Shown here one piece after another: positions 1-39,594 of a stretch of DNA of 39,594 nucleotides. The notes under the pieces were generated by a model, which did no database searches, was not told the DNA's origin, and worked only from the letters and a program-made list of their open reading frames with translations. The stretch is from an uncultured Monoglobus sp. (GTDB taxonomy: Bacteria > Bacillota > Clostridia > Monoglobales > Monoglobaceae). A program made the translations under genes and the position numbers. Numbering within the stretch: position 1 is the stretch's first letter; every line of letters begins with the position of its first letter. The stretch spans positions 1 through 39,594 of the forward strand of contig CANQLT010000013.1 of assembly GCA_947624775.1 (NCBI GenBank), written 5' to 3'.

Positions 1-3000
1 CGTTTATGCAGTGCGCCGAGCTCAGCAAGGTCACCTTGCCCGAGGGAGTGACCGAGATAGGCGACTCGGCTTTCAGGTCGTGCGCGGCGCTGAAAGACAT
101 AACTCTGCCCGACAGCCTGACGGTTATCGGCGATAACGCTTTCGCGCAGAGCGGCCTTGCGTCGCTTACGATCCACAAGGGCACGGAGAGCGTGAGCCCG
201 ACCGCCTTTAACGGCTGTTCGGCGCTTTCCGAGATAAGCGTCTCGCCCGAGAACACGCGCTTCGCGTCTGTCGGCGGCGTTTTGTTCGACAAGGATATAA
301 CGGAGCTTGTGTGCTATCCGCCGGGAAAAACGGGCAGCGAGTACACCATACCCGCGAGCGTTAAGACTATAGCAAGCAGAGCGTTCACAAATCTTTCATC
401 TCTTACCGCCGTAAACGCCGAGGCGGCCAGCGAGTACTTTTCGTCCGAAAACGGTGTGCTTTTTAACAAAGACGGCTCGGTACTGCTCGTATATCCGACG
501 GGCAGGACCGACGCGGAGTATGTGATACCCGACAGCGTGAGCGAGATCGGCGAATACGCGTTTGCCTACAACGCGTCGCTCAAATCGGTCACGGGAACGA
601 CGAACCTCAAAAAGATAGATGACAACGCGTTTTACTCATGCGCCGCTCTGGAGACTATGGAAGGATTTGACGGAGTGACCGACATCGGAACCACCGCGTT
701 TTACCGCGCGGCCATAAGCGACCTCGGCGCGTTCTCCGCCCTTGAAAACATTGGTTACCGCACGTTCTATAACTGCGTTAAAATAACCGCCGTAAAGGGC
801 ATGAATAACCTTAAAACCATAGGAGACGAGGCTTTCGTGTTTTGCGCTGTTACCGACGTCGAGCTTCCGGACGGATTCACAACGATCGGCGCCAACGCTT
901 TTCGAGGTTCCTATATTGAAAAACTCAGGATCCCGGCAAGCTTGACCGACACCGGAATCGTTTTCCGTTCGGGTTCGCTTGATACCGTGGAGATTGGCGA
1001 GGGAACGGTCGTGATAACCAAAAAAGCCGTTAACTGTTCAATGAGCACGGTCATTATACCCGCGAGCGTGACAAAGATCGAGGATAATGTTTTCAATTCT
1101 TTTAATATGCCGAAAAATGTGTATTATCAAGGCACAAAGGAACAGTGGGAAGCAATCGAGATAGGCAGCGGCAATGACTCGCTCAAAAACGCGGAAATGT
1201 ATTACGAGTCGACGCCCGACACTACGCCGGTGCCGACAGCGCCGCCGACGCCCACGCCAACGCCCAAACCCTCACCGACACCCACACCCACGCCCACTCC
1301 GGTGCCTCCGACGGTTCCGCCGAGGGCGACCAGACCTCCCGCGACTCCCGAGCCGACGGATAATATGCCTCTTAAGATTTGGGAAGTGGGCGGCAGAAGA
1401 ATCACAATAATAGTTACGAGCGACATACCCGAGGGAACCGAGTTTACCGTTGTCATGGCAAAATACAAGGATGATATTATGCTTGACGCGGCTGTTGAGA
1501 CCTTTAAGACAGAAAGCTCCAAAGGATCTGTATTTGATGTGATGATGAGCAAAACTATATTGACCGACGCGGAGGGCGAATACATAAAAACCATGCTGTG
1601 GGACAGCACGGACAGCTGCAGGCCTTTGGCTCTGCCGTACACGACAACTCCGCTTCTCACCGCATTCCCCGGCGCCGAGGGCGGAGGTAAATATTCCACC
1701 GGCGGACGCGGAAAAGGCGGCGCCGAGGTGTACCACGTCACCAACTTAAACGACAGCGGCAAGGGCTCGTTCCGAGACGCGGTGTCTGAGCCCGGCAGAA
1801 TAGTCGTGTTTGACGTGGGCGGCACGATAAACCTCAGCAAGTCGATCACAAGGATCGAGGACGTGACGATCCTTGGCCAGACCGCGCCCGGCGACGGCAT
1901 AACGATAACCGGCGCGCCTCTTGATCTGAAAGGGGGCGACATAGTCCGTTATCTGAGGCTGAGACCCACATACAAACACGAAATTGAGGGAGACGGCTTC
2001 GGCGGCATAGGCTCGAGCGAATCAATAATCGACCACTGCTCGGTGAGCTACAGCGTTGACGAGTGTATCTCGTTCTATGACTGCGGTAACTTCACGCTCC
2101 AGAATTGCATAAGCTCCGAGAGCCTGAAAAACAGCGGCCATTCAAAGGGCTCCCACGGCTACGGCGGAATCTGGGGCGGCTCAAACGCGAGCTACCACCA
2201 CAACCTCATGGCCTGTCACGACAGCCGAAATCCGCGCTTATCGGCCGGTCTCTTCCAGGGCAGCCTGGATTATGATATGAGCGAGCAAACCGATCTGACC
2301 GACCTTCGCAACAACATAATCTACAACTGGGGCGGCAACTCGGCCTACGGCGGACAGGGCGCTATGGCGGCGAACATAATTAACTGCTACTACAAGCCCG
2401 GCCCGTCGACAACCAGCCACCGTTCGAGAATATATGAGACTTCCTCAAGCGGAAACGGCCTGATATCAAAATGGTCGACCGACCTGTATGTTGACGGAAA
2501 CTATATGGACGGCAGCGAGGCTGTCACGGCCGACAACTCAAAGGGAGTCGATCACGACAGCACGGAGGCGAAATACTATGTCTGGACAAAGGATACTATC
2601 ACCGACGAGGCAAAAGCCGTACACTTTAAGTTTGAGGAAAAATATCCCGTGACGACGCAGACCGCAGAGGAAACATATGACACGCTGCTCGAACATATCG
2701 GAGCGTCGCTGCCGAGGCGCGACGAGACCGACGCGAGAGTGATAAACGATGTTAAAAACGGAACGGGCCGAATAATCGACACCGAGGCAGAGGTCGGAGG
2801 CGTAATGCAGTACCCGACTGTGTATCGTTGGTTCGAAATTCCGCAGGAGTGGAAAGACGCAAACGGCATGGGCGGAGCCTATGAGGGCGACATAGTTCCG
2901 AGCGGACGCTGGAAAGGCTACACGTGGATCGAAGCGTATGTCAATGAGTGGACCGAGCAGCAGGAAAATCCGACCAATCCCGATGTTATCGCAAACGCAA

Positions 3001-3233
3001 GCGCAAGCGGCAACAATATCGCGGTTTCAGCCGAGGCTTCGCCCGTAGGAGACAGCCCGATAACAAAGATAGTGATATACGACGGCGACAAAATAATATC
3101 CGAGCATGAGACGGACAAGGTGAATGTTAACATAGAATCGGCCGCCGCGGGAACACACTACATATCGGCGTTAGCCTACAACCAAAAAGGCGAAAGCACA
3201 AGAAGCACGATCGCGGTAGTTGAGGTGAAATAA
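1..3233 (+). CDS. Secreted BspA-type leucine-rich-repeat / pectate lyase (PL1-like) fusion, 5' partial
   Basis: The reading frame is already open at the window edge, so the N-terminus and any signal peptide are missing. Counting from the Met at position 6, residues 1-395 are BspA/LRR_5 repeats (recurring 'IGDxAFxxC' and 'VTLPEG'-like units). A Pro/Thr linker follows (about 396-445), then a small beta module ending in 'MLWDSTDSCRPL' (about 450-540). A right-handed beta-helix polysaccharide lyase starts at 'AFPGAEGGG' (about 550) and includes 'YHHNLMACHDSRNPR', whose Arg fits the catalytic base region of PL1 lyases. The last 100 residues look like a fibronectin-III or Ig-like beta domain. Known for the family: cleavage of pectate by beta-elimination outside the cell. 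The LRR part probably binds surfaces or ligands (inference). The substrate is not proven, since PL1 also includes pectin lyases. Confidence 0.85.
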   Translation, partial: FMQCAELSKVTLPEGVTEIGDSAFRSCAALKDITLPDSLTVIGDNAFAQSGLASLTIHKGTESVSPTAFNGCSALSEISVSPENTRFASVGGVLFDKDITELVCYPPGKTGSEYTIPASVKTIASRAFTNLSSLTAVNAEAASEYFSSENGVLFNKDGSVLLVYPTGRTDAEYVIPDSVSEIGEYAFAYNASLKSVTGTTNLKKIDDNAFYSCAALETMEGFDGVTDIGTTAFYRAAISDLGAFSALENIGYRTFYNCVKITAVKGMNNLKTIGDEAFVFCAVTDVELPDGFTTIGANAFRGSYIEKLRIPASLTDTGIVFRSGSLDTVEIGEGTVVITKKAVNCSMSTVIIPASVTKIEDNVFNSFNMPKNVYYQGTKEQWEAIEIGSGNDSLKNAEMYYESTPDTTPVPTAPPTPTPTPKPSPTPTPTPTPVPPTVPPRATRPPATPEPTDNMPLKIWEVGGRRITIIVTSDIPEGTEFTVVMAKYKDDIMLDAAVETFKTESSKGSVFDVMMSKTILTDAEGEYIKTMLWDSTDSCRPLALPYTTTPLLTAFPGAEGGGKYSTGGRGKGGAEVYHVTNLNDSGKGSFRDAVSEPGRIVVFDVGGTINLSKSITRIEDVTILGQTAPGDGITITGAPLDLKGGDIVRYLRLRPTYKHEIEGDGFGGIGSSESIIDHCSVSYSVDECISFYDCGNFTLQNCISSESLKNSGHSKGSHGYGGIWGGSNASYHHNLMACHDSRNPRLSAGLFQGSLDYDMSEQTDLTDLRNNIIYNWGGNSAYGGQGAMAANIINCYYKPGPSTTSHRSRIYETSSSGNGLISKWSTDLYVDGNYMDGSEAVTADNSKGVDHDSTEAKYYVWTKDTITDEAKAVHFKFEEKYPVTTQTAEETYDTLLEHIGASLPRRDETDARVINDVKNGTGRIIDTEAEVGGVMQYPTVYRWFEIPQEWKDANGMGGAYEGDIVPSGRWKGYTWIEAYVNEWTEQQENPTNPDVIANASASGNNIAVSAEASPVGDSPITKIVIYDGDKIISEHETDKVNVNIESAAAGTHYISALAYNQKGESTRSTIAVVEVK

Positions 3234-3329
3234 TCAAAAATACCCCTACCACCGCAAGCGTCATGTCCGCTTATGTTAATGATTTGTGGCCTCGTTTATA
3301 TCCGGAAACGGAATATGTTTGTGCCACGA

Positions 3330-3530
3330 ACCCGCTCCGCGGCTCCGGCCACAGTCCCCCTCCCCCACTGTCGCAGGGGAGGCAAGAATAAGGCTCCCCT
3401 TCCTTTAGGAGGGGATAATCAGCAAGCTTGCTTGCGGGTTCAAAGCTATCTTTCAAAATTGCAAGCAATTTTGACCAAGAGCTTCCTTAATGCTGGCGCC
3501 GAAGGCGACTGAGGGGGTGGCCTATCCGCT
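3330..3530. repeat. Dispersed palindromic repeat mosaic (MITE-like)
   Basis: This non-coding stretch has no convincing ORF. It is built from short GC-rich motifs such as 'AAGGCTCCCCTTCC', 'AGGAGGGG', 'CGCCGAAGGCGACTGAGGGG' and the inverted pair 'AAAATTGCAAGCAATTTT' around 3456-3473. Motifs of the type 'AAGGCTCCC...GACTGAGGG' are common dispersed repeats in Oscillospiraceae and Lachnospiraceae genomes (family knowledge). Two small ORFs here, one on each strand, have no ribosome site and no protein-like composition. Confidence 0.5.
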
Positions 3531-3547
3531 ATTCACTAATCACTAGT

Positions 3548-3610
3548 CCCTACGTTCGTAGGGCGGCTTGCCCACAAGCCGCCGGCCGGATGTGGGCATC
3601 CGGCCCTACG
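3548..3610. repeat. Nested double-hairpin intergenic repeat
   Basis: Two perfect inverted repeats lie side by side: GGCGGCTTG/CAAGCCGCC (3562-3570 with 3575-3583) and GGCCGGATG/CATCCGGCC (3584-3592 with 3597-3605). Both are enclosed by an outer pair CGTAGGGC/GCCCTACG (3557-3564 with 3603-3610). A further small palindrome CCCTACG-TT-CGTAGGG overlaps the left side. Such compact cloverleaf-like units are typical of dispersed extragenic palindromes. Confidence 0.6.
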
Positions 3611-3679
3611 GATTTAGGGCGAGGCAAACAAGGTGGCAAAAATGAAAAACAAATTAATTTCTTCCCAATAAATACGCAA

Positions 3680-3703
3680 GGCGCCCAAACGGGCGCCATT
3701 TTT
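3680..3703 (+). terminator. Rho-independent terminator
   Basis: A perfect GGCGCCC-AAAC-GGGCGCC hairpin is followed by ATTTTT. It lies 450 bp after the pectate lyase and just before the T-box promoter, so it insulates the downstream unit. Confidence 0.7.
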
Positions 3704-3740
3704 AAAATCGCAAAAATTTTTATTTTTTATAAAATTTTTC

Positions 3741-3769
3741 TTGCATTAATCAAAGATTTATGTTAATAT
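3741..3769 (+). promoter_or_regulatory. Candidate sigma-A promoter for the T-box transcript
   Basis: TTGCAT (3741-3746) and TAATAT (3764-3769) are separated by 17 bp, in an AT-rich tract just upstream of the T-box leader. The -10 matches consensus at only 4 of 6 positions, so the exact box could be shifted by a few bases. Confidence 0.5.
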
Positions 3770-3784
3770 AAGTATACTATATAA

Positions 3785-4054
3785 ATGCGTTTGAGCGGAA
3801 ACAAGTAGATGCGTGAAAGTCTGGAGAGAGTTGCCGGGAGCTGCGAGGCAATGACGGAAGCGTTTTCGAATACATTCCGCGAGCAGTGCACCGAAAGGGT
3901 TTGAGCCGCCCGAGTAGGCTGCAACGGGAGTTCCCGTCACAGAACATGGGTATTGATGATACCTTCTGAGGCCGCGGCTGTGAGGCAGCGGTGAATTGAG
4001 GTGGTACCACGGGTGAAGCTCGTCCTCTGTTTAAAAATAGAGAGCGGGTTTTTT
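3785..4054 (+). promoter_or_regulatory. T-box riboswitch, tyrosine specifier (UAC)
   Basis: The T-box core 'GAGGTGGTACCACGGGT' is at 3998-4014. Stem I can be drawn: GCGGAA (3795-3800) pairs with TTCCGC (3875-3880), and the specifier loop reads GAA-TAC-A, which puts TAC (Tyr) at 3871-3873. The AGTAG and AGAGAG motifs of stem I are present. The bulge TGGT would pair with an acceptor end whose discriminator base is A, as in tRNA-Tyr. A terminator hairpin (4018-4045) with a T-run follows and competes with the antiterminator. Uncharged tRNA-Tyr should therefore switch on the symporter downstream. The specifier assignment rests on my hand fold. Confidence 0.85.
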
Positions 4055-4089
4055 GTTTTGCCCGCAAAAAAGAAAGGATGATTCAAAAA

Positions 4090-5637
4090 ATGGTTTTGAA
4101 AATCGGATTGTTGATCGTTTTCTTTGCGGTTATGGTCTCGGTGGGAATCTACTGCAGAAAGCATTCGACTGACGTAAGCGGATTTGTCCTCGGCGGACGC
4201 TCTGTCGGCCCGTGGCTCACCGCTTTCGCGTACGGCACATCGTATTTCTCGGCGGTTATTTTCGTCGGATACGCGGGCCAGTTCGGCTGGAAGTACGGTA
4301 TCGCCTCGTCTTGGATAGGTATAGGAAACGCGGTCATCGGCTCACTGCTCGCGTGGATAATCCTCGGACGGCGCACCAGACTTATGACACAGCACCTGCA
4401 CAGCGCCACGATGCCCGAGTATTTCGGAAAAAGATATCAGAGCACGGCTCTCAAGATAGCGGCCTCCGTTATCGTGTTCATATTCCTGATCCCTTATACC
4501 GCGTCGCTCTATAACGGCCTTTCGAGACTTTTCTCGATGGCGTTCCCCAAGATCGACTACTCGGTATGCGTTATCGTAATGGCGGTGCTGACAGGCGTTT
4601 ACGTAATCGCGGGCGGATATATGGCCACCGCGGTCAACGACTTTATCCAGGGCGTTATCATGCTGTTCGGCATAGTGGCGGTCATCGCCGCGGTGCTGGT
4701 CCAGAACGGCGGCTTTGTCGAGGCTCTTAACGGCCTTGCCGCGATCGAGGCGCCCACAGGGGTTCCCGGAGCGTTCAACTCGTTCTTCGGCCCCGATCCG
4801 TTGGGACTGCTGTTCGTCGTGCTGCTCACCTCGCTGGGCACATGGGGGCTGCCCCAGATGGTACAGAAGTTCTACGCCATCAAGAGCGAGAACGACATTC
4901 AGAAGGGAACTATAATTTCCACGTTCTTCGCGCTGGTTGTCGCGGGCGGCTGCTACTTCCTCGGCGGATTCGGCAGACTGTTCACCGATAAGCTCACGTT
5001 CCTGCCCGGCGGCGCGATCGAGGGCGGATTTGACGCGATCATTCCCACAATGCTCTCGGGTCTTCCGGATATTCTGATCGCTGTCGTTATCGTGCTGGTG
5101 CTTTCGGCGTCCATGTCAACGCTCTCGTCTCTGGTTCTGGCGTCCAGCTCGACCATGACGCTCGACCTTCTCAAGGGCCACGTTATCAAGAACATGGACG
5201 AGAAGAAGCAGGTTCTTATCATGAGAATACTTATCGTTGTGTTTATCGCCATATCCGCGATAATCGCGCTTAACAAGGATAAGCTCAGCGCCATAGCTCA
5301 GATGATGGGTATATCCTGGGGCGCTCTGGCGGGCGCGTTCCTCGCTCCGTTCATGTACGGCCTCTACTGGAAGAGAACCAACAAGATCTCGGTTTGGGCA
5401 AGCTTTATCTTTGGCGCGGGCATTATGATACTCAATATCCTGACGCCCGGCATCTTCCCCGAGATCCTGAAATCGCCCATTAACTGCGGCGTTATCGCGA
5501 TGCTGGCCGGACTGGTTATCGTTCCGGTCGTAAGCTTGCTCACGGGCAAACCTAAGGACCTCAAGGCGGTTGACGGTATGTTTGACTGCTACAACAAAGA
5601 GGTTGTGGTTCCCGCAAAAGAGTCGCTGGGAAAATAA
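4090..5637 (+). CDS. Sodium:solute symporter (SSS family), probable tyrosine/amino-acid transporter
   Basis: This is a 515-aa integral membrane protein with about 13 hydrophobic segments, the usual size for the SSS/PutP family (LeuT fold). Family marks include 'GGRSVGPWLTAFAYGTSYFSA' around residue 35 and the Na2-site segment 'LSASMSTLSSLVLASSSTM' near residue 340, which resembles the corresponding PutP helix. An ATG at 4078 touches the AGAAAGG ribosome site, so the ATG at 4090, about 11 bases beyond it, is the better start. The gene stands alone behind a tyrosine-type T-box, which suggests Na+-coupled uptake of tyrosine or a related aromatic compound. Substrate is inferred from the regulator only, since SSS members also carry proline, pantothenate, sugars and other solutes. 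Confidence 0.85.
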   Translation: MVLKIGLLIVFFAVMVSVGIYCRKHSTDVSGFVLGGRSVGPWLTAFAYGTSYFSAVIFVGYAGQFGWKYGIASSWIGIGNAVIGSLLAWIILGRRTRLMTQHLHSATMPEYFGKRYQSTALKIAASVIVFIFLIPYTASLYNGLSRLFSMAFPKIDYSVCVIVMAVLTGVYVIAGGYMATAVNDFIQGVIMLFGIVAVIAAVLVQNGGFVEALNGLAAIEAPTGVPGAFNSFFGPDPLGLLFVVLLTSLGTWGLPQMVQKFYAIKSENDIQKGTIISTFFALVVAGGCYFLGGFGRLFTDKLTFLPGGAIEGGFDAIIPTMLSGLPDILIAVVIVLVLSASMSTLSSLVLASSSTMTLDLLKGHVIKNMDEKKQVLIMRILIVVFIAISAIIALNKDKLSAIAQMMGISWGALAGAFLAPFMYGLYWKRTNKISVWASFIFGAGIMILNILTPGIFPEILKSPINCGVIAMLAGLVIVPVVSLLTGKPKDLKAVDGMFDCYNKEVVVPAKESLGK

Positions 5638-5662
5638 ACATAAAAAATCTATAATTAAATCG

Positions 5663-5690
5663 GACCCCGCTTTTTATAAAGGCGGGGTCT
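5663..5690 (+). terminator. Hairpin after the symporter gene
   Basis: GACCCCGC (5663-5670) pairs perfectly with GCGGGGTC (5682-5689) around an AT-rich loop. The downstream T-run is weak, so termination efficiency is uncertain. Confidence 0.5.
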
Positions 5691-5712
5691 CGGCTCCGAA
5701 AGGATGATAAAA

Positions 5713-6390
5713 ATGGGATTTTTGGATGATTTGTTTGATTTTAACCATGACGGCAAGACTGACCGGCTTGAGTGGTGGCTTGCGCACAAATTGTATCTCG
5801 ATGTCACAAAAGACGAGAAAGAATCCGACGAGGATGATTGGAGGACTTATGCCGAGGATGGCTCGGAGTTCGATCTTGACCCCGAGGATTTTGAAAACGA
5901 ATACGAGTATTATGATGCTTTAAATGACGCGGCTGAGGAGGCTCGGTACAAATGGCGCGAAAGCTGCAAAGACGGCTCTGAATTCGGCGTCGATCCGAAA
6001 GATTATGAGACCGAAGAGGATTATGAGGAAGCGCTCAGTGACGCACGCGAAGAGTGGATAGAAAGCGTCTGCGATGATATCTACGACTACGATGTATATC
6101 CCGAGGATTTTGAAACCAAGGCGGAATTTGAGAGCGCGCTTAAAGAGGCTAAGCATGAGTGGAGAGACTATTGTGAGGACGGCGAGGACTACGATGTATA
6201 TCCCGAGGACTACGAGACCGAGGAGGAATACGAAAACGCCCTTGAGGAAGCCGAAAAGGTTTGGCACGAAAAATATTGGTGGAGAGACTATTGCGAGGAC
6301 GGCTGGGATTACGATGTATATCCCGAGGACTATGAGACCGAGAAGGAATACATGGAAGCCCTCGAAAAGGCTAAACGCGACGCCCAATAA
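5713..6390 (+). CDS. Acidic repeat protein with N-terminal EF-hand-like loop
   Basis: This is a 225-aa, strongly acidic cytoplasmic-type protein without signal peptide or membrane segment. The ATG at 5713 sits about 10 bases after GAAAGG, while the ATG at 5704 is too close. Residues 9-20 read DFNHDGKTDRLE, which fits a canonical EF-hand loop (D-x-N-x-D-G-x-x-D-x-x-E). The rest is five repeats of about 34-40 residues with the core 'W-R-D-Y-C-E-D-G-x-D-Y-D-V-Y-P-E-D-Y-E' followed by an acidic helix ending in 'ALEEA'. The last three are close at the DNA level, so they duplicated recently. Ca2+ binding is inferred. Short proteins beginning 'MGFxDxLFDxNxDGK' occur in Clostridia, but I know no assigned function. 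Confidence 0.75.
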   Translation: MGFLDDLFDFNHDGKTDRLEWWLAHKLYLDVTKDEKESDEDDWRTYAEDGSEFDLDPEDFENEYEYYDALNDAAEEARYKWRESCKDGSEFGVDPKDYETEEDYEEALSDAREEWIESVCDDIYDYDVYPEDFETKAEFESALKEAKHEWRDYCEDGEDYDVYPEDYETEEEYENALEEAEKVWHEKYWWRDYCEDGWDYDVYPEDYETEKEYMEALEKAKRDAQ

Positions 6391-6421
6391 TTGCGCCGAT
6401 TTTATAGTTTAATATATATAT

Positions 6422-6452
6422 AACAAAACCCGCGCAAAACGCGGGTTTTGTT
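6422..6452. terminator. Bidirectional rho-independent terminator
   Basis: Perfect 13-bp arms AACAAAACCCGCG / CGCGGGTTTTGTT enclose a 5-base loop. The A- and T-rich ends work for both the acidic repeat gene (plus) and the tRNA-Ser gene (minus). Confidence 0.85.
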
Positions 6453-6455
6453 ATT

Positions 6456-6548
6456 TGGCGGAGTTGGTGGGATTTGAACCCACGTGCCCGGATCTACGGA
6501 CAACACGATTTCCAATCGTGCTCGTTATGACCACTTCGATACAACTCC
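6456..6548 (-). tRNA. tRNA-Ser (anticodon GGA), CCA encoded
   Basis: Read on the minus strand, the acceptor stem GGAGTTG pairs with CAACTCC, followed by discriminator G and an encoded CCA. The anticodon stem CACGA/TCGTG holds the loop TTGGAAA, giving anticodon GGA (reads UCC and UCU). A long variable arm and the T-arm motif GGTTCAAATCC complete a class II tRNA of 93 nt including CCA. Confidence 0.95.
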
Positions 6549-6603
6549 GTAACCATAAAATAATAAATTATTAATTTTTCCGCTGTTGATCACAGCAAGA
6601 TCT

Positions 6604-6631
6604 ATTATACCATAAATTTTTAAAAATGCAA
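6604..6631 (-). promoter_or_regulatory. Sigma-A promoter of tRNA-Ser
   Basis: On the minus strand TTGCAT and TATAAT are 16 bp apart and lie 56 bp upstream of the tRNA. The upstream side is A/T-rich (UP-element-like) and reads AAAAAACACTTGCAT, almost the same as at the rpmB promoter. Confidence 0.75.
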
Positions 6632-6721
6632 GTGTTTTTTAAAAATTTTTAGCGGAATAATTAAATCTGCAATTTCGGGCGTATTTGGCGTTTTGCAAAG
6701 CGGGGATCAAAAACCCGGATA

Positions 6722-7285
6722 TCACTTTGCGGCTTTTTTCTTCAGGATACCCGAAAAACGCCGCGCGTAAAGTATCAGCGATATTATGATGAGAATAATA
6801 TTAAAGCAGATCAGCGCGTTTGCCAAGCCGCTGTTTATATCGGGAAACAGGATCAATACCAGGAACACGATGTACAGCGCTATGGTGTTCAATTTGCCGT
6901 GCCATTCGGAGCTGTTCACCGTGTCGGTCCTTATGATAGTTTTAAGGCCCAGCACGCTGATTATTATCTCTTTCAAAACAAAAATAATAATTACCGCGAG
7001 CATCAGTTTATAGCGGAAAGCCAGAGACACGATTATGGCGGCTTGGGTCAGTTTGTCGGCTATGGGGTCCAGTATTTTGCCGAAATCGGACACCATATTA
7101 AATTTTCTCGCTATTATGCCGTCCGCCACATCGGTAGCGCCCGAAAGCAGAATAACAAACGACGCGGCATAATAATTACCCTTAAAACAGTAAAGCCACA
7201 CGATCAGCGGTATCATCAGCAGTCTCGCGGTGCTGAGCAAATTGGGAATGGTGAGCACCTGTTCCTTTCTGAATATCCGCCGCAT
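6722..7285 (-). CDS. pgsA: CDP-diacylglycerol--glycerol-3-phosphate 3-phosphatidyltransferase (PgsA)
   Basis: This 187-aa membrane enzyme condenses CDP-diacylglycerol with glycerol-3-phosphate, the first committed step of phosphatidylglycerol synthesis. It carries the complete CDP-alcohol phosphotransferase signature D-x2-D-G-x2-A-R-x8-G-x3-D-x3-D, visible as 'DVADGIIARKFN' and then 'DFGKILDPIAD'. Several hydrophobic helices surround it. The open frame extends to 7348, but the start at 7285 (MRRIFRK) has an AGGAG site 9 bases upstream and the N-terminus 'TIPNLLSTARLLMIP' usual for PgsA. It lies downstream of the SLH gene with a hairpin between, so it is probably a separate or weakly linked transcript. 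Confidence 0.92.
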   Translation of the reverse strand: MRRIFRKEQVLTIPNLLSTARLLMIPLIVWLYCFKGNYYAASFVILLSGATDVADGIIARKFNMVSDFGKILDPIADKLTQAAIIVSLAFRYKLMLAVIIIFVLKEIIISVLGLKTIIRTDTVNSSEWHGKLNTIALYIVFLVLILFPDINSGLANALICFNIILIIISLILYARRFSGILKKKAAK

Positions 7286-7333
7286 AGAGCATGTCTCCTT
7301 TCTTGTTCGGTTGTTTCGTTTTTTGTATATTGT

Positions 7334-7384
7334 GTGACAAAGGCACATCGCATTTCAAGCGGGATGTGCCTCATATTCTGTCAC
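7334..7384. terminator. Two-tier stem-loop between SLH gene and pgsA
   Basis: An inner perfect 9-bp stem AGGCACATC/GATGTGCCT (7341-7349 with 7363-7371) is enclosed by GTGACA/TGTCAC (7334-7339 with 7379-7384). There is no clean T-run, so it may be a weak terminator of the SLH gene or an RNA-processing element. Confidence 0.45.
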
Positions 7385-7400
7385 GAGTTCGGGCTTCGGC

Positions 7401-9758
7401 TTAATATTTTGCCAAATTGTATATTCCCCAGATCACCTTTGCCGCCTCGGCGCGTGTCGCACTGCCGCGAGGCTTAAAGCTGCCGTCCTCATATCCGTTC
7501 ATTATGCCCAGACCCACCAGCTCGGCGACCGCGTCCTTCGCGTATTCCGCAATATTGTCGTTGTCGGTGAAGTTGATCTCTGCTTTGTCGCTTGTCATGT
7601 TGATCGCTCTGTATAGAATCGTCGCCATGTCCTGACGCATGATCGATTCTCCGATGCCGAAATAATCGTCCGATTGACCCTGAACGAATCCCGCGTTGAC
7701 CGCGGCGGTGACATACGGCGCGTACCAGGCGTTTACGTCAACGTCGTCAAAATAGCTCGAGGTCTCCGAGGCGTCCAATCCGTACATTTGAACGACCATC
7801 TTGCAGAACTGCTCGCGCGTAACGTTGCCCGCGGGATTGAAGCCGCCGTCGCCCATGCCGTTTACTATTCCGGCGTTTGTGAGGCCGATTATAGATTCCT
7901 TTGCCCAGTCATAGCCGTCAATATCATTGTAAGGATTGTCGTCCGCCTGACTGGGAACGCGCGTCGCTGTCGGTCTGTCCGAATCGTCGGGCACTGCGGT
8001 CGGTCTCTCGTTTGAGGTTGTGTTTCCGTCGTCGGTGCTCCAGCCGCCGGTGCTTCCGCCGCTGCTGCCGTTTGTGCCGAAGGTGCTGCTTTGCGGCGAA
8101 TAGAATATTGTTGTTGAATGTTCGCCGATATAGTATGAGCTTGAGTCGACCTTGTAATAGCATTTTATTGTGACATCGCCGCTTCTGCCGTACTTGTTTA
8201 CATTGGTTACGAGCGAAATGTTCAGCGAGCGATTGCCCGAGTTAAAGGCCTTATTGCTTACTTGATCTATAAGCTCACCGTCTTTGTAAACGCTGACGTC
8301 AATATAGGCGTTTTGGTCCTCAAGACTTTTTGATCTGGTGACGGTGAAGTTCAGATTATGTCCAACCGAGAAGTTCTTGGGCAGCTCAAACGTGGGCAGG
8401 CTTTTCAGTATCTCGTTTCCGCTGTCAATTTTTTCAATTACCGAATCGATCGACTGAAGCATATAATCCTTGTAATTGCCGTCGTAGTTTGCGTTGACAT
8501 CGCTGCTCAGAGCTTGGGCTATGGCCTTTATTGAGGTCAGATATTCGGGATAATAGGGATGGTCGTTGAACTTGTTCGCGGATGTCAGCTGAACATCCAA
8601 AGACATGATCTTGGTGTTATAGGTGTCGTATGTTTTGTCGGCGGTTTTCTCAAGCGCCGATTCCACATATTCGCCGTATTCGTTGATTTTTGTGACTGCC
8701 TCGGTCAGCTGCTCCGCGGCGATTGCGGCGCGGCTGAGCGCGGTGGGTATCGTCATATCCACGAGTTCGGATGTTTTCTTGAGATATTCGTAGTTTATGG
8801 CGCTGTTGTCATTCGCCACTCCGTAATACGCGTCGCGCAGCTTCATAATTCCCAAGGTTGTGTTCATGGCATCCGCCGCTCTCTGAGCCGCATTTATCGC
8901 GGTGATGGATGTGCCGTTGGCTTTGAGATTGTCGTCTATCTTTTGCTTGCTCGTATCGGTCTGCAGGTCATAAGCGTCCAACGCCTTTTTTATGGGATTT
9001 ACATAAAGCGTGTTTATATCGTTGTAGGTCTTTCCGTCCTCTTTGTAAAAGCTCATGCTTTCAGCCTTGGGAAGGCTTGTGAGAGCGTCGTAAACATTCT
9101 GTTCGCTCGGTGTCAGATCTTTTATCTCGGTTCCGTCCGAAACGTTCAAATCGGGCGTTATCACGAGAGTTTTTCCGTCGGGAAGCTTGGCGGTGAACGC
9201 CGTCACATCAGTATTCGAGTTTTTGATTGCCGTGTTTGACTCAACGGTCACTGTAAACAGCGTGATAGCGCCGCTCACAGGCGATGTGCCGTTTTCCCAT
9301 TCGCAGGTGATCTCGGAGTCGTCTTTGATAGAGCGGGATATATTTCCGTTTCCGCTGAAGCTCTCTCCGGTCTCGAATCCTTTTACTGTTGCGCCGTCAA
9401 ATTTAGCGGTGAAGTTGAACGCGGTTATCTCAGGAAGAGACGCGCCGGTTTTGAAGATGACCCTGTATGTTTTTGAACCCGACTCCTTGTAGACAGAGGC
9501 GTTTATCCTGAGAGTCATTTCCGAAGAATCCGGGGTCGCTTCCGGAGTCTCGGTGGGAGCGGCTGTCGGCGTCGCCTCGGGTTCGGGGGTCGCTGTGGGA
9601 GCGGGCGCCTCGGTGGGCTCCGTCGCGTCAGGACTGATAGTGGCAGGCGGAACGGTCTCCTCGTCGGCTATTACCGCGGTATATCCTCCCATGGAGATCA
9701 GCGCGGCCGAAAGCGCGCAGCATATCGTTTTTTTGAAGAAAATACTTGAGTTTTTCAT
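7401..9758 (-). CDS. Cell-wall SLH protein with cohesin-like domain
   Basis: This 785-aa exported protein begins with a classical signal peptide (residues 1-31, cleavage near 'AVIA-DE'). A Pro/Thr/Glu linker follows (about 34-78), then a cohesin-like beta-sandwich (about 80-205, 'INASVYKES...AFNFTAKFDGA...LFTVTVES'). A long mostly helical region (about 215-470) and a beta/Gly-Ser region come next, and three SLH domains end the protein (about 608-785; 'WAKESIIGLTNAGIVNGMGDGGFNPAGNVTR' type units, split here as 'GFNPAGNVTREQFCKM'). SLH domains anchor proteins to pyruvylated wall polymer. A cohesin would bind dockerin-bearing enzymes, but no dockerin is visible in this window. The start follows CAGGAGG by about 7 bases. 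Confidence 0.85.
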   Translation of the reverse strand: MKNSSIFFKKTICCALSAALISMGGYTAVIADEETVPPATISPDATEPTEAPAPTATPEPEATPTAAPTETPEATPDSSEMTLRINASVYKESGSKTYRVIFKTGASLPEITAFNFTAKFDGATVKGFETGESFSGNGNISRSIKDDSEITCEWENGTSPVSGAITLFTVTVESNTAIKNSNTDVTAFTAKLPDGKTLVITPDLNVSDGTEIKDLTPSEQNVYDALTSLPKAESMSFYKEDGKTYNDINTLYVNPIKKALDAYDLQTDTSKQKIDDNLKANGTSITAINAAQRAADAMNTTLGIMKLRDAYYGVANDNSAINYEYLKKTSELVDMTIPTALSRAAIAAEQLTEAVTKINEYGEYVESALEKTADKTYDTYNTKIMSLDVQLTSANKFNDHPYYPEYLTSIKAIAQALSSDVNANYDGNYKDYMLQSIDSVIEKIDSGNEILKSLPTFELPKNFSVGHNLNFTVTRSKSLEDQNAYIDVSVYKDGELIDQVSNKAFNSGNRSLNISLVTNVNKYGRSGDVTIKCYYKVDSSSYYIGEHSTTIFYSPQSSTFGTNGSSGGSTGGWSTDDGNTTSNERPTAVPDDSDRPTATRVPSQADDNPYNDIDGYDWAKESIIGLTNAGIVNGMGDGGFNPAGNVTREQFCKMVVQMYGLDASETSSYFDDVDVNAWYAPYVTAAVNAGFVQGQSDDYFGIGESIMRQDMATILYRAINMTSDKAEINFTDNDNIAEYAKDAVAELVGLGIMNGYEDGSFKPRGSATRAEAAKVIWGIYNLAKY

Positions 9759-9800
9759 TGCAATCCTCCTGTTTTCGGTATTTATCCAGATTATATTTTA

Positions 9801-9828
9801 ATTATAACATTGAATTATTTTATATCAA
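9801..9828 (-). promoter_or_regulatory. Sigma-A promoter of the SLH gene
   Basis: On the minus strand TTGATA and TATAAT are separated by 16 bp, about 45 bp upstream of the start codon. Just upstream, ATGTTACA occurs twice 11 bp apart (about 9837-9855) and could be an activator site. Confidence 0.6.
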
Positions 9829-9904
9829 TTAATCTCATGTTACATTAATGTTACAAATATATATTGTCAAAAACAACAAATTTTAAAAAAATTTAAAAAA
9901 ACAC

Positions 9905-9933
9905 TTGCATTATGCGATTCTTTCTGTTATAAT
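9905..9933 (+). promoter_or_regulatory. Sigma-A promoter of rpmB
   Basis: TTGCAT (9905-9910), 17 bp, TATAAT (9928-9933). A run of A/T upstream resembles an UP element. Confidence 0.85.
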
Positions 9934-9979
9934 GTTTCGAGTTGATATTATGATTAGATTTGCGAGGAGGTGTATATAC

Positions 9980-10168
9980 ATGGCAAAGTGTGAAATTTGC
10001 GGAAAGGGCGTAAGCTTCGGTATCAAGGTGTCTCACTCACACCGCAGAGCCAACAAAATGTGGAAGCCCAATGTAAGACGTGTAAAGGCTGTTGTCAACG
10101 GTACTCCTAAGAAGGTTTATGTTTGCACAAGATGCTTGAGATCCGGCAAGGTTCAGAGAGCTGTATAA
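9980..10168 (+). CDS. rpmB: 50S ribosomal protein L28
   Basis: This 62-aa basic protein of the large ribosomal subunit starts 'MAKCEICGKG' and carries 'VSHSHRRANKMWKPNVRRV', the family hallmark. Two Cys pairs (CEIC near residue 4 and CTRC near 50) make it the zinc-ribbon (C+) form, whose paralogue exchange is zinc-controlled in some bacteria (family knowledge). The start at 9980 has GAGGAGG nine bases upstream; the open frame before it has no ribosome site. It is monocistronic, with its own promoter and a strong terminator. Confidence 0.97.
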   Translation: MAKCEICGKGVSFGIKVSHSHRRANKMWKPNVRRVKAVVNGTPKKVYVCTRCLRSGKVQRAV

Positions 10169-10212
10169 ATCGGCGATCCGCCAAACGGCGGTCGGTACCG
10201 AAAATGAATTTA

Positions 10213-10252
10213 AAGCCGAGGTTTATCTCCTCGGCTTATTTGTTTTATTTTT
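10213..10252. terminator. Shared terminator, rpmB and acetyltransferase operon
   Basis: Perfect AAGCCGAGG/CCTCGGCTT arms (10213-10221 with 10229-10237) are followed by ATTTGTTTTATTTTT. It stands between convergent genes. The T-tract serves rpmB; the minus-strand side is less T-rich. Confidence 0.85.
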
Positions 10253-10253
10253 G

Positions 10254-10835
10254 TTAATCTTGCTTGTCAAGGTCGATTTCTTTAATGACTTTTGCGGGAA
10301 CGCCGGCGGCTATTGTGTTTGCGGGGACGTCTTTTGTGACGACCGCGCCCGCGGCAACCACCGAATTTTCGCCTATCGTTACGCCCGGGAGTATCGTCGC
10401 GTTTGAGCCTATCCACACGTTTTTGCCGATCGTGACCGAAGCCGGGATATTGTCGTGCCTTTTTTCCGGGGATATATCGTGGTTTATTGTGGCGATAACG
10501 ACGTTGTGCCCGATAAGTGCGCCGTCGCCTATCGTTATGCCGCCCCAATCCTGAAAGCGACAGCCGGAGTTGATAAACACGTTTTTCCCTATCGTGATAT
10601 TCAGGCCGCAGTCGGTGTAGAACGGCGGGAAAAGCCCGAAGCTTTCGTCGACCGGCTTTCCGATAAGCTCCGAAAAAATTTCCCGAAGCTTCGCGGGCTC
10701 GTGATATTCTCCGTTGAGCCGCGCCGTTATTTTAAGCGCGCGCTGACTCAATTCGTGCATCATAAGGTGCGTGTCCGACCCCGCTTTTGCCGTTGTTCCG
10801 TCTTTCATTTTTTGCAAAAATCCTTGTATTGTCAT
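10254..10835 (-). CDS. Hexapeptide-repeat sugar O-acetyltransferase (maltose/galactoside acetyltransferase-like)
   Basis: This 193-aa soluble enzyme belongs to the left-handed beta-helix acyltransferases that move acetyl from acetyl-CoA to a sugar hydroxyl. The N-terminal helical Mac domain (about 1-60) precedes repeating '[IV]G-x-N-[VA]' hexapeptides from about residue 80 ('ITIGKNVFINSGC', 'VTIGKNVWIGSNATILPG', 'VVAAGAVVTKDVPAN'). The catalytic His is probably in 'IATINHDIS', as in LacA-type enzymes. It is the last gene of a minus-strand operon, 24 bp after the DUF362 gene, with AAGAGG before the ATG. The true acceptor is unknown; a sugar or sugar-derived substrate released by the neighbouring hydrolase is possible. 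Confidence 0.85.
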   Translation of the reverse strand: MTIQGFLQKMKDGTTAKAGSDTHLMMHELSQRALKITARLNGEYHEPAKLREIFSELIGKPVDESFGLFPPFYTDCGLNITIGKNVFINSGCRFQDWGGITIGDGALIGHNVVIATINHDISPEKRHDNIPASVTIGKNVWIGSNATILPGVTIGENSVVAAGAVVTKDVPANTIAAGVPAKVIKEIDLDKQD

Positions 10836-10859
10836 AATATCCTCTTATTTGTCAGAGCT

Positions 10860-12764
10860 TTATTTACCAATCGAAAAAACCGCTGTAATATCGCCGCTGC
10901 CGAGAGCAGACTCCCAGCCCGTCAAGTCGTCAATATGCCCAAGCTTTGTATAGCTCCATGAATTTGAGCCGTAAAACATAACGATCTGATCGCCGTTGTA
11001 AAGCACAATATCGCCGGGGACTGTTGTCATTTGACTGTTGCTCTCCGTGAGGCTTCTGCCGAGAGGACCCACCTTTTCAAATCCTGAATAATCACTCATA
11101 TTGATTGTGACCGGCGCTTCCTTCATCATCGCGACAAATTCGCGGGCCGCCGCGTTATCCTCAAGAGTGGCGGTAAATATCGCGTCTCCTACCTGCACAT
11201 TCATTTTTGTTTCAGCCTCCGTTATAATTTCTTTTGCCTCACTCAGCGGGCGTATGGTTTTCATATCCCATAAAAATATTTTAGCCTTATCCGCATCCTC
11301 GGCGCCATTCCTTATATTTGCCGTAAACGTGCCGCTTCCCCTATGCAGCTTTACGTCCGACAAAACATTGTTTTTGTAGAATGCGATAATCAGAGTGCTG
11401 TTTTCGGGAGCGTTATTGACCGTGACATCGCCGCTTTCCTCGTCATACTCAGCCGTCACGTTTCCGCTTGCGGACGGTTTCGCCATTACAAGCTCTATTC
11501 CCTCATCCTTGCCGAGGTTGCGGCTGTACTGCTTATCGGTCGGGTTGTTCCAGTGCTCGTGCACGCCCAGATTGGTAACGGTCGTTCCAAAGCTGTCGGT
11601 ATAGACCGTGCCCGACGACGCGTTTTTAACAAGACCCGCTTCGTGCAGATAATTCTCGTTCGTCACATCGCGCGCGGCATAATTGTTTTCCGTGACGGCG
11701 GGCTCGTTGATAATGAAATCCGCGCCCACCGAATCAATCGCGACGGGGTCCTGCGACACGAATATGCTTGATGTGAAATCTCCGTTAAACGGCTCCTGCC
11801 GCCATTTTGAATTGTTGAGCGTGATCGACGCGCCCTCCGACGGAGCACATATGATCGCGTCGAGCATATACAGAACCGTCTTGCCGCCGAGGTGCTTGTT
11901 CGCCATCAGGTCCACAAGCGGACTGTAAATTCCCATCTCGTTTCTTGTCAGCCACCCATGCAGATTCGCTCCCTCGGGCGGACGCATCGCGTTTCCGTTT
12001 ATGAACGAGCCGAAGTGGTTTTTGCCGCACAGTGTAATCCCGTAGCTGTGTCCCTTTAAATTAGCGAGGTTTATCATATATTTCGCCTCGGTAACACAGG
12101 TCGGAAGATAATTCACTGCGCCGCTGAATTCATGCGACCACACGATCGGCGCGCTTTCATCGGCAACTCCGTTGTCGCGGTTCACAAAATTCACGCCGCT
12201 CAGTATTCCCTCGGTGCACATCTTTTCCATGTAATCGGGGAACAGACGAGACACGTCATAGACTGTAATATCCGACGGAGTAACTCCCGCGTCCTCGACC
12301 AGCGAGGTCAAAAGCGCCTTTAAGAGAACGGGATTTGTATAGCTCATGCTCGTTTCGCCCGAGGTGTCGTCGTCCATCACGGCCGAGCCGTTTATATTGG
12401 CCTTTATCGCTATCTTTTCGCCCGCTTTGTAGCCGCCGCTTTCGCCGTTTCGCTCGTTGCGGTTTTCAAAAAGCGCCCTCCAGCCGTCCGCCGCCGTCGA
12501 AGCTCCGCCGAGCGCCGCTATAGAGTCCGAGACCATATTCCGCATAACGGCCTCGTTAAAATTATCCGGCTCCCACCAGTATCCGCTTCCGTCCCAGTCA
12601 ACGGAATCCGGTTCATACGACCATACAACGCGTCCCGGCATCACGCCAACGCCCTCGCCGTAGGGCTCATGCGCGGGATAGCCGTCCGCCGCGCAGGCGG
12701 TTGAGGATATAGATAATATCACGGCAAAAGCAAGCGCAATACAGAATTCCAATTTTTTCTTCAA
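10860..12764 (-). CDS. Exported DUF362 protein with C-terminal cyclophilin-like domain
   Basis: This 634-aa protein has an N-terminal signal peptide (1-26, ending STACA-AD). Residues about 100-345 match the DUF362 type ('AGEKIAIKANIN', 'INLANLKGHSYGITLCGKNHFGSF'). A small beta module (about 435-515) ending 'IFLWDMKTIRPL' resembles the one in the pectate lyase at the left edge. The last 110 residues are a cyclophilin-like fold ('FTATLEDNAAAREF', 'LNMSDYSG'-like, 'GDIVLYNGDQIVMFYG', 'YTKLGHIDD'). The start is TTG, 6 bp after the hydrolase stop, preceded by AAGGTGATAGGA, so translation is coupled. DUF362 proteins are thought to be redox or Fe-S related in places, but none has a firm function here. 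Confidence 0.8.
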   Translation of the reverse strand: MKKKLEFCIALAFAVILSISSTACAADGYPAHEPYGEGVGVMPGRVVWSYEPDSVDWDGSGYWWEPDNFNEAVMRNMVSDSIAALGGASTAADGWRALFENRNERNGESGGYKAGEKIAIKANINGSAVMDDDTSGETSMSYTNPVLLKALLTSLVEDAGVTPSDITVYDVSRLFPDYMEKMCTEGILSGVNFVNRDNGVADESAPIVWSHEFSGAVNYLPTCVTEAKYMINLANLKGHSYGITLCGKNHFGSFINGNAMRPPEGANLHGWLTRNEMGIYSPLVDLMANKHLGGKTVLYMLDAIICAPSEGASITLNNSKWRQEPFNGDFTSSIFVSQDPVAIDSVGADFIINEPAVTENNYAARDVTNENYLHEAGLVKNASSGTVYTDSFGTTVTNLGVHEHWNNPTDKQYSRNLGKDEGIELVMAKPSASGNVTAEYDEESGDVTVNNAPENSTLIIAFYKNNVLSDVKLHRGSGTFTANIRNGAEDADKAKIFLWDMKTIRPLSEAKEIITEAETKMNVQVGDAIFTATLEDNAAAREFVAMMKEAPVTINMSDYSGFEKVGPLGRSLTESNSQMTTVPGDIVLYNGDQIVMFYGSNSWSYTKLGHIDDLTGWESALGSGDITAVFSIGK

Positions 12765-12770
12765 TTCCTA

Positions 12771-13769
12771 TCACCTTACAAGATAATTCTTAAAAAACTT
12801 CTCCAGCTTGTCAAACGGAATAGCGTTCTTTCCTCCGCCGTCGTACAGATCCGTATGAACCGCGTCGGGAATGATAAGCAGTTCCTTATTGTCCGTGTAT
12901 TTGCTGCCGTTTACCATATTCGCGTACGCGTCGCGGCTGAAATAGCACGAGTGCGCCATCTCGCCGTGCATAACAAGCACAGCGCATCTGATTTCATTGC
13001 TGTACTGCAAAATCGGCTGATTAATAAACGACATACACCCGATAATATTCCAGCCTCCGTTGGAGTTCAGCGAGCGCTTATGATAGCCGCGTTTCGTTTT
13101 ATAGTAGTCATAGTAGTCCTTTACGAAGAACGGCGCATCATCGGGAAGCGGGTCAACGACTCCGCCGCCGAGCGCATAGCTGCCGTTTTTGTAGTCGGTT
13201 ATTCTTTGCGCGTTGAGAGCTTTTTTTGCCTCATATCGTTTGTCCTCGCTGTCGTCCGCGTCAAAATAACCCTTTGCGTTAACGCGCGTCATGTCGTACA
13301 TGGTCGAAGCAACGGCCGCCTTGATACGCGTATCGAGCGCGGCGGCGTTAAGAGCCATGCCGCCCCAGCCGCAGATACCGATTATGCCGATCCTTTCCGG
13401 ATCAACATTGTCCTGTACAGACAAAAAATCCACTGCCGCCTGAAAATCTTCTGTGTTAATATCGGGCGACGCCATATAGCGCGGTTCACCGCCGCTCTCA
13501 CCCGTGAACGACGGGTCAAAGGTGATCGTCAGGAATCCGCGCTCCGCCATTGTCTGGGCGTATAAGCCGGAAGCCTGCTCCTTAACGGCTCCGAACGGCC
13601 CGCACACCGCGATTGCCGCAAGCTTTCCGTCCGCGTCCTTCGGCGTATACATATCCGCAGCCAATGTAATTCCGTAGCGGTTGCGGAACGTCACCTTTTT
13701 GTGGTTCACCTTATCACTTTTCGCAAAAGTTTTGTCCCATTCGGTTGTAAGCTTTATTGCCTCTGTCAT
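12771..13769 (-). CDS. Alpha/beta hydrolase (dienelactone-hydrolase/YcjY-like)
   Basis: This 332-aa cytoplasmic hydrolase has the alpha/beta fold: oxyanion region 'IAVCGPFGAVKEQASG', 'TFDPSFTGESGG', and strand-elbow 'RIGIIGICGWGG' (residues 127-137). A C-terminal catalytic His is likely in 'IPDAVHTDLYDGGG'. The elbow lacks the usual Ser: Cys133 or a shifted residue would have to be the nucleophile, as Cys is in dienelactone hydrolase (GxCxGG). It is the first gene of the operon with the DUF362 and acetyltransferase genes and is divergent from the LysR gene, so it is the likely main target of that regulator. Substrate unknown; esters of plant-derived compounds are possible. Confidence 0.82.
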   Translation of the reverse strand: MTEAIKLTTEWDKTFAKSDKVNHKKVTFRNRYGITLAADMYTPKDADGKLAAIAVCGPFGAVKEQASGLYAQTMAERGFLTITFDPSFTGESGGEPRYMASPDINTEDFQAAVDFLSVQDNVDPERIGIIGICGWGGMALNAAALDTRIKAAVASTMYDMTRVNAKGYFDADDSEDKRYEAKKALNAQRITDYKNGSYALGGGVVDPLPDDAPFFVKDYYDYYKTKRGYHKRSLNSNGGWNIIGCMSFINQPILQYSNEIRCAVLVMHGEMAHSCYFSRDAYANMVNGSKYTDNKELLIIPDAVHTDLYDGGGKNAIPFDKLEKFFKNYLVR

Positions 13770-13851
13770 TTTTGATTTACCGTCCTTTCATAATAATTAA
13801 ATTTTCAATAGGGGCCCGGAGACCCGTCATTGGAAAAATTTTTGTACCTTA

Positions 13852-13880
13852 ATCATATGCTGAAAAAGCACCTTTGTCAA
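13852..13880 (-). promoter_or_regulatory. Sigma-A promoter of the hydrolase operon
   Basis: On the minus strand TTGACA (13875-13880) and TATGAT (13852-13857) are exactly 17 bp apart. The predicted start of transcription is near 13845. Confidence 0.75.
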
Positions 13881-13895
13881 ATGCTTATATTGTAT

Positions 13896-13926
13896 AAGAT
13901 AATATGCTTGACCGGCATATTATCTT
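13896..13926. promoter_or_regulatory. Candidate LysR operator: perfect 12-bp inverted repeat
   Basis: AAGATAATATGC and its exact reverse complement GCATATTATCTT flank a 7-base centre. The centre (13911) lies about 66 bp upstream of the predicted hydrolase start and covers the -35 box of the LysR gene. This is the classical LysR layout of activation at -65 and self-repression. Confidence 0.75.
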
Positions 13927-13936
13927 GTGATATAGT
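13908..13936 (+). promoter_or_regulatory. Sigma-A promoter of the LysR gene
   Basis: TTGACC (13908-13913), 17 bp, TATAGT (13931-13936). The -35 box is inside the palindrome, so bound regulator should block it. Confidence 0.75.
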
Positions 13937-13965
13937 AAAGACATGACAAAAGGAGGAATTATACA

Positions 13966-14853
13966 ATGGAAATACGAGTTTTAAAATACTTTCTCGCGAT
14001 CGCGAGAGAATTGAATATTTCAAAAGCCGCCGAGGATTTGCATATTACTCAGCCAACATTGTCACGTCAGCTTATGGATCTTGAGGAAGAACTCGGCACG
14101 AAGCTTGTCGTGCGGAGCAGCAAAAAGCTTTCGCTGACCGGCGACGGCATGCTTCTTAAAAGACGCGCCGAGGATATAGTAAGTCTCGCGGATAAAACAA
14201 TATCTGAATTTACATCCGGAAACGAAATGATAAACGGCGATATTTACATCGGTGGCGGTGAATCGGACGCTATGCGTCTGATCGCGCGCATTGCCGCTGA
14301 GATGCGGGAGGAATACCCCAATGTTCATTTTCATATTTTCAGCAACGACAGCGACGATATAGCCGATAAGCTGAACAAGGGCTTGCTCGATTTCGGCATA
14401 TTCATGGAGCCCGCGGATATAACAAAATACGAATATCTGCGCCTTCCGGCGTTCGACACGCTGGGTGTCTTAATGCGCAGTGATTGTCCGCTGGTCGCGC
14501 GCGATGTTATCAGACCCGAGGACTTGCATAATCTGCCGCTTATCGTTTCGCGTCAGATGCTGCACAGCAGAGATGTCATGAAATGGCTGAAAAAAGATTT
14601 TGAGCAGCTTAACGTCGCGGCGACCTATAACCTTTTGTATAACGCCGCGCTGATGGCGGACGAGGGATTGGGCTATGTTTTGTGCTTTGACAAGATCATA
14701 CGAACCAATGAGAAAAAGACGATATGTTTCCGTCCGCTCGCGTCGGATATAAAAATGCATATCGACATCGCGTGGAAAAAATATCAGGCTTTTTCAAAAC
14801 CCGCGGAGTTGTTTTTAAAGAGGCTCCACGAGAATTTCGGCGATACGGTTTAA
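13966..14853 (+). CDS. LysR-family transcriptional regulator
   Basis: This 295-aa regulator has the standard LTTR size and layout. An N-terminal winged helix-turn-helix (residues about 1-60, 'ISKAAEDLHITQPTLSRQL') is followed by a linker helix and a periplasmic-binding-protein-like sensor domain from about residue 90 ('GDIYIGGGESDAMRLIARI'). The start ATG is 10 bases after AGGAGG. It is transcribed divergently from the hydrolase-DUF362-acetyltransferase operon, and a perfect palindrome lies between, so it most likely controls that operon and itself. The inducer is unknown. It converges with hydF, 32 bp away. Confidence 0.92.
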   Translation: MEIRVLKYFLAIARELNISKAAEDLHITQPTLSRQLMDLEEELGTKLVVRSSKKLSLTGDGMLLKRRAEDIVSLADKTISEFTSGNEMINGDIYIGGGESDAMRLIARIAAEMREEYPNVHFHIFSNDSDDIADKLNKGLLDFGIFMEPADITKYEYLRLPAFDTLGVLMRSDCPLVARDVIRPEDLHNLPLIVSRQMLHSRDVMKWLKKDFEQLNVAATYNLLYNAALMADEGLGYVLCFDKIIRTNEKKTICFRPLASDIKMHIDIAWKKYQAFSKPAELFLKRLHENFGDTV

Positions 14854-14885
14854 TATGAATGTTTTTGTTAATTGTAGGTTCTAAA

Positions 14886-16058
14886 TTAAATTAATATTTC
14901 ACGTGCGCGGTTTAAAATACCGTTCAGCTTGGCAAGAGCTATGCCGTAGTTGGTTACGGGAACGCCCTGCTTCTCCGCGGCTTTAAGCCGCGTCATGACT
15001 TCCCGCTTGTTTATCATGCACATTCCGCACTGGATAATAAGGTCGTATTTTTCAAAGCTTTCGGGCGTGTTGTAGCCTGTGAAATACTCAAACTCGGGCT
15101 TTTCGCCCGTGTATTTTTCGATCAGCTTGGGGATCTTCACCCGCCCGATGTCCTCGTGGGAGGTGTTGTGGGTGCAGCCCTCAAGCATAAGCACCTTTGA
15201 GTTTTTGCCGAGTCTGTCTATCGCGTCCGCGCCGCGGCACAGCTGCGCGAAGTTGCCCTTGCTCCGCGCCAGCAGCATAGAGAACGAGGTCAGCTTTATG
15301 TTTTTTGGAACCAGACTGTCAACGAGCTTGAACGCCTGCGAGTCGGTCACGACCAGATCGACGCGGCTGAGCTCCGAGAGCGCGTCGGGCAGGGTATGCT
15401 CCGTGGTGACATACGCCTTCATGCCGTGGTCGAGACAGTCGCGGATTAGCTGTACCTGTGGCAGGATAAGCCTTCCTTTTGGCGCCTCGCTGTCGATCGG
15501 GCACACCAATATCAGGCTGCTGCCCTCGGGCAGCAGATCTCCTATCAGAGTTTCGTCATCGCGTTCCTGCTTGTTGAGCTCGCGCATTATTCTATCGCGC
15601 AGCGCGCCGAGGCTTTTTTCTCCGTAATCATTCATAAACACCGCGTTAGGATATTCCCGACGCGCTTTTTTTATTGTTTCGTTATCAGCCAGATCAGTTT
15701 TTGTAAAAACGTCGATCACCGGCGCCTGTTTCAAATCGTTTTCGATCTTATCGTTGTCACAATTGATGTCCCGAACATATAATATTAAGTCAGCGCGTTT
15801 TAAAATTTCCATGGTTTTCGCGTGTCTGCGGCCGCCCAGCTCGGTCGTGTCTCCGAGGCCTGCCGTGTCGATAAGCGCGACCGGGCCGTAGGGTATAAGC
15901 TCCATGGCTTTTGTGACCGGGTCGGTGGTGGTGCCGCTGATTTCCGAAACTATGGCGGCGTCCTGACCGAGCAGTTTATTGAAAAGTGTGGATTTGCCGG
16001 CGTTGGTGCTGCCGAATATGGCTATGTGCTTGCGCATTGACAACGGTGTTTTTTCCAC
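14886..16058 (-). CDS. hydF: [FeFe]-hydrogenase H-cluster maturation GTPase HydF
   Basis: HydF is the scaffold and GTPase on which the 2Fe subcluster of [FeFe]-hydrogenase is assembled by HydE and HydG. The protein shows a TrmE-like G domain (P-loop 'GSTNAGKS', 'DTAGLGD', 'TKTD'), then the dimerization region and the Fe-S domain with 'CTHNTSHEDIGR' and 'IIQCGMC'. The usual motif is CxHx(46-53)HCxxC; here the second His is Gln (codon CAG). The frame is open to 16241. I prefer GTG at 16058 (AAAGGA 12 bases upstream), giving 390 aa and the typical short N-terminus before 'HIAIFG'; ATG at 16088 is an alternative. hydE, hydG and a hydrogenase are not in the window. Confidence 0.9.
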   Translation of the reverse strand: MEKTPLSMRKHIAIFGSTNAGKSTLFNKLLGQDAAIVSEISGTTTDPVTKAMELIPYGPVALIDTAGLGDTTELGGRRHAKTMEILKRADLILYVRDINCDNDKIENDLKQAPVIDVFTKTDLADNETIKKARREYPNAVFMNDYGEKSLGALRDRIMRELNKQERDDETLIGDLLPEGSSLILVCPIDSEAPKGRLILPQVQLIRDCLDHGMKAYVTTEHTLPDALSELSRVDLVVTDSQAFKLVDSLVPKNIKLTSFSMLLARSKGNFAQLCRGADAIDRLGKNSKVLMLEGCTHNTSHEDIGRVKIPKLIEKYTGEKPEFEYFTGYNTPESFEKYDLIIQCGMCMINKREVMTRLKAAEKQGVPVTNYGIALAKLNGILNRAREILI

Positions 16059-16179
16059 TTTGATACCACATCCTTTATAAAAATTCATTTTAATTTTACT
16101 CCCCCGCGCCGAGTTTGTCAAGACGGCACTCGGCGGCACTTGAAACGGAATAAAATTAATGATGAAGGAGGTGATGAAT

Positions 16180-16440
16180 GTGAGAGGCATAGACGCGGGA
16201 ACTGCGGCGAGGACCATAGCGCTCGCTCTGGCGCTGTTCAATCAGGCCATGACAATGACGGGACACAAGATAATAGACGTGGCCGACGATGATATTTATC
16301 AGGCGGTCAGTCTGATATTCACTATCGGAGCGTCGCTTGCGGCGTGGTGGAAGAACAACAGCTTCACCGCGGCGGCGAAGGCGGCCGACGAATACAAAAA
16401 GCAACTGAAATCGGGAGAAATTCACTCGGAGGTGAAATAA
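16180..16440 (+). CDS. SPP1-type phage holin
   Basis: This small membrane protein of 86 aa resembles phage SPP1-family holins: 'AARTIALALALFNQAMTMTG', a second hydrophobic segment 'AVSLIFTIGASLAAWWKNNSF', and a charged tail 'AADEYKKQLK'. Holins permeabilize the membrane so that the endolysin can reach the wall. An in-frame ATG at 16159 lies before the AAGGAGG site (16165-16171), so it cannot use it; GTG at 16180 is correctly spaced. The stop codon is directly followed by the amidase ATG, so the two genes form a lysis cassette. No other phage genes are nearby. Confidence 0.8.
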   Translation: MRGIDAGTAARTIALALALFNQAMTMTGHKIIDVADDDIYQAVSLIFTIGASLAAWWKNNSFTAAAKAADEYKKQLKSGEIHSEVK

Positions 16441-17316
16441 ATGTACAAGGTTTTTATTGACCCGGGGCACAATCACGACGGAGCCGACACGGGCGCCGCG
16501 GGCTTCGGGCTCAAGGAGCAGGATATATCGGTGCTGATAGCCCAAAAGCTCAGACCCATGCTTGAGAAAAACGGCTTTTTGGTAAAGATGAGCCGTGAAA
16601 ACATCAACGACAACGTGGCGAGCGGACTGTCGGCCAGCCTTTCCAAAAGGGCCGAGGAGGCAAACGACTGGGGCGCGGATATATTCGCCAGCATCCACTG
16701 CAACGCCGCCAACACCAAGGCTTACGGCTGCGAGACCTACTGCGTAAGCCGCTCGGGAAAAGCGGGCCAACTGGCCGAGGCGGTCCAAAAATATATGCCC
16801 GAAGAGACGGGCAGACGCGACAGAGGCGTAAAGACAGCCAACTTCGCGGTGCTGACGCGCACCGTTATGCCCGCGATACTTGTTGAAACAGCGTTTATAG
16901 ACAACTACGACGACAATAAATTCCTGGGCACCGAGAGCGGTCGCGAAAAATGCGCCGCGGCTATATGCAAAGGCATTTGCGAATATTTTGGAACAGAATA
17001 TAAAAATGAAAGCGAGGATGAGCTAATGAGCAAGGAATATGACGAGCTTAAGGCCAAGAACGACAGTCAGGACAAGATAATTGGCGAGATCGGAATTGAT
17101 ATCCAAAACAACAAGACAGAGATCGACGGCATCAAAAACACTCTCAAGAGATACGATTACGTCGACGAGAACATGCCCGCCTGGGCGGTCCCCGCTATCA
17201 CCAAGCTGGTGACTAAGGGCTATCTTAAAGGCGACGAGAACGGCAGACTGAACCTGACCGAGGATCAGCTCAGGCTGTACACCGTCAACGACCGCGCGGG
17301 TCTCTATGGCGAATAG
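16441..17316 (+). CDS. N-acetylmuramoyl-L-alanine amidase (Amidase_3), phage endolysin type
   Basis: This 291-aa zinc amidase cuts the bond between MurNAc and L-Ala in peptidoglycan. Zinc ligands and catalytic residues are visible: His10 in 'IDPGHN', Glu26, His86 in 'ASIHCN', and Glu149 in 'LVETAFID'. Residues 1-180 form the catalytic domain. A coiled linker (about 190-240) leads to a C-terminal 'WAVPAITKLVTKGYLKGDE' segment that is SLH-like and common in phage endolysins of Clostridia. There is no signal peptide, which fits holin-dependent release. GGAGGTG lies within the end of the holin gene. Confidence 0.9.
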   Translation: MYKVFIDPGHNHDGADTGAAGFGLKEQDISVLIAQKLRPMLEKNGFLVKMSRENINDNVASGLSASLSKRAEEANDWGADIFASIHCNAANTKAYGCETYCVSRSGKAGQLAEAVQKYMPEETGRRDRGVKTANFAVLTRTVMPAILVETAFIDNYDDNKFLGTESGREKCAAAICKGICEYFGTEYKNESEDELMSKEYDELKAKNDSQDKIIGEIGIDIQNNKTEIDGIKNTLKRYDYVDENMPAWAVPAITKLVTKGYLKGDENGRLNLTEDQLRLYTVNDRAGLYGE

Positions 17317-17343
17317 TCCGTCGGGAGTGATAATTTTAAAATG

Positions 17344-17371
17344 CCCGGAGCAAACGCTCCGGGATTTTTTT
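17344..17371. terminator. Terminator after the amidase, shared with the spoVM-like gene
   Basis: A perfect CCCGGAGC-AAAC-GCTCCGGG hairpin is followed by ATTTTTTT on the plus strand and by a short T-run on the minus strand. Confidence 0.85.
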
Positions 17372-17459
17372 ACTCGTCGTCTTTTATTGTTTTCACTCCG
17401 AACATCAGCTTTAATATCCCTCTGATAACCTTCGGAGGACGAATGACAACTATTTGCAT
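17370..17459 (-). CDS. spoVM: SpoVM-like sporulation peptide (29 aa)
   Basis: The peptide begins MQIVVIRPPKVIRGILKLMF and ends in an acidic tail. It aligns with B. subtilis SpoVM (26 aa, MKFYTIKLPKFLGGIVRAML): the Pro at position 9 is conserved, and the body is an amphipathic helix of alternating Ile/Val/Leu and Lys/Arg. SpoVM sits in the curved forespore membrane and recruits SpoIVA to start coat assembly. AAAGGAG lies 11 bases upstream of the ATG. The gene is 350 bp from spoIVA, divergent, and just after a small membrane-protein gene. The identification is mine from sequence and context. The likeness is clear but short. Confidence 0.75.
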   Translation of the reverse strand: MQIVVIRPPKVIRGILKLMFGVKTIKDDE

Positions 17460-17481
17460 ATGTATCAACGCTCCTTTAAAA

Positions 17482-17664
17482 TTATTTTATGATAAACCAG
17501 ATACCCGCCGCGATCAGCGCGATCCCGAATATCACGATAAGCATATAGGGCGGTATTATGTTTGCCAGAAACACTCCGGCGCCCAGCGCCACCAGCACCG
17601 GCCCCAGAACCTTCACGCAGTTCTTTTTTTCGCACTTGGGCTTCGGCTTTTTCCTGAGCAACAT
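17482..17664 (-). CDS. Small membrane protein (60 aa) upstream of the SpoVM-like gene
   Basis: The N-terminal 18 residues are basic and Cys-containing (LLRKKPKPKCEKKNCVKV). Two hydrophobic helices follow, 'GPVLVALGAGVFLANIIPP' and 'MLIVIFGIALIAAGIWFII'. The ATG at 17664 is well spaced from AAGGGCGG; a GTG at 17670 is too close. It ends 22 bp before the SpoVM-like gene on the same strand, so the two are probably co-transcribed, divergent from spoIVA. I do not recognise a named family. A sporulation-membrane role is inferred from location alone. Confidence 0.65.
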   Translation of the reverse strand: MLLRKKPKPKCEKKNCVKVLGPVLVALGAGVFLANIIPPYMLIVIFGIALIAAGIWFIIK

Positions 17665-17735
17665 TATCACCGCCCTTTTTTAAAGCTTAATATAATATAT
17701 TCTGCGGCGCGGTTTTTGTTACGAAATCGGTAATC

Positions 17736-17762
17736 ATATTTCAGGCGTTTTCGGCATATCAT
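17736..17762 (+). promoter_or_regulatory. Candidate sigma-E promoter of spoIVA
   Basis: ATATT (17736-17740), 14 bp, CATATCAT (17755-17762) resembles the B. subtilis sigma-E consensus (ATATT, 14-15 bp, CATACAnT) with two mismatches. It is 48 bp upstream of the spoIVA start, and spoIVA is sigma-E dependent in Bacillus. Confidence 0.55.
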
Positions 17763-17809
17763 CTAACAAATGATGTATACCGCTGCACAAAGATTAAGGA
17801 GGAAACATA

Positions 17810-19108
17810 ATGCGAGATAATTTATACGGCGACATCGCGCTCAGAACTCAGGGGGATATATATATCGGCGTGGTGGGCCCTGTGAGGACAGGAAAGTCAA
17901 CGTTTATAAAGCGGTTCATGGACCTGCTTGTGCTGCCCAATATAGGCGACGACTACAAGCGGGAGCGGGCAATGGACGAACTTCCCCAGTCCGCCGCGGG
18001 CAAAATGATAATGACGACCGAGCCCAAATTCATACCCAACGAGGCGGCGCGGATAACGGTGGGCGATCACGCCAATCTCAAGGTGCGCATGATCGACTGC
18101 GTGGGCTACATAGTCCCGAGCGCCCTCGGACATATCGAAAACGAGATGCCGCGCATGGTTATGACGCCGTGGTCGCAGACGCCGATGGAGTTTGAGCAGG
18201 CGGCGGAGATCGGAACGCGCAAGGTCATATCCGAGCACTCCACCGTGGGGGTCGTGGTGACGACCGACGGCAGCATAACCGAGATACCGCGCGCCGATTA
18301 CGAAAAAGCGGAGGAGCGGGTCGTGAACGAGCTGTCGGCGCTCAAAAAGCCGTTTGTAATACTGCTCAACACCGCGGACCCGGGCGGCGCGGAGGCCGAA
18401 AAGCTGGCGGAGGAAATGAGCGCGAAATACGGCGCCGCGGTCATTCCCGTAAGCTGCGCCGATATGGACGAGAGCGACCTTAACAATATCATGGAAAAAA
18501 TACTTTACGAGTTCCCGCTGATGGAGCTTCGGGTCTCGGTGCCGTCGTGGCTGTCGTCGGCGCAGGGCGGCAGCGTCGCCGATGATATTTACGGCGTGAT
18601 CGAAAGCGCCGACAAGATCTCAGACGTCGAGAGCCTGCCCGCGCTTCTGGCCGAAAGCTGCGGATTTATCGAGAGCGCCGCGGTGACCGATATAAACCCG
18701 GGCTACGGCGAGGCGAAGATAGAGATAACCGTGCCCGAAAACCTGTTCTTTAAGACCCTCAACGAGCGCACTGGGCTCAATATAAACGACCGCCAGGCGC
18801 TGCTCGGGCAGCTGGAGGAATTGGCGGACATGCGCAAAAAATACGAGAAGGTCGCGTTCGCGCTTGGCGAGGTCGAGCGAGACGGCTACGGCATAGTCTA
18901 TCCCTCAATCGACGAGCTGACTCTCGAGGAGCCCGAAATAATCAAGCAGGGCAGCCGCTTCGGCGTTCGGCTCAAAGCGGGCGCCACGTCCATCCACATG
19001 ATAAAGGCCGACATAAAAACAGAGGTCTTAAAATACAAAATGACGCTGGGCATAAAATCCGCTAAAAAGTTTCAGAATTTCGATGTTGAATATGCATTTG
19101 CTTTATGA
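17810..19108 (+). CDS. spoIVA: Stage IV sporulation protein A, C-terminus replaced at a mobile-element junction
   Basis: SpoIVA is the ATPase that polymerizes into the basement layer of the spore coat. Residues 1-406 match the family well: Walker A 'GPVRTGKS' (23-30), 'DELPQSAAGK', 'IMTTEPKFIPNEAA', 'EIGTRKVISEHSTVGVV', and 'EPEIIKQGSRFGVRLKAG' with 'IHMIKADIKTEV'. Bacillus SpoIVA has 492 residues. After Val406 the usual 'PIIGTEKQSEEL...' and the last 85-90 residues are absent. They are replaced by 26 unrelated residues ending at TGA 19106-19108, and element genes start right after. The lost part is needed for forespore localization through SpoVM. The ATG follows AAGGAGG. The protein is probably non-functional unless the element can excise. 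Confidence 0.93.
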   Translation: MRDNLYGDIALRTQGDIYIGVVGPVRTGKSTFIKRFMDLLVLPNIGDDYKRERAMDELPQSAAGKMIMTTEPKFIPNEAARITVGDHANLKVRMIDCVGYIVPSALGHIENEMPRMVMTPWSQTPMEFEQAAEIGTRKVISEHSTVGVVVTTDGSITEIPRADYEKAEERVVNELSALKKPFVILLNTADPGGAEAEKLAEEMSAKYGAAVIPVSCADMDESDLNNIMEKILYEFPLMELRVSVPSWLSSAQGGSVADDIYGVIESADKISDVESLPALLAESCGFIESAAVTDINPGYGEAKIEITVPENLFFKTLNERTGLNINDRQALLGQLEELADMRKKYEKVAFALGEVERDGYGIVYPSIDELTLEEPEIIKQGSRFGVRLKAGATSIHMIKADIKTEVLKYKMTLGIKSAKKFQNFDVEYAFAL

Positions 19109-19144
19109 ATAAACGAGAACAGCTGAAATATAAATGGCTAAATT

Positions 19145-19176
19145 ATCTCCCCCTCTTTTGAGACGGGAGATTTTAT
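19145..19176 (+). terminator. Hairpin upstream of repA
   Basis: ATCTCCC (19145-19151) pairs with GGGAGAT (19165-19171), with a CTC/GAG extension around TTTT, then TTTTATATAT. It may terminate transcription coming from spoIVA. Confidence 0.5.
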
Positions 19177-19205
19177 ATATACTCTAATTCAAAAGGAGAA
19201 TAAAG

Positions 19206-20156
19206 ATGAACATGGTTCACTTTGACTATTACTACGGCAATGAGGCCGAGCAATTTGTGTTTTACCGCATACCTAAGATTTTAGTCACATCGCCATATTT
19301 TAAAAAATTATCCGACAGCGCGAAACTGCTGTACGGCATGATGCTTGACCGTATGGGGCTGTCGGTCAAAAACGGCTGGTTTGATGAAGAAAATCGAGCG
19401 TATATATACTTTACTGTTTCCGATGTTATGGAGTATATGTGCTGCGGAACCGAAAAAGCCACAAAACTGATCGCGGAGCTTGATTCAAAAAAAGGCGTCG
19501 GACTTATCGAGCGTATAAAGCGCGGTCAGGGCAAGCCCGCAAGAATATACTTGAAGAAATTTGTTGAAACCGCTTCGGATGTGAGGTTTTCGAAAACCGA
19601 AAGTCAAGACTTCGTTAAATCAAAAGTTAAGACTTTCGAAAATCGAAATTCAAGACTTTCGCATACCGAAAGCGCAGAGTTTCGGAAATCGAAACGTAAT
19701 GATAATAAATATAATAATATCAATATCAGTAATACTTATATGAGTAATATCAATCAAGTCAATAACGGCGGCGACACCGCTCGGTGGACCGACAGATATA
19801 ATGACGTTATCGAAGAAATTAAAGCTCAAATTGAGTATGACAGTTTGATTGATTCGGGTGATACGGAAATAATTGATAATATAGTCAATGTTATGGCTGA
19901 CGTAATGATTATTGATACACCGTATTATTGCATTGAGGACAAAGAAATACCCGTAGAGTTGGTTCGGATACGTTACCGGCAAATAAACCGAAATAATTTG
20001 GAGTCTTTCCTGCTTGAATTCAAAAAGATATATTATAAAATACATAACCCCAAAGCATTTCTTGTATCGGCGCTGTATAACGCGGCATTGACCGCGGATA
20101 CAGCGCTTTTAAACAGAGTAAGTCATGATTTGTACGGAGGTGAAAAATTTGAGTGA
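19206..20156 (+). CDS. repA: Replication initiator RepA (RepA_N family)
   Basis: This 316-aa initiator opens replication of plasmids and ICEs by binding iterons. The N-terminal winged-helix domain (about 1-120) shows the family pattern 'FYRIPKILVTSPYFKKLSD' and 'AKLLYGMMLDRMGLS'. The middle (about 125-190) is low-complexity and coincides with DNA iterons. The C-terminal domain ('YNDVIEEIKAQIEYD...ALYNAALTADTALLNRVSHDLYGG') is the one found in Tn1549-like elements. AAAGGAG lies upstream of the ATG. It overlaps the parB start by 8 bp. In this family the origin lies inside the gene. Confidence 0.88.
   Translation: MNMVHFDYYYGNEAEQFVFYRIPKILVTSPYFKKLSDSAKLLYGMMLDRMGLSVKNGWFDEENRAYIYFTVSDVMEYMCCGTEKATKLIAELDSKKGVGLIERIKRGQGKPARIYLKKFVETASDVRFSKTESQDFVKSKVKTFENRNSRLSHTESAEFRKSKRNDNKYNNINISNTYMSNINQVNNGGDTARWTDRYNDVIEEIKAQIEYDSLIDSGDTEIIDNIVNVMADVMIIDTPYYCIEDKEIPVELVRIRYRQINRNNLESFLLEFKKIYYKIHNPKAFLVSALYNAALTADTALLNRVSHDLYGGEKFE
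19588..19702. repeat. Five tandem 23-bp iterons inside repA (candidate replication origin)
   Basis: Units begin exactly every 23 bp at 19588, 19611, 19634, 19657 and 19680, each starting TTTCG or TTCG. Unit 1 reads TTTCGAAAACCGAAAGTCAA plus GAC, and unit 3 TTTCGAAAATCGAAATTCAA plus GAC. Units 2, 4 and 5 are more diverged. Because 23 is not a multiple of 3, the repetition cannot be a protein repeat. An A/T-rich stretch (about 19700-19760) follows and would suit duplex opening. Confidence 0.8.
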
Positions 20157-21000
20157 CACAGAGGAGATAAAATTAATTTCGCTGAGCGATCTCAGGCCTT
20201 TTGAGGAGCAGCCGTTTAAAGTGAGACTTGACGAGAGCATGGACGAGCTTGTTAGAAGCGTCAAAGAAAGCGGCATACTTTCACCGATAATAGCGCGCAC
20301 GGGGAAAGACGGCTGCTATGAAATATTATCGGGACATCGAAGAACCAAAGCCTGTGAAATTGCCGGCATTAAAAATGTTCCCGTTATAGTGAAAAATCTT
20401 GATGACGACTCGGCGGCAATACTCCTTGTGGACAGCAATTTGCAGCGTGAAAACATACTTCCCAGCGAAAAGGCTTATGCGTACAAATTAAAGCTTGAAG
20501 CACTAAAACATCAAGGAGCCAGAACTGATTTAACTTCTGGCCAAATTGGCCAGAAGTTAAAAACATCGGTAGAGACTGTTGCCGAGCAAAACGGAGAAAG
20601 CTATAAGCAAATTCAGCGGTATATTCGATTAACCGAATTGATTGATCCTCTGCTTAATTTGGTTGACGAGAAACGGCTGCCGTTAAATGCGGCCGTTGAG
20701 TTATCTTATCTGGGAACAAAAGCGCAGGCCGACGTTGTGCAAATGATAGAGCGGCATGAGGCGGTGCCTTCAATCGGACAAGCCGCAAAAATGCGCAAGT
20801 TTGCAGAGGAAAATCGACTCAGCTATGATGTTATGGATTCGATAATGCTGGAACAAAAACCCGAAAAAATAAAAGTTGTTCTCAAAGAGGACAGACTTCG
20901 GAAATATTTTCCGAAAAATTATACTCCGAAACAAATGCAGGACATTATAGAAAAACTGCTGTCCAAATGGGCGAGAAACAGAAAGGAGCCTGAGAGATGA
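20149..21000 (+). CDS. parB: ParB-family partition/nucleoid protein
   Basis: This 283-aa ParB has the CTPase/Srx-like N-domain (residues about 9-110: 'LSDLRPFEEQPFKV', 'SGHRRTKACEIAGI', 'VDSNLQRENILPSEKAYAY'). The helix-turn-helix region 'AEQNGESYKQIQRYIRLTEL' follows. It should bind parS-like DNA and help segregation or regulate element genes. The start is TTG at 20149, well spaced from CGGAGGTG; the upstream ATG at 20125 lies before that site. It overlaps repA by 8 bp. No ParA is visible in the window, although the left side of such elements often has one. A long perfect palindrome lies within the gene. Confidence 0.9.
   Translation: MSDTEEIKLISLSDLRPFEEQPFKVRLDESMDELVRSVKESGILSPIIARTGKDGCYEILSGHRRTKACEIAGIKNVPVIVKNLDDDSAAILLVDSNLQRENILPSEKAYAYKLKLEALKHQGARTDLTSGQIGQKLKTSVETVAEQNGESYKQIQRYIRLTELIDPLLNLVDEKRLPLNAAVELSYLGTKAQADVVQMIERHEAVPSIGQAAKMRKFAEENRLSYDVMDSIMLEQKPEKIKVVLKEDRLRKYFPKNYTPKQMQDIIEKLLSKWARNRKEPER
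20529..20561. repeat. 33-bp perfect palindrome inside parB
   Basis: Two 16-base arms, TTTAACTTCTGGCCAA and its exact reverse complement, surround a single A. It encodes the 'TSGQIGQKL' segment before the HTH. Perfect arms of this length are not required by the protein code. Confidence 0.8.
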
Positions 21001-21266
21001 ATACTGAAAACAGAGAGAATATAGGTTTTAAAATTATCAGCAGCATGGAGATCGGGAGTGTGGAAATAGTGTTAGGAGTGCGCAAGGGTGTTCTTCCGCA
21101 GTATGTAACATGGGAGTGCAGAGGCGGCAATGACTATTATTGGGGACACTATTTTTCCGATCTGGCAGCCGCCCAAAAAGATTTTTGCAATCGCGCATAT
21201 GAAAAAATCGAAATGCGCGAAGCTTTTATTGACAAAAACAGACATAGAGAGGAACCGGAAAAATGA
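20997..21266 (+). CDS. Hypothetical element protein (89 aa)
   Basis: It starts inside the parB stop (ATGA overlap) after an AGGAGCC site and ends overlapping the next gene in the same way, so it is translationally coupled in the repA-parB operon. It is a soluble mixed alpha/beta protein with an aromatic-rich centre 'YVTWECRGGNDYYWGHYF' and a helical C-terminus. I recognise the position (between ParB and the methylase in Tn1549-like elements) but no named domain. Confidence 0.7.
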   Translation: MNTENRENIGFKIISSMEIGSVEIVLGVRKGVLPQYVTWECRGGNDYYWGHYFSDLAAAQKDFCNRAYEKIEMREAFIDKNRHREEPEK

Positions 21267-21469
21267 AGCGTTGCAGAAAACTTGATTTAATCGACGAAAA
21301 ATATTTTGATTGCTTTGCAATGTCGGAACGCGGCTGCCGAATATTGAAAGAGACGGTTTGCCGTAAAAGAAACTGCACTTTTTTCAAGACAAATGAGCAG
21401 GACAGGCTTGACAGGATCAAATATCCTATGGTCGATTATGCCGAAAGAATTAAGTCAAAGGATGTGTAG
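21263..21469 (+). CDS. Hypothetical Cys-rich element protein (68 aa)
   Basis: ATGA overlap with the previous gene and a GAGGAACCGG ribosome site support it. Four Cys residues (Cys4, Cys17, Cys25 and the 'CRKRNC' pair region) with many basic residues suggest a small metal- or nucleic-acid-binding protein, but I know no family. It belongs to the same tight operon. Confidence 0.65.
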   Translation: MKRCRKLDLIDEKYFDCFAMSERGCRILKETVCRKRNCTFFKTNEQDRLDRIKYPMVDYAERIKSKDV

Positions 21470-21472
21470 ATT

Positions 21473-22099
21473 TTGGATAATGAAAATAAAGAAATCCGAT
21501 TTATTGACAGCAAATATAATGAGCTGTTCAGAATACCCGACGGCGGATATGTCAGGATTACGAACGGTCATGACGGCAAAGAAAACTGCTATAAATGCAG
21601 ATATATTGACGATTACCATTTTTTAATGGGTAAATATAACAGCATTTTTCATATATGTCAATTTGCTGAAATACGGGAACGAAATAATGATACATACGAG
21701 CCGGTCACAGCCGAAAGAGACGTTCTGTATATCAGTGAGACATACGGCGAAATAACCGAAGATAAGTTCTATAAGACCGATGCGGGATTTACAGAGATAT
21801 ACTATAACCCCGATGCGGATGCCGGCGGTCAGCTGGTACATATCGAGGTTGATAATGATATCGTTAAAGAGGCGGGAGAAAAATGCAAGACACCGATTGA
21901 GTTTTTCTCATATATTGAAAGCATGGGCAAAGGCAGCTTGATAGATGCGGGAACACCGGAATTTAGAAGTGCGGTCAAGGATTTTATGGAAAGTCCTGCG
22001 GATGTTCGGGGCACATCTTTAAATTCGATGAGGCAGTTAAAGAAAATAGCTGCCGGAGAACCGGACAAACAACCTAAAATACAGGAAACGGAGAGATAA
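21473..22099 (+). CDS. LPD28-like protein of mobile elements (208 aa)
   Basis: It starts with TTG three bases after the previous stop; AAAGG lies about 10 bases upstream. The first 80 residues ('EIRFIDSKYNELFRIPDGGYVRITN', split as 'NELFRIPDGG' and 'YHFLMGKYNSIFHICQFAE') resemble the LPD28-type domain that precedes the giant helicase in many Firmicute ICEs. The C-terminal half is acidic and helical. It ends 3 bp before the giant gene. The biochemical role is unknown; such domains are thought to be associated with large polyvalent proteins that protect incoming DNA. Confidence 0.65.
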   Translation: MDNENKEIRFIDSKYNELFRIPDGGYVRITNGHDGKENCYKCRYIDDYHFLMGKYNSIFHICQFAEIRERNNDTYEPVTAERDVLYISETYGEITEDKFYKTDAGFTEIYYNPDADAGGQLVHIEVDNDIVKEAGEKCKTPIEFFSYIESMGKGSLIDAGTPEFRSAVKDFMESPADVRGTSLNSMRQLKKIAAGEPDKQPKIQETER

Positions 22100-22102
22100 T
22101 AT

Positions 22103-25100
22103 ATGGCGAGAAAGGCGGAGCGAATATTTGAGCTGTACCGACAAAATTTAAACGAGCTGTCCGAATATAAAAACTGGACAGCTTTTTTGCGTTCGGCAGC
22201 TTGGCAATATAAGTATTCATTTGCGGATCAGGTGAGTATTTTTGCCCAAAGACCCGACGCTACGGCTTGCGCATCTATGGATGTATGGAACAAGGATATA
22301 CGCAGATGGGTTAACCGCGGGGCCAAGGGAATCGCGCTGCTGCGGGAAAACGGCGGCAGGTATTATCTGAATTATGTTTTCGACATATCCGATACAAACA
22401 GTTTTTACGGAAACGAGTTTCATATATGGCGGTATGATAATCAATACGACGGCGCCGCAGTTGAAGCGCTTGAGAGAACTTTCGGCGAGCTTGCGGGCAG
22501 GGACAATCTGGCCGATGCGGTAGTGTGGGCGGCTCATAACGCAGTACTTTCAAATCCGGAATATATTGACAGGCTGTTTGCCGAACGGTATGACAGCTTT
22601 TTTGATGAATTGGATCAGGACAGTATTGGAATAAGGTACAGACTGACGGCCGAAATGTCGGCGGCATATATTGTTTTGCAAAGACTCGGGTATGATGCGG
22701 ATGAAATTCTTGACGAAGATAATTTTCATTTTATTAGTGATTTTAATACACCGGAAACCATATCTGTTCTCGGAACCGCTGTCAGCACAATATCCGAAGA
22801 TATTTTGACGGAGATCCGCGAAGCCGTGTCTTTGCAGCAGGAATTTGTCAAATCTCAAAATACGGTATATAATGAAAATAACTTACAGGAAAGGAGCGCT
22901 GAACATGGAACTGACATACAAGCGCAGCGGAGAGTACCTGATACCGAACCTGACGGTATCGACAGAGCCCTATCGGATAGGGAAATACGGAATGATGCGG
23001 AGGACGTTTCTGCTGAACAACCGCAGGAGCAAATACAACGAAATGCTGATGAGCGGAGCCCTTCTCGGCCATCTGGAGGAAATCGACAGAACGGCGAAGG
23101 AGCAGATAGACGCAGCAGTGAAGAAAATGGCAGAGAGCGAGCAAGCGGACGAACAGATGAAAGCGAAAGACCCGCTCGGCTGGGCGGGAATGATGAACAA
23201 TTTTCGCAGTTCGGCGGAGGAACAGATAATGAGGGAACTGATTTTCAGTTAAGTCTGGATGATCTGTTTCCGTCAATACAGGAGCAACAGAATATAGTGT
23301 CGCGGGCGGAGCAAAACAGCTCCGCTTTTACTATGCCGCCGCTGCCGCAGCAGATAATAGACGAGGTTCTTGTAAGCGGGGCAAACAGCGCCGACAGTAT
23401 ACTCAGGATATGTATTCAGTACAGCAAAAACAAAAGTTCTGATGAAAATATTGAGTTTTTGAAGTCCGAATACGGAACCGGCGGCAAGGGCTTTATCTTC
23501 GATGGCACAAAAATGTCCGTGTGGTGGAATGAAGATGGAATAAAAATAGCCCGCGGCAATAATGCGATATTAAATCCGCGGAGCGAAATAATAGGATGGG
23601 AGCAGGCTGACAGCCGTATCAGAGAATTGCTGAAGCTCGGCAGATACGCGCCGCAGGAGACGCTTGACCGAATGGAAGAATTTGAGCGCAGAGACGCGTC
23701 ATACGCATTCTGGTATATGCGTCAGGATATAAACTCCGATGATTTCCCGGAACTGAAGAATTCTTTTCCCGAAGGTTTGTTTGACGGAGGTTTTCCGGCA
23801 AGTACGGCTAAAATAGCGGAAATGTTAAAAGACACCGTTGGATTAAACAGGCTCATTTCCGATACGGAGGCTTTGTATGACAGCTATAAATATGACAATA
23901 ATGTAATGCGCTGGCAGCTGTACACTCCCGACAAAGTTCTTGGCAAGCTGGAAGATTTACATCTCGAAAGACTACACTTTGCCGCGGACGAATATCAGCA
24001 TACGGAAACCGGCAGATTTATCACGGAAGATGAACTCGACGGACTGTTTCTGCGCGGCAGCGGCTACAGCGACAGTAAGATAAGAATATATTTGTATTTT
24101 ACGGAGCATACCGACGGCAAGGAGCGCAGAGATTTTTTAAAAAAGGAATACGGCATAGGCGGCCACAGTTCGGGAATATTCCGCGAAGAATATGAAAACA
24201 AAGGCATTACTTTCAGCCGCGTCGATATATATTCGCCGAATTCCACAGTTAAAATTTCATGGAATGATGCAGCGAAACGTATTGACAAACTGATAAACTC
24301 GGGCAGATATTTAACACAAAAGCAAATTGCGGAAGATATACCGAAGTACAATGCGGAGCAGGAACGTTTGAGGGTGCGCGGAGAACAAATGCAATTCGTG
24401 GACAGCGCAAGTGAAATGTCACAGCAGGAACGCGCTCTCACATTGACGACCAGATTAATGTATTATATAAACACGATTGATCTGTCTGACCGCCGAATTC
24501 TTGAAAATGACGGCCATTCCGATTTAATCGGTGCAGATGAGTTTCGGATAGCCGATATGCTCAAAGACGCGGACAAACGCGGAAGGATCATAAATTCTCT
24601 CAATACAATTCAGTTTCGGACGACAGATGTATACGCTCGAAGCAATGCGTATGATATAGCGGAGGATTTGAAAAAATTACAGGTTGTTGAGCTTTACAGA
24701 GTCGGAGATTTTTATGAATTATACGGAGATGAAGCGGAAAAAGCAGCTGAAATACTAAATCTGACAACCACGTTCAAGCGGATTGACGGAGAAAAAGTTA
24801 CTATGACCGGATTTCCCGCAATGAGCGTCGAGAGATATGAAGAAGAGCTTAACAAAAACGGCATAATTGTAAGTCTTGCGGAAGAAAGATTACTTAATCG
24901 GGCAAAGCTGATAATAAACGAATTTTCCCTGAATCAATATGATACCGAAGCCGATTTTTCCGATCTTGAGAATGTGCGGCTTGCATACACTATATCCGAG
25001 AACGGTGAGAATGAAACACGAGTTGACGCCGACCTTGTCAATTATCGTATATTGCAGTCTGTAAACAATCAAGTTGTTAACACAATACAGTTCAGCGATC

Positions 25101-28100
25101 TTGATGACATGACGGAAAATTTTCTCTCAAGTATGCAGTTTGACGACCTTGTGTTTATGTACGCAAGCGATGTTGCTGCCGTTTTGCCGGAAACGGATGA
25201 ACATATAGCGGCGGATATTTCCGAAATCGACGATACAGAAATAAGCCGTAACGATCTCATTGGACGGGAACTTGAAATAGATGACCGCAGATTTGTTATT
25301 GAGGATATATCGGAAATCGGCGGCGATGTGACAATGAGGGATATAACATTTGAGGACAATATCGGATTCCCGATCGACCGTGTTGAAAAAATAGGCGTGG
25401 TTCAGCGTATCCTCAACGAGCAGCGCGAGCCGTTGCAGCCCGAGGCGGACAATGGTTCCTCTGCTGTAATTACGGGGGATATGATCAATCCGGAGGTTCC
25501 CGAATCCGAACGAATTAATTTCATTATCACGGATGATAATCTCGGCGTCGGCGGCGCAAAAGAAAAGTTTAATAATAACATAAACGCCATAATGACACTC
25601 AAAAAATGCGAGAGCGAAAACCGTCTTGCAGCTTCGGATGAACAGGAAATCCTTTCAAAATATGTCGGATGGGGAGGTTTGCAGGAAGCGTTTGATGACT
25701 CAAAGCAGAACTGGAGCAAAGAGTATTTGCAGCTTAAGGACATACTTACCGATGATGAATATAAATCAGCGCGTGAAAGCACGCTGACAGCTTTCTATAC
25801 GCCGCCTGTGGTAATTCGCTCGATATATTCCGCGCTTGAAAACATGGGACTCAAACAGGGCAATATCTTAGATCCGGCTATGGGTATAGGTAATTTTGAA
25901 GGTATGCTGCCCGAGAGCTTAAGAAACTGCAACGTATATGGAGTGGAGATTGACAGTATTTCGGGAAGAATCGCACGTCAGTTATATCAAAAGAATAAAA
26001 TTGCTGTTCGGGGATACGAGGATACGGAACTTCCGGACAGTTTTTTTGATGCCGCGGTAGGCAATGTGCCGTTCGGTCAGTTTAAAGTTATGGACAGAAA
26101 ATATGACAGGCACAACTTTTTGATCCACGACTATTTTTTTGCCAAAACACTTGATAAAGTTCGTCCCGGCGGTGTGATAGCCTTTGTTACTTCAAGCGGG
26201 ACAATGGATAAGAAGAATTCCAATGTGCGGAAATATATTGCGCAAAGGGCGGAATTTATCGGTGCTGTGCGTTTGCCTGATAATACGTTTAAGGCAAATG
26301 CCGGCACAGAAGTGACTTCGGACATAATATTCCTGCAAAAACGAGACCGTATGGTTGATATTGAACCCGAATGGGTGCATCTCGGCATAGATGAAAACGG
26401 ATACGCGATTAATCAATATTTTATTGATAATCCGAACATGGTGCTCGGTGATATGGTTGAAGAAAGCGGACCGTTCGGTATGCGGCTCAGTTGCAAAGCT
26501 TATGATGGAGCAAATCTTGAGGAGCTTTTAAGCGGAGCAATACAAAATCTTAAAGGCCGTATTTCCGAGTACGAATTTGATGAAGCCGAAATCGGCAATG
26601 TCGAGTTTATTCCGGCGGATCCCGACGTTAAAAATTTTTCATACACGGTTGTGGACGGTGATATATATTACCGTGAAAACAGCGTTATGAATAAAGTAAA
26701 CGTGTCAAAAACAGCGGAAAACCGTATTAAGGGAATGATTGAGATACGCGACTGTGTAAGAACACTGATCGAATATCAGACCGAAGGTTATTCAAATGCG
26801 GAAATTAAAAATCAGCAGTTAAAACTTAATACTTTGTATGACGAGTATACCAAAAAATACGGTCTGATAAATTCGCGCGGCAACAGTATGGCGTTTTCAA
26901 CGGACAGCAGCTATTTTCTGTTATGCTCGCTTGAAATTCTGGACGATAACGGTGAACTCGAGCGCAAAGCGGATATGTTTACCAAACGGACTATCGGGGC
27001 AAGACAGGAAATATCCCATGTTGATACCGCAAGCGAGGCTTTGGCTGTTTCTATAGGTGAAAAGGCCGAGGTGGACATGGAATATATGTCGGAGCTTTGC
27101 GGAAAGAGCGAAGATGAAATATTCGAAGATCTGCAGGGAGTGATTTTTTTAAATCCTCTTTACGGAACAAACAGTTCCGAGGAGAAATACTTACCCGCCG
27201 ATGAGTATCTTTCCGGCAATGTGCGGGAAAAACTGAGGACGGCAAAAGCTAAAGCCGAAACCGATCCGAAATATGAAATAAATGTTAAATCACTTGAGAA
27301 AGTTCAGCCCAAAGACCTGACTGCCGCCGAAATAACCGTTCGGCTCGGAACCACGTGGATTCCCGAATCGGATTATCAGGACTTTATACACGAGCTGCTT
27401 ACTCCGTCGTTCTGGGCGCGCGAAAATATAAAACTTAGCTACACCCCATACACGGGAGTGTGGAACATTGCGAGAAAGAGTTATGACAGAGGCAATGTAA
27501 AAGTACATAATACTTACGGAACAAGCCGTAAAAATGCCTATGAGATCATAGAAGAAACTCTTAACCTTAAGGATGTTCGGGTATTTGATTATGTGGAAGA
27601 TGAAAACGGCAGCCGAAAAGCTGTTTTAAACTCCAAAGAGACTACAATAGCTCAACAGAAGCAGCAGGCCATCAAGGACGCTTTCAGTGAATGGGTATGG
27701 AAAGATCCAAAACGGCGTGAACGGCTGACAAAGCTGTATAACGAAAAGTTTAACTCAATTCGCCCGAGAGAATATGACGGGAGTCACATTAGGCTGCCCG
27801 ATATGAATCCCGAAATAAAGCTGCGCAAACATCAGAAAAACGCAGTTGCCAGAATATTGTACGGAGGCAACAGCCTTCTCGGTCATGTTGTTGGCGCGGG
27901 CAAGACGTGGACAATGACAGCTGCTGCTATGGAAAGCAAAAGGCTGGGACTTTGTAATAAGTCCCTTTTTGTTGTGCCGAACCATTTAACCGAACAGTGG
28001 GCAAGCGAGTTTTTGCAGCTCTATCCGGGCGCAAACATATTGGTTGCAACCAAAAAGGATTTTGAGACCAAGAATCGAAAAAAGTTTTGCGGCAAAATCG

Positions 28101-30286
28101 CTACCGGAGATTATGACGCGGTAATAATCGGACACAGCCAGTTTGAGAAAATCCCTATGTCAATAGAAAGGCAGCGTATGACACTGAGCCGTCAGCTTGA
28201 GGAAATAATTGCGGGAATTGCCGAGGCAAAAGAAAGCCGAGCCGAGAGATTTACAATAAAGCAGCTTGAAAAAACAAGACGCAGCATTGAAACAAAGCTC
28301 AAAAGCTTAAATGACCAAAGCAGAAAAGATGATGTTGTAACCTTTGAAGAACTGGGCGTTGATAGGCTGTTTGTGGACGAGGCGCATTATTATAAAAATT
28401 TGTATCTTTACACAAAAATGAGAAATGTGGGCGGTATTGCCCAGACGGAAGCCAAAAAATCTTCCGATTTGTTTATGAAATGCCGTTATCTTGACGAATT
28501 GACCGACAGCCGCGGAATATGCTTTGCGACGGGAACGCCTATATCGAATTCAATGGTAGAGCTTTATACTATGCAGCGGTATTTGCAGTATAACACCATC
28601 GCGGAAAAAGGACTTCAAAATTTTGACGCGTGGGCATCAACATTTGGTGAGACGGTGACGGCGATAGAACTTGCGCCCGAAGGCAGCGGCTACAGAGCAA
28701 AAACACGGTTTGCCAAATTCTATAATCTTCCTGAACTTATGAATATGTTTAAAGAAACGGCGGATATCCAGACGGCCGATATGCTGAAACTTCCCGTGCC
28801 CGAGGCTGACTTTCACAATATAGCGGTAGAACCAACCGAAATGCAGAAGCAAATCGTTAAGAGCTTATCGGAAAGAGCCGAAAAAGTCCGCAATCAAGTT
28901 GTTGATCCCACAGTCGATAATATGCTGAAAATAACCAATGACGGCAGAAAACTCGCACTTGACCAAAGGTTGATTGATCCTATGCTGCCGGACGGGGAAC
29001 AAACCAAAGTTAGTGTTTGCGCCGATAATGTTTATGAGATTTGGCAAAAAACAGCCGATCAGATAGGGGCGCAGCTTGTGTTTTGCGATCTGTCAACTCC
29101 AAAATCCGACGGCGAGTTCAGCGTATATAACGATATTAAGGATAAGCTGACGGAAAAAGGCGTTCCCGAATCACAGATAGCGTTTATCCATGACGCTAAA
29201 AATGAGGCTCAGAAAAAAGACATGTTTGCCGCGGTCAGGAACGGAACAATCAGAATACTTCTCGGTTCGACACAGAAAATGGGCGCGGGAACCAATGTAC
29301 AGAAACATCTGGTGGCGATGCATGATCTCGACTGCCCGTGGCGTCCGTCAGATCTTGAACAGCGCCTCGGAAGAATTGTGCGTCAGGGAAACCTTAACGA
29401 CAGAGTTGATATTTACAGATACGTCACCAAGGACACTTTTGACAGCTACATGTATCAGCTGGTCGAGCACAAGCAGCGGTTCATATCGCAGGTAATGACA
29501 AGCAAGTCTCCGGTTCGTTCCGCCGAGGATATAGATGAAGTCGCGCTGTCATACGCGGAGATCAAGGCGTTAGCAACGGGAAATCCGCATATTAAAGAAA
29601 AAATGGAGCTTGATACGGAAGTTGCAAAGCTGAAACTGCTCAAATCAAACTTTTTAACTCAAAAATACGCGCTGGAGGATAAGATAATAAAATACTACCC
29701 GGAGCAGATACGTTCCTATGAGGGAAAAATCAGCGGAGTGAAGAAAGATATTAAAATTTTAGAGCGGAACCCGAGACAAGATGATTCTTTTTGCCCTATG
29801 GAGCTTAAAGGGGCGGTATACACAGATAAGGAACAGGCGGGCAAGCGGCTTATTGAAATATGCAAGTCAACAAATTCCGTGTCGGAAGTGGCTATCGGAA
29901 AATACCGCGGTTTTGAAATGAGTATATATTATGAACCGTTTTATTTGAAATATATGATGTCGCTTAAAGGCAGTTTATCATATACCGTTGAGCTTGGAAC
30001 CGATACGTTCGGCAACATACGCAGGATAGACAATGCTATTGAAAATATACCGAACCGTCTTAAAAGTTTTGAGGCAAACCTCACGGAAACAAAACAACAG
30101 TTTGAAAATGCCAAAACAGAAGCCGTAAAAGCGTTTCCGCAGGAGGATGAGCTTGCGGAAAAAAGCAAACGGCTCGCCTCATTGGACGCACTTCTGAATA
30201 TGGATAAGAAACAAAGCGACGCCATAGACACATCGGCGCCCGACGAAATTCGTGATAAACAAAAAAACAAAGTTTTTGAAAGATAG
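22103..30286 (+). CDS. Giant (2727 aa) ArdC-like / N6-adenine methylase / SNF2 helicase polyvalent protein
   Basis: The N-terminus (about 1-115, '[20 protein letters not shown]', '[14 protein letters not shown]') resembles ArdC-type antirestriction domains. Residues 268-383 are a disordered E/R/G/S-rich stretch that also encodes TnpV in another frame. Two related LPD-like units follow (about 430-520 and 655-740). A MutS-I/YodL-like segment ('[15 protein letters not shown]', about 863) is next. The methylase (about 1135-1415) has motif I 'DPAMGIGNF' and motif IV 'NVPF'. The helicase has Walker A 'GAGKT' (about 1931), 'VDEAHYYKN' (about 2092) and motif VI '[11 protein letters not shown]' (about 2420). 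Known for such proteins: shielding of the incoming element from host defence. No frameshift is seen. Confidence 0.9.
22905..23252 (+). CDS. tnpV: TnpV-like protein encoded in an overlapping frame of the giant gene
   Basis: This 115-aa reading frame lies wholly inside the giant methylase/helicase gene, shifted by one base. A strong AAAGGAG site (22890-22896) precedes the ATG by 8 bases. The protein matches the TnpV family throughout: '[18 protein letters not shown]', '[15 protein letters not shown]', '[14 protein letters not shown]', '[18 protein letters not shown]', and it ends in the usual 'RELIF'. The segment is visibly GC-richer than its surroundings. TnpV is a conserved accessory protein of Firmicute transposons with unsettled function. 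Both frames stay open across 348 bp, so both products may be made. Confidence 0.8.
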
Positions 30287-30297
30287 GAGAAATGATA

Positions 30298-30666
30298 GTG
30301 AAAAATCTTAGTACATATTCAACCGATGAATTAAGAGCTATACTTTATGAGAAGGCTGCCGATGAGCAGAAAATTTATATTTCTCGATTAAAATCACTTA
30401 CACCTGAGCAAATTATAGAGTCATCATACGAGAAAGTCATTCGCGATGATATTTTGTCAATATTTGAAAATGAGGATATTTCAAGGGCACAAACGCTCGA
30501 ACTTTTGAAACTGAAAGAGCCGCTTGCGGATTGCTATGCAAGGTGGCTGCATAATGATTATTCACACATGGACATGCTCAGAGATACGATAGAAGAATTC
30601 GCTAATGACTTGTTTAAGCATAACGCACAAAAGAAAAAGTCAAAAAACTACCGGTCGGAACGGTAA
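30298..30666 (+). CDS. DUF3848-like element protein
   Basis: This is a 122-aa, mainly helical protein. 'YSTDELRAILYEKAADEQKI', 'LTPEQIIESSYEKVIRDDI' and 'LLKLKEPLADCYARW' follow the pattern of DUF3848 proteins that accompany the giant helicase in Tn1549-like elements. The GTG at 30298 is eight bases after AGGAG, better than the ATG at 30292, which is almost adjacent to it. It is 11 bp after the giant gene, so same operon. Function unknown. Confidence 0.65.
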   Translation: MKNLSTYSTDELRAILYEKAADEQKIYISRLKSLTPEQIIESSYEKVIRDDILSIFENEDISRAQTLELLKLKEPLADCYARWLHNDYSHMDMLRDTIEEFANDLFKHNAQKKKSKNYRSER

Positions 30667-30732
30667 ATGCGATAGCCGCATTAAAGTCGGATTTAAAACT
30701 TAGGTGACTTTGAACCTGAATTCTAAAAGTTC

Positions 30733-30761
30733 TTGATTTTCACTTTATTTTATGATATAAT
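30733..30761 (+). promoter_or_regulatory. Sigma-A promoter of the AAA ATPase gene
   Basis: TTGATT (30733-30738), 17 bp, TATAAT (30756-30761), 51 bp before the start codon. Confidence 0.75.
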
Positions 30762-30811
30762 ATTTAAAACTAAGGGGATAATAACCGTAAGTTTTAATCG
30801 GAGGAGTTGTC

Positions 30812-32101
30812 ATGAACAAAGTTATACAGAGAGATCATTATTTGCAAAAACTGATAGACCGCAAGGAAAACGGACTTATAAAAGTCATAACGGGTATCAG
30901 ACGCTGTGGAAAAAGCTTTTTGCTTTTTAATCTTTATTATGATTATCTGACGGCAAACGGTGTGGACGAGGACAGAATAATAACTGTTGCGCTTGACGAT
31001 GACAGATTTGAGAATTGTAGAGACCCAAAGGAACTGTCGTCTTATATACGCTCAAAAATAACGGATGATCAAATGTATTATATTTTTATTGACGAAGTTC
31101 AGTATGCTATTACAAAAGAAGAGCTTAAAAACGGAGAAAGCGTTCGTTTGTATGATGTGCTAAACGGTATAATGCGGCTCAGAAATACCGATGTATATGT
31201 AACAGGCAGTAATTCAAAAATGCTTACAAAAGATGTGATGTCGGTATTCAGAGGTCGAGGCGACGAAGTGCGGGTATACCCGTTATCTTTTAAGGAATAT
31301 TTTAGCGCCGTGCAGGGCGATAAATCCGAGGCGTATGAGGAATACGCCTTGTACGGCGGTATGCCTCTGGTGCTGTCTCAAAAAAGGGATTCGGATAAGA
31401 TGAATTACCTGCGCAGGCTTTTTGATGAGGTATATTTTAAAGATATTATGGAGAGATATGATATAGAGCTCGAGGAAGTCCTGAAAGAGTTGACAGACAA
31501 CCTATGCTCATCTGTCGGTTCGCTTACAAATTCGCTGAAAATTGAAAAGACATTAAAGTCGGTAAAAAACATAAATGTCTCAAGCAATACAATTTCAAAG
31601 TATCTTGTATATTTGACGGAAGCATTTATTTTCAGCCGCGCCAATCGCTATGATGTCAAAGGCAAAAAATACTTTGAATATCCTGTCAAGTATTATTGCG
31701 CTGATATAGGTCTTCGCAACGCAAGACTCAACTTCAGGCAGCAGGAAGAAACACATATTATGGAAAACATAATTTATAACGAACTATTGTGCCGTGATTA
31801 TCTTGTTGATGTCGGTGTTGTTGAAGTGATAGAAAAAAAGGGCGGTAAAAAAACAAAAAAACAGTGCGAAATTGATTTTATAATAAATAAGGGCTCAAAG
31901 AAGTATTATATTCAGTCAGCGCTCACCACGGATAACCCGGATAAAATGACAGCCGAGCTTCGACCTCTCAAAAATACAAATGATTTCTTCAAAAAGATTA
32001 TTATAACCAAAACCGCTATGAAGCCTTGGACGGATGAAGACGGCATTCTGCATCTCGGATTGTATGAGTTTTTGCTTAACGAAAACTCTTTGGAAAGTTG
32101 A
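30812..32101 (+). CDS. AAA_14 / DUF4143 ATPase
   Basis: This 429-aa protein has Walker A 'GIRRCGKS' (about 29-36) and Walker B 'YYIFIDEVQY' (about 92-101). A sensor 'VYVTGSNSKML' follows, with the 'RGRGDEVRVYPLSFKEYF' lead-in typical of the AAA_14 family. The C-terminal half is DUF4143, including the nuclease-like 'CEIDFIINKGSKKYYIQ' core (D/E-x-K type). GGAGG lies 10 bases before the ATG. It has its own promoter and terminator, and so appears to be an independent cargo gene dropped between the DUF3848 gene and parM. Members of this family are common in anaerobes and poorly understood; defence or DNA-transaction roles are speculative. Confidence 0.85.
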   Translation: MNKVIQRDHYLQKLIDRKENGLIKVITGIRRCGKSFLLFNLYYDYLTANGVDEDRIITVALDDDRFENCRDPKELSSYIRSKITDDQMYYIFIDEVQYAITKEELKNGESVRLYDVLNGIMRLRNTDVYVTGSNSKMLTKDVMSVFRGRGDEVRVYPLSFKEYFSAVQGDKSEAYEEYALYGGMPLVLSQKRDSDKMNYLRRLFDEVYFKDIMERYDIELEEVLKELTDNLCSSVGSLTNSLKIEKTLKSVKNINVSSNTISKYLVYLTEAFIFSRANRYDVKGKKYFEYPVKYYCADIGLRNARLNFRQQEETHIMENIIYNELLCRDYLVDVGVVEVIEKKGGKKTKKQCEIDFIINKGSKKYYIQSALTTDNPDKMTAELRPLKNTNDFFKKIIITKTAMKPWTDEDGILHLGLYEFLLNENSLES

Positions 32102-32141
32102 ATTACAAGGCTTTGTTTCTTATTGAAAAAATCAATTTAGC

Positions 32142-32168
32142 CCGCTGATTTTATATCGGCGGCTTTTT
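32142..32168 (+). terminator. Terminator after the AAA ATPase
   Basis: CCGCTGAT (32142-32149) pairs with ATCGGCGG (32155-32162, one G-U pair), then CTTTTT. Confidence 0.75.
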
Positions 32169-32192
32169 ATATTGGAAAAGGAGGAGATGTAT

Positions 32193-33119
32193 ATGAGAGA
32201 ACTGAAAAACGGAACTAAAATCATAGGCGTTGACACCGGATATGGTAATATTAAGACCGCCAATACGGTAACGCCTACCGGCTTGATCAAATACGACACA
32301 CCGCCGATATTTTCCGGCAATATTCTTGAATACAACGGAAAATACTATCGTTTCGGCGAAGGCCACAAGGACTTCATAGCCGACAAAACAGCGGATGAGG
32401 ATTTCTACATTCTTACACTGGCGGCGATCGCCCGCGAACTTAAACGATCGCGTATCTGTTCTGCCGACGTATATCTTGCTGAAGGGTTGCCGCTCACATG
32501 GGTAAGAGTTCAGCGCGGCACTTTCAAGGCCTACCTTATGCGTAATAAAACGGTTGAATTCAGGTTCGCCGATAATGATTATCATATCAATTTCGTCGGA
32601 TGCAGCATATATCCGCAGGGTTATCCCGCAGTGATAGAACGGATAGATGAGTTTAAAGGTACAAATATGCTCGCGGACATCGGCAGCGGCACCATTAATA
32701 TATTGTATATAAACAATAAGAAGCCCATAGAGAGCAAATCATGGACCGAAAAACTCGGCGTAAATCAATGCGCTGTCAGGATCGAGAACGCACTTATGGA
32801 TAATTTCGGGATTAAAACCGACAGAAGCATAACAGATCACTTTTTAAAGCACGGCACCGCAGATATACATCCCGATTATTTGGCGTGTATGAACAGAATT
32901 GCCGCCGACTATACCGACGAGATTTTTAATACACTGTATAAATATGAATATAATCCGAACCTTATGCGGCTCTGGATAACGGGCGGAGGCGGCAAGCTGG
33001 TTAAAAATTTCGGTAAATATGATTCCGACAGAGTAACTGTCGTTGATGATATTTGCGCCGCCGCAAAAGGACTTGAGTATATAGCCGATGCTTGGCTTCG
33101 TCGCGGTACAAATATATGA
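32193..33119 (+). CDS. parM: Actin-like plasmid-segregation ATPase (ParM/StbA family)
   Basis: This 308-aa actin-fold protein should form filaments that push element copies apart. Phosphate loop 1 'IIGVDTGYGNIKTA' (about 10-23), the phosphate 2 loop 'NMLADIGSGTINILYI' (about 160) and the adenosine-binding 'LWITGGGGKL' (about 267) are all clear. An open frame starts with TTG at 32172, but AAAGGAGGAG (32177-32186) makes ATG 32193 the best start. It overlaps the next gene by 4 bp (ATGA), as parM and parR commonly do. Tn1549-like elements often carry such an actin homologue. Confidence 0.88.
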   Translation: MRELKNGTKIIGVDTGYGNIKTANTVTPTGLIKYDTPPIFSGNILEYNGKYYRFGEGHKDFIADKTADEDFYILTLAAIARELKRSRICSADVYLAEGLPLTWVRVQRGTFKAYLMRNKTVEFRFADNDYHINFVGCSIYPQGYPAVIERIDEFKGTNMLADIGSGTINILYINNKKPIESKSWTEKLGVNQCAVRIENALMDNFGIKTDRSITDHFLKHGTADIHPDYLACMNRIAADYTDEIFNTLYKYEYNPNLMRLWITGGGGKLVKNFGKYDSDRVTVVDDICAAAKGLEYIADAWLRRGTNI

Positions 33120-33460
33120 GCCGTGTGCGCTGTACGAGCATTCGCTTTGATATTGATGACCCGATCGGCATGAAGGCGTGGGAATATTTGCATACCATGG
33201 ACAAGAAGAAATTTAAGTCATTTTCTCACGCTGTTTCCGTGGCTTTGGCTGATTACTTTGACAGATATTATGACGAGAAAAACAAAACTTCCGAGAAACA
33301 GGATTTAGCAAATTTAGTCGCGGACGAAGTGATTGAGCGCTTCAAGAAAATTTTGCCTGAATATACGGAAGGTTTCAACGCTCGGATCGTTTCAGATACA
33401 GCGGAAGAAACGGCGGACGGAAACGCAAATATTGATTGGGACTTTATCGGAGCCGGCTGA
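33116..33460 (+). CDS. ParR-like centromere-binding adaptor
   Basis: This 114-aa protein is encoded directly after the actin gene with an ATGA overlap. The N-terminal half ('VRCTSIRFDIDDPIGMKAWEYL' begins as 'CTSIRFDID') looks like a beta strand followed by helices, with 'KFKSFSHAVSVALADYFDRY' like the ribbon-helix-helix proteins of this class. The C-terminal half is acidic. Position and size fit ParR, which links ParM filaments to parC. Direct repeats immediately downstream are the candidate parC. The match is by context more than by motif. Confidence 0.7.
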   Translation: MSRVRCTSIRFDIDDPIGMKAWEYLHTMDKKKFKSFSHAVSVALADYFDRYYDEKNKTSEKQDLANLVADEVIERFKKILPEYTEGFNARIVSDTAEETADGNANIDWDFIGAG

Positions 33461-33461
33461 G

Positions 33462-33542
33462 TGGTATCAAATTTATGCAATTTGATACCGATTTTTTTAT
33501 GTTCAAAAAAGTTGGTATCAAAAATACTGAATTTGGTATCAG
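33462..33542 (+). repeat. TGGTATCA repeats: terminator and candidate parC/operator
   Basis: The first TGGTATCAAATT (33462-33473) and its inverted copy AATTTGATACC (33479-33489) form a hairpin followed by GATTTTTTT, a good terminator for parMR. Two more direct copies, TTGGTATCA at 33512 and 33533, are exactly 21 bp apart, two DNA turns. The repeated element suggests a protein-binding site, most simply ParR's centromere. Confidence 0.65.
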
Positions 33543-33575
33543 GTAAGCTATATAAATAAAAATCAGGAGGACATT

Positions 33576-33923
33576 ATGAAAAAGGATTACAAAGTATCGG
33601 TAACTTTTACCGCAAGCAAAGAGTTTAACATAAAGGCAGACAGTCCCGAGGCTGCTGTAAACCGCTTTTTGGACACATTTATCAACACCGACTTCATAAC
33701 CGTAAATAATGCCGACATCGCGGAAATTTTTGTGAACTGCGGAAATTCCGACAATGAAACCGAAATCATATCGGAGAATTTTATCCGCAGCGGCACAAAA
33801 TTTATTACATACGACGAGTGGATGGGCGATTATGCCAAGCCCGATGAAGAATCCGAGAACGGCTCCGGCGAGTCGGAGTTTGACACAACCGAGGAACTTG
33901 TACCGTATATGCCGGAGGAATAG
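33576..33923 (+). CDS. Hypothetical protein, DpnD/PcfM-like N-terminus (115 aa)
   Basis: CAGGAGG precedes the ATG. The first 45 residues ('YKVSVTFTASKEFNIKADSP' then 'EAAVNRFLDTF') have the beta-beta-alpha pattern of DpnD/PcfM-like small proteins of mobile elements. The remainder is acidic and partly disordered ('EESENGSGESE'). It follows the candidate parC repeats. Function is unknown and the family link is weak. Confidence 0.6.
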   Translation: MKKDYKVSVTFTASKEFNIKADSPEAAVNRFLDTFINTDFITVNNADIAEIFVNCGNSDNETEIISENFIRSGTKFITYDEWMGDYAKPDEESENGSGESEFDTTEELVPYMPEE

Positions 33924-33941
33924 GAGTATATACTCTAAAGA

Positions 33942-34005
33942 CTTGCAAGCATAGCATTTTGATAGCCAAAATGCAGTTGTTAAGGGAAACCCTTAAAATC
34001 CCGCA
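33942..34005. other. Candidate origin of transfer (oriT)
   Basis: In a 165-bp gap lie the palindrome CTTGCAAG (33942-33949) and two perfect inverted repeats: GCATTTTG-atagc-CAAAATGC (33954-33974) and TTAAGGG-aaa-CCCTTAA (33980-33996). CCCGCAAG follows. Adjacent inverted repeats upstream of mobC and a relaxase are the usual oriT layout. The nick site is not identified, and a toxin-antitoxin pair lies between. GAGTATATACTC (33924-33935) is another palindrome here. Confidence 0.45.
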
Positions 34006-34023
34006 AGAATTTCAAAAAAACAG

Positions 34024-34052
34024 TTGACATAATGATACTTTGAGATTATAAT
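34024..34052 (+). promoter_or_regulatory. Sigma-A promoter of the higBA pair
   Basis: TTGACA (34024-34029), 17 bp, TATAAT (34047-34052): a near-ideal promoter 37 bp before higB. Confidence 0.85.
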
Positions 34053-34088
34053 ATTTATAGGATATATCTCATAAAGAGGTGAGAATAT

Positions 34089-34460
34089 TTGAAAGAATTT
34101 GAAGTTATATTTTACAGTACCGCTAACGGATTTGAACCTGCGCGTGAGTTTTTGGACTCACTAAACGTAAAACTTAGAGCTAAAATGGCAGGGACTATTT
34201 TAATATTGCAGGAAATGGGTACAACTATACGAGAACCTTATTCAAAGGCCATTGAGGATGGTATATTCGAACTGCGGGCCAAAGTCGGTTCAGATATTTC
34301 AAGGGTACTGTATTTCTTTTATATTGGAAATAGAATTATTCTAACAAACGGATTTATTAAAAAGACACAAAAAACACCTAGGAAAGAAATAGAACTTGCA
34401 AAAAAATACAGAGCCGACTTTATGGAAAGAATGCGGAAAGGAGAGATAAGTTATGACTAA
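34089..34460 (+). CDS. higB: HigB/RelE-type toxin (Gp49-like)
   Basis: This 123-aa basic protein fits the phage Gp49-like HigB family of ribosome-dependent mRNA interferases. Visible marks include 'VIFYSTANGFEPAREFLDSL', 'LEMGT'-like 'QEMGTTIREPYSKAI', 'FELRAKVGSDISRVLYFF' and 'FIKKTQKTPRKEIELAKK'. The start is TTG at 34089 after AGAGGTGAG; no better ATG exists. It overlaps the HTH antitoxin gene by 8 bp, in the toxin-first order typical of HigBA. It should kill or arrest cells that lose the element. Confidence 0.88.
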   Translation: MKEFEVIFYSTANGFEPAREFLDSLNVKLRAKMAGTILILQEMGTTIREPYSKAIEDGIFELRAKVGSDISRVLYFFYIGNRIILTNGFIKKTQKTPRKEIELAKKYRADFMERMRKGEISYD

Positions 34461-34737
34461 GTTTAATGACTATTTAGCAAAGCAGCTTGAAAATCCCGCG
34501 TTTAAAAAAGAATTTAATGAACTTGAGCCTGAATTTGCTATTATAAAAGCAATAGCGGAAGCCAGACAGAATGCCGGATTGACTCAGGAAGAACTTTCTG
34601 CTCGGACCGGAATTGCTCAAAGTGACATAAGTAAACTTGAAAACGGTAATGCTAATCCGTCTCTTAAAACGCTTAAAAGGTTGGCGGACGGCATGGATAT
34701 GACTCTCAAAGTGGAGTTTTTGGCGAGAACCCAATAA
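34453..34737 (+). CDS. higA: HigA-type XRE antitoxin
   Basis: This 94-aa protein has a classic XRE helix-turn-helix in its C-terminal half: 'NAGLTQEELSARTGIAQSD' and 'ISKLENGNANPSLKTLKRLA'. The N-terminal 30 residues are charged and probably wrap the toxin. It overlaps higB and is followed by a strong terminator, so the pair is a self-contained unit. The antitoxin likely represses the promoter at 34024-34052. Confidence 0.9.
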   Translation: MTKFNDYLAKQLENPAFKKEFNELEPEFAIIKAIAEARQNAGLTQEELSARTGIAQSDISKLENGNANPSLKTLKRLADGMDMTLKVEFLARTQ

Positions 34738-34763
34738 TTGTTAAGTGTATTTGATTTTATTTA

Positions 34764-34799
34764 AAAAAAGCTGTTACATTATTATGTGACAGCTTTTTT
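34764..34799 (+). terminator. Terminator of higBA
   Basis: AGCTGT-T-ACAT pairs with ATGT-G-ACAGCT around TATT, with flanking A and T runs. It may work in both directions. Confidence 0.85.
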
Positions 34800-34819
34800 A
34801 TATGGAAAGGTTAAGTTTT

Positions 34820-35122
34820 ATGAGATCACGCACAGAATCGGTATTGATCAGATTGACAAAAACCGAGAAAAGCAAGTTAAAATCTCAAGCGGAAATTGCC
34901 GGCTTGAAGATGGAGCCGTTTGTCAGAAAACTTATTATGGGTGTGGATATCAGGCCGCGCCCGCCCGATAATATTTCAAGGCTGCTTCGAGAGATAAACG
35001 CAATCGGCAACAACATAAATCAGATTGCAAGAATGGCGAATACATGCAAAAACGTAAGCAGCGATGATATAGACGAGGTATTGAAGCTTCTCGGCGAGAT
35101 ATACATAGCAGTGAAACGCTGA
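34820..35122 (+). CDS. mobC: MobC-like relaxosome protein
   Basis: This 100-aa protein starts with a ribbon-helix-helix-like segment ('TESVLIRLTKTEKSKLKSQA') and continues with the MobC signature 'LLREINAIGNNINQIARMAN'. MobC binds and melts oriT DNA so that the relaxase can nick it. ATG 34820 has GGAAAGG nine bases upstream; ATG 34802 is before it. The stop overlaps the relaxase start by one base. Confidence 0.9.
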   Translation: MRSRTESVLIRLTKTEKSKLKSQAEIAGLKMEPFVRKLIMGVDIRPRPPDNISRLLREINAIGNNINQIARMANTCKNVSSDDIDEVLKLLGEIYIAVKR

Positions 35123-36447
35123 TGGCGATAACCAAAGTATATGCTGTGCGCAGCCGTCTCAAGAGAGCCATAAGCTACGCCGCGAATGAGGAAAAGACGG
35201 CTCTGTGCAATATTATTGACTATGCCGCAAATCCGTCCAAAACCGAACAGCGGCTTTTTGAAAGCAGTATTAACTGCATGAGTGTCGAAACCGCATACAA
35301 TGAGATGATGGAGACAAAACACAAATTCGGAAAAGAAGGTAAGGTCCTTGCTTATCACTATATCCAGTCATTTGCACCCGGCGAGGTTACACCCGAACTG
35401 GCACATAAAATAGGATGCGAGTTTGCCGCCGAGTGCTTCGGTGACAGATTTGAGGTTGTCATCGGAACGCATCTTGATAAAAACCATCTCCATAATCACG
35501 TTATTGTCAATTCGGTTTCATTTACTGACGGCGGCAAGTTCCGTTCTACACCCAAAAGCTACTATAATATAATCCGCAAAACATCAGACAGGTTGTGTAG
35601 AGAGTATAACCTGTCCGTGATCGAACAGCCCAAGCGCAGAGGCAAGCATTACGCCGAATGGAGCGCCGAAAAACAGGGCAAGCCCACAATCAGAGGCCAG
35701 ATGCGCGAGGAACTCGATGAAATAATAAAGCAGTCATACACAATGAGCGGGTTTTGGATGCTTCTTAAACGGCGCGGTTATGTTATTTCTCGGCTGGGTG
35801 AGAATGTGCTGCATACCTCAATAATACCGCCTTACGGAAAAAGAGCGATCAGGCTTGACAGTCTGGGCGACGATTATTCGGAGGAAAGTATAAAGGAACG
35901 AATATCGGCGCAAAGAAACGGGATAGTATCGGCTCCGCCGCAAAGGGCAAAACAATTTCACTACAGCGGCGACATAAGAAAACATAAGCCGAAGAAACTG
36001 CGCGGCTTTCAGGCGCTGTATTTTCATTATCTGTACTTCTTCAATTTAATACGCAGAAAACGGACACCGCAGCGGGTGTCATTTTTTATGCGTGATGAGA
36101 TTATAAAATTCGAGAGGTATCAGAAACAGCTGAAATTTTTGCGGCTCAACAACATTGAAACAGCGGCAGATCTGGAAGAATTCAGATGCCGAACCGAAGA
36201 AAAAATCAATGATTTGATTGATGAGCGCAAAAATGTGTATTCGGAAAGAACGCCAGAGAATGAGACTGAGATTAAGTCAAAAGCCGCAGAGATCAACCGC
36301 AGGCTCCGCCTGATGCGCGGCGATATCCGTATGTGCGATAAAATATTATCGGATTCAAAACATATTGCCGATAAACAGCGGCAGGCCGATGAAATTATAA
36401 AGCAAAAGGATGTGGTGAGAAATGGATACAAGCGGGGAAGTCGCTGA
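35122..36447 (+). CDS. mobA: Relaxase/mobilization nuclease (MOBP-like)
   Basis: This 441-aa relaxase nicks oriT and carries the strand into the recipient. The N-terminal domain (about 1-180) holds the three-His metal motif in 'GTHLDKNHLHNHVIVNSV' (near residue 118). A Tyr early in the protein, probably Tyr19 or Tyr34 ('AISYAANEEKT', 'IIDYAANPSKT'), would be the nucleophile. The middle ('GQMREELDEIIKQSYTMSGF') is the region seen in Tn1549-type relaxases. The C-terminal 130 residues are charged and coiled. It is translationally coupled to mobC and overlaps pcfB by 26 bp. Confidence 0.9.
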   Translation: MAITKVYAVRSRLKRAISYAANEEKTALCNIIDYAANPSKTEQRLFESSINCMSVETAYNEMMETKHKFGKEGKVLAYHYIQSFAPGEVTPELAHKIGCEFAAECFGDRFEVVIGTHLDKNHLHNHVIVNSVSFTDGGKFRSTPKSYYNIIRKTSDRLCREYNLSVIEQPKRRGKHYAEWSAEKQGKPTIRGQMREELDEIIKQSYTMSGFWMLLKRRGYVISRLGENVLHTSIIPPYGKRAIRLDSLGDDYSEESIKERISAQRNGIVSAPPQRAKQFHYSGDIRKHKPKKLRGFQALYFHYLYFFNLIRRKRTPQRVSFFMRDEIIKFERYQKQLKFLRLNNIETAADLEEFRCRTEEKINDLIDERKNVYSERTPENETEIKSKAAEINRRLRLMRGDIRMCDKILSDSKHIADKQRQADEIIKQKDVVRNGYKRGSR

Positions 36448-37066
36448 TTTGTTTGTAAAAGAGGGTATTCAGATTACCGAGGCGACAGCTAAACTTGCGG
36501 GTCTCGGGGCAAAGAATCTTGCTGCTATCATAGTTGCGCTTTTGAAAGATAACAACAAGCTGCAAGGCAAAACCAATATGAAGCAACTGCTCAAATCGGA
36601 GAAGCCGCTTTGTATAGTAACTCTGCGAAAGTCCGATTTATCAAAATTTAATAATGAGGCGAAAAAGTACGGTGTTTTATATTCTGCTGTAACGGACAGC
36701 ACAGCTAAATCCGAATATTGTGATGTTATTGCTAAACAGGAAGATATAAGCAAACTCAATTATATAATAGAAAAACTCGGTATAGCCGTTCCGAAACAGC
36801 AGGGTGAAAAATCCGAAGAAACCGAAAATCAGCAGCCGAAACCCGAGAAATCGACGGAGAGCAAGAAGAAAGATAATGATAAAACGCCAAAAAAAGCGCA
36901 GCCCCGTATAAACGAAAATCAGCGAGGGAGGCAATCAAAAATATACGGGGATACAGCCGTTTCGGTCAGGACTACTAAGCCCTCGGTTAAAGCAAGAATA
37001 AACAAGATACGCTCAAAATCCAAGAGTGTGGAAGGAAAACCCAGGCAGAAAGGAATATCAAGATAG
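36422..37066 (+). CDS. pcfB: PcfB / DUF3801 conjugation accessory protein
   Basis: This 214-aa protein has the PcfB/DUF3801 core in residues 1-120: 'GEVADLFVKEGIQITEATAK', 'AGLGAKNLAAIIVALLKDNN', 'TLRKSDLSKFNNEAKKYGVL'. A long basic, Lys/Pro-rich tail follows. PcfB helps dock the relaxosome to the PcfC/VirD4 coupling protein. In complete elements the coupling-protein gene comes next, but here two hairpins follow instead. AAAGGATGTGG precedes the ATG, inside the end of the relaxase gene. Confidence 0.85.
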   Translation: MDTSGEVADLFVKEGIQITEATAKLAGLGAKNLAAIIVALLKDNNKLQGKTNMKQLLKSEKPLCIVTLRKSDLSKFNNEAKKYGVLYSAVTDSTAKSEYCDVIAKQEDISKLNYIIEKLGIAVPKQQGEKSEETENQQPKPEKSTESKKKDNDKTPKKAQPRINENQRGRQSKIYGDTAVSVRTTKPSVKARINKIRSKSKSVEGKPRQKGISR

Positions 37067-37080
37067 TGAAAATAAAAAAA

Positions 37081-37126
37081 TCGCGGAATATCCGCGAACC
37101 GCCCGAAAATAATGGGCGGTTTTTTC
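37081..37126 (+). terminator. Tandem hairpins ending the mobilization operon
   Basis: TCGCGGA-ATA-TCCGCGA (37081-37097) is followed by AACCGCCC/GGGCGGTT (37097-37104 with 37114-37121) and TTTTTC. It marks the end of the recognisable element genes. Confidence 0.85.
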
Positions 37127-37160
37127 ATATCAAAAATTATTCTAAAAGGAGATAAAATTT

Positions 37161-39594
37161 ATGCTTAAAAACAACAAAGTTAAAACAATCATTTCATTGA
37201 TATTGGCTGTATGTATGCTGACTTCAATGATGTCAGCCGTTTTTGCGGCGCAGTCGAACGAGTATACCGACCCGGCGGATGTGTGGCTGGAGGCCAGCGG
37301 CAGGACGAATGAATTTGACGTTAACGCGACGATCACATACGAGACGCAGTTTTGTTTCGTGTGCATGATGGAAACGTCCATGATGAACTACCGCGTTCCC
37401 GAATACACCAAGTCCGGCGAGACGGCATTAAATCACAACGTCATGTATTCGGACGGCACCTGCATTGACGGCGTATCTACCGGAAACATTGACGATGGCG
37501 ACCCCGGCGTTGATTCTTTCTATACCGGCTATCATTGGACCAAAAGTATCTGCCAAAACTGCGGCACGATAAACAGCGTTGACCCCGCGGACAGATACGA
37601 CCACGGCAAAAACGTATATATCCTGTACAGCTGCGACAGCAACTTTTTTCTCGACTTTGACAATACAACGTATTCATACCATGACGACGAGACGCACACC
37701 ACGGTTTTGAAAAAGGGCCAGTATTGTCAGTTCTGCAAAGGCACATACGCACGCGCCACAACACAGACTGATCCGCACGATATGGACGAAAAGGTCGAGG
37801 CACAGCTCGGCAATCAGCGCTTCCATGTGACGGGAATTTGCAGCGTGTGCGGCTACAACAAGGACAGTTATGTTCTGGCAAAATCCGTTGTTCGGAGCTA
37901 CTACGGCAAAGTTGACGGACAGGCTCACTCGATCGTTCTGAATGACTTGTCAGAAAAAGGCGTAAACACAAGCATACGTTACGGCGAGAGCGCCGATAAC
38001 TGTAACTTAACCTCCGCGCCGTCGTATACCGATGAAGGCTACTATCCCGTATACTACGAGATAACATATACCTACGGCGGAACGCCGATGGTCGAGGACG
38101 GCGTATCTTATGTCTGGCTTATCGACACCGATAAAAAGAACGATAATACACCCATGGCAACCTCCGCGGAAGTTCATGTTCACGATTTCCGTTTTCTCGA
38201 AACTGTAAGGCCGACCTGTACCGAATTAGGCTACGACATATTTCAATGTGACGGCTGCGGAGCGCTTAAAAACACAAACTACACGCCCGCCGTCGGACAT
38301 GATTATGAGAAAGCCGTAGTCAGAGAGCCGAGCTGCACTCAGGGCGGATTTGAGATTAACACCTGTAAAAAGTGCGGAGCGTTCTATACCGAAAGCACAG
38401 CTATGACGGCGCACGAGTATGAGGAAAACACAATACCCGCGACATGCACCACAAACGGATATACGGAACACCGCTGTACACATTGCGGTATTACATACAA
38501 CACCGATCTGACGCCTCTCAAAAAGCATAACTACAACGCAAAGATCACAAATCCCACCTGCACGGCAAAGGGATTTACCACATACACCTGCGACAGCTGC
38601 GGCGAGAGCTATATCAGCGACTATACGGAGCCTCAGGGTCATAGCTGGAACAACGGACATCTCGTTACCTCTGCTACCTGTGAGGGCGCGGGCATTATCG
38701 AATATGACTGTACACGCTGCGGCGAAACAATGATAGAGGCGGTCAATCCCAAAGGCCATACCCCGGGAGCGGCGGCGACCTGCACAACGCCTCAGACGTG
38801 TACCGTATGCGGAGCCGTTATCGCTCAGGCGACCGGTCACCACTACAACCAAAGAACGGTTACGCCGACCTGCACAACGGACGGGTACACGGAATATACT
38901 TGCCGTGACTGCGGAGTGAGATATATCGACAACCACATAGCGAGGACAAATCATAATTACCGCACCGCGGTAACTCCCGCAACCTGCACATCGTTCGGAT
39001 ATACAACGTATACCTGTAACGACTGCGGCGAAACGTTTAAATCGGACTATACCGATAAAGCGCCGCACCATTATCATGCCAAAGTAACGCCGCCCACCTG
39101 TACCGAGCTGGGTTATACGACATACACTTGCGCGAACTGCGGCGATGAATATGTTGCTGATTACAAAGAGACCGTGCCGCACAATTACAGAAAGCAGACG
39201 GTTGAGCCGACTTGCACCGAGAACGGATATACAGTCTACACCTGTCCCGACTGCGGAAAGGAATATATCGGCGACTACAAGGACGCCAAACAGCATGATT
39301 TCAAGAAAGAAGTCACAAAGCCCGCTTGTACTGAAATGGGATATACAACATACACCTGCGCCGACTGTGATTATTCATATACCGCGGACTACACAGACCC
39401 CGCCGGCCATGACTTCACGGAAACAGTAACAGAACCGACCTGCACCGAGCAGGGCTATTCAACATTTTCCTGTAAAAACTGTGATTACAGCTATACCGGG
39501 AAAGAGACGGCCAAAACGCCGCACAGCTTTACCGAGGACGTGACCGAGCCTACCTGTACGGAAATGGGCTATACGGTTTTCACCTGTTCTGACT
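37161..39594 (+). CDS. Secreted Cys-rich repeat protein, 3' partial
   Basis: The frame is open from ATG 37161 (AAAGGAG about nine bases upstream) to the window end, at least 811 residues. A signal peptide (1-29, 'IISLILAVCMLTSMMSAVFA') is followed by a unique region of about 310 residues that has several CxxC pairs. From about residue 340 there are at least 13 repeats of 37-39 residues with the pattern 'PTCTELGYTTYTCxxCG...DY...H', so each has Cys-x9-Cys-x2-Cys and a His. Such repeats are common in surface proteins of gut Clostridia. Metal binding is possible but exported Cys pairs may also be disulfides. Composition looks closer to the host part than to the element. Whether it is element cargo or host is unresolved. 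Confidence 0.85.
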   Translation, partial: MLKNNKVKTIISLILAVCMLTSMMSAVFAAQSNEYTDPADVWLEASGRTNEFDVNATITYETQFCFVCMMETSMMNYRVPEYTKSGETALNHNVMYSDGTCIDGVSTGNIDDGDPGVDSFYTGYHWTKSICQNCGTINSVDPADRYDHGKNVYILYSCDSNFFLDFDNTTYSYHDDETHTTVLKKGQYCQFCKGTYARATTQTDPHDMDEKVEAQLGNQRFHVTGICSVCGYNKDSYVLAKSVVRSYYGKVDGQAHSIVLNDLSEKGVNTSIRYGESADNCNLTSAPSYTDEGYYPVYYEITYTYGGTPMVEDGVSYVWLIDTDKKNDNTPMATSAEVHVHDFRFLETVRPTCTELGYDIFQCDGCGALKNTNYTPAVGHDYEKAVVREPSCTQGGFEINTCKKCGAFYTESTAMTAHEYEENTIPATCTTNGYTEHRCTHCGITYNTDLTPLKKHNYNAKITNPTCTAKGFTTYTCDSCGESYISDYTEPQGHSWNNGHLVTSATCEGAGIIEYDCTRCGETMIEAVNPKGHTPGAAATCTTPQTCTVCGAVIAQATGHHYNQRTVTPTCTTDGYTEYTCRDCGVRYIDNHIARTNHNYRTAVTPATCTSFGYTTYTCNDCGETFKSDYTDKAPHHYHAKVTPPTCTELGYTTYTCANCGDEYVADYKETVPHNYRKQTVEPTCTENGYTVYTCPDCGKEYIGDYKDAKQHDFKKEVTKPACTEMGYTTYTCADCDYSYTADYTDPAGHDFTETVTEPTCTEQGYSTFSCKNCDYSYTGKETAKTPHSFTEDVTEPTCTEMGYTVFTCSD
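38182..39594 (+). repeat. Tandem array of about 111-117-bp coding repeats
   Basis: This is the DNA of the 13 Cys/His repeats, which continue past the window. Units such as those around 39085 and 39205 share long near-identical stretches (ACCTGTACCGAGCTGGGTTA type). The array also generates a long spurious antisense ORF. Confidence 0.8.

Follow-up and report, generated by a model that had tools for sequence, protein, structure and literature searches.

What is the purpose of five 23-bp direct repeats that lie within the coding sequence of a replication initiator gene, on an element that itself lies within a sporulation gene? The window, that is the whole stretch of 39,594 nucleotides analyzed here, carries on its + strand the gene repA (19206-20156), which codes for a protein of 316 residues. 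An earlier reading of the DNA, made from the sequence alone, had taken the product to be a RepA_N-type initiator, and this is borne out by Pfam (RepA_N, E 1.2e-27; DUF6017, E 6e-9) and by matches to the solved RepA-DNA structures (PDB 4pta, 4pt7 and 5kbj), the first of which is also matched by sequence (E 5e-21). The N-terminal RepA_N domain, a winged-helix DNA-binding domain (aa 19-92; codons at 19260-19481, + strand), scores 96 bits against PF06970, for a cut-off of 30. A structural search, which covered the N-terminal domain of RepA, matched its model to 4pql (Z 14.4) and to 5kbj, a Rep-DNA complex (Z 13.5), with the best other fold at 8.0 and the N-terminal domain of DnaD (2v79) at 7.3. 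The C-terminal DUF6017 domain (aa 196-312; 19791-20141, + strand) is modelled as helical, mostly with high confidence. Between these ordered domains, residues 124-188 (codons at 19575-19769, + strand), encoded by the repeats and by a T-rich run behind them, are predicted to be disordered, with a pLDDT below 50 in the AlphaFold model. This linker region seems, from the model, to be unneeded by the protein as structure; the linker of the pSK41 Rep protein is dispensable (PMC5703833).

The repeat array inside repA

The sequence-only reading had described five 23-bp units in perfect register, starting from 19588. They were recovered by a direct-repeat search, which found four 46-nt copies from 19588 spaced by 23, 23 and 23 nt, and by Tandem Repeats Finder, which assigned to 19588-19694 a period of 23 and 4.7 copies. 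When repA was compared with itself, a lag of 23 scored 36, for a maximum of 13 among 40 codon shuffles (z 19.7); the runner-up was a lag of 15, with a score of 15. Although perfectly spaced, the units are just about 65-72% alike, as measured over 46 nt. The unit starts given in the sequence-only reading are correct; by symmetry, the natural unit begins three bases before 19588, and in this dyad register the array extends from 19585 to 19699. The five units occupy codons 127-165, approximately, of the 316-aa open reading frame, and their length of 23 bp is not divisible by three.

The unit consensus, GACTTTCGA-AAA-TCGAAAGTC-AA, is an imperfect dyad formed by two 9-bp arms that flank an A-tract, with a spacer of 2 nt. 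All five units are on the + strand. Iteron 1 (19585-19607; GGTTTTCGA AAA CCGAAAGTC AA) agrees with the ideal dyad unit at 20 of 23 positions, iteron 2 (19608-19630; GACTTCGTT AAA TCAAAAGTT AA) at 17, iteron 3 (19631-19653; GACTTTCGA AAA TCGAAATTC AA) at 22, iteron 4 (19654-19676; GACTTTCGC ATA CCGAAAGCG CA) at 17 and iteron 5 (19677-19699; GAGTTTCGG AAA TCGAAACGT AA) at 18; iterons 2 and 4 are thus off the ideal unit at six positions each. In the rest of the 39.6-kb window, the top match to the ideal unit reaches 15 of 23. The iterons of RepA_N replicons are semi-palindromes converging on a poly-A tract (PMC7145576), and the consensus found here, with its two arms around AAA, has this form.

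An origin inside rep, as the sequence-only reading had stated for RepA_N plasmids, is indeed a known layout of the family, and in pSK41 the ori has been mapped to this very segment (PMC5703833). The array is in all likelihood a RepA_N in-gene origin, of a layout already known from staphylococcal plasmids. Very probably, the five units are RepA binding sites (Rep boxes, or iterons) which, together with the T-rich stretch, make up the origin of a theta-replicating RepA_N replicon, lying inside its own initiator gene between the half that codes for one domain and the half that codes for the other. By analogy with the Rep proteins of pSK41 and pTZ2162, each 23-bp dyad would be bound by RepA dimers through their winged-helix N-terminal domain and bent at the A-tract, with the dimers stacked along the array; the T-run next to the array would melt, and the C-terminal domain, the host DnaD or both could recruit primase and helicase there. 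The origin would act once the mobilizable element is circular. It is from homology that we infer binding, melting, loading and replication after excision.

The replicons of pSK41 and pTZ2162 from Staphylococcus (PMC5703833; PDB 4pql, 4pt7, 4pta and 5kbj) have in common with this one the RepA_N domain, a central position of the Rep boxes within rep, a linker encoded by the origin and dyads centred on an A-tract. They have four units, however, whereas there are five here, and the initiator described here has a DUF6017 C-terminal domain and belongs to an integrated element of a clostridium. The PLE satellite of Vibrio cholerae is likewise an integrating element that has a large serine recombinase, a RepA_N initiator and semi-palindromic iterons, but these iterons are located in a noncoding region and not inside repA (PMC7145576). 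Iterons as such are no surprise in a RepA_N replicon; their use is that they mark the origin with single-base precision in a large number of clostridial elements for which there is only a sequence.

The element that interrupts spoIVA

The 5' part of spoIVA (codons 1-406; 17810-19027, + strand) breaks off at 19027/19028, as seen by comparison with an intact relative (L099), and the longer SpoIVA of relatives is matched only over aa 1-407. The 3' part is found on contig C101 (5495-7400; L127, L131), in frame behind a serine recombinase, the order of domains being Resolvase, Recombinase, zinc ribbon and then SpoIVA_C. A 9-bp core, ACAGAGGTC, forms attL (19019-19027, + strand) and is identical at attR on C101, beside the spoIVA 3' part; it is also present in the intact spoIVA of relatives. 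Therefore, recombination within the core would restore spoIVA, with ..AAAACAGAGGTCAGCCC.. as the predicted restored site, and close a circle, with ..GTCACACAGAGGTCTTAAAATAC.. as its predicted junction. An assembly artefact at the spoIVA junction was judged unlikely, as each junction lies on a different contig and both have the 9-bp core. The earlier estimate of 19-37 kb does not take in the whole element, which begins within spoIVA at 19028 and ends on another contig. The element comprises at least 20.6 kb in the window and about 5 kb on C101.

The cargo includes a parB-type partition gene, which overlaps the end of repA (20125-21000, + strand; Pfam ParB_N, E 3e-20), a gene for a ParM-like actin, and a mobC/nikA-like gene with a MobA/VirD2-type relaxase (34802-36447, + strand; Pfam NikA-like, E 1e-17; Relaxase, E 9e-40). 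We call the element mobilizable because it carries the relaxase and MobC; no complete transfer system was seen in it. Also in this region are a perfect 16-bp inverted repeat inside parB (20529-20561; arms TTTAACTTCTGGCCAA and TTGGCCAGAAGTTAAA, with one base between them), possibly a parS site or an operator, and an open reading frame of 2727 aa (22103-30286), whose very large, composite product matches MutS_I, helicase domains (ResIII, Helicase_C) and, weakly, an Eco57I-type methylase.

The array could be a relic, if the element stays integrated and its origin no longer fires, or if RepA serves transfer only. This we regard as unlikely. It is true that the element is integrated in spoIVA, that two of the units are degenerate and that PMC7145576 cites Weaver et al. 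for the suggestion that RepA_N proteins have new roles when they are carried by conjugative transposons. Yet the repA open reading frame is intact, the iterons are conserved relative to the nearest copy of the element (in genome G007; see below), parB adjoins repA and a ParM-like actin gene is present, and the att core is intact at both sides. Autonomous replication of the element after excision is plausible.

The array and the T-rich run in related genes

Relatives of repA were drawn from whole genomes, plasmids, phage records and two contig collections; in one of these, viral_contigs, relatives were retrieved with an alignment query and none with a single-protein scan. The sequence-only reading had proposed looking for the 23-bp register in related repA genes, and it was found at the same place. 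In a first set, 23 bp was the best and significant lag in 56 of 81 genes, and some others have 22 or 24; seven of the 81 have another N-terminal domain in place of RepA_N, and none of these seven has a 23-bp array. In a second set, the 23-bp period was present in 90 of 98 further genes (median aa 138-172), and a different class of Firmicutes is represented by two plasmids, one of S. epidermidis and one of S. equorum, whose 23-bp arrays lie at aa 125-153. A minority of the relatives is without a clear array.

The unit sequence varies widely from gene to gene (GAAGTCAGAAAATCGAACTTC, GAATAGTGAAAATCACAATTC and ACACTTCCGGAAGTGTCGAAA, for example) and is uniform inside each gene. The dyad is kept across relatives: on average 6.4 of its 8 pairs hold, for 4.7 in shuffled sequences (41 genes, not fully independent). 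Relative to G007, the nearest copy (97% protein identity), there is one substitution in the 114 nt of the iterons and there are 14, of which 10 silent, in 396 nt of the C-terminal part. Since spacing, place and dyad persist while the sequence of the unit varies between genes, and since the peptide encoded by the array is predicted to be disordered, selection acts on the DNA. The sequence-only reading had drawn this from a period that is not a multiple of three, an argument that is sound though incomplete; the persistence of spacing, place and dyad under a varying unit, together with the predicted disorder, is the stronger evidence. Both the iterons and the adjoining T-run are under selection as DNA, and units that are homogeneous within a gene and variable between genes look like the outcome of concerted evolution, the binding site changing along with the protein that belongs to it.

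The type of iteron and the DNA-binding domain travel together. Genes with a RepA_N domain have arrays of 22-24 bp; genes with an HTH_36 domain have a 15-bp CCNACGTTGGAAAAN array and no 23-bp array, and some DUF6017 relatives bear HTH_36 where others bear RepA_N. Seven loci (L009, L010, L011, L018, L019, L020 and L027) code for HTH_36 and DUF6017 initiators with an in-gene 15-bp CCNACGTTGGAAAAN array, followed by an A/T-rich stretch with ACT codons. Between pPR9 and pSK41, the DNA-binding domain and the iteron array are swapped together (PMC5703833). Chimeric initiators of the pPR9 type, with an N-terminal HTH_36 domain (PF13730), resemble the DUF6017 proteins examined here in that the DNA-binding half and the array are exchanged as a block and the C-terminal half is kept, but the gene in the window is of the RepA_N type. 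Because domain and array are exchanged as a pair, the comparison supports the N-terminal domain of RepA as the probable reader of the iterons.

It is improbable that the array serves, instead of an origin, as a parS-like centromere for the neighbouring ParB or as an autoregulatory operator. The gene for ParB directly follows repA, and iteron initiators often autoregulate, but genes with the same array can have no parB listed next to them, for example in pAPRE01 and in the S. epidermidis plasmid, and the type of array tracks the DNA-binding domain of RepA; moreover, the corresponding segment in pSK41 is the mapped ori (PMC5703833). Hardly credible is a selection on the RepA peptide, as a repetitive linker, rather than on DNA: the fragments KTFENRxSR and EFRKS do recur among the closest relatives, but the 23-bp period changes frame at every unit, the linker is predicted to be disordered, other relatives keep the period with wholly different peptides, and the adjoining stretch is strongly skewed in its choice of synonymous codons.

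That stretch, which the sequence-only reading had noted as A/T-rich, lies at about 19698-19760 (+, the coding strand) and has a 15-bp phasing of its own (Tandem Repeats Finder, period 15 at 19715-19754), with T at most third bases (TnnT). We propose that this T-run would be the melting and loading part of the RepA_N origin. In the window, 19692-19748 contains nine TnnT on the coding strand, against 2.3 expected. The run encodes NNTDI-like peptides, and its codons, pooled over 47 genes, differ from those outside it: ACT accounts for 94% of the Thr codons inside and 27% outside, and AGT for 79% and 20%, respectively, of the Ser codons. Expectations for NNT and NNA codons were obtained by resampling synonymous codons from the same gene. 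Over the 18 codons that follow the array in 113 non-redundant genes, NNT was found 11.0 times, against 6.8 expected, and NNA 3.2 times, against 3.3. The preference is for T, therefore, and not for A/T generally. In 111 genes, TnnT occurs 7.8 times on the coding strand, where synonymous codons would give 3.5 (Wilcoxon p 5e-19, a value overstated by relatedness), and there is no excess on the opposite strand (10.0 against 9.8 expected).

Both staphylococcal plasmids examined, from S. epidermidis and S. equorum, have the 23-bp period and then a 15-bp stretch, and the idea that this stretch is tied to DUF6017 alone was rejected for that reason and because, in the HTH_36 genes, the 15-bp score comes mostly from their own iteron. 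A reading of the stretch as a DnaA-trio was rejected too, as the complementary strand is not a 3'-GAT-5' run.

The way in which RepA_N initiators load the replisome has been called unknown (PMC7145576). In B. subtilis, DnaD requires two TnnT motifs on a single strand and finds them at oriC, in the DnaD Recognition Element next to the DnaA boxes (PMC10201434). The trait shared with that element is a strand-specific TnnT run adjoining initiator boxes; there the boxes are those of DnaA, whereas here they are Rep boxes, and DnaD would be a putative reader of the run. The host genome encodes a DnaD-type protein. Tentatively, and with somewhat less than even confidence, we suggest that RepA_N origins hold a second, unrecognised module, a strand-specific TnnT run directly 3' of the iterons and in the codons of the disordered linker, which would be read in single-stranded form by a DnaD-type protein (the host DnaD or the DnaD-like part of Rep), making it the plasmid equivalent of the oriC DnaD Recognition Element; here, it would serve a plasmid-type element that interrupts spoIVA and would be excised to restore it. 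No description of a TnnT module at RepA_N origins was found in the literature searched, and one may exist elsewhere. The strand-specific signal behind the iterons offers a concrete, testable answer to the loading of the RepA_N replisome and, with spoIVA and cotJC as integration sites of plasmid-type elements, may be what a specialist would not expect.

Related insertions in sporulation genes

The element has the features of a sporulation gene-intervening element: both parts of spoIVA are retained, a serine recombinase lies at the junction, and the core is a direct repeat that restores the frame. The host genome retains spoIIIAE, and therefore sporulation may still be a live trait. With skin, gin and yin (PMC5025042, PMC5595907, PMC10747680) the element has in common a sporulation gene split by a serine-recombinase element, a short shared core and a rejoining that restores the frame; it differs from them in being of plasmid type (RepA_N, ParB, ParM and relaxase), in spoIVA or cotJC, and in that its excision during development is conjectural.

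The G007 copy of the element sits in cotJC and not in spoIVA, and a truncated cotJC adjoins a repA of the same family in other genera too. The insertions in spoIVA and cotJC suggest that plasmid-type elements, and not prophages alone, use sporulation genes as homes. RepA_N elements were seen in cotJC in several genera (L081, L035/L174, L037, L017, L170 and L171), at two sites, before PNGE and at DIGTEE, and the half of cotJC next to repA can be either one. Genome G005, which is closed, has cotJC in three pieces (C1 2742566-2745440 and 28575-28964; L162-L164), split by elements of other kinds: a small recombinase element and a prophage of about 40 kb that spans the start of the record. As aligned, the 3' piece contains a single internal TAG. 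Four further genomes of the genus (L119/L168, L120/L169, L116/L129 and L123) also have an interrupted cotJC, with the break at the GGPNGE site, and a serine recombinase gene lies beside the cotJC 5' piece in G011 (L166) and G013 (L165). Just 5' of the recombinase, two cotJC elements have an open reading frame of about 75 aa, ending in IEKKYKQR or LEKKYSM (L160, 2608-2832; L161, 3377-3598), which could code for a directionality factor. A short open reading frame with an exported-looking product (ITENIIGGILDEVYxGLGYG...) is present near the recombinase ends of both spoIVA and cotJC elements (L131, 3374-3937; L160, 3438-3878; L168, 1699-2256).
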